From Mycobacterium sp. (GTDB lineage: Bacteria; Actinomycetota; Actinomycetes; Mycobacteriales; Mycobacteriaceae), in NCBI GenBank assembly GCA_018882965.1, contig VEQY01000012.1, forward strand, positions 1 through 64,000: 64,000 nucleotides of DNA. Reading direction: 5' to 3'. The notes under the pieces are model-generated. The model was not told the DNA's origin, did not search any database, and saw only the letters and a list, made by a program, of their open reading frames with translations. How positions within the stretch are numbered: position 1 is the stretch's first letter; every line of letters begins with the position of its first letter. Of the stretch, positions 1 through 64,000 are shown piece by piece. A program made the position numbers and the translations under genes.

Positions 1-46
1 GCACCGTCCCGGATACCGAAGCGCAACCGGAGATTCCCGCGCGGCG

Positions 47-1183
47 CTAGGCGGCGTGCGAAACCGCGGTCAGGTGCGCCCGGGATGCGCCCCGGACACG
101 GACCGCGATCTGGGATCCGGACCGGACCACGCCCAGCGGCCCCGGCGCGGCGAATCGCATCGCACCGGTGGACTGCAGGGCGAATCCGAAGCGCGCCTGC
201 CGGCGTCCCAAACCCACTCCGGAGGCGAAGAAGAACAGCAGGCCCACAAGACCGGGCAGCGCCGCGAGCGCAAGTTCGGTCACCGAGACGTTGCGCAACG
301 CCTCGCGCACACCCAGGCTGATCTGGGTGGCCAGGTAAGCCAGCCAGCCGCCGCCGGACGTCTTGGCGGGCCCGTCGGCCGGAGCGGCGGCGTAGCTGAG
401 GCTTGACAGCAACTGGGGTGTCAGCGCATCGGGCGCGGTGGCGGGAGGGGGCGACTCCATCCCCAGTGTCAGCGGCACAGAGAGGGTCCCGGCCGTCAGA
501 AGAGCCGTCGGCACCTCGACCGCGACCGGGATCACCGGCGACTTGTTGGTGGCGGTGGTGCCGGCTTCGGCCGCGTCGACCAGCGACTGCCAGATCGCGC
601 CGAGCAGATCGGCGGCGGTGAAGTCCTGTGCCTGACCACTGCCGCCCGCAGCGGATGCCGTGGTGACGCCGACAGCGGTGGAGGGTGTGGCGGCCGGTGC
701 CGCCGGGGCGACCGTGGCCGTCTCGGTGGACAGCGCGATCACCGCCGGTGGGTTATCCGCGGCGGCCGGGCCGGAGACATCCACTGCGGGGCCGATCCCG
801 TCAATCCGGGCCGCCAGGGCCGGACCCAGGGAGTCGGAGATGCGCGCGGCCACCCGATCGGATATCGCATCGCCGCCGACCGAAGATGCTCCGCTGCCGA
901 CGGCCGCGGTGTCGGCGTCGGCGACACCCGAATCGGACGGTGCGGGATCGGAGTCATCGGCGAGACCGGCGCTCTCGGCGGCCGGGGTCGCTGCCGAATC
1001 CGTGGCCGGAGAGTCAGTGGCCGGAGAGTCAGTGCCCGGGCTCTTCGCTTGGGTGCCCGTGGCACTCGGCGCACCGACGGTGTCGGTGGTGGTGTCAGCG
1101 GAGGCGACGGCCATTCCGCTGCAGACCAGCAAGCCAACCCCGAGGCAGGCCGAGGCTCCTACTCGTACTAAATTCTGGACCAT
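47..1183 (-). CDS. Ala-rich exported/cell-surface protein with signal peptide and C-terminal hydrophobic segment
   Basis: 378-aa ORF; N-terminus MVQNLVRVGASACLGVGLLVCSGMAVASAD looks like a signal peptide; low-complexity TDSPA repeats; C-terminal ALPGLVGLLFFFASGVGLG segment. Confidence 0.65.
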   Translation of the reverse strand: MVQNLVRVGASACLGVGLLVCSGMAVASADTTTDTVGAPSATGTQAKSPGTDSPATDSPATDSAATPAAESAGLADDSDPAPSDSGVADADTAAVGSGASSVGGDAISDRVAARISDSLGPALAARIDGIGPAVDVSGPAAADNPPAVIALSTETATVAPAAPAATPSTAVGVTTASAAGGSGQAQDFTAADLLGAIWQSLVDAAEAGTTATNKSPVIPVAVEVPTALLTAGTLSVPLTLGMESPPPATAPDALTPQLLSSLSYAAAPADGPAKTSGGGWLAYLATQISLGVREALRNVSVTELALAALPGLVGLLFFFASGVGLGRRQARFGFALQSTGAMRFAAPGPLGVVRSGSQIAVRVRGASRAHLTAVSHAA

Positions 1184-1386
1184 CCGCTGCAGCTCCCGCT
1201 GTCTGAGGACCCGATGCCTCTCAGGTTAACACGAGGCGCCTCTCAGGATATGTTAAGCCAGAGGTTTTCGGAAGCCCGCCGGCCCCGATCGCACGGGTCC
1301 GTCGGTCGCGCCGAGAGGTCTGGACTTTGCCCGCCGGATGTAGGTATCGGCATCTGCTGTGATTGGAAGGGACGGGGCCGCAGCTG

Positions 1387-1759
1387 ATGACTTCCCTGAA
1401 CCGCTCGCTGCTGGGGGCCGGCGCGCTCCTCGTGGGCGTCGGCGCCGGGCTGATCACCGGCGCCGGGACGGCGGGCGCCGCCCCGACCGACGGGTCCGAC
1501 CCCGGACCGGCTGCACGGACCGGGCCACTACCCGTACGCGCGCCCGAGGCGGTGTGATCGCAGACCAGCACCCAATCACCGGCTGCCGCTCCTGGTCCGC
1601 TGCAGGCGGCGGTGTGGGCTGCCCGCCGCCGGCTCGATCAATCCCTATCTGCGGATGTATGTGCCCGAGGAGTCGGTGCTCGACGGGACCTGGACGGTGC
1701 CGGGACTGCGGTGGCAGTGGTCGATCCCCGCCGTTGCAGGGTTTCGGGTCGGCAGGTAG
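1387..1759 (+). pseudogene. Possible frameshifted remnant of a small exported protein
   Basis: ATG at 1387 opens a signal-peptide-like reading (MTSLNRSLLGAGALLVGVGAGLITGAGTAGAAPTDG) that stops at 1557; a different frame at about 1619-1759 reads GLPAAGSINPYLRMYVPEESVLDGTWTVPGLRWQWSIPAVAGFRVGR-stop, which looks protein-like. Confidence 0.4.
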
Positions 1760-1780
1760 TTCGCCGCCGGCCGGGTACGG

Positions 1781-2416
1781 CTAGGAGCCGCCGCCGACTT
1801 CCGCCGGCAGCGGTGGCGGCAGGGCCGCGGACGACTGCGACGGCGCGGCAGAGGTCTTAGGCGCCGCTGCCGAGGCCGAGGTGCTGGGTCCAGCCGACGC
1901 TGGCGCCGACGCTGAGGTTGTCGGCGTGGACGGCGACGATGTACTCGGCTTCGCGGTCCCCGACGTCGATGGTGTCGAGGTTGCCGGAGCCTGTGGGCCG
2001 TTGAAATCCGTCCACGATTCGCTGCGCAGCGTCTCCTTGCCGAGGCTGACGGTCAGCGCCGTCGAGCTGACCGTGTAGGTCACGCCATCGTTCGCCGCGG
2101 TGTAGGTGCCGTCGGAAGCCTTTTTCGCCGCGATGATCAGCTTGGCTCCGTCGCGCACCCGCACACCGCGGTACTGGTAGGCGCCGGCGGCGGTCTGGCA
2201 GATCGCCACCCGCGAGGTGTCTGTGGTGCCGAAGATCACGGCGGTATCCGGCTTGGAGCAGCGTGCGGTGGAGTCGATGTAGCCCTGGCCGTCGGACGGC
2301 GGCACCGCCGTCGGTGCGGCGACCGCGAACGGGATCGCGACCAGCGCGGACACCGCGGCGACCGTCGCGGCGAGACCGATCCGATGCGTTCTGGAGTGCG
2401 AGAGTTCGGTGTTCAT
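1781..2416 (-). CDS. Exported protein with Ser/Thr/Pro/Ala-rich C-terminal tail
   Basis: ATG at 2416; signal peptide HRIGLAATVAAVSALVAIPFAVAAP; low-complexity C-terminus. Confidence 0.65.
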   Translation of the reverse strand: MNTELSHSRTHRIGLAATVAAVSALVAIPFAVAAPTAVPPSDGQGYIDSTARCSKPDTAVIFGTTDTSRVAICQTAAGAYQYRGVRVRDGAKLIIAAKKASDGTYTAANDGVTYTVSSTALTVSLGKETLRSESWTDFNGPQAPATSTPSTSGTAKPSTSSPSTPTTSASAPASAGPSTSASAAAPKTSAAPSQSSAALPPPLPAEVGGGS

Positions 2417-2492
2417 CGCCCTCCACCAGAGCACAGTCAATCGCAACCCGGCCACCTGAGACGCCTGACGATGCCGAGCCACAATGCAATCG

Positions 2493-3647
2493 TTAGGCCG
2501 CCGAGATCGGGTGGCGTCCGTCGACCCACTCGCCCCGGCACAGCACCGCGGTGACCGCGAGGTCTGTGTCGAGGATGACCAGATCCGCGGCCGCTCCGGG
2601 GATCAGCGCGGGGCACGGCAGTCCCAGCGCACGTGCGGGATTGACCGAAGACTGCTGAACCGCCAGAGCAAGCGCGTCGCGCTCCGGCCGGCCACAATGG
2701 GCGATGACGTAGCGGAAGAGCCGGTCCATCGTCGCGGTGCTCCCCGCAATCGTCGTCGTTCCCGATAGGTGCGCCACCCCATCGTTGACCTCGACGGCAA
2801 GCGGTCCGATTCGGTAAGCACCGTCGGTCATTCCCGCCGCCGCCATCGCGTCGGTGACCAAAGACACCCGCTCTGTGCCGACGCTGCGGATGACGTGGCG
2901 CAGCAGGGCCGCGTCCAGGTGAACGCCGTCGGCGATCAGTTCCACCGTTACCACCGGATCTTCCAGAAGCGCGATCACCGGACCCGGTTCGCGATGATGA
3001 ATCGGCCGCATCGCGTTGAACAGATGCGTCGCCACCGTTGCGCCTGCGGCGATCGCCGCGCGGGTCTGCTCGTAGCTCGCGTCGGTGTGACCCACGGCGG
3101 CAACCGCTCCCGAAGCGACGATCCGGCGGATCGCCTCGAGTGCCCCGGGCCGCTCAGGGGCCAGTGTGATCATTCGTATCGTTCCCTCGGCGGCGGCGAG
3201 CAACCGGTCGACCTCGGCTGGATCCGGGTCGCGCAGGAGATCCGGATCGTGCGCGCCACAGCGCTGCACCGCCAGCCACGGCCCCTCCAGATGGATTCCG
3301 GCGATCAACCCCGAGCGCACGGCCTCGACAAGGTCGGCTACCTGCCGCAGTAGGTCATCGGGGGCCTCGGATACCAGCGACGCGATCATCGATGTGGTTC
3401 CGTGACGACGGTGCAGGGCGACCACCGAGGCCGCGCCGGGTAGGCCGCCGGAGAAGCTTTGACCGCCACCGCCGTGCACATGGGTGTCAACGAAGCCCGG
3501 TACCACCGTCGCCGCACCCAGGTCGCAGTCGACCGGCCGCCCGGGAGCGCCGGGGCCGACGGCGGTCACCGTCGCTCCGGCGAACTCAATCCATCCCGGC
3601 CGCAACACATCTCGGCCCGTCGCGACGGTACCGGCGGTCAGGAGCAC
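2493..3647 (-). CDS. nagA: N-acetylglucosamine-6-phosphate deacetylase
   Basis: Amidohydrolase motifs VVPGFVDTHVHGGGG, HLEGPW, HLFNAM, LVTDAM; next to nagB; GTG start next to the nagB stop is inferred. Confidence 0.9.
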   Translation of the reverse strand: MLLTAGTVATGRDVLRPGWIEFAGATVTAVGPGAPGRPVDCDLGAATVVPGFVDTHVHGGGGQSFSGGLPGAASVVALHRRHGTTSMIASLVSEAPDDLLRQVADLVEAVRSGLIAGIHLEGPWLAVQRCGAHDPDLLRDPDPAEVDRLLAAAEGTIRMITLAPERPGALEAIRRIVASGAVAAVGHTDASYEQTRAAIAAGATVATHLFNAMRPIHHREPGPVIALLEDPVVTVELIADGVHLDAALLRHVIRSVGTERVSLVTDAMAAAGMTDGAYRIGPLAVEVNDGVAHLSGTTTIAGSTATMDRLFRYVIAHCGRPERDALALAVQQSSVNPARALGLPCPALIPGAAADLVILDTDLAVTAVLCRGEWVDGRHPISAA

Positions 3648-3648
3648 C

Positions 3649-4431
3649 TCAAATACCCTGCCACTCGGGTTTCGACCGGTAGGTCTCCCGGTAGTAGTCG
3701 GCCAACTGCAGCCGGCGGGCGGCGGCCTCATCGAGAAGCACGGTGGCGTGAGGGTGATGCTGCAGCACGCTGGCCGGCCACAGCGCTGTCACCGGACCCT
3801 CCACCAGATGGTGCACTGCCTCGGCCTTGTTGCGGCCGGTCGCCACCAGCACGACATGCCGTGCCGCCATGATCGTTCCCAGACCCTGAGTCAGGCAGTG
3901 GGTCGGGACCGCGTCGATGTCGTCGCCGAAGAAGCGGGCGTTGTCCCTTCGCGTCTGGTGGGTGAGCGTCTTGATCCGGGTACGCGAGGCCAGCGACGAC
4001 CCGGGTTCGTTGAAGCCGATGTGCCCGTCGGTTCCGATTCCGAGGATCTGCAGATCGATCCCGCAGTCCGCGATCGCCTGCTCGTAGGACGCGCACGCGG
4101 CGGGGATATCTTCGGCCAGGCCGTCCGGACCCTGCACTGCCCCGGGGGCGAAGTCGACCCTCGAGACGAAGACGGTGTCGATGACGTTGCGGTAGCTCTC
4201 GGGATGGTCCGCGGGAAGGCCGACATACTCGTCGAGGGTGAATCCCCGAGCCTGCTTGAAGGAGATCTTCCCCGCCGCGCATCGCGCTGCCAGCTCGTCG
4301 TAGATGCGCAGTGGCGATGACCCCGTTGCCAGGCCGAGCACCGCGGTCGGTTTGCGCCTGAGCAGGGACTCGATCGCATCGGCAGCGACGGCGGCAATCT
4401 CATCCGTGTCGTGCAGGATGATCACTTCCAT
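3649..4431 (-). CDS. nagB: Glucosamine-6-phosphate deaminase
   Basis: MEVIILHDTDEIAAVAADAI, LGLATGSSPLRIYDEL, FTLDEYVGL, GIGTDGHIGFNEPGSS motifs. Confidence 0.95.
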   Translation of the reverse strand: MEVIILHDTDEIAAVAADAIESLLRRKPTAVLGLATGSSPLRIYDELAARCAAGKISFKQARGFTLDEYVGLPADHPESYRNVIDTVFVSRVDFAPGAVQGPDGLAEDIPAACASYEQAIADCGIDLQILGIGTDGHIGFNEPGSSLASRTRIKTLTHQTRRDNARFFGDDIDAVPTHCLTQGLGTIMAARHVVLVATGRNKAEAVHHLVEGPVTALWPASVLQHHPHATVLLDEAAARRLQLADYYRETYRSKPEWQGI

Positions 4432-4439
4432 GGCCGCGG

Positions 4440-4910
4440 CTACTTCGATGCGGTGAAGAGAACAGTGGCCGTGTCGATTCCAGATCCCGTGCCGACAGCA
4501 TCCGAGACCGCGATGTTCGACGCTTCGCGCTCATCCATGACGACGACGGGCACGACGGGACTGAACCCGGCGGCGATGATCGCGGGCACGTCATAGGTGA
4601 TCACCCGCTGGCCGGCTGTCACGGTGTCGCCCTGGGCGACATGCGCGGTGAAGCCTGCACCCTTCAGTTGCACGGTGTCCAGACCAAGATGGACGAGAAC
4701 CCCGACGTTGTCAGCGGTCATGATCACGTACGCGTGCGGCAGTAGTTTGAGGATCTTCCCGGCCACGGGTGCGACAGCTTCGACCACCTGTGGCGGAGGA
4801 TCGACCGCTGCACCGTAGCCGACCATCCCCTGGGAGAAGACCGGATCGGGAACGTCGGCCAGCGCGACAGCTTTGCCTTCGACGGGTGCGAGGACCGGTG
4901 TCAAACCCAC
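4440..4910 (-). CDS. PTS glucose/GlcNAc-type EIIA component
   Basis: APVEGKAVALADVPDPVFSQGMVG...HAYVIMTADNVGVLVHLGLDTVQLKG (EIIA active-site His region); start codon uncertain. Confidence 0.88.
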   Translation of the reverse strand: MGLTPVLAPVEGKAVALADVPDPVFSQGMVGYGAAVDPPPQVVEAVAPVAGKILKLLPHAYVIMTADNVGVLVHLGLDTVQLKGAGFTAHVAQGDTVTAGQRVITYDVPAIIAAGFSPVVPVVVMDEREASNIAVSDAVGTGSGIDTATVLFTASK

Positions 4911-5051
4911 AGCGACTCCTTTGTCGGCGTACAGGAAAAGGATAGAGAGCGATCGGTCCGCGGGAGGGCAAAACAGGCTCTCACATCGGCTGATCCGGTC
5001 TAAGCTTCGGCTGAACTGCCTAAAGGGAGGTCCGGAGACCGTGAGCAAATC

Positions 5052-6596
5052 ATGAGCGATGCGATCAAAGCCGCAGGCGCGCAACCAAAGTCAGGGCGGC
5101 GTATACCGGGCTTCGCCCAACTCCAGAGGCTGGGCAAGAGCCTCATGCTGCCGATCGCCGTCCTGCCGGCTGCGGGCATCCTGCTGAGGCTCGGCCAGGA
5201 CGATCTGCTCGGTCGGATCAAGGCCCCGGTCATCGGTCCGTTCTTCCAGGCGATGAGCGCAGCCGGGGGAGCACTGTTCACCAACCTGCCCCTTCTGTTC
5301 GCGGTCGGCGTCGCCATCGGATTCGCCCGCAAGGCCGACGGATCGACCGCTCTGGCGGCCGTCGTCGGCTACCTGGTCATGCAAGCGGTCTTCAAGACCA
5401 TGTCGCCATTCGTCCTCTCCGGCGAACTCGACTCAGCCGGCGAGCAAGCCCAGATCAACTACAGCGTGTTCGGCGGGATCGTGGTCGGTCTGGTGACGGC
5501 GGCACTGTTCGACCGCTATCACACCATCACCCTCCCGCCCTACCTGGGATTCTTCGGCGGGCGGCGCTTCGTACCCATCGTCGTCTCGCTGGCGATCCTG
5601 GTGATCGCCTTCGCCATGAGCTACTTCTATCCGATCTTCGATGCCGGACTCACTGGGCTGGGCAAGTTCATCGGCGGCGCGGGGGCTTTCGGAGCGTTCG
5701 TCTACGGCTTCGCCAACCGGATGCTGATCCCGGTGGGCCTGCACCACATCCTCAACTCCTACGTGTGGTTCATCTACGGCAGTTACCCGACCGCTGACGG
5801 AACGGTCACCGGCGAGTTGAGTCGCTTCGCCGCCGGAGACCTGACCGCGGGCCGCCTTACCTCGGGGTTCTATCCGATCCTGATGTTCGGGCTTCCTGCC
5901 GCGGCGCTGGCGATGATTCACGTCGCCAACGCACGACAGCGCAAAGTCGCTTTCGGCATCCTCTCGGCGGCGGGCCTGACGGCGTTCCTCACCGGCGTCA
6001 CCGAACCGTTGGAATTCGCCTTCATGTTCGTGGCGTTCCCGCTCTACATCGTCCATGCCATCCTGACCGGGCTCTCGCTGGCGATCGCCTACCTGCTCGA
6101 TATCCACCTGGGTTTCTCGTTCTCCGCCGGTTTGATCGACCTGCTGCTCTACGGCACCGCCCCGGCAGCCAAGAACATCCCCCTGTTAGTCGTCATGGGA
6201 CTGGTGTTCTTCGTCGTGTACTACCTGATGTTCCGGTTTGCGATCGTGCGGTGGAACATGCGCACTCCCGGGCGCGAACCGGAGTCGGAGTTCGAGGCCG
6301 AGGAGCAGGCGAACCTCAGTGAGGGCGCCGAGTCGGCCACCGCGGTGGCAGCGGGAACCGCGCCGGACAGCACCGCAGAGAAGCTCATCGCCGCCTTCGG
6401 CGGGCGCCCGAACCTGGTCAGCGTCGACGCGTGCATCACCCGGCTGCGCATGGAGGTCGCCGACGTCGCCAAGGTCGACAAGGACCGGCTCAAGGCTCTC
6501 GGCGCGGCCGGCGTGATCGAAGTCGGCAACAGCGTGCAGGCGGTGTTCGGCACTCAGGCCGAGGCCCTGAAGAACGAGATCATCGACTCGCTCTGA
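5052..6596 (+). CDS. PTS EIIBC component, GlcNAc/glucose type (NagE-like)
   Basis: EIIC membrane domain (PIAVLPAAGILLRLGQ..., GLHHILNSYVWF, GVTEPLEFAFMF) plus C-terminal EIIB domain with DACITRLRM. Confidence 0.93.
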   Translation: MSDAIKAAGAQPKSGRRIPGFAQLQRLGKSLMLPIAVLPAAGILLRLGQDDLLGRIKAPVIGPFFQAMSAAGGALFTNLPLLFAVGVAIGFARKADGSTALAAVVGYLVMQAVFKTMSPFVLSGELDSAGEQAQINYSVFGGIVVGLVTAALFDRYHTITLPPYLGFFGGRRFVPIVVSLAILVIAFAMSYFYPIFDAGLTGLGKFIGGAGAFGAFVYGFANRMLIPVGLHHILNSYVWFIYGSYPTADGTVTGELSRFAAGDLTAGRLTSGFYPILMFGLPAAALAMIHVANARQRKVAFGILSAAGLTAFLTGVTEPLEFAFMFVAFPLYIVHAILTGLSLAIAYLLDIHLGFSFSAGLIDLLLYGTAPAAKNIPLLVVMGLVFFVVYYLMFRFAIVRWNMRTPGREPESEFEAEEQANLSEGAESATAVAAGTAPDSTAEKLIAAFGGRPNLVSVDACITRLRMEVADVAKVDKDRLKALGAAGVIEVGNSVQAVFGTQAEALKNEIIDSL

Positions 6597-6599
6597 TCG

Positions 6600-6746
6600 T
6601 TACCGTCCTTCGTCAGGCGGTGCGGATCCGTCGGCGGGACCAGGCGGGGGCTGCCGGTCCAACCAGTCCTTGAGGCGGAACAATTGACTGGCGACCAGGC
6701 CAACGCCGACCAGCACCAGACCGCCGATGATCAGCGCCGTGGTCAT
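6600..6746 (-). CDS. Small single-TM membrane protein (48 aa)
   Basis: MTTALIIGGLVLVGVGLVASQLFRLKDWLDRQPPPGP; in-frame ATG at 6746. Confidence 0.5.
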   Translation of the reverse strand: MTTALIIGGLVLVGVGLVASQLFRLKDWLDRQPPPGPADGSAPPDEGR

Positions 6747-6789
6747 GGGCAATCCCTTCCGATCGTTATCCTCTCCTATCCTCGTCGGA

Positions 6790-9700
6790 GTGTCCCAGGT
6801 CTCGGGTGACGACGTGCGCGCACTGCGTGCGCGGCTGGACGGTGTCGCTCTCACCGACGCGGTGCGGCTGGGCCGGCGACTGACGTCGCTGCGGGCGCCG
6901 GTACGGGCGGAGGCCCTGCAGGCGCTCGAGCGCGAGGTCGCGGCGGCCGAGGCGCATCTGGCTGCGCGCCGGGACGCCGTGCCCGTGATCGGCTACCCCG
7001 ATCTTCCGATCAGCCGACACCGCGCCGAGCTTGCCGCAGCCATCCGCGACCATCAGGTCGTGGTCGTCGCCGGCGAGACCGGATCGGGGAAGACGACCCA
7101 GCTGCCCAAGATCTGCCTCGAACTCGGGCGCGGTGTGCGCGGCGTCATCGGGCACACCCAGCCGCGGCGGCTTGCCGCGCGCACCGTGGCGCAGCGCATC
7201 GCCGACGAGCTGCACACCCCGCTGGGCGAAGCAGTGGGCTACAGCGTTCGCTTCAATGACCGGGTCGGTGAGCGAACCCTGATCAGGCTGATGACCGACG
7301 GAATCCTGCTTGCCGAGATCCGTCGTGACCGGCGGTTGCTGCGCTATGACACCCTGATCATCGACGAGGCCCACGAACGCAGCCTCAACATCGATTTCCT
7401 GCTGGGCTATCTGCGACACCTGCTGCCACGACGCCCCGACCTCAAGCTGATCATCACATCGGCCACCATCGAGCCCCGACGATTCGCCGACCACTTCGGC
7501 GGGGCACCGGTCGTCGAGGTGTCCGGGCGCGGGTACCCGGTCGAAATCCGTTACCGGCCGTTGGACCTCACCGCTGCCGCGGCGTCCGGAGACGACCCCG
7601 ACGACCCCGATCACGAGGTGGTCCGGGTCGAGCCGAAGGACCAGACCGAAGCGATCATCGCCGCCCTGCGCGAGTTGACCAAAGAGCCGCCCGGCGACGT
7701 TCTGGTGTTCCTGTCCGGTGAGCGCGAAATCCGCGACACCGCCGAGGCGGTCGCCGCCGCGATCACCGGCGTGCAGGTGCTTCCGCTCTATGCGCGGTTG
7801 GCCACCGCGGAGCAGCAGAAGGTTTTCCGACCGAACACCAGCCGGATTCACCGTCGCGTCGTTCTGGCCACCAACGTCGCCGAGACCTCGCTGACCGTGC
7901 CGGGCATCCGCTACGTCGTCGATCCCGGAACCGCGCGAATCTCGCGGTACAGCAGACGCACCAAGGTGCAACGGCTGCCGATCGAGCCGATCTCCCAGGC
8001 GTCGGCCGCGCAGCGGGCTGGGCGCTCGGGCCGCACCGCACCGGGAATCTGCATCCGGCTCTACTCCGAAGAGGACTTTGACACCAGACCCCGCTACACC
8101 GACCCGGAGATCCTGCGCACCAATCTGGCGGCGGTGCTGCTACAGATGGCGGCCCTGCGGCTGGGCGAGATCGACAGCTTCCCGTTCCTCGACGCACCCG
8201 ATCATCGCAGTGTCCGCGACGGCGTCCAGCTGCTCACCGAGCTCGGTGCCGTCGACGCGGATGGAACCATTACCGATCTCGGTCGGCGGCTGGCGCGTCT
8301 CCCCATCGACCCGCGCCTCGGCCGGATGCTGCTTGCCGCGGAGAACGAGGGCTGCGTCCGAGAGGTGCTGGTCCTTGTCGCCGCGCTGGCGATCCCCGAC
8401 CCCCGGGAGCGCCCTGCCGACCGTGAAGCCGCAGCCCTGCAGAAGCACGCCCGCTTCGCGGACGAACAGTCGGACTTCCTGTCCTTCCTCAACCTGTGGC
8501 GCTATCTACAGGGTCAGCGGAAGGCTCTGACGGGCAGCGCCTTCCGCCGCATGTGCCGGGAGGAATTCCTGCACTATCTGCGCATCCGGGAGTGGCAGGA
8601 TCTGGTCGGTCAACTGCGGGGAATCGCCCGCGACATCGGCGTACGCGAGTCGGACCACCAGGACGTTCCCGATCCGACCCGCGTGCACGCGGCTCTGGTA
8701 GCCGGATTGCTTTCGCACGTGGGGTTGCGCGAAGGCGACTCCCGGGAGTACACCGGGGCCCGGAACGCCCGATTCGTTCTCGCACCCGGATCGGTGTTGA
8801 CCAAGCGTCCGCCGCGCTGGGTGATGGTCGCCGACCTGGTGGAGACCAGCCGACTCTACGGGCGGGTGGCGGCACGTATCGACCCCGAAACAGTCGAACG
8901 GGCGGCCGGGCATCTGGTGCAGCGCACCTACAGCGAACCGCACTGGGACGCCCGCCGCGGTGAGGTACTGGCCTATGAGCGGGTGACGCTCTACGGGCTG
9001 CCCCTGGTGACACGCCGGCGAGTCGGCTACGCCCAGGTGGACCCGGCGACGGCCCGGGACCTTTTCATCCGGTCGGCTCTGGTCGAGGGCGACTGGCAGA
9101 GCCGGCACCGCTTTCTCGCCGCCAATGCCGAGTTGCGTGCGCAGCTTTCTCAACTCGAGGACCGAGCCCGCCGCCGCGACCTGCTGGTCGACGACGAGGC
9201 GATCTACGCCTTCTACGACTCTCGCATCCCGGCGGATGTCGTCTCGGCCCGCCACTTCGACGGGTGGTGGGGCAAGGCGCGTCGGGGTGACCCCGATCTG
9301 CTGACGATGACGAGAGACGACCTGCTGCGGGTCCACGACGCCGACACCGACCGCCCGGACTTTTGGCGGTCGGGTGATCTGACGATGCCGCTGAGCTACC
9401 GCTACGAGCCGGGCGCATCCGACGACGGTGTCACGGTGCACGTCCCGGTCAGCGCGCTGGCCCGCATCGGCGGAGCCGAGTTCGGTTGGCAGGTACCAGC
9501 CCTGCGCGAAGAACTCGTGACCGCATTGATCCGCTCGCTGCCGAAGGATCTGAGGCGCAACTTCGTTCCGGCACCCGACACCGCCCGAGCCGTGCTGGGC
9601 GCCATCGAGATCGGTGACGAGCCCCTGCTGGACGTCCTGCAGCGCGAGCTGCACCGGCGGACGGGGGTGCTGGTACCGGTCGATGCCTTCGACCTGGACA

Positions 9701-10698
9701 AGGTTCCCGCGCACCTGCGGCTGACCTTCGCCGTCGAGGCGCCCGATGGAACCGAGGTGGCGCGCGGCAAGGACTTGCGCGCGCTACAGGATCGCCTGGC
9801 CGACCAGACCCGCCGCGCGGTCAGCGACGCGCTGGCACCCAGCCTCGAGCGATCCGGACTGCGGAGCTGGCCCGACGACCTTGAGGAGCTGCCCCGATGT
9901 GTTGAGCGCGACGGTGTGCGCGGATACCCGGGACTGGTCGATTCCCCCGCCGGTGTCGACATCCGGGTCTTCGCGACCGAGCCTGAACGTGACGCCGCGA
10001 TGCGCGGCGGCTACCGGCGGCTGCTGCGGCTGGGTACAGCCTCGCCGGTGAAGTCGCTGGAGAAAAAGCTCGACCCCCGCCGGCGCCTCACTCTCAGCGC
10101 GAATCCGGATGGGTCACTCTCAGCCCTGTTGGACGACTGCGTGGACGCCGCGGTAGACGTCCTCAGTGGTCCGCCGGTCTGGACCGGGACGGAGTTCGCG
10201 GCAGCGCAGCGCCGGGTGTCCGAGGGCCTTCCCAACGCCATGGAAGCCATCCTCGAGCGCGTCGAGAAGGTGGTGATCGAACTGCACACCGTGCAGGTGG
10301 GGCTGCCCGCCGATCCCCCGCCGGCTCACGCCGAGGCCGTGGCGGACATGCGCGACCAGATCACCGGGCTGCTGCCGCGTGGATTCGTCGCCGCCGCGGG
10401 CGCCGCGCATCTGGGCGACCTCGCCCGTTATCTGACGGCGATACGGCGAAGACTCGAGCGGCTCCCGCAGGCACCGTCGGCCGACCGTGACCGGATGCAA
10501 CGGGTGCACACGCTTCAGGCGGCCTACGACGATCTGGTCGGCGCTCTGTCGCCGGGGCGGGCGGCCGCAGACGACGTCCGTGACATCGCTTGGATGATCC
10601 AGGAGTTCCGGGTGAGCCTGTGGGCTCAGCAGTTGGGTACCCCCAAGCCCGTCAGTGAACAGCGGATCTACCGAGCCATCGACGCGGTCCTGAGCTGA
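6790..10698 (+). CDS. hrpA: ATP-dependent RNA helicase HrpA (DEAH box)
   Basis: VVVAGETGSGKTTQLPK, DEAHERSLNIDFLLGYL, TSATIEPRRF, AQRAGRSGR motifs; ~1300 aa with HrpA-type C-terminus. Confidence 0.95.
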   Translation: MSQVSGDDVRALRARLDGVALTDAVRLGRRLTSLRAPVRAEALQALEREVAAAEAHLAARRDAVPVIGYPDLPISRHRAELAAAIRDHQVVVVAGETGSGKTTQLPKICLELGRGVRGVIGHTQPRRLAARTVAQRIADELHTPLGEAVGYSVRFNDRVGERTLIRLMTDGILLAEIRRDRRLLRYDTLIIDEAHERSLNIDFLLGYLRHLLPRRPDLKLIITSATIEPRRFADHFGGAPVVEVSGRGYPVEIRYRPLDLTAAAASGDDPDDPDHEVVRVEPKDQTEAIIAALRELTKEPPGDVLVFLSGEREIRDTAEAVAAAITGVQVLPLYARLATAEQQKVFRPNTSRIHRRVVLATNVAETSLTVPGIRYVVDPGTARISRYSRRTKVQRLPIEPISQASAAQRAGRSGRTAPGICIRLYSEEDFDTRPRYTDPEILRTNLAAVLLQMAALRLGEIDSFPFLDAPDHRSVRDGVQLLTELGAVDADGTITDLGRRLARLPIDPRLGRMLLAAENEGCVREVLVLVAALAIPDPRERPADREAAALQKHARFADEQSDFLSFLNLWRYLQGQRKALTGSAFRRMCREEFLHYLRIREWQDLVGQLRGIARDIGVRESDHQDVPDPTRVHAALVAGLLSHVGLREGDSREYTGARNARFVLAPGSVLTKRPPRWVMVADLVETSRLYGRVAARIDPETVERAAGHLVQRTYSEPHWDARRGEVLAYERVTLYGLPLVTRRRVGYAQVDPATARDLFIRSALVEGDWQSRHRFLAANAELRAQLSQLEDRARRRDLLVDDEAIYAFYDSRIPADVVSARHFDGWWGKARRGDPDLLTMTRDDLLRVHDADTDRPDFWRSGDLTMPLSYRYEPGASDDGVTVHVPVSALARIGGAEFGWQVPALREELVTALIRSLPKDLRRNFVPAPDTARAVLGAIEIGDEPLLDVLQRELHRRTGVLVPVDAFDLDKVPAHLRLTFAVEAPDGTEVARGKDLRALQDRLADQTRRAVSDALAPSLERSGLRSWPDDLEELPRCVERDGVRGYPGLVDSPAGVDIRVFATEPERDAAMRGGYRRLLRLGTASPVKSLEKKLDPRRRLTLSANPDGSLSALLDDCVDAAVDVLSGPPVWTGTEFAAAQRRVSEGLPNAMEAILERVEKVVIELHTVQVGLPADPPPAHAEAVADMRDQITGLLPRGFVAAAGAAHLGDLARYLTAIRRRLERLPQAPSADRDRMQRVHTLQAAYDDLVGALSPGRAAADDVRDIAWMIQEFRVSLWAQQLGTPKPVSEQRIYRAIDAVLS

Positions 10699-10699
10699 G

Positions 10700-11866
10700 T
10701 TACCCGGTTGCCACGCTAACCGCGCCGGCGTGGGCGACCGCATCGTCGAGCACCAGCTCCGCGACACGGGACCGGTGCTGTTCGGGGTTGCCCAGCAGTG
10801 CGGCGTTGGTGGTGGCGCGCTTGAAGTAAAGGTGCGCCTGGTGCTCCCAGGTGAAGCCGATCCCGCCGTGCACCTGGATGGCGTCGGCGGCGATGCGGCT
10901 CAGCGCGGCCGAGCACGTCGCCTGCGCGATGCTGGCGGCGAGGGCGGGGTCGTCGGAGCCCGCGGCCAGCGCCCAGACGGCGTGATACGCCGTCGACCGG
11001 GCGTGCTCGAGATCGACGAGCATGTCGGCCAGGCGGTGCTTGACGGCCTGAAAGGAACCGATCGGGCGGCCGAACTGCAGGCGCGACTTGGCGTAGTCCA
11101 CCGACAGGTCCAGCAGATGCTGAGCGGCCCCCACCTGCTCGACGGCCAGCAGCGTCGCCGCCACCTGCAGGGCGTGATCGATGACCCGCTCGGCCTCGCC
11201 GGGACCGGCGAGCAGCTGCGCGGGTGTGCCGTCGAACACGACGGCGGCCTGTGGCCGGGTCAGGTCCAGCGTCACCAGCGGGGTGCGCTGGGTGTCGGTC
11301 CCCTCGACGACGTAGAGGCCCACACCGTCCGGCCCGCGGGCGGCCACCAGGATGTGGTCGGCGGCTCCGGCATCCACGACCCGCGCGGCGCTGCCGGTGA
11401 TCGTGACATCTGTTCCGCCCGCCGTCGCGGTCAGCGTGACCGCGGCGGGTTCGAACGCCCCGGCGCGGTCGGCGACCGCAACAGCCGCGGTAAGTTCGCC
11501 CTCGATCAGTGCGGCCAGCAGAGCATCGCGGGCCGGCCCGCCCGGGCAGGCCACCAGTGCCGGGATGGCCAGGTACACGGTGCCGAAGAGCGGTCCGCAG
11601 GCCAGCGCGGCGCCGAATTCCTCGACGGCGACCGCCTGGTCTACCAGAGAGCCGCCCACACCCCCGTCGCTTTCCGGTACGGCCATGCCCAGCGCGCCGA
11701 TCTCAGATCCCAGCCGGTGCCAGACCTGTGGATCGAACGGGGTGTCGGACTCCATCAGCGCGCGCACGGTTGGCTCGCTGAAGTTCTCCGCGCAGAATTT
11801 CCGGACCGCGGCGCGCAGCTGCTGCTGTTCGTCACTGAACAGGAAGGTCCCACCGGGGCTAGCCAC
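10700..11866 (-). CDS. Acyl-CoA dehydrogenase
   Basis: FSDEQQQLRAAVRKFCAENF..., YAKSRLQFGRPIGSFQAVKHRLADM, IQVHGGIGFTWEHQAHLYFKRA; GTG start inferred. Confidence 0.9.
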   Translation of the reverse strand: MASPGGTFLFSDEQQQLRAAVRKFCAENFSEPTVRALMESDTPFDPQVWHRLGSEIGALGMAVPESDGGVGGSLVDQAVAVEEFGAALACGPLFGTVYLAIPALVACPGGPARDALLAALIEGELTAAVAVADRAGAFEPAAVTLTATAGGTDVTITGSAARVVDAGAADHILVAARGPDGVGLYVVEGTDTQRTPLVTLDLTRPQAAVVFDGTPAQLLAGPGEAERVIDHALQVAATLLAVEQVGAAQHLLDLSVDYAKSRLQFGRPIGSFQAVKHRLADMLVDLEHARSTAYHAVWALAAGSDDPALAASIAQATCSAALSRIAADAIQVHGGIGFTWEHQAHLYFKRATTNAALLGNPEQHRSRVAELVLDDAVAHAGAVSVATG

Positions 11867-13052
11867 GGGGTACTTCCTTCCAGGGCATGCCGGCGTCGGC
11901 GCGCAGATCGCCGGGCAGGCCCAGAACCCGCTCACCGAGAATGTTGCGCATCACCTCCGAGGTCCCGCCCTCGATGGTGTTCGCCCGGCTGCGCAGATAG
12001 CGCTGCTGGATCGGTCCGCGCCAGTCGCCGTCGGGGTCCCGCCCACGCATCGCATAGGTGTGGTAGAGCAGTCCCTCCGGTCCGAGCAGGTCCATGCAGA
12101 ACTGGTAGATCTGCTGATTGAGTTCCGCGCCGACCAGCTTGCCGATCGACCCCTCGGGGCCGGGGTCACCGGCAGTCGCCGAGGCGCGCGAGCGCTCGGA
12201 GGTCAGGCGCTGCGCCTCGGCCCGTAGCCACAGTTGGGCGAGACGGTCGCGCAGCACGGGGGTGTGCAGATCCGGGCGCGACGCCCATAGCGCGACGGCG
12301 TCGGAGATGGTGCCCGCTCCGCGACGGCTGCCGCTGGCGCCCAGCGCGCTGCGCTCGTTCATCAGCGTGGTCATCGCGACCCGCCAGCCGTCGTCGACGG
12401 CCCCGAGCCGGTGGGTATCGGGGATGCGCACATCCGTGATGTAGACCTCGTTGAACTCGGCCTGCCCGGTCAGTTGCCGCAGCGGACGGGTCTCGACGCC
12501 CGGCGCGTGCATGTCGAGCACGAAGTAGGTCAAGCCCCGGTGCTTGGGCGCATCGGGGTTGGTCCGGGCCAGCAGCAGACCCCACCGCGCCCTGTGGGCC
12601 AAGCTGGTCCACACCTTCTGTCCGTTGACCACCCAGTCACCGCCGTCGGGTACCGCCATGGTGGCCAGCCCGGCCAGGTCCGAGCCCGCGCCCGGCTCGG
12701 AGAACAGCTGGCACCAGATGTCCTCCGCAGTCGCCAGCGGGCGCAGGAAGGTCTTCTTGATGTCCTCGCTCTGGGCGTGTTCGCGGACAGTCGGTGCCGC
12801 CATCCCGTAGCCCATCGGGTTCAACCCCAGAGGCTCCGGCCCGCCGGCACCCTGCAGGATCGTGTCGGCCGTCGCCTGCAGGCCGCGGGAGACCCCGAGG
12901 CCGCCCAGGCCGGGCGGGAAGTGCACCCAGGACAGTCCGGCGTCGTAGCACGCGCCGAGGAACTCGGTCAGCGGAACTTGCTTGGGGTCGTGTTCGGCGA
13001 CCACCGTGCGGGCCAGGTCGGCGACCCGGTCGGTGTCGGTGAGGGTTGTCAT
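11859..13052 (-). CDS. Acyl-CoA dehydrogenase
   Basis: FSEPGAGSDLAGLATMA, WVVNGQKVWTSLAHRA, NTIEGGTSEVMRNILGERVLGLPG; overlaps the neighbouring paralogous ACAD gene. Confidence 0.92.
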   Translation of the reverse strand: MTTLTDTDRVADLARTVVAEHDPKQVPLTEFLGACYDAGLSWVHFPPGLGGLGVSRGLQATADTILQGAGGPEPLGLNPMGYGMAAPTVREHAQSEDIKKTFLRPLATAEDIWCQLFSEPGAGSDLAGLATMAVPDGGDWVVNGQKVWTSLAHRARWGLLLARTNPDAPKHRGLTYFVLDMHAPGVETRPLRQLTGQAEFNEVYITDVRIPDTHRLGAVDDGWRVAMTTLMNERSALGASGSRRGAGTISDAVALWASRPDLHTPVLRDRLAQLWLRAEAQRLTSERSRASATAGDPGPEGSIGKLVGAELNQQIYQFCMDLLGPEGLLYHTYAMRGRDPDGDWRGPIQQRYLRSRANTIEGGTSEVMRNILGERVLGLPGDLRADAGMPWKEVPRG

Positions 13053-13138
13053 GACGCCACGATACTCACGGGTCGATTCCCGCGGTCGTCTGCGGCAACT
13101 CGACGTTCCGCGCGCCCCGTGGTGTTAGGTTCGCCCCA

Positions 13139-14071
13139 ATGAGCAGGGGCCGTTCGCTGGTCGTGGTCGCGCTGGCATATCTGGTAGCCCTCGCGGCCGC
13201 CGCGGCATGGCTGAGCCTGGGTCCGCGCACCGGCCGGCTGTGGTTGGACACCCTGATCGCCGACGTGGTGGCCACCCTGGCGGTGTTCGTGTTCAGCCGG
13301 GCATTCCGCAACTCCAGTTTCTATGACGCCTACTGGAGCGTGGTCCCGCCGGTGCTGTTGGTTTTCTGGTGGTGGCAGGGCCCGATCGGCCTCGCCGATC
13401 CGGGGTCGCTGCGCTGCTGGCTGCTGACGGTGGTGGTGTTCTACTGGGCGGTGCGGCTCACCGGCAACTGGGTCTACGGCTTTCCCGGCCTGCACCACGA
13501 GGACTGGCGCTACCCCCTGCTGAGAGACGCGGCCGGGCGCTTCGGTTTCCTCGCCGACCTCTTCGCCATCCACCTCTTCCCGACCCTGCAGGTCTTCGTC
13601 GGCATGCTGCCGGTCTACATCGCGGTGACCCGTCCCGGGGACGGTGTGGTGTGGCTCGCCTGGATCGCCTTCGTCGTCGGGATGGCGGCGGTCACCCTGG
13701 AGCTGGTCGCCGACACGCAGATGCACCGCTTCGTCGCCGCGAACCGTGCTGCTGCCGCGCCCGACAAGGCGATGGACCGCGGTCTGTGGGCGTGGTCGCG
13801 ACATCCGAATTACCTTGGTGAGATCGGCTTCTGGCTGTCGCTGGCGCTGTTCGGGATATCCGCCGCACCCCGTGATGCGTGGTGGCTGTTCGTCGGCGTG
13901 GTGGTGATGGTGGCGATGTTCCTCGGTGCGAGTATCCCGATGATGGAGAAGCGCAGCCTGGAGCGCCGCCCGGCCTACCAGGATGTGATCGACCGGGTCC
14001 CGCGGCTGTTGCCACGGCTGTCACCACGGCCTTCACCACGCCCTTCACCAGGCCCTACCCGCAGGATCTGA
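13139..14071 (+). CDS. DUF1295-family membrane protein (steroid-reductase-like fold)
   Basis: RAFRNSSFYDAYWSVVPP, GLWAWSRHPNYLGEIGFWLSLALFG, multiple TM segments; C-terminal SPRPSP repeats. Confidence 0.85.
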   Translation: MSRGRSLVVVALAYLVALAAAAAWLSLGPRTGRLWLDTLIADVVATLAVFVFSRAFRNSSFYDAYWSVVPPVLLVFWWWQGPIGLADPGSLRCWLLTVVVFYWAVRLTGNWVYGFPGLHHEDWRYPLLRDAAGRFGFLADLFAIHLFPTLQVFVGMLPVYIAVTRPGDGVVWLAWIAFVVGMAAVTLELVADTQMHRFVAANRAAAAPDKAMDRGLWAWSRHPNYLGEIGFWLSLALFGISAAPRDAWWLFVGVVVMVAMFLGASIPMMEKRSLERRPAYQDVIDRVPRLLPRLSPRPSPRPSPGPTRRI

Positions 14072-14073
14072 GG

Positions 14074-15210
14074 ATGGCGCCGGATGCGAACCGTCCGCGC
14101 GTGGTGGTCGCCGGTCTCGGCGATGCCGGTTTGCTGACCGCTATCCGGGTGGCTCGCTTCGCCGACGTGGTGGGCATCTCGGTGAAGCCCGGCTTGGTCA
14201 GCGGACAGGAGTTGGGTGTCCGGCTCACCCGGCCCCACGAATGGGCTCGCGACTACTGGGTGCCGTTCCACCGCTACCGAGCGCTCGACCGTGTACAGAC
14301 CGTCCAGGCCACACTCTCCGGACTCGACCTGGCCGAGCGGGTGGTGCGCGCTGTTCGCGCCGACGGCAGCGAGATCGCCGAACCCTTTGACGCACTGGTG
14401 ATCTCGACCGGGGTGAGAAACGGGTTCTGGCGTCAGGACGCCATGCAGACACCGGCCGAGATCGGCGCGGGAATCATGGCCGATCATCAGCGATTGGCCG
14501 CCGCCGGATCGGTGGCGGTGATCGGTGGCGGTGCCGCCGCGGTCAGTGCGGCCGCCAACATCGCGGCCCGATGGCCGGCCACGCAGGTGGATCTCTACTT
14601 CCCGCACTCCCGCGCCCTGACCGAACACCACCCCAGGACGTGGCAGCACCTGCAACGCAGGCTCCTTCGCCTCGGCGTCGGCCTGCACCCCGGTCACCGG
14701 GCCCTGGTCCCGGAGGGTTTCGGCTGCGACGCGATCACCAGCGGGCCGGTTGAGTGGAGCACCGGCCAGCCACCGGTCTCAGCGGATGCCGTGCTGTGGA
14801 CGATCGGCCGCGTTCGTCCCAACACCGGATGGTTGCCCGCTGAACTGCTCGACGAGCACGGCTTTGTCACCGTGACCCCCGAACTGCGGGTTCCCGGTCA
14901 TCGCGGGGTGTTCGCCATCGGCGACGTCGCAGCGACCGACCCGCTGCGGTCGTCGGCTCGAAACCGCGCCGATGCCATGCTGGCCCACAACATCCGGGCC
15001 GAACCGGCCGGCAGGCCGCTGCGGTCCTACACGCCGCCGCGGCGGCGGTGGGGCTCGGTGATCGGCATCCAGTCCGACGGCGTGGAGGTCTTCGCTCCCA
15101 ACGGCCGGCCGTTCCGGATTCCCGCGCGCGCGGTCGACCGGGTGCTGATGCCGTGGATCGTCCGGCGCGGGATCTATCGGGGCGTCCGGCCCAACCGCCC
15201 GCTGGGATAG
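14074..15210 (+). CDS. FAD/NAD(P)-dependent oxidoreductase (NDH-2-like)
   Basis: VVVAGLGDAGLLTAIRVARF, VAVIGGGAAAVSAAANIAARW, VFAIGDVAATDPLRSSARNRADAMLAHN. Confidence 0.85.
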   Translation: MAPDANRPRVVVAGLGDAGLLTAIRVARFADVVGISVKPGLVSGQELGVRLTRPHEWARDYWVPFHRYRALDRVQTVQATLSGLDLAERVVRAVRADGSEIAEPFDALVISTGVRNGFWRQDAMQTPAEIGAGIMADHQRLAAAGSVAVIGGGAAAVSAAANIAARWPATQVDLYFPHSRALTEHHPRTWQHLQRRLLRLGVGLHPGHRALVPEGFGCDAITSGPVEWSTGQPPVSADAVLWTIGRVRPNTGWLPAELLDEHGFVTVTPELRVPGHRGVFAIGDVAATDPLRSSARNRADAMLAHNIRAEPAGRPLRSYTPPRRRWGSVIGIQSDGVEVFAPNGRPFRIPARAVDRVLMPWIVRRGIYRGVRPNRPLG

Positions 15211-15414
15211 CCCCTATGTTTGCGATCCGCAAGTCAGCAAACAGTCTCTCGAAGCCGCGCCGGCACCGCCACGGCCCCGGGTGCCCGACGGCCGGAGGTA
15301 AAGCAGACTAGTCAAAGGCATACCGAACAAACGGCTTCCTGCTGTTGCGAATGAGATCATCGAGATTGCTGCGACGGGTGTCGACGAACTGTCCCCAGGG
15401 ACCGCTGAACTGAA

Positions 15415-15443
15415 TTGACCGTGTTGAACGCCATCGCCATACT
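15415..15443 (+). promoter_or_regulatory. Candidate SigA-type promoter (TTGACC-17-CATACT) for the eccB/eccC operon
   Basis: -35 TTGACC 15415-15420, 17-nt spacer, -10 CATACT 15438-15443; predicted TSS at or near the ATG at 15450 (leaderless). Confidence 0.45.
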
Positions 15444-15449
15444 GTGCCG

Positions 15450-15767
15450 ATGCATGGGGCCACAGGGGGAGGTTGGCTTAGCGACAGGGAACTCGTCGAC
15501 TCCGTCCTACGCGAACTCGGCGAGGCGGCAGAGCGATGGGAAGCCCTTCTCGCACAGGCTGAAGCCGTCACATACAGCGTTGACACCGGAGACATCCAGG
15601 CCGTTGCGAACTCCGATGGCAAACTCATCGATCTTGTCCTGCAGCCGTCGGTGATGACCGACTACAGCCACGGGGAACTCGCCGATCGGCTCAACGTGGT
15701 CTTCGCGGCACTCCGCGACGAGGCCGAGGAGGACTACCGCACCCGATACGGCGGAACGCCGCGATGA
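15450..15767 (+). CDS. YbaB/EbfC-like small protein, ESX-associated type
   Basis: LLAQAEAVTYSVDTGDIQAVANSDGKLIDLVLQPSVMTDYSHGELADRLNVVFAALRDEAEEDY resembles the YbaB fold; 13 nt upstream of eccB. Confidence 0.7.
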   Translation: MHGATGGGWLSDRELVDSVLRELGEAAERWEALLAQAEAVTYSVDTGDIQAVANSDGKLIDLVLQPSVMTDYSHGELADRLNVVFAALRDEAEEDYRTRYGGTPR

Positions 15768-15780
15768 ACACGGCGCACCG

Positions 15781-17277
15781 ATGGACTCCGGGGGCGCGGC
15801 GATGCCGCTGAACCTGTCCAACCGCGATCAGAGTTCGGGTCATCTGTTCTACAACCGGCGTCTGCGCTCGGCGATCACCCGTTTCTCGGTGCGCATGAAA
15901 CATGACGACCGCAAGCAGCAGGCCGCCCTCGCCCTCGCGGTGGTGTTCGTCCTGCTGGGGTGCGCGTGGATGGCTCTGCTCAATGTGGTGAAGCCGGCCG
16001 GTCTGGTCGGCGAGTCCGTGGTCGTCGGTGACCGGGATACCGGGGCGCTCTACGCGAAGATCGACGGCAGGTTGCACCCCGCGCTCAATCTCGCCTCGGC
16101 CCGGCTCGCGACCGGCAGTGCCGCCGCGCCGGCCTGGGTCACCTCCGGCGAGATCGCCAAGCTGCCCACCGGGCCGTTGATCGGGATCGCCGGAATCCCC
16201 GACGGCTATCCGGCCGGGGGTCCACGTTCGGCATGGGCGCTCTGTGACACCGCGCGGGCCGGCGGCGAACGCCCGGTGCTGACCGCGATCGCCGGCGACC
16301 TCTCCGGCGGCCGGGCCGAACCCATGGACCCCGCCGAGGCCATCCTCGCCCGCCACGCCGGAGCGACCTACCTGATCTGGAACGGCAGGCGGACCCGAAT
16401 CGACGCCTCTGATCGGGCAGTCGCCTTCACCCTCGGTCTCGATCCGAAAGCCGCACGCCCGGTCGAGATCTCCACACCACTCTTCGACGCGATACCCGCG
16501 ACCGAACCACTGGCGGTCCCGAGGATTCCGGGATTCGCCTCGCCGTCACGCTTGCTGCCCGGCGCCCGGGTGGGACAGGTACTCGAGACCCGCGATGCCA
16601 CCGGCACGGTCAGCGGTCTCTACGTGCTACTCCCCGACGGAGTTCAGCAGGTGAGCCCCTTCGTGGCCGATCTTCTGCGCGCCTCCGGGAGAGGGGGCAT
16701 CGCGGCGCCGCAGACCGTCTCACCGGATCGGCTCGTCGCCCTGCCCCAGATCAGGGTGCTCGCTGTCGATTACTACCCGACCGGCAGGCTGAGATTCGTT
16801 GACAGCCAAACCAATCCGGTCACCTGTGTCAGCTGGACGAAGTTGATCAGCGACCCCCAGGCGTCGGTCACGGTGCTCACCGGCCGCGGGCTGCCCACAC
16901 CGCAGGCCCTTGATTCCCACATCGTCGATCTCGTTCGCGGCGGCGGCGAACCGGGCTCGGCGCAGGCGGACCGGACGCTGGTGCTCCCCGGTGCGGCCCG
17001 TCTGGTGGTCTCGACCAGCGGGGTCATCACCTCTGACACCCGCGAAAGCCTGTTCTGGGTCTCGCCTCAGGGGGTGCGCTTCGGTATCGCGGGAGATCAG
17101 AAAACGCTCCAGGCGCTGGGGATCGATCCGCTCCGCGCAGTGCAGGCACCGTGGCCGATGCTGCGCACCTTTGCACCGGGGCCCGAGGTCAGTCAGACCG
17201 GCGCGCTGGTTGCCCGCGACGCGCTCATCGGGGCCGGACCGGCGGCGTCGCTGACGCCGGAATCCACAGGGGGATAG
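15781..17277 (+). CDS. eccB: Type VII secretion protein EccB
   Basis: LSNRDQSSGHLFYNRRLRSAITRFSVRM, single N-terminal TM, SLFWVSPQGVRFGIAGDQKTLQALGI, APWPMLRTFAPGPEVS: EccB hallmarks. Confidence 0.93.
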   Translation: MDSGGAAMPLNLSNRDQSSGHLFYNRRLRSAITRFSVRMKHDDRKQQAALALAVVFVLLGCAWMALLNVVKPAGLVGESVVVGDRDTGALYAKIDGRLHPALNLASARLATGSAAAPAWVTSGEIAKLPTGPLIGIAGIPDGYPAGGPRSAWALCDTARAGGERPVLTAIAGDLSGGRAEPMDPAEAILARHAGATYLIWNGRRTRIDASDRAVAFTLGLDPKAARPVEISTPLFDAIPATEPLAVPRIPGFASPSRLLPGARVGQVLETRDATGTVSGLYVLLPDGVQQVSPFVADLLRASGRGGIAAPQTVSPDRLVALPQIRVLAVDYYPTGRLRFVDSQTNPVTCVSWTKLISDPQASVTVLTGRGLPTPQALDSHIVDLVRGGGEPGSAQADRTLVLPGAARLVVSTSGVITSDTRESLFWVSPQGVRFGIAGDQKTLQALGIDPLRAVQAPWPMLRTFAPGPEVSQTGALVARDALIGAGPAASLTPESTGG

Positions 17278-17279
17278 CG

Positions 17280-20200
17280 TTGTCCAAGAAAGCATTCGCC
17301 CGCGGTCCGCGAGTCGCCCAACCGGCCATCGCTCCGGTGCGGATCGTCATCGAGCCACCGGTTGGCCTTCCGGAGCGGGAACCGCGCAACATCCTGCTGA
17401 TGATCGCCGCACCGGCTCTGCTCGTCGGCATCCTCGGCACCCTGGCGGTGATGTACTCCTCCGGCGTGAGGTCCCTGCAGTCCGGCTTCTTCCCCGTGAT
17501 CGGCCTCGTGGGCTTCGGGGCCTTGATGTTCAGCGGAAGATTCGGCCGCGGCCGCCGAATCAGCTGGGGAGAGCTGGAACAACAGCGCCGGTCCTACCTG
17601 CGGCGGCTCGATGAGGATCGCGAAGAGGTACAGCGGGCAGCCCGGCGTCACCGCAACGCGCGAGTGTTCGCCCACGCCGATCCGCGCAGACTCGACACCG
17701 TCATCGGCGGTCCGCGGATGTGGGAGCGCCGCCCTTCGGATCCGGATTTCCTCGACGTGCGCCTCGGTATCGGCACACAGTCGGCGGCAGACTCCGGCAC
17801 GGCCTTTCACTGGCCGGAAATCCCGATCGGTGAGGAACTCGAGCCTGTCACCGGCCGCGCTCTTCGCGACTTCATGCTCGCGCAGCGTTCGATCCCTGAC
17901 GTCGGCAAGGTGCTCAGCCTCCGCTCCCGACCAGGGTTCAGCTTCATCGGCGATCCGGCGGATCTGTACGCCCTGATGAGATCGGTGCTGTGTTCGCTGG
18001 CGGTCTACCACAGTCCCGACGAGGTCAAGTTCTTGGTGGTGACCCGCCATCCGGAGCGGTGGTCCTGGCTGGTGTGGCTACCGCACAACCAGCACGACGA
18101 GATGTTCGACGCCTGTGGACTGCGGCGTCTGGTTTTCGCCTCGCCGGCCGATCTCGAGGAGGCGCTGGACGGCGAGCTGCACCGCAAGGGACGCGGGCCC
18201 TGGTCGCCTCCGGACGGATCGAGTCCGACGACCACGCCGACGGTTCTGGAGCCGAACGCGGTCCCCTCGCTCGGGCCGCACTGGATCATCGTCGACGACA
18301 ACACCGGCACCCCCGACCAGTGGGAAGGGGTGACCGGGCGCAAAGGCAAGGCCGGCATCACCGTGTTGCGGTTGGCGAACCGGGCCGGTACCGGGGTGGG
18401 GTTCGGTGACGACGGTGAGTGCTTCGAACTGCGGGAGGACCGGCTGCTGCACCGCGGTTCGCCGTTCGCCGTCGCCGACCTGCTCGCCGAGAGCACGGCT
18501 GACCGCTATGCGCGCGCGCTGGCGCGCTGGTCACCGACGGCCACCGGGGGAGGTCCCGGGGACGAGGGACAGGGCGAGGCGCTGTTGCGGGCCCTGGGCA
18601 TCAGCGACCCGCGCTACCTGGACGTGGACCGCCTGTGGGCGCACAGCCGGGGTAGGGGCGACCCGCACTGGGCGATGATCCCCGTCGGGGTGAAACCCGG
18701 AGGCGAGGTTGCGCACATCGTTCTGCGAGCCAAGGATTTCGGCGGTTACGGCTTCCACTCAGTGGTGATCGGGACCTCGGGTTCGGGAAAGTCCGAGTAC
18801 TTCCTGGCGCTGTGCAACGGCATCGCACTGACCCACTCACCGGAGAGCTTCATCGTCATCTTCGTGGATATGAAGTTCGAGTCTGCGGCCCAAGATCTCG
18901 ACGGACTGCCGCATGTTGCGGGGTCGCTGTCGAATCTCGGCAAGGACGATCGCCACCTCGCCGAGCGGATGCGCAAGGCAGTAGACGGTGAGATCGCCCG
19001 CCGGTATCGGTTGTTCAAGAACGCCGGCGCCCGGGACGCGAACGAATACGAGGAGATGAGAATTGCCGGGCGTGATCTCGAGCCCGTTCCGATCCTGCTG
19101 GTGATCATCGACGAGTATCTCGAACTGTTCCACCACCACCCCGAATGGATCGACCTCGTCATCCACATCGGCCAGGAGGGCCGCGGCTGCAACGTCTTTT
19201 TCACCCTCGGAGGTCAGCGCCTCGATCTCTCCTCACTGAGTAAGGTGAAAAGCAACATCGCCTTCCGGGTGGCGCTGCGCGCCGAGACGGCCGAAGACTC
19301 TCGCGATGTAATCGGCAGCGACGCCGCTCTGCATCTTCCATCGAAGCAGAACGGGTACGCGCTGTTGAAGGTCGGACCGCGCGAGATCGAACAGTTCCGC
19401 TGTTTCTACGTCTCGGCGCCCTTCACGGTGCCCGCCAAGCCCGCTGTCGATCGGACCGTCGCGCTGTCCTTCAGTCAGCCGAGGTCCCTCACGTGGCAGT
19501 ACCAGCCGCTCAGCGTGGGGGACGCCAGGGCCTTGGAGACCGTGCACGACGATGATGAGCCTGACCAATTCCTCTATCACGCAGACGGATTCAAGAAGAA
19601 GAAGCTACTCGACGTCATCCGGGAAGCACTCGCCTCCAATCCCGCGCGCCCACCGCACCAGATCTGGCTTCCCCCGCTGGAGGTCAGCGAGACTGCCGAT
19701 GCGCTGGTGAGCCGATGGCGGGGCAAACCGTGGTGGCAGGACTATGGCGACAACCCGGGCCTTGTGTTCCCGGTGGCGGTGGTGGACTGTCCAGAAGACC
19801 ACGCGCAGCGGATCCACGCCGTCGACGTGGAGATGGACAACGTGATGGTGGTTGCCACCGCGCAGCGGGGGAAGTCGACCACGTTGATGACGCTGATCAC
19901 CAGTGCGGCCCTGATGTACCGACCCGAGCGGGTGACGTTCTACTGCATCGGCGCGTCGCTGCATTCGGTGGCCGACATACCCCACGTCGCAGGTGTCGTC
20001 AGCACCACTGACGGCGACGGTGTCTCCCGGGTGATCGCCACCATTGAGGGCCTCATTCGGGCCCGGGAGGCCGCGTTCAAAGAGCTGCAGATCGACGTGT
20101 CGGAGTTCCGCAGGCGGCGCGTCAGAGCGGACGCCGCGGTGACGGCGGGCGCCGAGGAGGTCGGGGACGTCTTCCTGGTGATCGACAATTTCGGCGACTT

Positions 20201-21335
20201 CTATGACAAGGACGGCGGTCTGGGCGACCGGGCGATCGCGATCGCCCGCCAGGGGCTGTCCTACGGGGTGCACGTGGTCACCAGTGCCAGCGGCTGGCTG
20301 GTCGGCCAGAAGCAGGCCCTGCTCAACGTCGCCAACGCCCGAATCCAGCTGCGCCTGAGCAATCCCGACGAGACGCAGATGGGCACCGGCATCGAACACC
20401 GCCGCGCAGCCCGCCAGACGCTGGATCGCCCCGGATTCGGCGTCACGCGCAGCGGTCACGAGCTGCTCGTCGGTGTTCCGGAACTGACCGGACCGGACGG
20501 CGGGCGCATCCCGACCCGGGAGGTGGGCGCCGCGATCGCCGCCGCGACGGGCCTGGGCCGGCGGCATAGTCTGGTCCGGCTGCCCGACCGGATCGCCCTG
20601 CGAGACATCCTGACCGCAACGGCTCTGACCGACGACGTGCCGTTCGCCATCGGCGAGAGCGCCCTGCAGCCGGTGGTGCTGGCCACCCGGCAGGTCCCCA
20701 ATCTGCTGGTCGTCGGCCGGCAGGGGTGCGGCAAGACGACGACCCTGGCGGCCATCGGGCAGGCGGTCAGCGCCAGGATGACCCCCGAGCAGGCGCAGCT
20801 CACGATCATCGACCCCAAGACCACCCTGATCGGCACGATCCAGGGCCCGTGCGTGCGCGCCTACGCCTACACCCCCGAGGACATCGACCGGGTCATCGCT
20901 GAATTGGCCGCCCTGGTGAGTGACCGACTCCCGCCGTCCGGGCTGACGCAGGAACAGCTGCTGGCCCGGGCGTCCTGGCACGGGCCCCGCCACTTCGTCC
21001 TCATCGACGACGAGCAGGAACTGCGGCCGGCCGGGGTGGCCGGGCGGCCGGCCGCGACCGCGCCGCTGTGGACGCTGATCGAGCGCAGCCGGGAGATCGG
21101 CCTGCACGTCATCGCCACCAGGCTGCCGGGCAACTGGGCCGGCGTCTCGGCGATGAACCCGCTGATCGGGAAACTCGCGGGTTCGCGGGCATCCACGCTG
21201 TACATGGACAACGACCCGGCGATCAAGGTCTCCGGGCGGACCGGCGCGCGGCAGTTTCCGCCGGGCCGGGGCCTGCTGGTCAGCATCGAGGGTGCGATGG
21301 AGACGATCCTGGTCGGCGAGCCGGAGCGGGGTTAG
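17280..21335 (+). CDS. eccC: Type VII secretion ATPase EccC, single polypeptide with three FtsK/SpoIIIE domains
   Basis: TTG start at 17280, 2 nt after the eccB stop; 1351 aa; P-loops GTSGSGKSEY (D1), ATAQRGKSTTL (D2, degenerate), VGRQGCGKTTTL (D3); two N-terminal TM segments. Confidence 0.93.
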   Translation: MSKKAFARGPRVAQPAIAPVRIVIEPPVGLPEREPRNILLMIAAPALLVGILGTLAVMYSSGVRSLQSGFFPVIGLVGFGALMFSGRFGRGRRISWGELEQQRRSYLRRLDEDREEVQRAARRHRNARVFAHADPRRLDTVIGGPRMWERRPSDPDFLDVRLGIGTQSAADSGTAFHWPEIPIGEELEPVTGRALRDFMLAQRSIPDVGKVLSLRSRPGFSFIGDPADLYALMRSVLCSLAVYHSPDEVKFLVVTRHPERWSWLVWLPHNQHDEMFDACGLRRLVFASPADLEEALDGELHRKGRGPWSPPDGSSPTTTPTVLEPNAVPSLGPHWIIVDDNTGTPDQWEGVTGRKGKAGITVLRLANRAGTGVGFGDDGECFELREDRLLHRGSPFAVADLLAESTADRYARALARWSPTATGGGPGDEGQGEALLRALGISDPRYLDVDRLWAHSRGRGDPHWAMIPVGVKPGGEVAHIVLRAKDFGGYGFHSVVIGTSGSGKSEYFLALCNGIALTHSPESFIVIFVDMKFESAAQDLDGLPHVAGSLSNLGKDDRHLAERMRKAVDGEIARRYRLFKNAGARDANEYEEMRIAGRDLEPVPILLVIIDEYLELFHHHPEWIDLVIHIGQEGRGCNVFFTLGGQRLDLSSLSKVKSNIAFRVALRAETAEDSRDVIGSDAALHLPSKQNGYALLKVGPREIEQFRCFYVSAPFTVPAKPAVDRTVALSFSQPRSLTWQYQPLSVGDARALETVHDDDEPDQFLYHADGFKKKKLLDVIREALASNPARPPHQIWLPPLEVSETADALVSRWRGKPWWQDYGDNPGLVFPVAVVDCPEDHAQRIHAVDVEMDNVMVVATAQRGKSTTLMTLITSAALMYRPERVTFYCIGASLHSVADIPHVAGVVSTTDGDGVSRVIATIEGLIRAREAAFKELQIDVSEFRRRRVRADAAVTAGAEEVGDVFLVIDNFGDFYDKDGGLGDRAIAIARQGLSYGVHVVTSASGWLVGQKQALLNVANARIQLRLSNPDETQMGTGIEHRRAARQTLDRPGFGVTRSGHELLVGVPELTGPDGGRIPTREVGAAIAAATGLGRRHSLVRLPDRIALRDILTATALTDDVPFAIGESALQPVVLATRQVPNLLVVGRQGCGKTTTLAAIGQAVSARMTPEQAQLTIIDPKTTLIGTIQGPCVRAYAYTPEDIDRVIAELAALVSDRLPPSGLTQEQLLARASWHGPRHFVLIDDEQELRPAGVAGRPAATAPLWTLIERSREIGLHVIATRLPGNWAGVSAMNPLIGKLAGSRASTLYMDNDPAIKVSGRTGARQFPPGRGLLVSIEGAMETILVGEPERG

Positions 21336-21513
21336 GGTCGGCTAAGTTGGCGCAGCCCGCCGTGGTTGACCTATTGTTTTAGCAGTTGTGGACCTCGCTT
21401 AGTCACCCCGATGGGCAGTTCGGAGCAGGCCACGGCAGGGCCGCCGTCCAGCGACGCACGGGGGTACCCGATCACGCGTTGAACGGACGAATCGCCGCGC
21501 GAGAGAAGGTTCA

Positions 21514-24500
21514 GTGATGCCCCAGAGCGCAGGGTTGTACGACCCCGCCTTTGAGCACGACGCCTGTGGTGTCGCCATGGTCGTCGACATGCACGGCCGG
21601 CGCAGCCGCGACATCGTCGATCACGCCATCACCGCCCTGCTGAACCTGGAGCATCGCGGGGCCGCCGGCGCCGAACCGCACAGCGGCGACGGAGCCGGCA
21701 TCATGCTGCAGGTGCCCGACCGGTTCCTGCGGGCGGTGTGCCGGGAGCAGGGCGACATCGAGCTGCCGGCCGAGGGCAGCTACGCCACCGGTATCGCCTT
21801 CCTGCCGCAGTCGGCGCGTGACGCCGGGGCGGCCTGTGACGCGGTCGAGAAGATCGTCGAAGCCGAGGGCCTGACCGTGCTCGGCTGGCGATCGGTCCCC
21901 ACCGACGACTCTTCGCTGGGCGCGCTCGCCCGCGACGCCATGCCGACCTTCCGTCAGCTGTTCATCGGCGGGGCCTCCGGGATGGACCTGGAGCGCCGCG
22001 CCTATGTCGTGCGCAAGCGCGCCGAGCACGAGCTCGGCACCAAGGGTCCCGGCCAGGACGGCCCGGGCCGGGAGACGGTCTACTTCCCGAGCCTCTCCGG
22101 GCGCACCCTGATCTACAAGGGCATGCTGACCACGCCGCAGCTGAAGGCCTTCTACCTCGATCTGCAAGACGAGCGGATGGAGAGCGCGCTGGGCATCGTG
22201 CACTCGCGCTTCTCCACCAACACCTTCCCGTCCTGGCCGCTGGCACATCCGTTCCGCCGGATCGCCCACAACGGTGAGATCAACACGGTCACCGGCAACG
22301 AGAACTGGATGCGCGCCCGTGAAGCGCTGATCGACACCGACGTCTTCGGCCCGGACGTGACGAAGATCTTCCCGGTGTGCACACCGGGTGCCTCCGACAG
22401 CGCCCGCTTCGATGAGGTTCTCGAACTCCTGCACCTTGGCGGCCGCAGCCTGGCCCACGCGGTGTTGATGATGATCCCCGAGGCCTGGGAACGACACCCG
22501 ACGATGGATCCGGCCAGGCGGGCGTTCTATGCGTATCACTCCGCCCTGATGGAGCCCTGGGACGGCCCCGCCTCGGTGTGCTTCAGCGACGGCACCATCG
22601 TCGGTGCGGTCCTCGACCGCAACGGGTTGCGACCGTCGCGCATTTGGGTGACCGACGACGGTCTGGTGGTGATGGCCTCCGAGTCCGGCGTCCTCGATCT
22701 CGACCCCGCGCGGGTCGTCAAACGAATGCGGCTGCAGCCCGGCCGCATGTTCCTGGTCGACACCGCGCAGGGCAGGATCATCGCCGACGAGGAGATCAAA
22801 GCCGAACTCGCCGCCGAGCACCCCTATCAGGAGTGGCTCGCCTCCGAGCAGTTCCACCTCGATGACCTGCCGCAGGGCCCCTACATCCGCATGCCCCACC
22901 ACCGGGTGGTCCTGCGCCAGTTGGCGTTCGGCTACAGCTACGAGGAACTCAACCTTCTGGTCGCCCCGATGGCGCGCACCGGCGCAGAGCCGATCGGCTC
23001 GATGGGTACCGACACCCCGATCGCGGTCCTGTCCACTCGGCCCCGGATGCTGTACGACTATTTCCAGCAGCTCTTCGCCCAGGTGACCAACCCTCCGCTG
23101 GATGCCATCCGCGAGGAGGTCGTGACGAGCCTGCAGGCCGCGGTGGGGCCGGAGGGCGATCTGCTCAATCCGGTGCCGGAGTCCTGTCACCAGATCGTTC
23201 TGCCGCAACCGATCCTGCGCAATCACGAACTGGCCAAACTGGTCAACCTCAACCCCGAGGACGAGGTCAACGGTCACCGCCACGGAATGCGGTCAGCGGT
23301 CATCCGCTGTCTGTACCCGGTGGCCAAGGGCGGGTCCGGCCTGCGCCGCGCACTCGATGACATTCGGGCCGCGGCATCCCAAGCGATCGCCGAGGGCGCC
23401 CGGATCCTCATCCTCTCCGATCGGGAGTCCAACGAGGCCTTCGCGCCGATTCCCTCGCTGCTCTCGGTCGCGGCTGTGCACCATCACCTGGTGCGTGAAC
23501 GCACCCGAACCCAGGTCGGCCTGGTCGTGGAGTCCGGTGACGCCCGCGAGGTGCACCACATGGCGATGCTCATCGGGTTCGGTGCCGGAGCGATCAACCC
23601 CTACATCGCTTTCGAGTCGATCAGCGACATGATCGACCGGGGGATCATCACCGGTCTCGATCGCGAGAAGGCACTGCAGAACTACATCAAGGCCGCCGGC
23701 AAGGGCGTGCTCAAGGTGATGTCGAAGATGGGGATCTCCACCGTCGCCTCCTACACCGGTGCCCAACTGTTTCAGGCCATCGGCATCTCGCAGAAGGTGC
23801 TTGACGAGTACTTCACCGGGTTGACCTGCCCGGTGGGCGGCATCGACCTCGATGACATCGCCGCCGATGTCGCCGCCCGGCATCAGCTTGCCTACCTCGA
23901 CCGTCCCGACGAGCGTGCGCACCGCGAACTGGAGGTCGGTGGCGAGTACCAGTGGCGCCGCGAGGGGGAGTTCCACCTGTTCAACCCCGACACGGTCTTC
24001 AAGTTGCAGCACTCCACGCGCAGCGGCCAGTACGAGGTGTTCAAGGAATACACCAAGCTCGTCGATGACCAGAGTGAGCGCATCGCCTCGCTGCGCGGTC
24101 TGCTGAAGTTCAAAGAGGGCGTGCGCCCTCCGGTGCCCCTCGAGGAGGTGGAGCCGGCGGCCGAGATCGTCAAACGTTTCTCCACCGGAGCGATGAGTTA
24201 CGGCTCGATCTCGGCCGAGGCGCACGAGACGCTGGCTATTGCGATGAATCGGCTTGGTGGCCGGTCGAATTCAGGCGAGGGAGGCGAGGCGGTAAGCCGG
24301 TTCGACCGCGACGCCAACGGCGATTGGCGCCGCAGCGCCATCAAGCAGGTCGCCTCCGGCCGGTTCGGCGTCACCAGCCACTACCTGACCAATTGCACCG
24401 ACATCCAGATCAAGATGGCGCAGGGGGCCAAGCCGGGCGAGGGCGGCCAACTGCCCGGCCACAAGGTGTACCCGTGGGTCGCGGAGGTCCGTCACTCCAC

Positions 24501-26103
24501 GCCCGGTGTCGGGCTGATCTCGCCTCCGCCGCATCACGACATCTACTCCATCGAGGATCTCGCGCAGCTGATCTACGACCTCAAGAACGCCAACCCCGCC
24601 GCCCGCATCCACGTGAAGCTGGTCTCCGAGAACGGCGTGGGGACGGTTGCGGCCGGCGTGTCCAAGGCGCACGCCGACGTGGTGCTGATCTCCGGTCACG
24701 ACGGCGGCACCGGTGCCACTCCGCTGACGTCGATGAAGCACGCCGGAGCGCCCTGGGAGCTCGGGCTGGCCGAGACCCAGCAGACGCTGCTGCTCAACGG
24801 GCTGCGCGACCGGATCGTCGTCCAGGTCGACGGCCAACTCAAGACCGGCCGCGACGTCGTCGTCGCAGCGCTGCTCGGTGCGGAGGAGTTCGGGTTCGCG
24901 ACCGCCCCGCTGGTGGTCTCCGGCTGCATCATGATGCGGGTATGCCACCTCGACACCTGCCCGGTCGGGGTGGCGACCCAGAACCCGGTGTTGCGTGAGC
25001 GGTTCAACGGCAAGCCCGAGTTCGTGGAGAATTTCTTCATGTTCATCGCCGAAGAGGTCCGCGAGTTCATGGCCCAACTCGGGTTCCGGACCGTCAACGA
25101 GATGGTCGGCCAGGTCGGCGTCCTGGACACCACCCGGGCGGCCGCGCACTGGAAAGCGCACAAGCTCGATCTGACGCCGGTCCTGCACGAACCGGACTCG
25201 GCGTTCATGAACCAGGATTTGTACTGCAGCTCACGTCAGGACCACGGATTGGACAAGGCACTCGATCAGCAGCTGATCGCGCAGTGTCGCGAGGCGCTGG
25301 ATTCCGGTGAGCCGGTGCGCTTCACCACCAGAATCGCCAACACCAACCGCACTGTCGGCACCATGCTCGGCCACGAGGTGACCAAAGCCCACGGAGGGAA
25401 CGGTCTGCCCGACGGCACCATCGACATCACCTTCGACGGTTCGGCGGGGAACAGCTTCGGTGCCTTCGTTCCGGCCGGTATCACGCTGCGGGTGCGCGGA
25501 GATGCCAACGACTATGTCGGCAAGGGCCTCTCGGGAGGCCGAATCGTGCTGCGGCCCTCCGAGGACGCGCCGCAGGACTACGTGGCCGAGGACAACATCA
25601 TCGGCGGCAACGTCATCCTGTTCGGCGCCACCAGCGGGCAGGCGTTCATCCGCGGGATGGTGGGGGAGCGGTTCGCGGTCCGCAACTCCGGCGCTCACGC
25701 CGTCGTCGAGGGCGTCGGTGATCACGGCTGCGAGTACATGACCGGAGGCAAGGTCGTGATCCTCGGCCCGACTGGGCGAAACTTCGCCGCCGGCATGTCC
25801 GGTGGCGTCGCCTACGTCTACGACCCGCACGGTCACCTGCCCCAGAATCTCAACGCCGAGATGGTCGACCTCGAGGAACTCGACGACACCGACGTGGAGT
25901 GGCTGCACGACATCCTGGTCGCCCACCGGGACGCGACGGATTCCGCCCCGGCCCGGCGCGCTCTGGAGGAGTGGCCCCGTCAGGCCGGGGACTTCGCCAA
26001 GGTCATGCCGCGCGACTACAAGCGCGTGTTGAAGGCGATCGAGCAGGCCGAACGCAGCGGGGCCGATATCGACCAGGCGATCATGGCGGCTGCTCATGGC
26101 TGA
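21514..26103 (+). CDS. gltB: Glutamate synthase large subunit
   Basis: 1529 aa; N-terminal [18 protein letters not shown] (Ntn amidotransferase), [34 protein letters not shown]. Confidence 0.98.
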
Positions 26104-27562
26104 TCCCAGTGGTTTCCTGAAGTTCCCGCACCGCCAGACTCCGTCTCGCCGACCGGTGCCGCTGAGGTTGCGGGACTGGCGCGAGGTCTACGAGGAGTTC
26201 GACCAGGAAGTCCTGCAGCAGCAGGCAGCGCGGTGTATGGATTGCGGAATCCCGTTCTGCCACAACGGCTGCCCGCTGGGCAATCTCATCCCCGAGTGGA
26301 ACGACCTGGTCTTCCGGGACCGCTGGCGCGAGGCGATCGAGCGATTGCATGCCACCAATAACTTCCCGGAGTTCACCGGTCGGCTGTGTCCCGCACCGTG
26401 CGAGGCCTCCTGCGTGCTGGGGATCAACTCCGATCCGGTGACCATCAAGCAGGTGGAAGTCGAGATCATCGATCGTGCCTTTGCCGAGGGATGGGTGCTG
26501 CCTAATCCGCCGCACCTGATGACCGGCAAGACGGTCGCCGTGGTTGGTTCGGGTCCGGCGGGACTGGCGGCCGCCCAGCAGCTCACCCGGGCGGGCCACG
26601 ATGTGACGGTCTTCGAGCGCGACGACCGCATCGGTGGCCTGCTGCGCTACGGAATCCCCGAGTTCAAGATGGAAAAGCGGCACATCGAACGCCGGCTTGA
26701 GCAGATGCGTGCGGAGGGCACGACATTCCGGGCCGGGGTCGACGTCGGTGTCGATGTCACCGCCGACGAGTTGCGGACGAAGTACGACGCGGTGGTGCTC
26801 GCCGGAGGGGCGACGGATTGGCGGGACCTGCCCATCCCCGGTCGTGAGTTCGAGGGAATCCATCAGGCGATGGAGTACCTGCCGTGGGCCAACAGGATGA
26901 CTCACGGCGATCCGGTCGCTGACGCGGAGGGCGAGCCGCCCATCACCGCCAGGGACAAGCGGGTGGTCATCATCGGCGGCGGTGACACCGGAGCGGACTG
27001 TCTGGGCACCGCTCACCGGCAGGGCGCGGTGACCGTCCACCAGTTCGAGATCATGCCGCGCCCGCCGGAGCACCGAGCCGATTCGACGCCGTGGCCGACC
27101 TACCCGCTGATGTACCGGGTGTCGTCGGCACACGAGGAGGGCGGTGAGCGGGTCTTCTCGGTCAGCACCGAGCGGTTCCTCGGCTGCGACGGCCGTGTCA
27201 CCGGGCTCCGGGCGCACGAGGTGAGGCTCGTCGACGGCACGTTCCAGAAGGTGGAGGGAACCGAATTCGAGCTCGACGTGGATCTGGTTCTGCTGGCGAT
27301 GGGCTTCGTCGGACCTGAGCGGCCCGGCCTGCTGACCGACCTCGGAGTGGGGTTCACCGACCGGGGCACCGTCGCCCGAAACGCCGACTTCGAAACCTCC
27401 GTGCCGGGGGTATTCGTCGCCGGCGACATGGGCCGTGGCCAGTCGCTGATCGTCTGGGCGATCGCGGAGGGCCGAGCGGCGGCGGCCGGCGTGGACCGTT
27501 ATCTGATGGGTCACTCAGCTTTGCCAGCTCCCATAAGCCCATCGGCAGCCCCGCAACGCTAG
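26096..27562 (+). CDS. gltD: Glutamate synthase small subunit
   Basis: [79 protein letters not shown]; overlaps the gltB end. Confidence 0.98.
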
Positions 27563-27709
27563 CCACACAGGCAACAAAGGTAACAATTGACCTGTGTCGG
27601 CGCGCCTCCTCTTTTTCGGATTGTGATGCGGTTCTAATTGCTGGGTCGGGATGCTGAGGTTTACAGTGATCCCCGGTTGCCAATGACGTCGACCACAGGA
27701 GAGATCCTC

Positions 27710-27862
27710 GTGTTCCTCAACCCGATCAACAGCCCGCTCACCCGGTCACGGGCCGCACGGGTGGCCTGGTCTCTGCTACGTCACCCGCTCAAGAGCCGGG
27801 GTTTTCCGGCCAAGCACGAGCGACTGATCACCCCCGCCGAACTCATGCGCTACGGATTCTGA
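27710..27862 (+). CDS. Small uncharacterised protein (50 aa)
   Basis: GTG at 27710 preceded by AGGAGA with suitable spacing; VFLNPINSPLTRSRAARVAWSLLRHPLKSRGFPAKHERLITPAELMRYGF. Confidence 0.5.
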   Translation: MFLNPINSPLTRSRAARVAWSLLRHPLKSRGFPAKHERLITPAELMRYGF

Positions 27863-28707
27863 CGCCACAGACCTGAGTCCCGGATCGCCCCGGCGAGCGG
27901 TTCGAGCACCCGCGGGTCGTGCGGTACCGGCAGGTAGACGATCGCCAGGTCAAGACCCTGGGCCCCCAGGGCGATGGTGTCCTCGATGACGCCCCGGTAG
28001 CCCCGATCAGCGCTCAGCCGCACATGCGCCGAGAGCATGATCTGCTTGGGGTCGCGGCCGACCGAGGCGCAGTGCTCGGCCAGCACGTCCCGCTTGCGGG
28101 CAAACTCCGCGGGTGATCCGCCCACGAAGTTCCAGTGCTGGGCGTAGCGGGCGGCGATCCGCAGGGTTCGCCGCTCGCCGTTGCCGCCGATGCAGATCGG
28201 AGGGTGGGGACGCTGAGGACCCTTCGGTTCGTTTCGGGCGGCGCGGAGTCGGTAGAACCGGCCGTCGAAGTCGACCGTCTCGTGGCTGAGCAACCCGATC
28301 AGAACCTGGCAGGCTTCCTCGAATCGGTCGAAACGGTCCTTCAGCCCGCCGAGTTCCAGCCCATAGGCGTCGGACTCCTCCTCGTTCCATCCCGCGCCGA
28401 TCCCCAGCTCAAGCCGGCCCCCCGAGACGATGTCGACGCTGGAGGCGATCTTGGCCAGCACGGCGGGGTTGCGGTGGTGTATCCCGGTGACCAGCGGACC
28501 CAACCGTAGGCGCGTGGTCGCCTGTGCGAGCGCGGCCAGGACGGACCAGGCCTCCAGGCACGGCCCGGTCGGGTCGGAGAAGATCGGGTAGAAGTGGTCG
28601 AACACCCAGCCCGACTCGAAGACGTCGATCTCGTCGGCGACCTGCCAGACCTTGAGCAGATCAGCCCACGTGGTGTCCTGCTGTGACGTCTTGAACCCGA
28701 ATCGCAT
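27850..28707 (-). CDS. LLM-class F420-dependent oxidoreductase
   Basis: MRFGFKTSQQDTTWADLLKVWQVADEIDVFESGWVFDHFYPIF, RLRLGPLVTGIHHRNPAVLAKIASSVDIVSGGRLELGIGAGWNEEE. Confidence 0.92.
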   Translation of the reverse strand: MRFGFKTSQQDTTWADLLKVWQVADEIDVFESGWVFDHFYPIFSDPTGPCLEAWSVLAALAQATTRLRLGPLVTGIHHRNPAVLAKIASSVDIVSGGRLELGIGAGWNEEESDAYGLELGGLKDRFDRFEEACQVLIGLLSHETVDFDGRFYRLRAARNEPKGPQRPHPPICIGGNGERRTLRIAARYAQHWNFVGGSPAEFARKRDVLAEHCASVGRDPKQIMLSAHVRLSADRGYRGVIEDTIALGAQGLDLAIVYLPVPHDPRVLEPLAGAIRDSGLWRQNP

Positions 28708-28729
28708 GCTCAGCCCCGTTCCGCGGTCG

Positions 28730-31321
28730 TCAGGCCGGCGGCGGTGGCGGCGGTGGCGGTGGCGGTAGCTCCGGCGCCGGGGGTGGTGGCGGTGGCGGTT
28801 CCGGCGCCGGCGGCGGCGGTGGCGGGAGTTCGGGCGCCGGTGGCGGCGGCGGGGGCGGCGGCGGTGGCGGGGGCAGCATCGGCACCGTGATCGGCGGCAG
28901 ACCCGGGATCTCGATGATGTTGACGCCAGGCGGCGGGGGTGGCGGCGCGTCGGGCGGCGGGGGCGGAGGTGCGCCGGGGTTGTCGCCGGGAGCGGGTTCG
29001 AAAGAGACCGGCGGCGGCGCGGGCGGAATCCCGTTGCTGATGTTGATCGTGATCGTGGCGCCGGGGAAGGTCTGTCCGCTCGGCGAGGTGCCGACGATGA
29101 CCCCGCGCGCCGCGCCGCTGGGCACCGGGCTCGGCTGGTCGGCGACCAGGAACCCCGCTTCGGCGAGGCGCCGTTTGGCGGCGTCGAGATTCAGACCGAC
29201 CACGCTGGGCACTGCGCTGCCCGGGGCGCCGTTGACATAGCGCGCATCGGTCGGCGGCAGGGTCACCGGCCCGAACTCGGTCGCGATCGGACTCATCGCC
29301 TGAAACCAGGTCTGGGCCGGCGAGGTGCCGCCGTACAGGTTGCCGTCGCCTCCGCACTTGCGGAGCGGATAGGCACACAGTGCGGCCGGAGAGGGGGAAT
29401 CATCGAAGATGTAGCTCGCCGCAGCGAGCTGGTTGGTGTAACCCACGAACCCCGAAGAGCGGTGCGACTCCGTTGTTCCCGTCTTGCCGGCCATCGGCAA
29501 TCCCCAGCCGACCGATCCCGCAGCGGCGGCACCGGTGCCCATCGTGGTGTCCTTGGCGAGGGCGTTGGTCAGAGTATTGGCCAGTCCCTCGGGCACGACC
29601 CGCTCGCACGCGGCACTGGGAACGAAAATCTCTTTTCCCCGGCGGTCGAACACTTTGTCAATCGGGCTGGGCGGGCACCAGATGCCGCCCGACGCCAAAG
29701 TCGCTGCCACGTTGGACAATTCCAGCGCGTTGATCTGAAAGGGTCCCAGGGTGAACGACCCGATGTTCGACCGCTTGATGTAGTCAGCGAGGCTCTCGTC
29801 ACTCTTCGGGTTGTAGGCGCGCGCGGTGCCCGGCTGCGCGTAGGAGCGCAGACCCAGCCGTACCGCCATATCCACGGTTCGTGGAACCCCCACCTGCGCG
29901 ATCAGCTTGGCGAAGGCGGTGTTCGGCGACAGAGCCAGCGCATCGCTGAGGTTCAACGGGCTGCGGTAGGCGCCCGCGTTCTTCACACACCAGGTCTTCG
30001 GCGGGCATCCCGGGGTGTTGCTGCTACCGAGCCCGACGCCCTGAAACGTCGCGGGTACGTCAAGCTGGGCGTTGATCCCCATACCCATCTCCAGGGCGGC
30101 GGCGCTGGTGAAAATCTTGAAAATCGATCCGGCGCCGTCTCCGACGAGTGTGAATGGTTGCGGCTGCACGGTCTGGCCCGCGTCGAGCTTCAGCCCGTAG
30201 TTGCGGTTGTCGGCCATCGCGACCACGCGGTGGGCGTCCTTGCCGGGCCTGATCACGCTCATGACGCTGGCGACTCCGTCGAGTGTCGGGCTGGCGACGG
30301 AGTCGATCGCTTTCTTGACCGGCTTCTGGACCCGCGGGTCCAGATTCGTCTTGATCAGATACCCGTTGCGCGCGACGTCCTCCTTGCTGATCCCGGCGCG
30401 AGCCAGGTAGTCCAGGGCGTAGTCGCAATAGAACCCCCGGTCACCTGCCGCGATGCATCCCTGGGGCAGCGCATTCGGGCGGGTCAAGACCCCCAGTGGC
30501 TGCCCCTTGGCGGCACGAAGCTCGTCGGCCCGGTCCGGCATGTTGTCGATCATGGTGTCCAGGACCAGGTTTCGACGCTCCAGAGCTCCCCCGGGGTTCG
30601 TATAGGGATTAAGGGCGCTGGTGGACTGGACCAGCCCAGCGAGCAAAGCCGCCTGCTGCCAGTTCAGGTCGGCTGCGTTGATCCCGAAGTAGGTGCGCGC
30701 CGCATCCTGAATTCCGTAGGCGCCGTTGCCGAAGGGCACCAGGTTGAGGTAGCGCGTCAGAATTTCCGGTTTCGTGAGAACCTTGTCCAACTCCAGTGCC
30801 ATGCGGATCTCCCGCAGCTTGCGCGCCGGGGTGTTCTCCACCGCCGCGCTGCGCTCGGCCTCGCTTTTGGCGCTCACCAACAGGTTGAAGTTCTTCACAT
30901 ACTGCTGCTCGATGGTCGACCCGCCCCGGGTGTCCACCGATCCCCGGAGGTAGCCGGCAAGACCGGTCAGGGTGCCCGGCAGATCGAGACCGTTGTGTTC
31001 GGCGAAGCGCCTGTCCTCGATCGAAACGATCGCCAACTTCATCGTGTCCGCGATCCGATGGGTCGGCAGCACCCAGCGACGCTGCGCGTAGAGCCAGGCG
31101 ATCGGGTTGCCGGCCGCATCGACCATGGTCGTCACCGCGGGTACGTCGCCGTCGACGATGTCGGCCGAGTCCTTGCTCACCAGTTCCGACGCGTGGTTGC
31201 TCGCCACACCCACCCCGCCGGCGATCGGGAAAAGAAGTGCGGCGGTCAACACCCCGGCAAGTAAGCAGAACAGCGCGAATCGGATGAGGATCGGCTTGGC
31301 CGGCGGGTACTGATCCGACAT
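28730..31321 (-). CDS. Class A penicillin-binding protein (transglycosylase/transpeptidase) with PASTA domain and polyproline C-terminus
   Basis: SIEDRRFAEHNGLDLPGTLTGL, RGGSTIEQQYVKN, GSIFKIFTSAAALEMG, AGKTGTTESHRSSGFVGY; PASTA-like VPSVVGLNLDAAKRRLAEAGFLV; Pro-rich tail. Confidence 0.93.
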   Translation of the reverse strand: MSDQYPPAKPILIRFALFCLLAGVLTAALLFPIAGGVGVASNHASELVSKDSADIVDGDVPAVTTMVDAAGNPIAWLYAQRRWVLPTHRIADTMKLAIVSIEDRRFAEHNGLDLPGTLTGLAGYLRGSVDTRGGSTIEQQYVKNFNLLVSAKSEAERSAAVENTPARKLREIRMALELDKVLTKPEILTRYLNLVPFGNGAYGIQDAARTYFGINAADLNWQQAALLAGLVQSTSALNPYTNPGGALERRNLVLDTMIDNMPDRADELRAAKGQPLGVLTRPNALPQGCIAAGDRGFYCDYALDYLARAGISKEDVARNGYLIKTNLDPRVQKPVKKAIDSVASPTLDGVASVMSVIRPGKDAHRVVAMADNRNYGLKLDAGQTVQPQPFTLVGDGAGSIFKIFTSAAALEMGMGINAQLDVPATFQGVGLGSSNTPGCPPKTWCVKNAGAYRSPLNLSDALALSPNTAFAKLIAQVGVPRTVDMAVRLGLRSYAQPGTARAYNPKSDESLADYIKRSNIGSFTLGPFQINALELSNVAATLASGGIWCPPSPIDKVFDRRGKEIFVPSAACERVVPEGLANTLTNALAKDTTMGTGAAAAGSVGWGLPMAGKTGTTESHRSSGFVGYTNQLAAASYIFDDSPSPAALCAYPLRKCGGDGNLYGGTSPAQTWFQAMSPIATEFGPVTLPPTDARYVNGAPGSAVPSVVGLNLDAAKRRLAEAGFLVADQPSPVPSGAARGVIVGTSPSGQTFPGATITINISNGIPPAPPPVSFEPAPGDNPGAPPPPPPDAPPPPPPGVNIIEIPGLPPITVPMLPPPPPPPPPPPPAPELPPPPPPAPEPPPPPPPAPELPPPPPPPPPPA

Positions 31322-31334
31322 CGCAGGTTCGTGT

Positions 31335-31742
31335 TCAGTCGGTCCGGCGGCGCAACACGGCGCGGATCAGCAGCAGAGCCGCCACGACAGCGGCGACCGC
31401 GATCGCCACGACCTGGCGCGACGGGCCGGTCTCCTCGAGTGCCGGCACGGGCAGTGAGACGGGGTTGCTGGCCTGCTGCACCGAGGACTTGGCTTTGGCC
31501 GCGGCTTCGCGCGCGGCGCCGCCGTTGGCGCCGGCCAGGCGCTGCGCCTGCCCGGTGGCTGATCCGGTGGCTGATCCGGTGGCTGATGCGGCCGGGGCCT
31601 TCTTGGCCGGGGCCTTCTTGGCGGGGGCCTTTTTAGCCGGGGCCTTCCGCGCCGGGGCTTTCTTTGCAGCCTTCGCCGGCTTCGGCGGCAGCGACTCCGA
31701 GGGGTCGGCGCCCTGGTCAGGCTGGTCCTGGGGATCTGCCAT
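31335..31742 (-). CDS. hns: Histone-like Lys/Ala/Pro-rich protein with C-terminal TM (Rv3852/Hns-like)
   Basis: MADPQDQPDQ..., KAPARKAPAKKAPAKKAPAKKAPA repeats, C-terminal VVAIAVAAVVAALLLIRAVLRRR; position matches Rv3852. Confidence 0.85.
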   Translation of the reverse strand: MADPQDQPDQGADPSESLPPKPAKAAKKAPARKAPAKKAPAKKAPAKKAPAASATGSATGSATGQAQRLAGANGGAAREAAAKAKSSVQQASNPVSLPVPALEETGPSRQVVAIAVAAVVAALLLIRAVLRRRTD

Positions 31743-31808
31743 CTGACCGCTCCTTCATGTCGGTGTCCCTGCGGCTTCCCAATCATGCCAGGTGCGGGAA
31801 ATCGGATG

Positions 31809-32471
31809 TCAGGTCTGCAGCACACCCAGCCGAGCCATCAGGTCGGCCTCGATCGCATCGAGCTGATCGCCGATCGCCAGCTGGGCGGAGCGCCGGCCGG
31901 GACCGGGCATGTTCTCCGCGGCCGTCACCGCGGCGGAGAGATCGCCCAGGCGATCGGTCATCGCCGCGACGAACTGCTTGCTCTCGGCATCCTTGGGTTT
32001 CCGCTCGGTGATCACCTGAAGCGAGCGTTCGGCTCCGGCGATGCGTGCCGACAGCCGTCCGCCCTGCCCGGAGAACTGCCCGAGCTGGGTCAACGGGACC
32101 CCGAGCCGGTCGGCACGCCACTCGTCGATCGCCCCGCGGGTCGCGGTTGCGGCGCGGTAGGCCACCGGCACGACCACCGGCGCGAGTAGCCGCGAGACGC
32201 GCATCGCCCGCTTGACCCGGCCGGGGGCGAGGATCTTTCCCTCCCGGACGGTGCGCAACTGGGTGTGGGCGACCTTCACCGCAGCTCGGTCGGCGTCGCG
32301 TTGGGCCTTCAACCCGGCCTTGATCGCGCGGTTCTCGGTCCGCTCGACCGCCCGGATTCGCCGCTTTTCATTCTTGGCGGACAGCCGCGCCTCCAGCTTT
32401 GCCTTGGCCTTCAGTGCCCGGGCCTCCGCTCTCTTGGTCGAGCGGTCCTTGCGCTTGGTGAACAAGCCCAT
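31809..32471 (-). CDS. Rv3850-like conserved protein
   Basis: MGLFTKRKDRSTKRAEARALKAKAKLEARLSAKNEKRRIR coiled, basic N-terminus; synteny with espR. Confidence 0.75.
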   Translation of the reverse strand: MGLFTKRKDRSTKRAEARALKAKAKLEARLSAKNEKRRIRAVERTENRAIKAGLKAQRDADRAAVKVAHTQLRTVREGKILAPGRVKRAMRVSRLLAPVVVPVAYRAATATRGAIDEWRADRLGVPLTQLGQFSGQGGRLSARIAGAERSLQVITERKPKDAESKQFVAAMTDRLGDLSAAVTAAENMPGPGRRSAQLAIGDQLDAIEADLMARLGVLQT

Positions 32472-32668
32472 CGCGGTGTGCCTTCCCGGTAGCGTCGGCG
32501 ATCGGCCAACCCTATCGCCCCCCATCGCCGTCGCGGCGGCGCTTGACCACCGGCACGATCTGCGCCGAGGCCCGATTTCGCGACCTGCACCTATGCGACA
32601 ATTCGTAGTGTGAATCGGCCGCAGACCATTGCCATCGGGAAGGGTCGGCCAACGAGGACCGGTCGGTG

Positions 32669-33160
32669 ATGGCGGCCGACCGCAAAGTGACCGAAGCCGT
32701 CAACGAGGTCCTCGACCTGGCACCCCGACGTGGCGAGGTATCGCTGACTCGTCTGGTGGCCGCCGTCGGTGAGCAACGAGGCAGGCGGATCACCGTCCGC
32801 ACCGAGGAGTTGCCGCCGGGTGTTTCCGGGCAGTGGCGCCAGTACACCGACCGCGATGAGTTCCTGATCCAGCAGGGGTTGCCGACCGCCGAGCGCACCC
32901 TTGCCCACGAGTTGGGACATCTCGTGCTCGGTCATGCGGGCATGCCGGTGGCCGATGCCGCCCGGGAGGCTGTTCAGGTGGCCAGCGACGAGCTGATCAG
33001 CTACATGCTCAACCAGCGCACCGGCTGCATGGGCCCCGGCGGGGAGGACGTCGAGCAGGAGGCTGAGGACTTCGCGGCCCTGCTGCTCTACCGGCTGGGG
33101 CGACTGCCGAGTGATCGGTCATCGATCACCCAGGTTCGGCTCGGAGAGGCGTTTGGTTGA
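32669..33160 (+). CDS. ImmA/IrrE-family metallopeptidase-like protein
   Basis: ERTLAHELGHLVLGH (HExxH) in a 163-aa protein. Confidence 0.85.
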   Translation: MAADRKVTEAVNEVLDLAPRRGEVSLTRLVAAVGEQRGRRITVRTEELPPGVSGQWRQYTDRDEFLIQQGLPTAERTLAHELGHLVLGHAGMPVADAAREAVQVASDELISYMLNQRTGCMGPGGEDVEQEAEDFAALLLYRLGRLPSDRSSITQVRLGEAFG

Positions 33161-34290
33161 TCGTCTGGGTGATCGCCGGCCTGCTCGGCCTGGCGACCGG
33201 CATCCGCATCGGTTGGGCGCTGGTTCACCGACAGTCAGTGGTCAGCGGCGCGATGATCCTCGCACTGGGCAGCCTGGGTCTGCTCGCTGCCTTGAACTGG
33301 CCGCCGTTGACCCTTCTGGTCGATACCGCGCTGCGCTGGCCGAACATTTCCGTCGGCCTGAGTCAGGTCGCGCTGGTCTGGTCGGCCGCCGGCAGCTGCG
33401 TGATGATCACCTCGGTGGCAACCGATCGTGGTCCGAAGGTCACCCGCCGGCTGGCCATCCTGCAGTACAGCCTGGCAGCTCTGATCGCTGCGGTGAGCCT
33501 CGGGCTGTTCCTCTTCGGCGACCGGCAGCCCGAGATGTCGCCCCGGGAGTACCTGGCTCGTAACCTGGGCTCGTCCAACACCGCCCTGCCCTGGCTGGTT
33601 CCCCTGCTGTACGTGCTGATGGCCCTGACCCTCGTCTTCTGGGTGGGCGTGCGGCTGTCGAATCCCAGCCGGCGCGGGCGGGCCCTGTTCGTCTTCACCG
33701 CCGGGATAGCGCTGATCGTCGGGGCCACCGCGTTCCTGATGATCCGCGCTGTCGGATCGACCTACCTGGTCAGCGTGGGGACCGCGGCGACGCTGCTGAT
33801 GTGCGCGATGGCCACGGTCGCGGCCGGTTCGCTGCTCCCGACCGTCGAAGACTGGGTCGGTGCGCGGCGGGAACTGCGCCTGATCGAACCGCTCCGGCGC
33901 GAGATGCAGCGACGCCATCCGAATGTGGGCATCGGGGTCCGGCCCCGTGGACCCCTGGTGTTCCGCGTCGCCGAACGCCTCTCGCTGATTTCCGACTCGC
34001 TCTATCTTGAGGCTGCGGCGGCTCAGCGCGGCGTCCCCGACCGCGATGGTGTCGAGATCCTCGGGGCCAGCCCGTCCGAGCGCGCCCTGGCCGTCGCCCG
34101 ATGGGTCCACGCCAGCCGTGACGACGCGGGCGCCGCCTTCCCCGGCAGGGCGTGGTTGAGTCAGCCCGAGGAGTACTCCGACCGGGAGTGGATCCTGGAA
34201 ATCGCACGCAACTACGAACTGCTCGACCGCAGCGACGCCGGCGAATCCGGGCGGAGCCGGGTAGAGCCGGGTAGGGCCGGGAAGGCCTAG
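33157..34290 (+). CDS. Multi-TM membrane protein, MAB_1171c/DUF6545-like
   Basis: About 6-7 TM segments followed by a cytosolic domain (LIEPLRREMQRRHPNVGIG..., FRVAERLSLISDSLYLEAAAA); TTGA 4-nt overlap with the upstream ImmA/IrrE gene. Confidence 0.8.
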   Translation: MIVWVIAGLLGLATGIRIGWALVHRQSVVSGAMILALGSLGLLAALNWPPLTLLVDTALRWPNISVGLSQVALVWSAAGSCVMITSVATDRGPKVTRRLAILQYSLAALIAAVSLGLFLFGDRQPEMSPREYLARNLGSSNTALPWLVPLLYVLMALTLVFWVGVRLSNPSRRGRALFVFTAGIALIVGATAFLMIRAVGSTYLVSVGTAATLLMCAMATVAAGSLLPTVEDWVGARRELRLIEPLRREMQRRHPNVGIGVRPRGPLVFRVAERLSLISDSLYLEAAAAQRGVPDRDGVEILGASPSERALAVARWVHASRDDAGAAFPGRAWLSQPEEYSDREWILEIARNYELLDRSDAGESGRSRVEPGRAGKA

Positions 34291-34694
34291 GCTCCCTGGG
34301 CGTCCAAGTGCTCGCGGCGACGCAGTTCGTCGACTTTCTCCAGGAGGTCCTGCTGGGCCTGCGGGGAAAGTCCCACGGTTCGCGCGGCGACCCGCCGCAC
34401 GCCCTCGTCCCGCATGCTCGCGAGCCAGGTCAGCTCCTTGTCCATCTTCTCGTAGTAGGCGTCGTCGGTGAAGTATTCCGGTTTGATCCGAAAGAAGTTG
34501 GCCAGCGCACGCATCGTCGCGACCGACGGATTGGTGCGGTTACCGGACCGCAGCTGGGAAAGGTAGGGAGCCGACATGGTGATGCCCTCAGACTTCAGGG
34601 CGGCGATCACCTCAGCGGAGGTGTGCGGACCACGTCCCGGCGGGTAGACCGTCTCGAACAGGCGATTCAGTCGCGCGGCGAACGTGGTGCTCAT
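34287..34694 (-). CDS. espR: Nucleoid-associated transcriptional regulator EspR (XRE-type)
   Basis: MSTTFAARLNRLFETVYPPGRGPHTSAEVIAALKSEGITMSAPYLSQLRSGNRTNPS...ANFFRIKPEYFTDD matches recalled EspR closely. Confidence 0.95.
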   Translation of the reverse strand: MSTTFAARLNRLFETVYPPGRGPHTSAEVIAALKSEGITMSAPYLSQLRSGNRTNPSVATMRALANFFRIKPEYFTDDAYYEKMDKELTWLASMRDEGVRRVAARTVGLSPQAQQDLLEKVDELRRREHLDAQGA

Positions 34695-34732
34695 CGTGTT
34701 ACCTCCGGGGCAGGCTTCTCGAGTTTCATATA

Positions 34733-35009
34733 TTTGCTGTTGAGACCGACTGTAGTAATGCAAACCCCCAAGTGCAAACTCGATGACGAGTGTCGTCAGT
34801 TTCCAAGTTTATCATCTGGCAAACATATGACGTTGGCCGACGGTATCGGATCGCACCTGCTCGAAGCTGTGTAAATGCTGAAGAAATAGGTAAAAAATGG
34901 CTGCATTTACCTTCGGTTTTTCTATCACCCGTGAAGTTGAACGAAATAGCGAGCGCATCCTTCGGCAACGCCCATCGTGAGAATGTGTGAGGCATCGATT
35001 CATTTGCTA
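34733..35009. promoter_or_regulatory. AT-richer espR upstream region with several TTTGC motifs (candidate EspR sites)
   Basis: TTTGCTG 34733-34739 (+); GCAAA 34759-34763, 34773-34777 and 34819-34823 (TTTGC on -, the last reading TTTGCCA); TTTGCTA 35003-35009 (+). Confidence 0.45.
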
Positions 35010-35076
35010 CCGACAGAATCCTGGAAACCGGCTGACCAGGACACCGGACCCGCGCCGCCCTGGGCGGACAACCGCC

Positions 35077-35610
35077 CTAGGCGGCGAGCAGCATCGCCAG
35101 GATCGCGGTGTCCGGGTGGCTGATCGGATCCACGCCGACGCGGCTGACCATGCCGGTGACCGTGCCGTCGGCCTCGGCCTCCACCCACGCCGCGCGGTGT
35201 TCCAAGCCGAGGTGGGGCAGACCCGGCAGCAGCACGCAACCCGAGGCGGCTCCTGAGCATTCCGGCAGCGACGGAGTGGTCTCCGAGGGCGGATGCAGCA
35301 TCATCAGGGCCGGCGGCTGTTTTCCGGCGAAGTGTCCGGGCGGCACGGCCGACTCGCCGACGACGGTCCCTTCCGCAAGGACCAGTCCGACCGTGCCGGG
35401 CTGCGGCCTTTCGGGAAGTTCCTCACGGGCTCCGAAAATCGTCGTGGTGGACAGCAGCCCCGGTAGCGAAGCGACCCGGACGGCGACCATGAGCAGCTGG
35501 GCCCACTCCTTGGTGGAGTTCGGCCAGCGACCCGACACCACGAACCCCTTGAGGCAGCCCTGAGAATGGAAGGGGGCGACTTCGACAGCCCGCCCTGAAC
35601 TGCTTTCCAT
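35077..35610 (-). CDS. Rv3847-like conserved protein
   Basis: 177-aa ORF, same length and position (between espR and sodA) as recalled for Rv3847. Confidence 0.7.
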   Translation of the reverse strand: MESSSGRAVEVAPFHSQGCLKGFVVSGRWPNSTKEWAQLLMVAVRVASLPGLLSTTTIFGAREELPERPQPGTVGLVLAEGTVVGESAVPPGHFAGKQPPALMMLHPPSETTPSLPECSGAASGCVLLPGLPHLGLEHRAAWVEAEADGTVTGMVSRVGVDPISHPDTAILAMLLAA

Positions 35611-35733
35611 CTCGCCTCCGCGACACCTCGGCTACATCCAGTGCGACACGACAGCGGGTCGATTCGCATCAGCATGGGGCAGACCACGGCTGGCACGCAA
35701 GAGGACACGACTGCTAACACCGAACCGATGTTC

Positions 35734-36357
35734 TCAGCCGAAGATGAGACCCCCGGTCTTGGCGATCGCCGCCTGGTGGCGCTTCTGGACGTCCGCCCAG
35801 TTGACCACGTTCCAGAAAGCCGTCACGTAGTCCGCCTTGACGTTCTTGTACTGCAGGTAGAAGGCGTGTTCCCACATGTCGACCTGAAGCAGCGGGATGA
35901 TGCCCAGTGGCACGTTGGCCTGCTGGTCATAGAGCTGAAACGTCAGTAAACGGTCGCCGAGGCTGTCGTAGCCCAGGACGGCCCAGCCCGAGCCCTGCAG
36001 GCCGTTGGCGGCAGCGGTGAACTGAGCGCGGAACTTGTCGAAGGAGCCGAAGGCATCGTCGAGGGCGGCCGCCAACTCGCCGGTCGGCTTGTCGCCGCCG
36101 TCTGGTGACAGGTTCTTCCACCAGATCGAGTGGTTGACATGTCCGCCGAGATGGAAGGCGAGGTTCTTTTCGTTGAGGAAGATCGCGGCATGATCGTCCT
36201 TGGCGCGAGCCTCCTCCAGTTTGGCGACCGCGTCGTTGACCCCTTTGACGTAGGCGGCATGGTGCTTGCTGTGGTGTATCTCGTTGATCTGGCCCGAGAT
36301 ATGCGGCTCCAGTGCGCTGTAGTCCCAGTCAAGATCGGGCAAGGTGTAGTCGGCCAC
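35734..36357 (-). CDS. sodA: Superoxide dismutase (Fe/Mn)
   Basis: [71 protein letters not shown]. Confidence 0.98.
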
Positions 36358-36455
36358 GAAGTTCCTTCCTCTGTCGCTGCGGTCGCGTCGTCAACACTGC
36401 TCCATCCATCCGTACACCGCAAGAAGTCGGCGTGCGGAGGAGGGCGGGTGTGCGA

Positions 36456-36614
36456 TCAGAACCAGATCACCAGCACGAGTGCCGCGAGCAGGGTGAGAGC
36501 GATGATCGCCGCCCGCAGGGCGGCGGCCTGCTGGGACCGCGTGCCCGCCGTCGGGTATCCGTACCAGGGAGAGGTTTCGCCGGGCGTCCCGGACGTTCCG
36601 GACTGGCTGCTCAC
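36456..36614 (-). CDS. Small single-TM protein (about 52 aa)
   Basis: GTG start; VSSQSGTSGTPGETSPWYGYPTAGTRSQQAAALRAAIIALTLLAALVLVIWF. Confidence 0.35.
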   Translation of the reverse strand: MSSQSGTSGTPGETSPWYGYPTAGTRSQQAAALRAAIIALTLLAALVLVIWF

Positions 36615-36825
36615 AAGCGACCCCCGTGCCGAAGATGTTCCGCTGAGACGCAGATCATAGCCGCGCGCCGGGGTTCGATCAGGCGGTCTGGCGAAGTCGG
36701 TCCCCGGTCCAAATTTTCGGCGTGTCGCGCGGCGCGTCGCCAGGCCCCGGAGAACGGTTAGGTCGACAACCAATTTCGCTCAGGACCGGATTGCCTGTTG
36801 ATGTCCGGTTCTCGGGGACCCGGGG

Positions 36826-36943
36826 TTATCCACAGCCCCGGCGCACGGTGCGCACGGGTACGGGCGCCGAACAGTAGTCTCTTTCGCTCAGCCGGCCCGG
36901 AACATCGGCGGGGTGTGGATAACGCTGTGGAAACTGTGGATAG
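36826..36943. promoter_or_regulatory. Cluster of DnaA-box-like nonamers
   Basis: TTATCCACA 36826-36834 (+); TGTGGATAA 36914-36922 (perfect box on -); TGTGGAAA 36926-36933 (near box); TGTGGATAG 36935-36943 (CTATCCACA on -). Confidence 0.5.
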
Positions 36944-37055
36944 TGACCCGTTGCTGGACGAGCGGCACCGGTCAACGGCACCTCGTGCCAGAATTCCCCG
37001 CATGCCCGGCGTCCTCCGGCGGCCCGGCGCGATCGGCTGTCGATAGGCTTATCCG

Positions 37056-38138
37056 GTGATCCAGGTCTGCTCCCGCTGCTCGACGCCCTGGAACGTCGGG
37101 GAGCGTCAGCGTGCCTGGTGTCCTCGGTGCCATGGCGCGCTGCTGGCACCCAGCAGAGCGTCGGCTCCGCCCGCCGCCGGACCCCCGATCCGCCCGGCTG
37201 CGCCGCAACGCGGGTCCGGCCGGCTGCCCGCCGGGTATCGCTGGATCGCGGTGCGCCCCGGACCCCCGCCGGCGCCCCGGCAACGGCACCGGCCGCTGGG
37301 TCCGACCCCGCGCTACCACACCATCCCGCGGTGGGGACTGGTCGATCAGGTCGCCCAACCCGCCGCGCCGCCGCACCGTTCCGGCGCCCGGGCCGCGTCT
37401 TCCGCCGCTGTGCGGGCCACGCTGCTGGCTGCGGCGGGGATCTTTGCTCTGGCCGCGCTGGTGCACATCGGGCGATACCTGCTGCTGCTGATCAACCGCA
37501 CCACCCTGCTGCCTCCACTGATCGCAACGCCCGCGCTGCTGATCGGGGTGCTGGTCAGTCTTGCGGCCATCGCGGTCGTGTTCGTCACCGCGGTGGTGCT
37601 GACCTCGTGGCTCATCACCCGGCGCGCAGAGGTCTTCGGCCACTTGAACCCCGGTAACCCCGGTAACCCGGGCCACGCCGGCTCGCCGGGCCGCGCCGAT
37701 CCCCGTCCGGAGTGGTCGCTGTGGGCCGGCTGCCTCACACCGGTGGTCAACCTGGTGTGGGCGCCGGTCTTCGTCCTCGAGCTTGCCCATGCCGAGCAGT
37801 CACAGGCGCGGCAGCGCGGCCCGATCATCGCCTGGTGGATCGCCTGGGTGCTCTCGACGGCAGTGTCCGGCTGGGCGATCTGGACCAGTTCGGCTACCGA
37901 GCCGCAGGCCGTCGCCGACAACACGGTCACCGTGATCCTCGCCTACCTGGTCGGGATGGTCGCCGTGCTGCTGTTCTGGCGGGTATTCGAGGGTTTCGTC
38001 CGGGTCCCGGTGGGGCGTGAGTCGCATCGCTGGGTCGTCGTTCCCGAGGACCGAACCGCCGAGATCTCTCCGGACGGGCCGGAATCCGGTGAATCCCCGG
38101 CAGCTGTTGAGTCAGAACACCGGGAACCGGCAGCATAG
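37056..38138 (+). CDS. DUF4328-like membrane protein with N-terminal zinc ribbon (Rv3843c-like)
   Basis: MIQVCSRCSTPWNVGERQRAWCPRCHG (CxxC...CxxC), Pro-rich linker, several TM segments; next to glpQ1. Confidence 0.8.
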   Translation: MIQVCSRCSTPWNVGERQRAWCPRCHGALLAPSRASAPPAAGPPIRPAAPQRGSGRLPAGYRWIAVRPGPPPAPRQRHRPLGPTPRYHTIPRWGLVDQVAQPAAPPHRSGARAASSAAVRATLLAAAGIFALAALVHIGRYLLLLINRTTLLPPLIATPALLIGVLVSLAAIAVVFVTAVVLTSWLITRRAEVFGHLNPGNPGNPGHAGSPGRADPRPEWSLWAGCLTPVVNLVWAPVFVLELAHAEQSQARQRGPIIAWWIAWVLSTAVSGWAIWTSSATEPQAVADNTVTVILAYLVGMVAVLLFWRVFEGFVRVPVGRESHRWVVVPEDRTAEISPDGPESGESPAAVESEHREPAA

Positions 38139-38143
38139 GAGCC

Positions 38144-38968
38144 ATGTCGGAAGTGGACGCACCGCGTGGGGCGCACCCATTCGTGGTCGCCCACCGCGGC
38201 GCGTCGGCGGACCGGCCGGAACACACCCTGGCCGCCTACGAGCTGGCATTGCAGGAGGGGGCCGACGGCGTCGAGTGCGATGTGCGCCTGACCAGTGACG
38301 GTCATCTGGTGTGTGTGCACGACCGGAGGGTCGACCGCACGTCCAACGGGACAGGTCTGGTCAGTGACATGACCCTCGCCGAACTCAGGCGTTTCGATTG
38401 GGGTGCCTGGCACAGCAGTTCGCGCAGTGATGGGACGCTGGGCGACACCGGTCTGCTGACCCTCGACGATCTGCTGGGGCTGGTGCTCGACTGGAACCGG
38501 CCGGTGAAGATCTTCATCGAGACCAAACACCCGGTGCGCTTCGGCGCTCTGGTCGAGAGCAAGGTCCTTGCCCTGCTGCAGCGCCACGGGCTCGCGTCGC
38601 CGCCCTCGGCGGACTTGTCGCGCGCGGTGGTGATGTCGTTCTCGGCCGCGGCCGTGTGGCGGATCCGCCGCGCGGCACCGATGCTGCCGACGGTGCTGCT
38701 CGGCGAGACGTCGCGCTACCTCGGCGGCAGCGCCGCCACCACCGTGGGAGCGACGGCCGTCGGTCCGTCGATCGCGACCCTGCGGGAACATCCCGACCTG
38801 GTCGACCGCGCAGCCGCGCAGGGCCGGGCGATGTACTGCTGGACCGTCGACCATTACGAGGATGTCGAGTTCTGCCGGGATCTCGGAGTGGGATGGATCG
38901 CCACCAACCATCCCGGTCGCACCAAGGCGTGGCTGCACAACGGGTTGACCGGCGCCGGCCGGGACTGA
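38144..38968 (+). CDS. glpQ1: Glycerophosphodiester phosphodiesterase
   Basis: FVVAHRGASADRPEHTLAAYELALQEGADGVECDVRLTSDGHLVCVHD. Confidence 0.95.
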   Translation: MSEVDAPRGAHPFVVAHRGASADRPEHTLAAYELALQEGADGVECDVRLTSDGHLVCVHDRRVDRTSNGTGLVSDMTLAELRRFDWGAWHSSSRSDGTLGDTGLLTLDDLLGLVLDWNRPVKIFIETKHPVRFGALVESKVLALLQRHGLASPPSADLSRAVVMSFSAAAVWRIRRAAPMLPTVLLGETSRYLGGSAATTVGATAVGPSIATLREHPDLVDRAAAQGRAMYCWTVDHYEDVEFCRDLGVGWIATNHPGRTKAWLHNGLTGAGRD

Positions 38969-38976
38969 CCCGGCCG
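38956..38976. terminator. Hairpin between convergent glpQ1 and LCP gene
   Basis: CGGCCGGG-ACTGA-CCCGGCCG, perfect 8-bp stem with 5-nt loop that contains the glpQ1 stop codon. Confidence 0.5.
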
Positions 38977-38977
38977 A

Positions 38978-40279
38978 TCACGGCTGGGCGTCGCGAACCT
39001 CCTGCGGTATGGGCGCATCCGTGCGCAGCGCCTCGAACAGTGCCGCCGAGGCGTCGGAGTCCCACACCACGACATCGCCCGAATCGTTGGCGGCGAATTC
39101 GGCGATCGGCACCGTCAGCGTGGTGGTCGAGCCGTGCAACGCCCATGCGAGCCGGGCGAGATCCCAGACATGGGTCCCCGAGTCGAAGGTCAGAGCGTGC
39201 ACCGCGGCCCGCGGAACCGTCGACCAGCGCCACGGGTTCAGCAAGACCGCGGGGCTGGTGACCCGGGCCAGCATGGCCGAGACGAAGTCACGCTGGTGGA
39301 CCATCCGGTCCAGATCCGCCCGCGGTGTCGCGCGCGTCCGGACGTAGCCCAGCGCGGTGGAGCCGTCGAGGTTCTGGCAGCCGGCCGGCAGATCGATCCC
39401 GGCCAGCGGATCGCTGATCGGTTCCTCGGGGCACACCCGCACCCCACCGATGCCGTCGACGACTTCGGCGAAACCGGCGAACCCCACCTCGGCATAGTGG
39501 TCGAGTCGGATGCCGGTGGCCTGTTCGACGGTCTGGGCCAGCAGGGTCGGCCCGCCCGTGGCGAAAGCGGCGTTGATCTTGTCGGTGCCGTACCCGGGAA
39601 TGTCCACATACGAATCACGGGGAATCGAGACGACCGTGGTCGGTTCGGCCGACCCGATGCCGCTGAGATGGATCAGAAGAATCGTGTCGGTCCGTCCACT
39701 GCCCAAGTCGCCGCCGGTGGACAGCTGAGCCTGCTGCTCCGCGGTCATCGTTTCCCGGCTGTCCGATCCGACCAGCAACCAGTTGGTGCCGGCGCTCGGC
39801 GCGGGCCGATCGGGATACTCGGCGAAGACCGCGGACCGTCGCAGCGACATCTCGACCCAGGTAGCCGCACCCAGGGTCACGGTGATGGCGACCAGTCCGA
39901 TCACCCACGCGCTCAACAGGATTCGCCGTACAAAACGGCGCGTCCGGCCGGCTCTCGGTGCCTGACGCCGGGAGGGGGCACGGCGCTGCCTAGTCGGCGG
40001 GGGCACGGACGCAGGCCGCGCGCGTCGGTGCGCGGGCGGCGGGGCTGGTACCGGTCGTACCGGTGGCGCGGGCGGCAGCACCGGGGGCGCGGAGGGCACG
40101 CGCGGGAGCCGCTGCGTCGGCGGTGCCGGCGGTGCCGGCGGTGCCGGTGGAAGCCATCGGCGGTGGGGCGGGGAGGGAACCGGTCGACGCAGGGTCGGTG
40201 GGGGCTCCGGCGGCGGCACCCGCACCCGCGGCAGCGGTTCGGTCGGTGCGTCCGCAGCCGTGGGCCGGTAGTTCACCAT
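38978..40279 (-). CDS. LytR-CpsA-Psr (LCP) family cell-wall ligase
   Basis: NWLLVGSDSRETMTAEQ, GRTDTILLIHLSG, VSIPRDSYVDIPGYGTDKINAAFATGGP; Pro-rich cytosolic N-terminus plus TM. Confidence 0.92.
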   Translation of the reverse strand: MVNYRPTAADAPTEPLPRVRVPPPEPPPTLRRPVPSPPHRRWLPPAPPAPPAPPTQRLPRVPSAPPVLPPAPPVRPVPAPPPAHRRARPASVPPPTRQRRAPSRRQAPRAGRTRRFVRRILLSAWVIGLVAITVTLGAATWVEMSLRRSAVFAEYPDRPAPSAGTNWLLVGSDSRETMTAEQQAQLSTGGDLGSGRTDTILLIHLSGIGSAEPTTVVSIPRDSYVDIPGYGTDKINAAFATGGPTLLAQTVEQATGIRLDHYAEVGFAGFAEVVDGIGGVRVCPEEPISDPLAGIDLPAGCQNLDGSTALGYVRTRATPRADLDRMVHQRDFVSAMLARVTSPAVLLNPWRWSTVPRAAVHALTFDSGTHVWDLARLAWALHGSTTTLTVPIAEFAANDSGDVVVWDSDASAALFEALRTDAPIPQEVRDAQP

Positions 40280-40317
40280 GCCAATTTACGCGCCGCCGGT
40301 GCCGCAGAGCCGCAGCA

Positions 40318-41085
40318 TCACCGCAGCCAGGACAGGTGGCCGGCCAGCACGATGTAACCGACGAAGGCCACGCTGTTGATCACCCCGTGCGCGATCACCA
40401 ATGGCCACAACCGGCGCCACCGATACCAGGCGTAACCGAACACCAGGCCCATCGCGAGGTTTCCCAGCCCGGCGCCGAATCCCTGGTAGGCGTGGTAGAG
40501 GCCACGCAGTGCCGCAGATGCCAGTACGGCCTGGACGGGAGTGAGTCCGACCTGGCGCAATCGGGTGATCAGGTAGCCCACGACGACTACCTCCTCGGCG
40601 AAACCATTGGCGAAGGCCGCTAACACCAGTACCGGTATGCGCCACCACGAACTCGCCAGTGACGTGGGCTCGACCTCTGCATTCATGCCGAGCATGCGGG
40701 CCACCAGATACAGTCCGAGGCCCGGCAGTCCGATCAGGGCCGCCAGACCAAGCCCGCCGACGAGGTCGCCGGGCCAGCGCAGCCGGCCCAGCCCGATCTG
40801 GGCCGGGCCGATTCCGCTGCGCCACAGCAGATACAGCGCCAGCAATCCCCAGGCGACGAGCTGACCAATCGACACGAGATTGAGGCCGAGGTTGATCAGG
40901 TCGTAGCGCGACAGGTTCTGGTTCAGCTGAACCCGGTATCCGGGCAGTCCGGACAGGACAGCATCGGCCAACCGCAGCAGCGCGACCATGGCGCTGACGC
41001 CGAACGTGACGGCCAGCATCACGGCGATCTCCATCCGGATCGCGCGCTGGTCGCCGCGGGCGGAATCGGCTCGGACCTCGCTCAC
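40318..41085 (-). CDS. CPBP-family intramembrane metalloprotease-like protein
   Basis: AFANGFAEEVVVVGYLITRLRQVG, LRGLYHAYQGFGAGLGNLAMGLVFGYAWYR, HGVINS; multiple TM; start uncertain. Confidence 0.85.
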   Translation of the reverse strand: MSEVRADSARGDQRAIRMEIAVMLAVTFGVSAMVALLRLADAVLSGLPGYRVQLNQNLSRYDLINLGLNLVSIGQLVAWGLLALYLLWRSGIGPAQIGLGRLRWPGDLVGGLGLAALIGLPGLGLYLVARMLGMNAEVEPTSLASSWWRIPVLVLAAFANGFAEEVVVVGYLITRLRQVGLTPVQAVLASAALRGLYHAYQGFGAGLGNLAMGLVFGYAWYRWRRLWPLVIAHGVINSVAFVGYIVLAGHLSWLR

Positions 41086-41129
41086 CCCGCAACGGTAGCC
41101 CCGTCGCGGCACCCCGATAGTGTTGTGAC

Positions 41130-42059
41130 GTGGCCAGCATCGCCTACCTCGGACCGGAGGGAACGTTCACCGAAGCGGCGATGCTGCGGATGCTTGCCGA
41201 AGACGGCCTCTTGGGTGGTCGGCAGGACCCGGCGCACACTGTCCCGCAGCCGATGGAAAGTACGCCGGCCGCTCTCGAGGCCGTGCGCTCCGGCACGGCG
41301 GATTTCGCGTGTGTGCCGATCGAGAACTCGATCGAGGGCAGTGTGCTGCCCACACTCGATGCCCTGGCGGGCGGGACGCCGCTGCAGATCTACGCCGAGT
41401 TGACCCTCGACGTGACCTTCAGCATCGTCACCCGGCCCGCTTCGTCGGCGGCCGAGATCCGCACCGTCGCGGCGTACCCGATGGCCGCGGCCCAGGTCCG
41501 GCGGTGGCTGGCCGACCACCTGCCGGGCGCCGAGGTGGTGCCGGCCAACTCCAATGCGGCCGCCGCCCGTGATGTCGCCGACGGTCGGGCCGACGCCGCG
41601 GTCAGTACCGCGCTGGCCGCGCAGCGCTATGGCTTGTCCGCGCTTGCCGAGTCGGTCGTCGACGAGCCGAATGCCCGCACGCGATTCGTGTTGGTCGGCA
41701 AGCCCGGACCGCCGCCGGGCAGGACCGGCGCCGACCGGACGTCAGTCGTGCTGCGGATCGGTAACACACCCGGGGCTCTCGTCGCGGCGATGAACGAGTT
41801 CGGAATTCGCGACATCGACCTGACCCGCATCGAGTCGCGTCCGACCCGTACCGAAATGGGCACCTACATCTTCTTCCTCGACTGCGTCGGCCACATCGAT
41901 GACAGTGCGGTCGCCGAGGCGCTCAAGGCGCTGTACCGCCGCTGCGCCGATGTGCGCTATCTGGGCTCCTGGCCGACCGGATCGGCGGCCGGCACGCTTC
42001 CACCACGAGTGGACGAGGCTGACCGATGGCTTGCGCAGTTGCGCGAGGGCAAGCGGTGA
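41130..42059 (+). CDS. pheA: Prephenate dehydratase
   Basis: ASIAYLGPEGTFTEAAMLRM, FACVPIENSIEGSV, C-terminal ACT domain (PGALVAAMNEFGIRDIDLTRIESRPTR). Confidence 0.97.
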   Translation: MASIAYLGPEGTFTEAAMLRMLAEDGLLGGRQDPAHTVPQPMESTPAALEAVRSGTADFACVPIENSIEGSVLPTLDALAGGTPLQIYAELTLDVTFSIVTRPASSAAEIRTVAAYPMAAAQVRRWLADHLPGAEVVPANSNAAAARDVADGRADAAVSTALAAQRYGLSALAESVVDEPNARTRFVLVGKPGPPPGRTGADRTSVVLRIGNTPGALVAAMNEFGIRDIDLTRIESRPTRTEMGTYIFFLDCVGHIDDSAVAEALKALYRRCADVRYLGSWPTGSAAGTLPPRVDEADRWLAQLREGKR

Positions 42060-42751
42060 GCGGACGGCTGATTCTGCTTCGCCACGGTCAGACCCACGCC
42101 AACGTCGCGCGCCGGCTCGATACCCGTCCCCCCGGTGCCGAACTCACCGACCTCGGGCGTCGTCAAGCCCGCCGGTTTGCCCGGTCCCGATCGGACGCGC
42201 CTGCCCTGGTCCTGCACTCCGCCGCCGTGCGGGCAGCGCAGACCGCCGCCGAGATCGCCGCCGAGTTCGCCCTGACGCCCACCCACGTCGAGGGAATCCA
42301 CGAGGTCCAGGCCGGTGACCTCGAGGACCGCAGTGACGACGACGCGATCAACCGTTTCCGGGCCGTGTACCAGCGATGGCATGAGGGTGATCTCGATCAG
42401 GCCATGCCCGGCGGCGAGACCGGCCGCGAGGTCCTCGATCGCTATCTGCCGGTGCTGGAGGAGGTGCGGGTGCGCTACCTCGACGACGGGCACGGGGGCA
42501 GCACCTCCGGCGACGTGGTCGTGGTCAGCCACGGCTCAGCGATCCGGCTGGTCGCCGCGACACTGGCCGGAGTGGACCGCCGGTTCGCTCTCACGCATCA
42601 CCTCGACAACACCGAGTCGGTGGTTCTGGAAAGGGCCGCCGGCGGGCGCTGGCGATGCGTGCAGTGGGGCTCGCTGAGGGCGCCCTTCCTTCCGGGGGGC
42701 GACGCCGATCCCGTTGACGACGTCCCGGGCGTCGCCGATCCGATGGGTTAG
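42056..42751 (+). CDS. Phosphoglycerate mutase-like histidine phosphatase (Rv3837c-like)
   Basis: LILLRHGQTHANVARRLDTRPPGAELTDLGRRQA, VVVSHGSAIRL. Confidence 0.92.
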   Translation: MSGRLILLRHGQTHANVARRLDTRPPGAELTDLGRRQARRFARSRSDAPALVLHSAAVRAAQTAAEIAAEFALTPTHVEGIHEVQAGDLEDRSDDDAINRFRAVYQRWHEGDLDQAMPGGETGREVLDRYLPVLEEVRVRYLDDGHGGSTSGDVVVVSHGSAIRLVAATLAGVDRRFALTHHLDNTESVVLERAAGGRWRCVQWGSLRAPFLPGGDADPVDDVPGVADPMG

Positions 42752-42787
42752 CGCCACGCGGCTCACCCGAGCGCCGACGGGATCAGA

Positions 42788-42982
42788 TCAGATCGCCAGC
42801 CGGTCCGCGGGAGCCACGTCACACCGGCAGCCGAGTGCCAGACAGTCGATCGACAGCCCGTGCAGCAGGGTCTCGGGATGCGCGCAGTCGGGATCGGTGC
42901 AGTGCCAGTGCTGTCCGGGGTGGCGGATCAGGGTTCCGTGGCAGTGCGGCTGTCCGGCCACGCATTCGCGGCATTTCTTCAC
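42788..42982 (-). CDS. Small Cys/His-rich protein
   Basis: MKKCRECVAGQPHCHGTLIRHPGQHWHCTDPDCAHPETLLHGLSIDCLALGCRCDVAPADRLAI; metal-binding-like Cys/His spacing. Confidence 0.6.
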   Translation of the reverse strand: MKKCRECVAGQPHCHGTLIRHPGQHWHCTDPDCAHPETLLHGLSIDCLALGCRCDVAPADRLAI

Positions 42983-43037
42983 CGGCTCTGCCTAGCACCC
43001 CGGACCGGGGGACCGGCGGCGGCGCGCCGTGCTCGGT

Positions 43038-43376
43038 CTAGCCCCAGCCCAATTCGTGCAGCCGGTCGTCGTCGATGCCGAAATGATGGGCGATTTCGTG
43101 GATCACGGTGATCGCAACCTCTTCGACGACGTCTTCTTCGGTGTCGCAGATCTCCAGCACACTGTCGCAGTAGATGGTGATCACATCCGGCAGGGCACCG
43201 GCGTAGGTGGAGTCCCGCTCGGTGAGGGCGATTCCCTCGTAGAGCCCGAGCAACTCGGGTTCCTCCGGATTTCGGTCGGACACCAGGATCACGACGTTGT
43301 CGATCGCCGCGGACAGTTCGGGCGGAATCAGATCCAGCGCCTCGGCGACCAACTCTTCGAAGCGCGCCCGGTTCAT
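43038..43376 (-). CDS. Metallopeptidase (zincin-like), Rv3836-like
   Basis: VAITVIHEIAHHFGIDDDRLHELGWG (HExxHxxG). Confidence 0.9.
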   Translation of the reverse strand: MNRARFEELVAEALDLIPPELSAAIDNVVILVSDRNPEEPELLGLYEGIALTERDSTYAGALPDVITIYCDSVLEICDTEEDVVEEVAITVIHEIAHHFGIDDDRLHELGWG

Positions 43377-43399
43377 TGCTACCGGCACTGGGATGGTGC

Positions 43400-44524
43400 C
43401 TACGGGACCGGCGTGGGCGGTCCCCCGCTCGAGGGGGCGAACGACATCGCAGGCAGTGGAATGTTCAGTCGGCTCTCGGGAATGCTCGGCGGTGGGATCG
43501 GGGGCTGGCCGTTGATGAGCAGTGGACCCTTGGCGCTGTTGATCAGCGTCGCCCAGCCGCCGTTACCCAGGGTGGCGCCGATGCTGCAGGACACCTGGCG
43601 GCTACCCGCGGTCCAACTCGGAAGCGAGATGGTGCTGTAGATCAGAGTCAGGGTCGTGTCCCGCAATTGCACCGGAGCCAGGTAGGCATCGGTCATCGCG
43701 TTGCAGGCTTCCTTGATGAAAGCGTCCTGGTCGGGCTCGGACGGTAGGCCCGCGGGAAACTTCTCGGCGAGATTGACCGCGCCGGTGACTTCCATCGCGT
43801 GTGGAGCCGAGCAGTCGACGGGAATATCGGTGGGCTGGTTCGTGGATGGGTCCACCCCGAGGCAGGTGCCGACCGGCCAGATCTTCGACTGGTCTAGGTC
43901 AGCGACCTTGCCGCGAAAGACCAACTGCTGGTTGTTGGGACCGGGCAGCTGCAAACCGCACAGCATGCGACGCTCGCCGGAATCCCGCCAGGCTTTGTCA
44001 CCGGCCCACAGAAGGCTGATGGTGAAGCGACTGTTCGGGTCGTACTTCGCGGCCAGGTATCGCTCCACGGCCGGCTCGCACTGTTCGAGGCTGATCTGCT
44101 GAATCCGGCCCGGGGACGGCGGCGCGGCTTCAGGTCCGTACTCCATCCCCGGGAAGGTCCGCATGTCGACCGACTCGGCGACTTCGAAGCGATGGTCGTC
44201 GGCACACGCGACGATGGTGGCGGCCTCCGGCTGATTGTCCGGCCAGGTGAGGCAATCCCCGGGCTTGGCGTCGGCGAATGCCGAGAGGGCCGCCGCAGTG
44301 TTGAGGTCGGGCCCCAGCGCCCCGTCCGGGGATCCGGTGGTGCGGGTTAGGGGACCGGCCCAGGAGCCCAGGGCGGTGACTGCTCCGGCGATCAGAAGAC
44401 CGCCCAGCGCCGTCAGGAGTAAGACCCGCTGCGCCGAAGAGGCCTGCAGCGGCGCGATCCACCTGCGTCCCGGCTGCGGTTCGACCTGCTCGTCGGTCGT
44501 GTCGTGCTCTGTCGTCTGGACCAT
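43400..44524 (-). CDS. Membrane-anchored septum-formation-domain-like protein (Rv3835-like)
   Basis: N-terminal cytosolic segment, TM VLLLTALGGLLIAGAVTALGSW, extracytoplasmic domain PGDCLTWPDNQPEAATIVACADDHRFEV. Confidence 0.8.
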   Translation of the reverse strand: MVQTTEHDTTDEQVEPQPGRRWIAPLQASSAQRVLLLTALGGLLIAGAVTALGSWAGPLTRTTGSPDGALGPDLNTAAALSAFADAKPGDCLTWPDNQPEAATIVACADDHRFEVAESVDMRTFPGMEYGPEAAPPSPGRIQQISLEQCEPAVERYLAAKYDPNSRFTISLLWAGDKAWRDSGERRMLCGLQLPGPNNQQLVFRGKVADLDQSKIWPVGTCLGVDPSTNQPTDIPVDCSAPHAMEVTGAVNLAEKFPAGLPSEPDQDAFIKEACNAMTDAYLAPVQLRDTTLTLIYSTISLPSWTAGSRQVSCSIGATLGNGGWATLINSAKGPLLINGQPPIPPPSIPESRLNIPLPAMSFAPSSGGPPTPVP

Positions 44525-44661
44525 CGCCGTACATTGTCGCAGGCGTGGCCGGCCGGCCGACAACCGCTGCGGGCCTGCCGTTACCCGGTTGTGCCGTGCG
44601 CGCCGCCCAGCGCCGCGCCGGATGGGCTGCCCGGAACAGCCAGCCGGTTATGGTCTAGGGC

Positions 44662-45915
44662 GTGATCGACCTGCGACTGCTGCGCGAGAACCCCGATGTG
44701 GTGCGCCGCTCGCAGCGTGTCCGAGGCGACGATCCCGCGCTGGTCGACGCCTTGCTCGAGGCCGACGCGAAGCGGCGGGCGGCGATCGCTGAGGCCGATG
44801 ACCTTCGTAGCGAGCAGAAGACGGCCAGCCGCCGGGTCGGGTCCGCGACCCCCGACGAACGCCCGGCTCTGCTGGAGCGGGCCAGGGAGCTGGCTGAGCA
44901 CGTCAAGGGTGCCGAGGCGCGACAGACCGAGGCGGAGACCGTCTTCACCGCCGCCCATCTGGCGATCCCCAACGTCGTCATCGACGGTGTTCCCGCCGGC
45001 GGCGAGGACGATTACGTCGTTCTCGACGTCGCCGGCGAGCCGCGCGCAATGGAGCATCCGCAGGACCATCTCGAACTCGGCGAGGCGCTCGGCCTGATCG
45101 ACACCGAGCGCGGCGCGAAGGTTTCGGGTTCGCGGTTCTACTTCCTCACCGGACGGGGGGCCCTGCTGCAGTTGGGCCTGTTGCAGACCGCGGCGCGAGT
45201 GGCGACCGAGGCCGGGTTCACCCTGATGATCCCGCCGGTGCTGGTGCGCCCCGAGGTGATGGCCGGGACCGGTTTTCTCGGAGCGCACGCGGCAGAGGTC
45301 TACCGTCTCGATGCTGACGACCTCTATCTCGTCGGGACCTCGGAGGTTCCTCTGGCCGGGTACCACGCCGATGAAATCCTGGAGTTGTCGGTAGGTCCGC
45401 TGAGGTACGCCGCCTGGTCAACATGCTTTCGTCGGGAGGCGGGAAGCTACGGCAAGGACACCCGGGGCATCATCCGGGTCCACCAGTTCGACAAGGTCGA
45501 AGCCTTCGTCTTCTGTCGGCCCGAGGACGCCGAGTCCGAACACCAGCGACTGCTGGACTGGCAACGCCAGATGCTCGAACTGATCGAGGTTCCCTACCGC
45601 GTGATCGACGTCGCCGCAGGCGATCTGGGCGCCTCGGCAGCCCGCAAATTCGACTGCGAGGCATGGATGCCCTCCCAGGGCGCGTATCGCGAGCTCACAT
45701 CGACGTCGAATTGCACAACCTTCCAGGCGCGCAGGCTTTCCACGCGCTACCGCGACCAGAATGGCCGACCTCAGACCGCCGCAACCCTCAACGGCACCTT
45801 GGCGACAACCCGATGGCTGGCCGCCATCCTGGAAAACCATCAGCAACCCGACGGAAGTGTCCGCGTTCCGGGTGCTCTGGTGCCCTTCGTCGGCACCGAT
45901 CTGCTCAAGCCGTGA
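44662..45915 (+). CDS. serS: Seryl-tRNA synthetase
   Basis: [88 protein letters not shown]. Confidence 0.98.
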
Positions 45916-45951
45916 CGATCGGCACGACCTCGGGGTGATGCGACCGGATCC

Positions 45952-46290
45952 TCAGCGCTGCAGGACCTCGTCGAGCATCGCCAGGAATACGCTCGGGTCA
46001 GCTGGGGTGAACGCGGGACTGGGCCAGGTTCCGGGGACGTCGAGGGTCACCAGAGTGGACTTCAGCGGCCGGCGGACGTCGAGGGGTAACCAGCGACGCA
46101 AGTCCGAGCTTCCCCAGATCCGGAACCGCTGAATCACCAGTCCGAGGGGCTCTGTCCGGTAGTCCCGAATCAGCTGTACCGGGATGACCTTGGAGGTTCC
46201 GGACGGAAAGTGATAGCGGCGCAGCGTGAGCGCGTGCCGGTCCAGCTGCACGAGTCCGTCGTCGTAGTACTGCCGCGGGGGCTGGGTCAT
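45952..46290 (-). CDS. Conserved hypothetical protein (PH-like)
   Basis: 112-aa ORF starting MTQPPRQYYDDGLVQLDRHALTLRRYHFPSGTSKVIPVQLIRDYR; overlaps the start of the adjacent Rieske/MBL frame. Confidence 0.65.
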   Translation of the reverse strand: MTQPPRQYYDDGLVQLDRHALTLRRYHFPSGTSKVIPVQLIRDYRTEPLGLVIQRFRIWGSSDLRRWLPLDVRRPLKSTLVTLDVPGTWPSPAFTPADPSVFLAMLDEVLQR

Positions 46291-47837
46291 GTTCTGCGGC
46301 AGCGCAGTTGGTGGCCCTTGCTTGTCAGGCAGCGGCCGGTGGTCAGGTCCCACTGCCACCCGTGCAGATTGCAGGTCAGAGTGGTGTCCTCGACAACACC
46401 GAATCGCGACAGGTCGGCTTTGAGGTGCGGGCATCGGCGCTGCATCTCCCACCCGTCGAGGGTGACGGTCGAGCTGTCGTCATGCGCCTCGGCGAACCAG
46501 CCGTCGGCGTAGGCGATTCGCTCGTCGGTCAGGCATTTGAAGAAGGTGTAGAGGTACTCGTTGTATCCGCCCACCCGCCACGCCTTGAATCGGGTCGACA
46601 GGAAAATCGTGTTGACCCAGTCCGGCTCGTTGTCACGCAGTACGGTTCGGACGAGCTCGGGTGCAATCTCAAAGCCGTATCGGAACTTCTCGTCGGCGAC
46701 GGGCTCGCGTACCGCTCGTTTGGGGAAGTCGAGCACCACCGTCTCGGCACCGATCTTCAACTCCACCGGGTAACCGATCCCGTCGCATATTTGATCGCTC
46801 TGCAGCATGAGAGGTTCGAAACGGACACGCAAAGGCTCCAGCAGCGATTCGCCGACCGCGGGCGCCCAGCGGCCTTTCTCCGCGGCGAGCACCGGCGCCA
46901 TCCGCTCGGCGTAGGCGGCGATGTAAGCCGCTTTACCGGTGGTGAAGATCTGCTCTACCTCGGCCATGGGCATCGGGTGGACGAGGGAGTCCAATTGCGG
47001 CCCGGTGAATTCGGCCACCGTACCGGGGATCATCAGCAGTCCACCGTGGTGGCCGTGCAGGCGCATCTGTTCGAGGAACACCATCTGATCCGGGAAGATG
47101 TTCGCCGGATCGCCGTGATCGTCGTTGAGCGACCGTAACTGTGGGTCCAGGAAGCAGGGCGGGCCCGCGGACGGGATGACCCAGGTAGCGCCGACATCGG
47201 AGATGTACTGGCGACAACGGTCCATCCCGCGCTGGCGTTTCTGGGTCCCGAAAGACTCCTTGGCACGCGCGGGCATGTCGTAAACCATCGGATACCAGAT
47301 CGCCCCGGAGTACTGCAGCATGTGCACATCGATGTGACCGAACTGCTCGGTGAGCGCATCAAGCGTCAGCGGTCGCGAGTCATTCATGTTGAACAGGGTG
47401 GTGGTGCCGTCGGCGATGACGATGCCGGAGTCCCCGATCGGGCCATCGGCGGGCGCGCGAAGCGAGACGATCATGACGTCCAGCTCCCCCTTGGGCCCGC
47501 TGATGCGCTCTTTCACCGAATCGGTGGTCTCGATGAATCGCTGGAATCCCAGTCCTTCCAGCTCCCTCTTGAGATCGGGCACTGGGAAGTCGGGCAGCAG
47601 GACAACCGCGTCCTTGTTCACGTGCTCGGCGAGAAGGCGGGGGTCGAAGTGATCCTTGTGCAGGTGCGAGATGTAGAGGTAATCGCAGTCGCCGAGGGTT
47701 GCCCAGTCCAGAGCGCTGTTGTCGGGAAAGACGAACCAGGAGGCGAAGTAGGCCGGGTTCAGCCAGGGATCGCAGAGAATGCTGCCCGCCGCGGTATCGA
47801 TCCGAAATCCGGCGTGACCGATGCTGGTGACCTGCAC
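46287..47837 (-). CDS. MBL-fold hydrolase fused to a C-terminal Rieske [2Fe-2S] domain (Rv3818-like)
   Basis: IGHAGFRIDTAAGSILCDPWLNP, YISHLHKDHFDP; C-terminal RCPHLKADLSRFGVVEDTTLTCNLHGWQWDL. Confidence 0.9.
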   Translation of the reverse strand: MQVTSIGHAGFRIDTAAGSILCDPWLNPAYFASWFVFPDNSALDWATLGDCDYLYISHLHKDHFDPRLLAEHVNKDAVVLLPDFPVPDLKRELEGLGFQRFIETTDSVKERISGPKGELDVMIVSLRAPADGPIGDSGIVIADGTTTLFNMNDSRPLTLDALTEQFGHIDVHMLQYSGAIWYPMVYDMPARAKESFGTQKRQRGMDRCRQYISDVGATWVIPSAGPPCFLDPQLRSLNDDHGDPANIFPDQMVFLEQMRLHGHHGGLLMIPGTVAEFTGPQLDSLVHPMPMAEVEQIFTTGKAAYIAAYAERMAPVLAAEKGRWAPAVGESLLEPLRVRFEPLMLQSDQICDGIGYPVELKIGAETVVLDFPKRAVREPVADEKFRYGFEIAPELVRTVLRDNEPDWVNTIFLSTRFKAWRVGGYNEYLYTFFKCLTDERIAYADGWFAEAHDDSSTVTLDGWEMQRRCPHLKADLSRFGVVEDTTLTCNLHGWQWDLTTGRCLTSKGHQLRCRRT

Positions 47838-47918
47838 GAACTCCCTCTACCTTCAGTCCCGAGTGGTGGACGGATCGAAGACGAGCTTAGCGGCTGCGCC
47901 CGGCACTAAGCTGATGCC

Positions 47919-48686
47919 GTGGAGCCGGTGTACGGAACCGCCATCCGGGTGGCTCGCCTGCTGTGGCGCCTTCAGGGTTTGACGTTCGCGGTAACCGGCG
48001 TGGAAAACGTGCCGAGGAGCGGCGGCGCCGTGGTGGCGATCAACCACACCAGCTACTTCGACTTCACCTTCGCCGGCCTGCCCGCCTACGAACAGGGTCT
48101 GGGCAGGAAGGTGCGGTTCATGGCCAAACAGGAGGTGTTCGACCATCGCATCGGCGGTCCGTTGATGCGAAGCATGCGTCACATCCCGGTTGACCGTGAC
48201 AGTGGTGGGGCGTCCTTCGACGCCGCCTGCCAGGCGCTCAAGACGGGTGAGCTCGTCGGGGTGTATCCCGAGGCGACGATCAGTCGCAGCTTCGAACTAA
48301 AGGAGTTCAAGTCAGGAGCCGCCCGCATGGCGATCGCGGCGGACGTGCCGATCGTTCCGCACATCGTCTGGGGCGCCCAGCGGATCTGGACCAAGGATCA
48401 TCCGCGCAAGATGTGGCGGCCCAAGGTTCCGGTCTCCATCGCGGTCGGATCCCCGATCCCCCCGACGCTGCCGCCCACCGAACTGACTGAGCTGCTGCGA
48501 TCCCGCATGCAGCAGTTGCTCGACGAGGTCCAGGATGCCTACGGTCCCTACCCGCCCGGCGAGTTCTGGGTTCCCCAACGGCTTGGGGGCAGCGCGCCGA
48601 CCCCCGCTCACGCCGCCGAACTCGACGCCGCTGAAGCAGCCGAGCGTGCCGCGCGACGGCAGAGACGGTCCGAGCAGCAGGACTGA
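47919..48686 (+). CDS. 1-acylglycerol-3-phosphate acyltransferase-like (PlsC)
   Basis: NHTSYFDFTF (HX4D), GVYPEATISRSFELKEFKSGAARMA. Confidence 0.93.
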   Translation: MEPVYGTAIRVARLLWRLQGLTFAVTGVENVPRSGGAVVAINHTSYFDFTFAGLPAYEQGLGRKVRFMAKQEVFDHRIGGPLMRSMRHIPVDRDSGGASFDAACQALKTGELVGVYPEATISRSFELKEFKSGAARMAIAADVPIVPHIVWGAQRIWTKDHPRKMWRPKVPVSIAVGSPIPPTLPPTELTELLRSRMQQLLDEVQDAYGPYPPGEFWVPQRLGGSAPTPAHAAELDAAEAAERAARRQRRSEQQD

Positions 48687-48688
48687 GT

Positions 48689-49435
48689 ATGGAACCTGTT
48701 TTCCGCACGCTGGAGATCGCCGCCGCCACGGCGGCTCGGCTGACCGGCACCAAGCTCACCTTCATCGGCCTGGAGAACATTCCGGCTCACGGGGGAGCTG
48801 TGGTGGCGATCAACCACACCAGCTACATCGACTTCCTGCCCGCGGGTCTGGCGACCCGCCGGCGGCGCCGCAGGATTCGCTACATGCTGAAGGCCGAGAT
48901 GCAGGATGTCCGCCTCGTGGACTTTCTCATCAGGAGGACGCGGTGCATCCCGGTCGATCGGCGAGCCGGTGGGGCCGCGTACGCCGAGGCTGTTCGCAAG
49001 CTGCGGGAGGGCGAGTTGGTCGGGGTTTACCCAGAGGCCACCATCAGCCGCAGTTTCGAACTCAAGGAGTTCAAGAGCGGTGCAGCGCGCATGGCCCTGG
49101 AGGCGGAGGTGCCGATCCTCCCGATGATCGTCTGGGGAGCACATCGGATGTGGACCAAGGATCACCCGAGAAGCCTGGGCCGCAACAAGATTCCCATCAC
49201 CGTCGCGGTCGGCAGACCCCTACCGCCGCACGGGAGCGTGACTGAACTCGACCGGCGGCTCCGGCAGGCGATGAATGACACGCTGCGCAAGGTCCAGGAG
49301 ACCTATCCACACCCGGCAGGGGCCTACTGGGTTCCGAAACGCCTCGGTGGCTCTGCGCCTTCACCGGCTGAGGCCGCGCGACGCGACGAGATTGAAATGG
49401 CCGAGCGGGCACGACGCTCGGCAAAGCGAGCCTGA
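48689..49435 (+). CDS. 1-acylglycerol-3-phosphate acyltransferase-like (PlsC), tandem paralogue
   Basis: NHTSYIDFLP, GVYPEATISRSFELKEFKSGAARMA; starts 2 nt after the upstream paralogue. Confidence 0.93.
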   Translation: MEPVFRTLEIAAATAARLTGTKLTFIGLENIPAHGGAVVAINHTSYIDFLPAGLATRRRRRRIRYMLKAEMQDVRLVDFLIRRTRCIPVDRRAGGAAYAEAVRKLREGELVGVYPEATISRSFELKEFKSGAARMALEAEVPILPMIVWGAHRMWTKDHPRSLGRNKIPITVAVGRPLPPHGSVTELDRRLRQAMNDTLRKVQETYPHPAGAYWVPKRLGGSAPSPAEAARRDEIEMAERARRSAKRA

Positions 49436-50247
49436 TGCTGCCTGCACTCATTGCCAGCGATGTCGACGGCACGCTGCTCGATCCCAGTGAGCGAATCACC
49501 CCTCGAACCAGGCAGGCGGTGACGGCCGCGACTGCCGCGGGGACGCATTTCATACTCGCCACCGGCCGGCCACCCCGCTGGATCACGCCGGTCGTCGAGG
49601 CGCTGGGATTCGCACCGGTGGCCGTGTGCGCCAACGGTGCGGTCATCTACGACTCGGCTACCGACCGGGTGATCTCGGCCCGGACCCTGTCGGTGGACTC
49701 GCTGGGCGAGCTTGCCGAACTCGCGACTCGTCTCATCCCGGGAGCGGGCCTGGCGGTGGAGCGAGTCGGACGAAGTGCGCACGACACGGCGACACCGCAG
49801 TTCGTCAGCGCACCGGGCTACGAGCACGCCTGGCTCAATCCGGATAACACCGAGGTCTCCTACGAGGATCTGCTCAGCGCGCCGGCAGTCAAGCTGCTTG
49901 TCCGCAAGCCCGGAATGCCAAGCTCGGAATTGGCCGGGGTGCTCGCCCGACACATCGGTGTTCAGGGTGACGTCACCTACTCGACCAACGACGGGCTTGT
50001 CGAGATCAGCCCGATCGGGATCAGCAAGGCCGTCGGCGTCGAGGACGTCGCCCGCCCGTTGGAGATCGCCGCCGAGGAGGTGATCGCCTTCGGTGACATG
50101 CCCAATGACATCCCGCTGCTGCGCTGGGCCGGACACGGCGTCGCGATGGGCAACGCGCACCCCGAGGCGATCGCTGCGGCCAATGAGGTCACCGCGCCCA
50201 ACAACGACGACGGGCTGGCCCGGGTGCTCGAACGCTGGTGGCTGTGA
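49435..50247 (+). CDS. Cof-type HAD hydrolase (Rv3813c-like)
   Basis: LIASDVDGTLLDPSERITPRTRQAV, VIAFGDMPNDIPLLRWAGHGVAMGNAHPE. Confidence 0.95.
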   Translation: MLPALIASDVDGTLLDPSERITPRTRQAVTAATAAGTHFILATGRPPRWITPVVEALGFAPVAVCANGAVIYDSATDRVISARTLSVDSLGELAELATRLIPGAGLAVERVGRSAHDTATPQFVSAPGYEHAWLNPDNTEVSYEDLLSAPAVKLLVRKPGMPSSELAGVLARHIGVQGDVTYSTNDGLVEISPIGISKAVGVEDVARPLEIAAEEVIAFGDMPNDIPLLRWAGHGVAMGNAHPEAIAAANEVTAPNNDDGLARVLERWWL

Positions 50248-50340
50248 CCCGTCGAGAAATTTTATAAATCAGGTTTTAGAAATGCCCCATTTGTGGATAG
50301 CTTGAAACCTCGGACGTCCTATCCAGGAATCGAGGGGGCT

Positions 50341-51537
50341 ATGACCGGGAATCGGGGCATTCTGCGTTCGGTCAACGACACGATTGCTGATTCCTACGAC
50401 CGCGTTGTCTACGACCCGCAGGGGCTGCCCGAACTGGATCCCGAGAATGTGCTCGGCTTGGCGGCGATCTACGGGGTCAGCCCGCGGCAGGCCGCGATCG
50501 ACGTCTTGGATCTCGGCTGCGGATCCGGTGCCCAACTGGAGCGCGCCGCTGCCGCGACGACAGGCCGTCTCCTGGGAATCGACCTGTCGCCGACCGCGTG
50601 TGAGCTCGCGACTGAACGGCTGAGCGTTGCAGGCGATCGCGCCGAGATACAGCGTGCTGACTTTCTCGACCTCGACGCTGAATCCCTGGGCCAATTCGAT
50701 GTGATCTACCACGTCGGGGTCGCCTACGTGATTCCCCCCGAAGTCCGGCGGCATGCACTGGCACTCATCGGTGCCTGCCTGAGGCCGGGTGGCGCTGCAG
50801 TGGTCAGCTACTACACCGGCACGATCCCCCTCCTCATGGCTGGATTGCACCAGACCCTTCGTGCATCCACCGACGACAACCTCTCGACGGGTGAGCAGAT
50901 CGAAAGGGCCCGGGCGCAACTGCGGCAGATCGAGTGCTGGTTGTCGCGTTACGAGGGTGACCACGTCGCAATGAGGACAGCGCTAGAGCGGGTCACCCGA
51001 CACCCTGACAACGTCTTCTATCACGAGATGCTGAACCAGGAATTCGAGGCTCTCTCTACCGCTGCTCTGGACACGGAGATGTCACGGGCTGGAGTGCGCT
51101 TCCTGAACTGGACATTCCCGGGCCCGTTCAGCGAGTTGACGAGCCCCGCCGACCGCGCGCAAGTGGCCGACGCGATCAGCTATGTCGGCGGTTGTTATCG
51201 CTACGGGGTATTTGCGAAATGCGATGGCGCACAGCGGTTGAGCGCTCGTTCGGGCGGCCTGCTGTGGGAAACGGCCCTCACGCGAGTCGAGTCCGATGAT
51301 GGGCAGCCGACCTTCGATGACGGCTCCACTTGTCTCACGATCGTCAATCCCGTCACGGAGATCGCACTCGATGTTCTTTCGCAGGGGCCGCGCAGATTTG
51401 CGGACTTACGCACCGAGATCGAGCAGAGTCTGCGCGGCAGACCTGAGCTGGGCACAGTGGACGACGCTCTCAATCGCAATCTGCTGGGTCTGTGGCAGGA
51501 AGGCCTCGCTCGTGCTCGCTGGGTGCCCGTAACCTGA
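50341..51537 (+). CDS. SAM-dependent methyltransferase with C-terminal regulatory-type domain
   Basis: NDTIADSYDRVVYDPQGLPELDP, VLDLGCGSGAQLERAAAATTGRLLGIDLS. Confidence 0.85.
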   Translation: MTGNRGILRSVNDTIADSYDRVVYDPQGLPELDPENVLGLAAIYGVSPRQAAIDVLDLGCGSGAQLERAAAATTGRLLGIDLSPTACELATERLSVAGDRAEIQRADFLDLDAESLGQFDVIYHVGVAYVIPPEVRRHALALIGACLRPGGAAVVSYYTGTIPLLMAGLHQTLRASTDDNLSTGEQIERARAQLRQIECWLSRYEGDHVAMRTALERVTRHPDNVFYHEMLNQEFEALSTAALDTEMSRAGVRFLNWTFPGPFSELTSPADRAQVADAISYVGGCYRYGVFAKCDGAQRLSARSGGLLWETALTRVESDDGQPTFDDGSTCLTIVNPVTEIALDVLSQGPRRFADLRTEIEQSLRGRPELGTVDDALNRNLLGLWQEGLARARWVPVT

Positions 51538-51558
51538 CTATCGGCCGGACTCGCCTCG

Positions 51559-53184
51559 TCAGCGCGACTGGACCGGGCTGAATCGCTCGAGCTGGGTCGG
51601 CGGCCCGTCAAGAGGTGGCGGGGGCATGACCAGGGTCACCCCGTCGATGACGCGCAGCACGTTGTGGGTTTGGCGGTCGAAGTTCAGCGTGCCGTGCTGG
51701 AAGTTCTGCACGACCCACTGCGGTTCGGGAATCTCCCCGCTGGTGGGGAGGCCGAGCGCGCCGCGCTCATAACCCAGCGACGCCCACGCCTCGTAGATCG
51801 CGCCGGTCAGTGGCTGGGCGCCGGTCTCGGGCGACCAGTACATCGCCCCCCGCTCGAAGGTGGCATACCGGGTGGAACCGTCGCCCGCGGCTTCGGGCGA
51901 GGTCGGCGTTCCCAGCGGGCCGGACGGCCCGCCGTCGGCTTCCCAACGGGCCAGGATCGCTCCGCCCCGCAGCGAGTCCATGACGTCGGGTGGCTGATTG
52001 AACCGCGCGGCGATGTCCCTGATCTCGGCGAGAGCGGCATAGCCGGCGTTGCCCGGGCATTCGGTGTTGCCGACGTCACGGTGGGCGAAGATCTCCGGCA
52101 ACTGCGGGGTCGCGCCGGCTGGGAAATGGGTGTAGGAGCCCCCGGCCGACTTCAACGCGATGGTTCCCGCCGGGTCGACCCGATCGAGGCCGAGGCGCCA
52201 ACCCAGCAACCTGCCGAGGTTCTTCACCATGATGTCCGGGGGAGGGGTTTCCTCGAAGTCCCCAATCATCGACACCCCCCAGACGTCGCGGTTGAATCCC
52301 CCGGTGTGCGCGCCCAGCACATCCTTGGTGATGCCGCCGGCCCGGCCCTCGAACACCTGGCCGTACTTGTCGACCAGCGCGTTGTAGGCGATGTCGCACC
52401 AGCCCAGCGTCATGGTGTGGTAGGCGTAGATCGACCGGACGATGGCCGCGGAATCCTCCGGTGCGTAGTCGTTGCCGGTCGCGGTGTGATGGACCACTGC
52501 CGCGCGAATGCCGCCGCCGTAGGACGGTCCGCCGCAGCGCAGGCCACTGCCCGCGCCCCATTCCGCCCGGCTGATGATGGCGGGCGGCTGTCCGGGGCCC
52601 AGCACCGCGGTGGGCGGCGCCCACTGGTGTTCGGCCGGGGTGCGCGGCGGCGTGATGAGGACCGCGGAAATCGTCTGTCCGAGGGAGTGCTCGGTGTTCG
52701 CCGGCAGATAGCCGAGATCCCGGCCGGCATCCAGTCCGCTCTCGGGCGGCGCACTGGTCAGCGGAGCGCCCGGAGGACGACGGAGCGCGATCTGAACGGC
52801 GGTGGTCTCGCCCAGGTACACCGGATCGGTGCCCCGCGGTCCGTCCGGGCCGGAGCCACCGTCGGCATCATGCTCGACGTATTTGGTCTCGTACCAGGGA
52901 CCCCAGCCGCCGTCCGCACGTTTCGCCCGCACTCGGGCGGAGGTGTCGCCGAGGTCCGTCCCGGTCAGAGCCACCATCGAGAAGGGGGCGGCTTGGCTGA
53001 CCTCACGCACCGTCTCCCCGCCGCCGACACCGGTCAGCGCCTGCTGGTTGAGAATGGTGTCCTCCGCGCGGGGGCTGTCCCGCTCGCTGGTTGCGGGCCC
53101 GCCGCTGATCGCCCACGGCAGGATGACCACGGTCGCCGCGACCGCTGTGAACAGGGTCGCCGGCGCGGGGCGGCGGGACGGCAC
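51559..53184 (-). CDS. csp: PGRP/N-acetylmuramoyl-L-alanine amidase-domain protein with LGFP-type repeats (Rv3811-like)
   Basis: ISRAEWGAGSGLRCGGPSYGGGIRAAVVHHTATGNDY, GQVFEGRAGGITKDVLGAHTGGFN, AHRDVGNTECPGNAGYAAL; LGxPTS repeats. Confidence 0.9.
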   Translation of the reverse strand: MPSRRPAPATLFTAVAATVVILPWAISGGPATSERDSPRAEDTILNQQALTGVGGGETVREVSQAAPFSMVALTGTDLGDTSARVRAKRADGGWGPWYETKYVEHDADGGSGPDGPRGTDPVYLGETTAVQIALRRPPGAPLTSAPPESGLDAGRDLGYLPANTEHSLGQTISAVLITPPRTPAEHQWAPPTAVLGPGQPPAIISRAEWGAGSGLRCGGPSYGGGIRAAVVHHTATGNDYAPEDSAAIVRSIYAYHTMTLGWCDIAYNALVDKYGQVFEGRAGGITKDVLGAHTGGFNRDVWGVSMIGDFEETPPPDIMVKNLGRLLGWRLGLDRVDPAGTIALKSAGGSYTHFPAGATPQLPEIFAHRDVGNTECPGNAGYAALAEIRDIAARFNQPPDVMDSLRGGAILARWEADGGPSGPLGTPTSPEAAGDGSTRYATFERGAMYWSPETGAQPLTGAIYEAWASLGYERGALGLPTSGEIPEPQWVVQNFQHGTLNFDRQTHNVLRVIDGVTLVMPPPPLDGPPTQLERFSPVQSR

Positions 53185-53272
53185 ACAGCGATGTTACGTA
53201 TGTGTCCTGTGGTGCCAGCGTTCCGACACGGGCTCTAGGGAGTGTTGTGATAATCGCCTGCAACTCGCCTGC

Positions 53273-53307
53273 AACGGCACCGCAGGGTCAAACCCTGCGG
53301 TGCCGTT
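53273..53307 (-). terminator. Strong hairpin downstream of erp
   Basis: AACGGCACCGCAGGG-TCAAA-CCCTGCGGTGCCGTT: perfect 15-bp stem, 5-nt loop, between the erp stop and the csp start. Confidence 0.75.
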
Positions 53308-53324
53308 TCGATGCAGGTCGGTGA

Positions 53325-54302
53325 TCAGGCAGCGGGTGCGGCTGCGGCGGCGGCCTCGACCGCCGGGGCTGCCGCGGCCGGGGCTGCCGCGGCTGCGGCC
53401 GACGCGTTCTGGATGGCCTGCGTGATTCCTGGGACGACGACGCCCTTGAGCAGGTCGATCGCCTGGCCGACGCCGAGTTGGTTGGCTGCGCTGCTCAGGT
53501 CGCTGATGATCCCGCCCGAGCTGGTCGGCGTGGTGGGCACGGCCAGCGAGGGGTCACCGAGGATCGGATAGGTTCCCGCGACCGGACCCAGGGGAGCACT
53601 GATCGGCTGCTCGGTCGGCAGGCCGATGCTGGTCACCGTCGGGCTGGTCAGGGCCGGATTCGGGCCGACCTGCGGGCTGGTCAGCCCTGGTGCGGTGAGC
53701 GCCGGGTCGGTCAGCGATGGCGTCGACGGATCCGACGGGGTTGACGCCGCCGGCGTGGCCAGCCCCGGTGTGGTCAGGCCGGGTGTGGTCAGGCCGGGTG
53801 TGGTCAGGCCGGGTGTGGTCAGGCCGGGCGTGGTCAAACTCGGCGTGGTCAAACTCGGTGTGGTCAAACTCGGTGTGGTCAAACTCGGTGTGGTCAGGCC
53901 GGGTGTGGTCAGGCCGGGTGTGGTCAGGCCGGGTGTGGTCAGGCCGGGCGTGGTCAGACTCGGGGTTGTGAGACCGGGTGTGGTCAGACCGGGCGTGGTC
54001 AGACCGGGCGTGGTCAGCGATGGTCCGGTCTGGACCGGCTGGGCCCCCGCGGGGCTCAGACCCGTTGGCAGCGGCGGGATGTTGATCCCGAACTGGGCCA
54101 GGCTCTGCTGCAGCGCGGACAGGATCTCGTTGGGCAGGTCGGTGACGACCGCTGCCCGGACGAACTCGCGGTGCTGGGCGGCACCGGAGTCGGTGGCCTC
54201 GGTGGTCGCCAGCAGGCCGACCACCGCGAAGGGGCTTGCGACAGCAAGGGCGGCGACCGCGCTCACAGCTGTCGAGATTGTGCGTCGACGTCGATTAGGC
54301 AC
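53325..54302 (-). CDS. erp: Exported repetitive protein Erp/PirG
   Basis: Signal peptide plus about 18 P[GS]L[TA]T pentapeptide repeats; next to csp and glf. Confidence 0.95.
   Translation of the reverse strand: MPNRRRRTISTAVSAVAALAVASPFAVVGLLATTEATDSGAAQHREFVRAAVVTDLPNEILSALQQSLAQFGINIPPLPTGLSPAGAQPVQTGPSLTTPGLTTPGLTTPGLTTPSLTTPGLTTPGLTTPGLTTPGLTTPSLTTPSLTTPSLTTPSLTTPGLTTPGLTTPGLTTPGLTTPGLATPAASTPSDPSTPSLTDPALTAPGLTSPQVGPNPALTSPTVTSIGLPTEQPISAPLGPVAGTYPILGDPSLAVPTTPTSSGGIISDLSSAANQLGVGQAIDLLKGVVVPGITQAIQNASAAAAAAPAAAAPAVEAAAAAAPAA
53755..54025 (-). repeat. 15-bp tandem repeat array inside erp (PGLTT/PSLTT)
   Basis: Near-identical 15-mers such as ggtgtggtcaggccg repeated about 18 times. Confidence 0.92.
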
Positions 54303-54431
54303 GGAAAGGTCTCCTCAATAGTGGACTGAGCTCACGTTTTAACCTGTATCGCCAGCCCCTGGGCCGGGTGTCCGACCTGCCCGGAAGCCAACAGTCCGAT
54401 GGTACGGCTGAGGTTTTTGATACTGGTGTGA

Positions 54432-57695
<3,264 letters not shown>

Positions 57696-57703
<8 letters not shown>

Positions 57704-58229
57704 GGCCATCGACCTGCAGGCTGAGACCGCCGCTCTGGTGGCGGTGCAGAACAGGCTCGCCGGGCCCACGGTCGTGGCGGCCGCGCGGCTGATGTCGCAC
57801 TTCGGCGAGCACGCCGCGGGGTGGATGGCGCTATCGGCCGGCGGTGCGCTGGCGGCACGCGGGCATCGCCGCGACTGGCTGCTCGTCGGTCTCGGGGCTG
57901 TGGCCGCACACGCGGCCGCGATCGCGGTCAAGATGATCGTCCGCCGGCGCCGACCGAGTCACCCGGACGTCGTCGTCAACGTGGCCACCCCGAGTGACCT
58001 GAGTTTCCCGTCGGCCCATGCGACCTCGAGCACGGCCGCGGCGGTGCTGCTGTGCCGGGCGACACGCTCGCCGCTGCCGCTGATCCTCGTGCCGCTGATG
58101 GCCCTCTCGCGTCTGGTGCTGGGCGTGCACTATCCGACCGACGTGCTTGCCGGGATCGGCATCGGTGCCGGGGTGGCGGGTATCGTCAACCGGGTTTCGA
58201 ATGGGGCTGGGGGGCTGCGCAGTGAGTGA
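57696..58229 (+). CDS. PAP2-family phosphatase (Rv3807c-like)
   Basis: KMIVRRRRPSHP, FPSAHATSSTAAA, SRLVLGVHYPTDVLAG. Confidence 0.93.
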
Positions 58230-59130
58230 GGCTCCGGTGACCGGTCCGCCGGCCAACCTGCTGAGTGGAATCGTCAAGGCGGTGCGCCCGCGCCAGTGGG
58301 TCAAGAATCTGCTTGTTCTGGTCGCCCCGCTGGCGGCCCTGGGCGGCAATGTCAGTTACGACTATCGCGCCGTCGCGATCAAGGTGTCGATCGCCTTCGT
58401 GGTCTTCTGCATGGCGGCCTCGGCGATCTATCTGGTCAACGATGCGCGCGATGTCGAGGCCGACCGGGCGCACCCGACCAAAAGAATGCGGCCGATCGCG
58501 GCCGGAGTGCTGCCGGTCGGGCTGGCCTACGGGATCGCCGTCGGCATGGGACTGGGGTCTTTGGCCATCTCGTGGTGGCTGACCCCACGGCTGGCACTGG
58601 TGATGGCCATCTACCTGGCGATCCAGCTGGCTTACTGCTACGGCCTCAAACACCAAGCGGTGCTTGATATCTGCATCGTCTCCTCGGGTTTCCTGATCCG
58701 GGCGATCGCCGGGGGCGTGGCTGCCGGGATTCCGCTGTCGCAATGGTTCTTGCTGGTGATGGCTTTCGGCTCGCTTTTCATGGCGGCAGGGAAGCGTTAC
58801 GCCGAACTTCAACTGGCAGAGCGCACCGGTGCCAAGATCCGCAAGTCCCTGGAGAGTTACACCAGCACCTACCTGAGGTTCGTCTGGACTCTGTCGGCGA
58901 CCGCGGTGGTGCTGTGCTACGGGCTGTGGGCTTTCGAGCGGGACGGCAACGACGGATCGTGGTTCGCCGTGTCGATGATTCCGTTCACCGTCGCGATCCT
59001 GCGCTATGCCGTCGACGTCGACGGTGGATTGGCCGGCGAGCCCGAGGACATCGCCCTGCGTGATCGCGTCCTTCAGATGCTCGCCCTGGGGTGGATCGGA
59101 ACCGTCGTTGCCGCCGTCGTCTTCAGTTAG
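58222..59130 (+). CDS. ubiA: Decaprenyl-phosphate phosphoribosyltransferase (Rv3806c UbiA)
   Basis: UbiA-type NDARDVEADRAHPTKRMRPIAAG, multiple TM, cluster context. Confidence 0.95.
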   Translation: MSEAPVTGPPANLLSGIVKAVRPRQWVKNLLVLVAPLAALGGNVSYDYRAVAIKVSIAFVVFCMAASAIYLVNDARDVEADRAHPTKRMRPIAAGVLPVGLAYGIAVGMGLGSLAISWWLTPRLALVMAIYLAIQLAYCYGLKHQAVLDICIVSSGFLIRAIAGGVAAGIPLSQWFLLVMAFGSLFMAAGKRYAELQLAERTGAKIRKSLESYTSTYLRFVWTLSATAVVLCYGLWAFERDGNDGSWFAVSMIPFTVAILRYAVDVDGGLAGEPEDIALRDRVLQMLALGWIGTVVAAVVFS

Positions 59131-61141
59131 CCCGCCGATCGCCGATCCGGGCCGACTCGACGACGCTGCAGGCCCGACGGCCCGGTTGCTGCCCCAGCCC
59201 ACCTATCCCTTTCAGCCTCTGACCCGCTTCAGTGTGTGGGCTGGCGTCGCGGTGGTCTGTGCGCTGTGGGCGTGGGGTGTCTGGCAGCGTCGCTGGATCG
59301 CCGACGACGGCCTGATCGTCTTGCGTACGATCCGCAATCTGCTGGCCGGCAACGGTCCGGTGTTCAACGTCGGTGAGCGGGTGGAGTCCAACACCTCGAC
59401 GGCGTGGACCTATCTGGTCTACCTCGGCAGTGTTGTCGGTGGCCCGATGCGCCTGGAGTACGTCGCGCTGGCGCTCGGTTTCTTTTTCAGCGTCGCGGGC
59501 GTGGCGATGGTGATGCTTGGTACGGCCCGGCTCTACGCGCCGAGACTGCAGGGCCGCAGTGCGGTGATCGTGCCTGCCGGGGTCCTGGTCTACATCGCGA
59601 TCCCGCCCGCGCGTGACTTCGCGACCTCCGGTCTGGAGAACGGTCTGGTGACCGCCTGGCTCGGACTGATCTGGTGGATGATGGTCTGCTGGTCGCAGTC
59701 GCAGGACGAGGCGGGGCGTCGGCCCTGGCCGGATGCGGTGCTGGCATTCGTCGCCGGTTTCGGAGTGCTGGTCCGTCCCGAGCTGGCGCTGATCGGGGGA
59801 CTGGCTCTGGTCATGATGGTGGCCGCGGCCGCGGACCGGCGGCGTCGCGCGCTGATCGTGCTCGCCGGCGGGTTGCTGCCGGTCGGCTATCAGATCTTCC
59901 GGATGGGCTACTACGGCTTGCTGGTGCCGCAGACGGCGTTGGCCAAGGACGCCTCCGGCAGCAAGTGGGGACCGGGGTTGACCTACCTGGACAACTTCGC
60001 CGCGCCGTACGCGCTGTGGGTGCCGGCCGTGGTGCTGGGGGCGCTGGGAGCGCTGATGGCGTTCGAGCCGTCCGCGTCGCGCCGGCCTCCGGACTCCGAA
60101 GCCACCACTGGGGCCACCAATGGGGCCACCGATGGGCTGGCCGGGCGTCTTCGGAGTCCGGCGGCCGTGGTGGTTTTCATGCTCGTCAGCGGTGTGCTGC
60201 AGGCGCTGTACTGGATTCGCCAGGGCGGCGACTTCATGCACGGGCGGGTCCTGCTGGCGCCGCTGTTCTGCCTGCTCGCCCCCGTCTCGGTCATCGCGGT
60301 CCCGGTTCGGCCCGACGGCGCCGCCGTCGGGGGCCGTCGGCTGTCGCTGTCCGTGGCCGGACTGTGGCTGGCGTTGGTGGGCTGGTCGGTATGGGCGGCG
60401 AACTCACCGGGGATGGGTTCCGACGCCACGCGCGTCACCTATTCCGGGATCGTCGATGAGCGCCGGTTCTACGCCCAGGCGACCGGGCACGCCCACCCGG
60501 TGACTGCCGCCGACTACCTGGATTACCCCCGGATGCGCGCGATCGTCGTCGCGATCAACAACACCCCCGACGGCGCCCTGCTGCTTCCGGCGGGCAACTA
60601 CGACGTCTGGGATGTGGTGCCGGCCTACCCGCCCCCGCCCCCGCCCCCGGGGGTGTCGATGGACAGCTGGCGTCATCAGGTCGCCCCGCACACCGTGTTC
60701 TTCACCAACCTGGGCATGCTCGGGATGAACGTCGGGCTCTCCACCCGGGTCATCGACCAGATCGGCCTCGCCAACCCACTCGCCGCGCACACCCAGCGGC
60801 TGGAAGACGGCCGGATCGGGCACGACAAGAACCTCTTCCCGGACTGGGCGGTCGCGGAGGGGCCGTGGCTCAAGGAACGTCCGTACATTCCCCCGTACCT
60901 CGACGAGGAGTGGATTCGCGCGGCCGAGGTGGCGCTGACCTGCCCGCAGACCAAGGCCCGGCTCGACGCCATCCGCTCGCCCCTGACGATCCGGCGATTC
61001 CTGTCCAACATGCGGCACGCCCTGGCGTTCACCCGCTACCGCATCGACCGGGTGCCCCGCTACGAACTGGCTCGGTGCGGCCTTGATGAGCCCACCCCGC
61101 AGAGCCCCCCCTACACCGGACTCCCGGCTACCGGACCCTGA
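59108..61141 (+). CDS. aftB: Arabinofuranosyltransferase AftB
   Basis: Multi-TM GT-C protein with RWIADDGLIVLRTIRNLLAGNGPVFNVGERVESNTSTAW; between ubiA and fbpD; TTG start uncertain. Confidence 0.93.
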   Translation: MPPSSSVSPPIADPGRLDDAAGPTARLLPQPTYPFQPLTRFSVWAGVAVVCALWAWGVWQRRWIADDGLIVLRTIRNLLAGNGPVFNVGERVESNTSTAWTYLVYLGSVVGGPMRLEYVALALGFFFSVAGVAMVMLGTARLYAPRLQGRSAVIVPAGVLVYIAIPPARDFATSGLENGLVTAWLGLIWWMMVCWSQSQDEAGRRPWPDAVLAFVAGFGVLVRPELALIGGLALVMMVAAAADRRRRALIVLAGGLLPVGYQIFRMGYYGLLVPQTALAKDASGSKWGPGLTYLDNFAAPYALWVPAVVLGALGALMAFEPSASRRPPDSEATTGATNGATDGLAGRLRSPAAVVVFMLVSGVLQALYWIRQGGDFMHGRVLLAPLFCLLAPVSVIAVPVRPDGAAVGGRRLSLSVAGLWLALVGWSVWAANSPGMGSDATRVTYSGIVDERRFYAQATGHAHPVTAADYLDYPRMRAIVVAINNTPDGALLLPAGNYDVWDVVPAYPPPPPPPGVSMDSWRHQVAPHTVFFTNLGMLGMNVGLSTRVIDQIGLANPLAAHTQRLEDGRIGHDKNLFPDWAVAEGPWLKERPYIPPYLDEEWIRAAEVALTCPQTKARLDAIRSPLTIRRFLSNMRHALAFTRYRIDRVPRYELARCGLDEPTPQSPPYTGLPATGP

Positions 61142-61274
61142 CCGCCGACGGGAAGATCGTTTCGGGGTTGCTGCCAAAACCCGGAACTGCCGGGTGGCGG
61201 GTGTGATTCACTGCTGAAGCGGTGATCCGCACGCGGTGGTCCGCACGTGGCGATGTGAATGAGGTGGACGCGAG

Positions 61275-62177
61275 GTGGGTATGAGCGGTCTGGTCAAACT
61301 GTTTCGGGGACTGTGCTCCGTGGCCCTGGCGGTGGCAATGTCCGGGGTGGCGGTCTGCGCGGCCCCGTCGGCGCCGGCGGCCGGCGTCGAGTACCTGATG
61401 GTGCCCTCGGCGGCCATGGGCCGCGACATCCCGGTCGCCTTCCAGGGCGGCGGCCCGCACGCGGTGTTCCTGCTGGACGCCTTCAACGCCGCTCCCGATG
61501 TGAGCAACTGGGTGACGCTGGGCAACGCGATGGGCACCCTGGCCGGCACGGGGCTGTCGGTGGCCGCGCCCGCCGGCGGCGCGTACAGCATGTACACCAA
61601 CTGGGAACTCGACGGCAGCAAACAGTGGGAGACCTTCCTGGCCGACGAGTTGCCGAACTGGCTGGCCGCCAACAAAGGGCTGGCCCCCAACCGGCACGCG
61701 ATCGTCGGCGCGTCGCAGGGCGGCACCGGCGCGCTCACCCTGGCGACCTTCCGCCCCGACCGCTTCAGCTACGCCGGGTCGATGTCGGGCTTCCTGACGC
61801 CGTCCAACACCCAGCTCAACGGGTTGATCTCGGCCGGCATCAACCAGTCCGGGGGCAACATCGACGCGATGTGGGGCGCGCCCCAGCTCGGGCGCTGGAA
61901 GTGGCACGACCCCAACGTCCACGCCAACCTGCTGGTGGCCAACAACACCCGGCTCTGGGTCTTCAGCCCCATCGCCATGAACTGCAGCGATCCTGCGGCA
62001 ATGATCGGGGGATGTGACCAGGCCCAGGGCAGCGCTCGTACCTTCTATGCCCACTACCGCTCGCTGGGCGGCCGTAACGGGCAGTTCAACTTCCCCGCGG
62101 GCGGCAATCACGACTGGGGCAACTGGTCGGCCCAACTGGGGGCGATGGCAGGAGACATCGCCGCCGCTATCGGCTAG
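61275..62177 (+). CDS. fbpD: Antigen 85-family protein, FbpD/MPT51-like
   Basis: YLMVPSAAMGRDIPVAFQGGGPHAVFLLDAFNAAPDVSNWVTLGNAMGTLAG, GGAYSMYTNWELDGSKQWETFLADELPNWLA matches recalled MPT51; start codon could also be 61281. Confidence 0.95.
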   Translation: MGMSGLVKLFRGLCSVALAVAMSGVAVCAAPSAPAAGVEYLMVPSAAMGRDIPVAFQGGGPHAVFLLDAFNAAPDVSNWVTLGNAMGTLAGTGLSVAAPAGGAYSMYTNWELDGSKQWETFLADELPNWLAANKGLAPNRHAIVGASQGGTGALTLATFRPDRFSYAGSMSGFLTPSNTQLNGLISAGINQSGGNIDAMWGAPQLGRWKWHDPNVHANLLVANNTRLWVFSPIAMNCSDPAAMIGGCDQAQGSARTFYAHYRSLGGRNGQFNFPAGGNHDWGNWSAQLGAMAGDIAAAIG

Positions 62178-62184
62178 CCGATGC

Positions 62185-62218
62185 GCGGGGGGTCGAACTG
62201 TGCGGGGGGTCGAACTGT
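62185..62218. repeat. Perfect 17-bp tandem duplication
   Basis: GCGGGGGGTCGAACTGT x2 between fbpD and the DUF732-like gene. Confidence 0.9.
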
Positions 62219-62277
62219 TAGGCATCCGCAACCGCGCAGATAGTGGAGCCTCCGCGCTCCGCCGGTACTGTGAAACC

Positions 62278-62793
62278 GTGCTCCGCGCCGCCGGCCGTTC
62301 AGCCGGCAAACTCCTCGGCTGCCCGTCCGCCGCGACGGCGGTGCGGTCTCTGCTGATCGCGGGAGTTTCGGGTTCAGCGGCCGTGGTGCTCGCGGGTTGC
62401 GGTTCGGGGGCCGACCTGATCAGCAATGTCGCCCTCCCCGCGCAGCAGGCTCCCGGCCCGGTCAGCGGCGTCGACGCCCTGTCGCCCGCCGAGATCGACC
62501 TCCAGACGGGCAAACTACGCCTGACCCCGGCGCAGCGCGGATACCTCGACGACCTGGGTGCCGCGGGCATCCGGCCCTCGACCGAATTGCGGGCGTTGAG
62601 CATCGGCTCGTATGTCTGCCAGGCGCGCGCGGCCGGACAGGGTGACCAGGCGGTTCGGGATCATGTCGCACCCATGGTGCGCAGTGACCTCGCCGACTCG
62701 GGCGCGTCGACCCCGCAGTCGTCGGTGCCCGGGCCGGCTGCCGAGGCGGCGATCGCCTCCTACGTCCGAATCGCTCTGGCACGACTCTGCTGA
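62278..62793 (+). CDS. DUF732-like lipoprotein
   Basis: Lipobox AAVVLAGCGSGADL; C-terminal IGSYVCQARAAGQGDQAVRDHVAP...AAIASYVRIALARLC; start uncertain. Confidence 0.75.
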   Translation: MLRAAGRSAGKLLGCPSAATAVRSLLIAGVSGSAAVVLAGCGSGADLISNVALPAQQAPGPVSGVDALSPAEIDLQTGKLRLTPAQRGYLDDLGAAGIRPSTELRALSIGSYVCQARAAGQGDQAVRDHVAPMVRSDLADSGASTPQSSVPGPAAEAAIASYVRIALARLC

Positions 62794-62820
62794 CAGATGG
62801 CCCGGCTGACAGATGGCCCG
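62789..62820. repeat. Perfect 16-bp tandem duplication spanning the culp6 start codon
   Basis: GCTGACAGATGGCCCG x2 (62789-62804, 62805-62820). Confidence 0.92.
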
Positions 62821-63829
62821 TAAGTCCCGGACGAACACCCGGCGCCGCCGCCATCGGATTCTCGCTCTCATCGCGGCGGCGGCGGTCGCCGTCGTGGTCG
62901 CCCTCGTGGTGGCCATCATCGTGATCGTCGTGCGCCGGCCTGCGCCGTCGACGACCGCTATTCCCCCCTCCGCCGTGCCGCCCACCAGTCAGCCGGTCAA
63001 GAAACCCCGGCCGGCCTTCCAGAGTGCCGACTGCCCGGACGTGAGTGTGATCGCCATCCCGGGGACCTGGGAGTCCTCGCCCAGTGACGACCCGCTGAAC
63101 CCCTCGCAGTTCCCGATTGCGTTGCTGCTCAACGTAACCCGCCCGATCACTGAGCAATTCGACCGTGGCCGGGCAGAGGTCTACACCGTGCCCTACACCG
63201 CCCAGTTTCACAATCCGCTCTCGGCGGACAGACAGATGTCCTACAACGACAGCCGCGCCGAGGGCACTTCCGCGGCGGTGCGGGCGCTGACGGCGATGAA
63301 CGACCGCTGTCCGCTGACCAGTTACGTGTTGATGGGCTTCTCGCAGGGTGCGGTGATCGCCGGGGATCTGGCCAGTGACATCGGCAACGGGCGCGGGCCG
63401 ATCGACGAGGACCTGGTTCTGGGGGTCACGCTGATCGCCGACGGCCGCCGCGAACCGGGCGTCGGCCGCGACATCGGACCCAACCCGCCGGGTCAGGGGG
63501 CGGAGATCACCTTGCAGCAGGTCCCGACACTGTCGGCACTGGGCCTGACGATGACCGGCCAGCGCCCGGGCGGATTCGGCGCCCTCGACAACCGCACCAA
63601 CCAGATCTGTGCGGCAGGCGACCTCATCTGCGCCGCCCCGCAGTCGGCGTTCAACATCACCAACCTGCCCCGGACCCTCGACGTGTTGGCCGGTGGCGCA
63701 GGTCAACCCGTCCATGCGTTCTACAACACCCCGGAGTTCTGGAATCTCGACGGTCAACCCGCCACCGCGTGGACCCTGAACTGGGCACGGGCCCTGATCG
63801 AGAATGCGCCCTCGCCGCCGCACGGGTAG
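62813..63829 (+). CDS. culp6: Cutinase-like (phospho)lipase/thioesterase Culp6 (Rv3802c-like)
   Basis: N-terminal basic + [51 protein letters not shown]; cluster context. Confidence 0.93.
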
Positions 63830-64000
63830 CGCCCCGCCCCAGGTCGGCGGCCCGGGGCGCCACTACCGGAATTGGAAAAATTAAGAGTATAATAAGGGCT
63901 CGTTGTCGCTACCATCTGGAGGTTCGGGGCCACGACACTCGGCGACTGACGACGCGCCGTCTGTCAGCCGCGCCCCCACACAAGCGGCCTGACGCAACCC

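What the first reader, a model, noticed from the sequence alone, without database searches (positions are those of the whole stretch)
15450..21335. Minimal ESX cassette: YbaB-like + eccB + single-chain eccC, with no other ESX components in view
Seen: three tightly packed intact genes (gaps of 13 and 2 nt) encode a YbaB-like protein, EccB and a 1351-aa EccC. No eccA, eccD, eccE, mycP, espG, PE/PPE or esx (WXG100) gene is recognisable anywhere in the 64 kb. Known: canonical mycobacterial ESX loci encode EccB/C/D/E, MycP and Esx substrates together. Inference: this is either a split system whose membrane partners and substrates are encoded elsewhere, an auxiliary EccB/EccC pair that retargets another ESX machine, or a reduced motor with a new role. 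Intact frames and a plausible promoter argue against simple decay.
Basis: partly seen in the sequence, partly recalled or inferred. Interest (0 to 1): 0.75.

Follow-up and report, generated by a model that had tools for sequence, protein, structure and literature searches.

The report
One half of a split ESX-2 secretion system
The window holds the motor half (DUF2710–eccB–eccC) of a mycobacterial protein-export machine, an ESX-2-type type VII secretion system, whose other genes sit on another contig of the same genome; this splitting is already known in other mycobacteria, but here it appears to be the cell's only ESX machine, which would be unusual.

Summary
In detail: an intact three-gene cassette (DUF2710, eccB, 1351-aa eccC) stands alone in the 64 kb. 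It is neither a reduced motor nor an auxiliary pair. The same genome (a 3.35-Mb Mycobacterium assembly, 95% complete) carries the missing parts, PE–PPE–esx–esx–espG–MinD-like–eccD–mycP–eccE–eccA, intact on contig C26. Each core component was found only once, so the two halves must form one machine. EccC is closest to M. tuberculosis EccC2, so the system is ESX-2-type, a sister lineage of classical ESX-2.

Relatives show the ancestral contiguous locus, eccB–eccC–PE…eccA–gltB. In the window a gltB-leader-like sequence begins inside the last eccC codons, as if PE–eccA had been removed there. The cassette keeps its own promoter, conserved in 70 of 74 loci, which may be why the locus has broken repeatedly (at least 5 changes on the EccC tree).

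Split ESX-2 loci are published for M. avium paratuberculosis, the M. avium complex and M. paragordonae, so this is a new case of a known kind. More unusual: this genome and several aquatic relatives, two of them 97% complete, show no ESX-3 or ESX-4, contrary to the published rule. All are metagenome assemblies, so that needs a closed genome.

The parts
15366..15371 (+). TTGCTG element upstream of the cassette promoter, shared with some relatives and with some PE-half promoters (possible regulator site, unproven)
   Evidence: Present upstream of DUF2710 in 28 of 74 loci (about 2.7 expected) and upstream of PE in 11 of 53 (about 1.9 expected); position read from sequence
15415..15443 (+). Conserved promoter TTGACC-17-CATACT of the cassette; its -10 box abuts the first gene, so the transcript is probably leaderless
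   Evidence: this promoter type found in 70 of 74 loci wherever the cassette lies, 0.04 expected in shuffles
15450..15767 (+). DUF2710 protein (105 aa, distantly YbaB-like), first gene of the cassette
   Evidence: PF10921 E 1.5e-44; PF02575 below cut-off; upstream of eccB in nearly every relative whose locus reaches that far
15781..17277 (+). eccB, ESX-2 type; the only eccB found in the genome
   Evidence: TIGR03919 440 bits, PF05108 454 bits; single copy
17280..21335 (+). eccC, single-chain ESX-2-type motor ATPase (TTG start, 1351 aa); the only eccC found in the genome
   Evidence: TIGR03924/TIGR03925; closest solved relative of its last ATPase domain is M. tuberculosis EccC2; single copy
18771..18794 (+). 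Walker A of EccC ATPase domain 1, GTSGSGKS
19854..19877 (+). Walker A-type loop of EccC ATPase domain 2, ATAQRGKS
20715..20738 (+). Walker A-type loop of EccC ATPase domain 3, GRQGCGKT
21327..21513 (+). Junction: gltB-leader-like sequence (CGGGGTTAGG.CGG.CTAAGTTGG...) that begins inside the last codons of eccC and appears to supply its final residues and stop; in relatives this leader follows eccA
   Evidence: By-eye comparison with the eccA-gltB spacers of L159, L162, L168, L170, L175 and with EccC C-termini of relatives
21514..26103 (+). gltB (neighbour, not part of the system; marks the ancestral position)
   Evidence: sequence; eccA-gltB adjacency in L159, L162, L168, L170, L175
13879..15210 (+). 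FAD/NAD(P) oxidoreductase (upstream neighbour, conserved marker of the ancestral position; true start probably further in)
   Evidence: PF07992; upstream of the cassette in L014, L016, L020, L022, L075, L087

Best explanation
This is the motor half of a single ESX-2-type type VII secretion system whose genes lie in two separate chromosomal operons. Operon 1 (window) is DUF2710-eccB-eccC under its own promoter. Operon 2 (contig C26) is PE-PPE-esx-esx-espG-MinD-like-eccD-mycP-eccE-eccA under a second promoter. The proteins are expected to assemble as in ESX-5: EccB, EccC, EccD, EccE and MycP form the inner-membrane complex, EccC drives export of the Esx and PE/PPE pairs, EspG is their chaperone, and EccA assists. 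The split arose when the PE-eccA block left its ancestral place between eccC and gltB. Because each half already had its own promoter, breaking at eccC|PE costs little, which would explain why it has happened repeatedly. Shown: both halves intact, single copies, ancestral contiguous order in relatives, promoter conservation, co-divergence of EccC and EccD, junction sequence. Inferred: joint assembly, substrates, near-neutrality of the break.
For: Single EccB, EccC, EccD, EccE and MycP in the assembly (EccB and EccD repeated in 38, 59). C26 carries the complementary set in ESX-2 order. ESX-2 type: EccC domain 3 scores 240 bits against M. tuberculosis EccC2 (6jd5), 127/113 against EccC5, 89 against EccCb1, 64 against EccC3; MinD-like gene between espG and eccD. 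The contiguous locus with the same gene order exists in relatives. An eccD match was found in 35 of 39 relatives searched, in many on a different contig or about 67 kb away on the opposite strand (M. simulans, M. triplex). EccC and EccD distances correlate across 45 genomes (r 0.89, 0 of 2000 permutations; r 0.87 in split genomes alone). Junction sequence at eccC-gltB and eccA-gltB adjacency in other genomes. Own conserved promoter. Published precedents: PMC2763215, PMC4791881, PMC6616192.
Against: The genome is a draft in 113 contigs; the distance between the halves is unknown (at least about 19 kb if the nearest contig ends were joined). No expression, complex or secretion data exist. The Mantel correlation measures shared history of the genomes as well as of the proteins. 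EccC and EccD nearest neighbours are not identical, as can happen for a long branch. The junction homology was judged by eye from short sequences. C26 was assigned to this genome by binning; composition agrees but does not discriminate between mycobacteria.
Confidence: 0.92

Rival explanations
1. Auxiliary EccB/EccC pair that plugs into or retargets another complete ESX machine of the cell.
For: The cassette is separate and has its own promoter.
Against: No other EccB, EccC, EccD, EccE or MycP was found, so there is no second machine to retarget. EccC and EccD co-diverge.
Confidence: 0.03
2. Decaying remnant: the cassette is left over from a locus that is being lost.
For: Relatives do show decay by internal deletion: Mycobacterium sp. 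BK086 (L087) and G004 have an eccC-eccA fusion, and G031 has a broken eccC.
Against: All frames are intact, Walker motifs are kept, third-position divergence greatly exceeds first and second, the promoter is conserved, and the partner half is intact.
Confidence: 0.03
3. Assembly or binning artefact: the locus is really contiguous, and the eccC-gltB join is a chimaera.
For: Draft assembly; eccA-gltB adjacency in relatives means that a collapse could produce eccC-gltB.
Against: On C26 PE is preceded by an O-methyltransferase-like frame and GGT, and eccA is followed by a molybdopterin oxidoreductase instead of gltB, so both ends of the moved block have different neighbours. Separation is seen in many independent assemblies, including large contigs of M. 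simulans and M. triplex.
Confidence: 0.03
4. The eccB-eccC cassette was acquired horizontally and replaced the native pair (as proposed for M. paragordonae).
For: Proposed in PMC6616192 for M. paragordonae; ESX systems occur on plasmids, one of them in M. paragordonae 47.6% identical in EccC.
Against: No plasmid EccC above 60% identity; EccC-EccD distance correlation; the cassette still sits at the ancestral position between the oxidoreductase and gltB with a gltB-leader-like junction.
Confidence: 0.06

Closest known systems
ESX-2 of M. tuberculosis (Rv3884c-Rv3895c)
   Same: Single-chain EccC, same gene set, same order eccB-eccC-PE-PPE-esx-esx-espG-MinD-like-eccD-mycP-eccE-eccA in the unsplit relatives; EccC domain 3 about 50% identical
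   Different: Sister lineage: classical ESX-2 EccC is 70-88% identical to M. tuberculosis EccC2 in that domain, this lineage about 50%; locus split here, contiguous in M. tuberculosis
Split ESX-2 of M. avium subsp. paratuberculosis and the M. avium complex
   Same: eccB2 and eccC2 moved away from the rest of ESX-2 (PMC2763215; PMC4791881)
   Different: Described within ESX-2 proper; those species are described as carrying further ESX systems
Split chromosomal ESX-2 of M. paragordonae
   Same: ESX-2 genes in two distant regions, eccB2-eccC2-pe36 apart from the rest (PMC6616192)
   Different: Break one gene later (after PE); authors suggest acquisition of the second part; other ESX systems present
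ESX-2AN of M. tusciae
   Same: Described as an ancestral ESX-2-like cluster in a mycobacterium grouping with fast growers (PMC4791881)
   Different: Sequence not compared here; whether this lineage is ESX-2AN is a lead only
ESX-5 (EccC5, structures 7b9f, 7np7)
   Same: Same five membrane components; best full-length structural relative
   Different: ESX-5-like EccC paralogues about 34% identical; no cyp143 or ferredoxin in this locus

Membership tests
Type VII secretion system (ESX) | EccC FtsK/SpoIIIE ATPase and EccB membrane protein | tested here: met
   TIGR03919, TIGR03924, TIGR03925 above cut-off
Type VII secretion system (ESX) | EccD, EccE and MycP encoded in the same genome | tested here: met
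   One each on C26, all above cut-off
Type VII secretion system (ESX) | WXG100 (Esx) substrate pair | tested here: met
   C26:18186-18476 and 18498-18803
Type VII secretion system (ESX) | Secretion activity | not testable with these tools
   Needs secretome of mutants
ESX-2 subtype | EccC closer to EccC2 than to EccC of the other systems | tested here: met
   240 bits vs 127/113 (EccC5), 89 (EccCb1), 64 (EccC3); M. tuberculosis EccC2 domain 3 is about 50% identical to this lineage and 25-35% to the other paralogues listed
ESX-2 subtype | Gene content and order of ESX-2 (PE, PPE, esx pair, espG, MinD/EspI-like, eccD, mycP, eccE, eccA after eccC) | tested here: met
   Content and order kept across the two loci; contiguous in L013, L014, L016, L022
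ESX-2 subtype | Genes in one contiguous locus | tested here: not met
   Two contigs here; also not met in MAP, MAC and M. paragordonae, so not a strict criterion
Classical (M. tuberculosis-type) ESX-2 clade | EccC groups with L182-L188 | tested here: not met
   Those four rows, used as outgroup, are separated from the other 49 rows by a fully supported branch; this EccC is among the 49
YbaB/EbfC nucleoid protein family | PF02575 above gathering score | tested here: not met
   18.5 of 25.5 bits; the protein is DUF2710
Auxiliary EccB/EccC pair beside another ESX | A second ESX core in the genome | tested here: not met

The most novel reading that the evidence does not exclude
A lineage of small-genome aquatic mycobacteria lives with a single ESX system, the split ESX-2-type one, having lost ESX-3 and ESX-4, which are described as universal in mycobacteria (ESX-4 lost only in M. 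leprae; ESX-3 essential in M. tuberculosis). The split ESX-2-type machine may then have taken over whatever envelope or metal-uptake role ESX-3 serves elsewhere, or that role is dispensable in this lineage.
Probability: 0.65. Interest if true: 0.65.

Novelty: new member of a known kind. Interest (0 to 1): 0.42.

Why it matters
It settles that an apparently lone eccB-eccC cassette should be read as half of a split machine, and it suggests why such splits recur: the locus is two self-contained operons, the first with a promoter kept wherever it moves. If the single-ESX genomes hold up, they offer a natural case in which the unknown role of ESX-2-type secretion could be studied without the other four systems, and they contradict the stated minimum of ESX-3 plus ESX-4 in mycobacteria.

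Tried and rejected
First region requests failed because regions were one base too long. Counting ESX systems by eccD protein hits was rejected because it misses ESX-3/ESX-4 paralogues even in complete genomes; HMM counts were used instead. In the genus-wide EccB survey only three candidates per genome were scored, so its counts are lower bounds and were not used on their own to claim single-ESX genomes. The ESX-3 and ESX-4 insertion sites of M. litorale have flanks (sulfatase, siderophore-interacting protein, aldehyde dehydrogenase) that did not look usable for an empty-site test. The lysine/ornithine oxygenase family as a marker of mycobactin was too unspecific. Composition does not separate contigs of different mycobacteria. 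The GGT gene upstream of both PE on C26 and the cassette in L013 was considered as a clue to the mechanism (duplication with reciprocal loss), but only one relative has it there and the O-methyltransferase-like frame beside it was not found in L013, so it was not pursued.
Full report
What is there. The window carries three tightly packed, intact genes: a DUF2710 protein (15450-15767), eccB (15781-17277) and a single-chain eccC (17280-21335). EccC keeps three Walker A-type loops, and both eccB and eccC diverge from relatives mainly at third codon positions. No other ESX gene is in the window or in the rest of its 69.8-kb contig. The 'YbaB-like' label is only distantly right: the curated family is DUF2710, and PF02575 falls below its cut-off.

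Where the rest is. The window is contig C36 of a 3.35-Mb Mycobacterium draft genome in 113 contigs, 95% complete. Family and protein searches over the whole genome find one EccC, one EccB (both in the window), one EccD, one mycosin and one EccE, the last three on contig C26. C26 also has a WXG100 pair, EspG, a MinD-like ATPase, PPE, PE and EccA in the order PE-PPE-esx-esx-espG-MinD-eccD-mycP-eccE-eccA. With one copy of each core part, the two halves can only work together. That is an inference from gene content; no biochemistry was available. If the nearest contig ends were joined, the halves would still be about 19 kb apart.

Which ESX. The last ATPase domain of EccC matches the crystal structure of M. 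tuberculosis EccC2 with 240 bits, against 127/113 for EccC5, 89 for EccCb1 and 64 for EccC3. The gene order is that of ESX-2. Classical ESX-2 EccC proteins are 70-88% identical to M. tuberculosis EccC2 in that domain and this lineage about 50%, so it is a sister lineage of classical ESX-2. It might be what Newton-Foot et al. called ESX-2AN, but that was not tested.

Ancestral order and the break. In M. litorale, Mycobacterium sp. M26, ENV421, P1-5 and others the locus is contiguous: DUF2710-eccB-eccC-PE-PPE-esx-esx-espG-MinD-eccD-mycP-eccE-eccA. In several split relatives the PE-eccA half still ends directly at gltB (L159, L162, L168, L170, L175), and in strain BK086 an eccC-eccA deletion fusion sits before gltB (L087). 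In the window eccC is followed by gltB, and a sequence that looks like the gltB leader (CGGGGTTAGG.CGG.CTAAGTTGG) begins inside the last eccC codons; the EccC proteins of most relatives end earlier or differently. The simplest reading is that the PE-eccA block was removed from between eccC and gltB and now lies elsewhere. The homology of the leader was judged by eye.

How common. Among 39 named relatives searched with eccD, 35 have a match, and in many it lies on another contig or, in M. simulans and M. triplex, about 67 kb away on the opposite strand. Break points differ: eccC|PE (as here), PPE|esx in a slow-growing group, and PE-PPE apart from the esx-eccA half in four aquatic assemblies. 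On an EccC tree of 53 rows the complete/split label needs 7 changes, at least 5 of them forced by well-supported branches (quick tree, and the window's EccC is a long branch). EccC and EccD distances correlate across 45 genomes, r 0.89, and in the 27 split genomes alone, r 0.87, with 0 of 2000 permutations as high. That fits long-standing co-inheritance, though genome relatedness contributes.

Why it breaks there. A promoter of the form AATTGAC-N-ATACT lies immediately upstream of DUF2710 in 70 of 74 loci, wherever the cassette is (0.04 expected); in the window it is TTGACC-17-CATACT at 15415-15443, abutting the gene, so the transcript is probably leaderless. A second conserved element (TGAnTCGACA...TA) lies upstream of PE in 24 of 53 loci and in 9 of 11 split halves that could be checked (0.08 expected over all loci). 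So the locus seems to be two operons, at least in part of the group even when contiguous, and separating them need not break transcription. That this explains the recurrence is my inference.

What is known. 'The ESX-2 genes of M. [quoted passage not shown] 'the M. [quoted passage not shown] and M. paragordonae ESX-2 lies in two distant regions (PMC6616192). The split is therefore a new example of a known arrangement. [quoted passage not shown]

The less expected part. Newton-Foot et al. [quoted passage not shown] leprae, which lost ESX-4. In this genome HMM searches find one EccB and one EccD only. The same holds for related assemblies G061, G077, G082, G083, G090 and G091; G085 has one EccB and one full EccD plus a 45-residue fragment, G088 one EccB and one partial EccD. 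The EccB scores of G083, G085 and G088 coincide with those of G252 (97% complete), G310 (97%) and G167 (91%), from which I take their completeness. The same EccD search finds three or four systems in the control genomes G009, G024, G098 and G013, including divergent ones (G009's fourth match is a fragment). This pattern is hard to explain by 3-5% missing sequence in each, but all are metagenome assemblies and no empty site was shown. I found no report of it in the papers searched. I put 0.65 on it being real.

Noticed in passing
G000 C36/C26; G061, G077, G082, G083, G090, G091: Only one ESX system (EccB and EccD each once), none of ESX-3 or ESX-4 type, in this and several related small-genome mycobacterial assemblies.
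   Followed up: partly
L008 (G000:C46) 9566-9862 and 9673-11478: Orphan WXG100 gene beside a 601-aa frame with an alpha/beta-hydrolase domain (Abhydrolase_8): a candidate substrate pair of the single ESX system.
   Followed up: no
L087 10004-13310 (Mycobacterium sp. BK086); L116 (G004): Internal deletion has fused the front of eccC to the back of eccA, removing the ESX-2-type genes between them; seen in two genomes.
   Followed up: partly
L033 and L034 (M. numidiamassiliense), with eccD at G093:C1:24240 and C1:174199: The eccB-eccC-PE-PPE cassette and eccD each occur twice in inverted orientation on one contig: possibly a large inverted duplication of both halves.
   Followed up: no
window 15366-15371; upstream of PE in L154, L156, L158, L159, L170, L175: A TTGCTG element occurs upstream of both operon promoters in part of the clade; possible shared regulator site keeping the two operons co-regulated.
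   Followed up: partly
G413 (3.2 Mb, 97% complete) and G267 (3.8 Mb, 94%): Mycobacterium genomes without any detectable EccB; G413 has only an 81-residue EccD-like fragment, G267 one full EccD.
   Followed up: no
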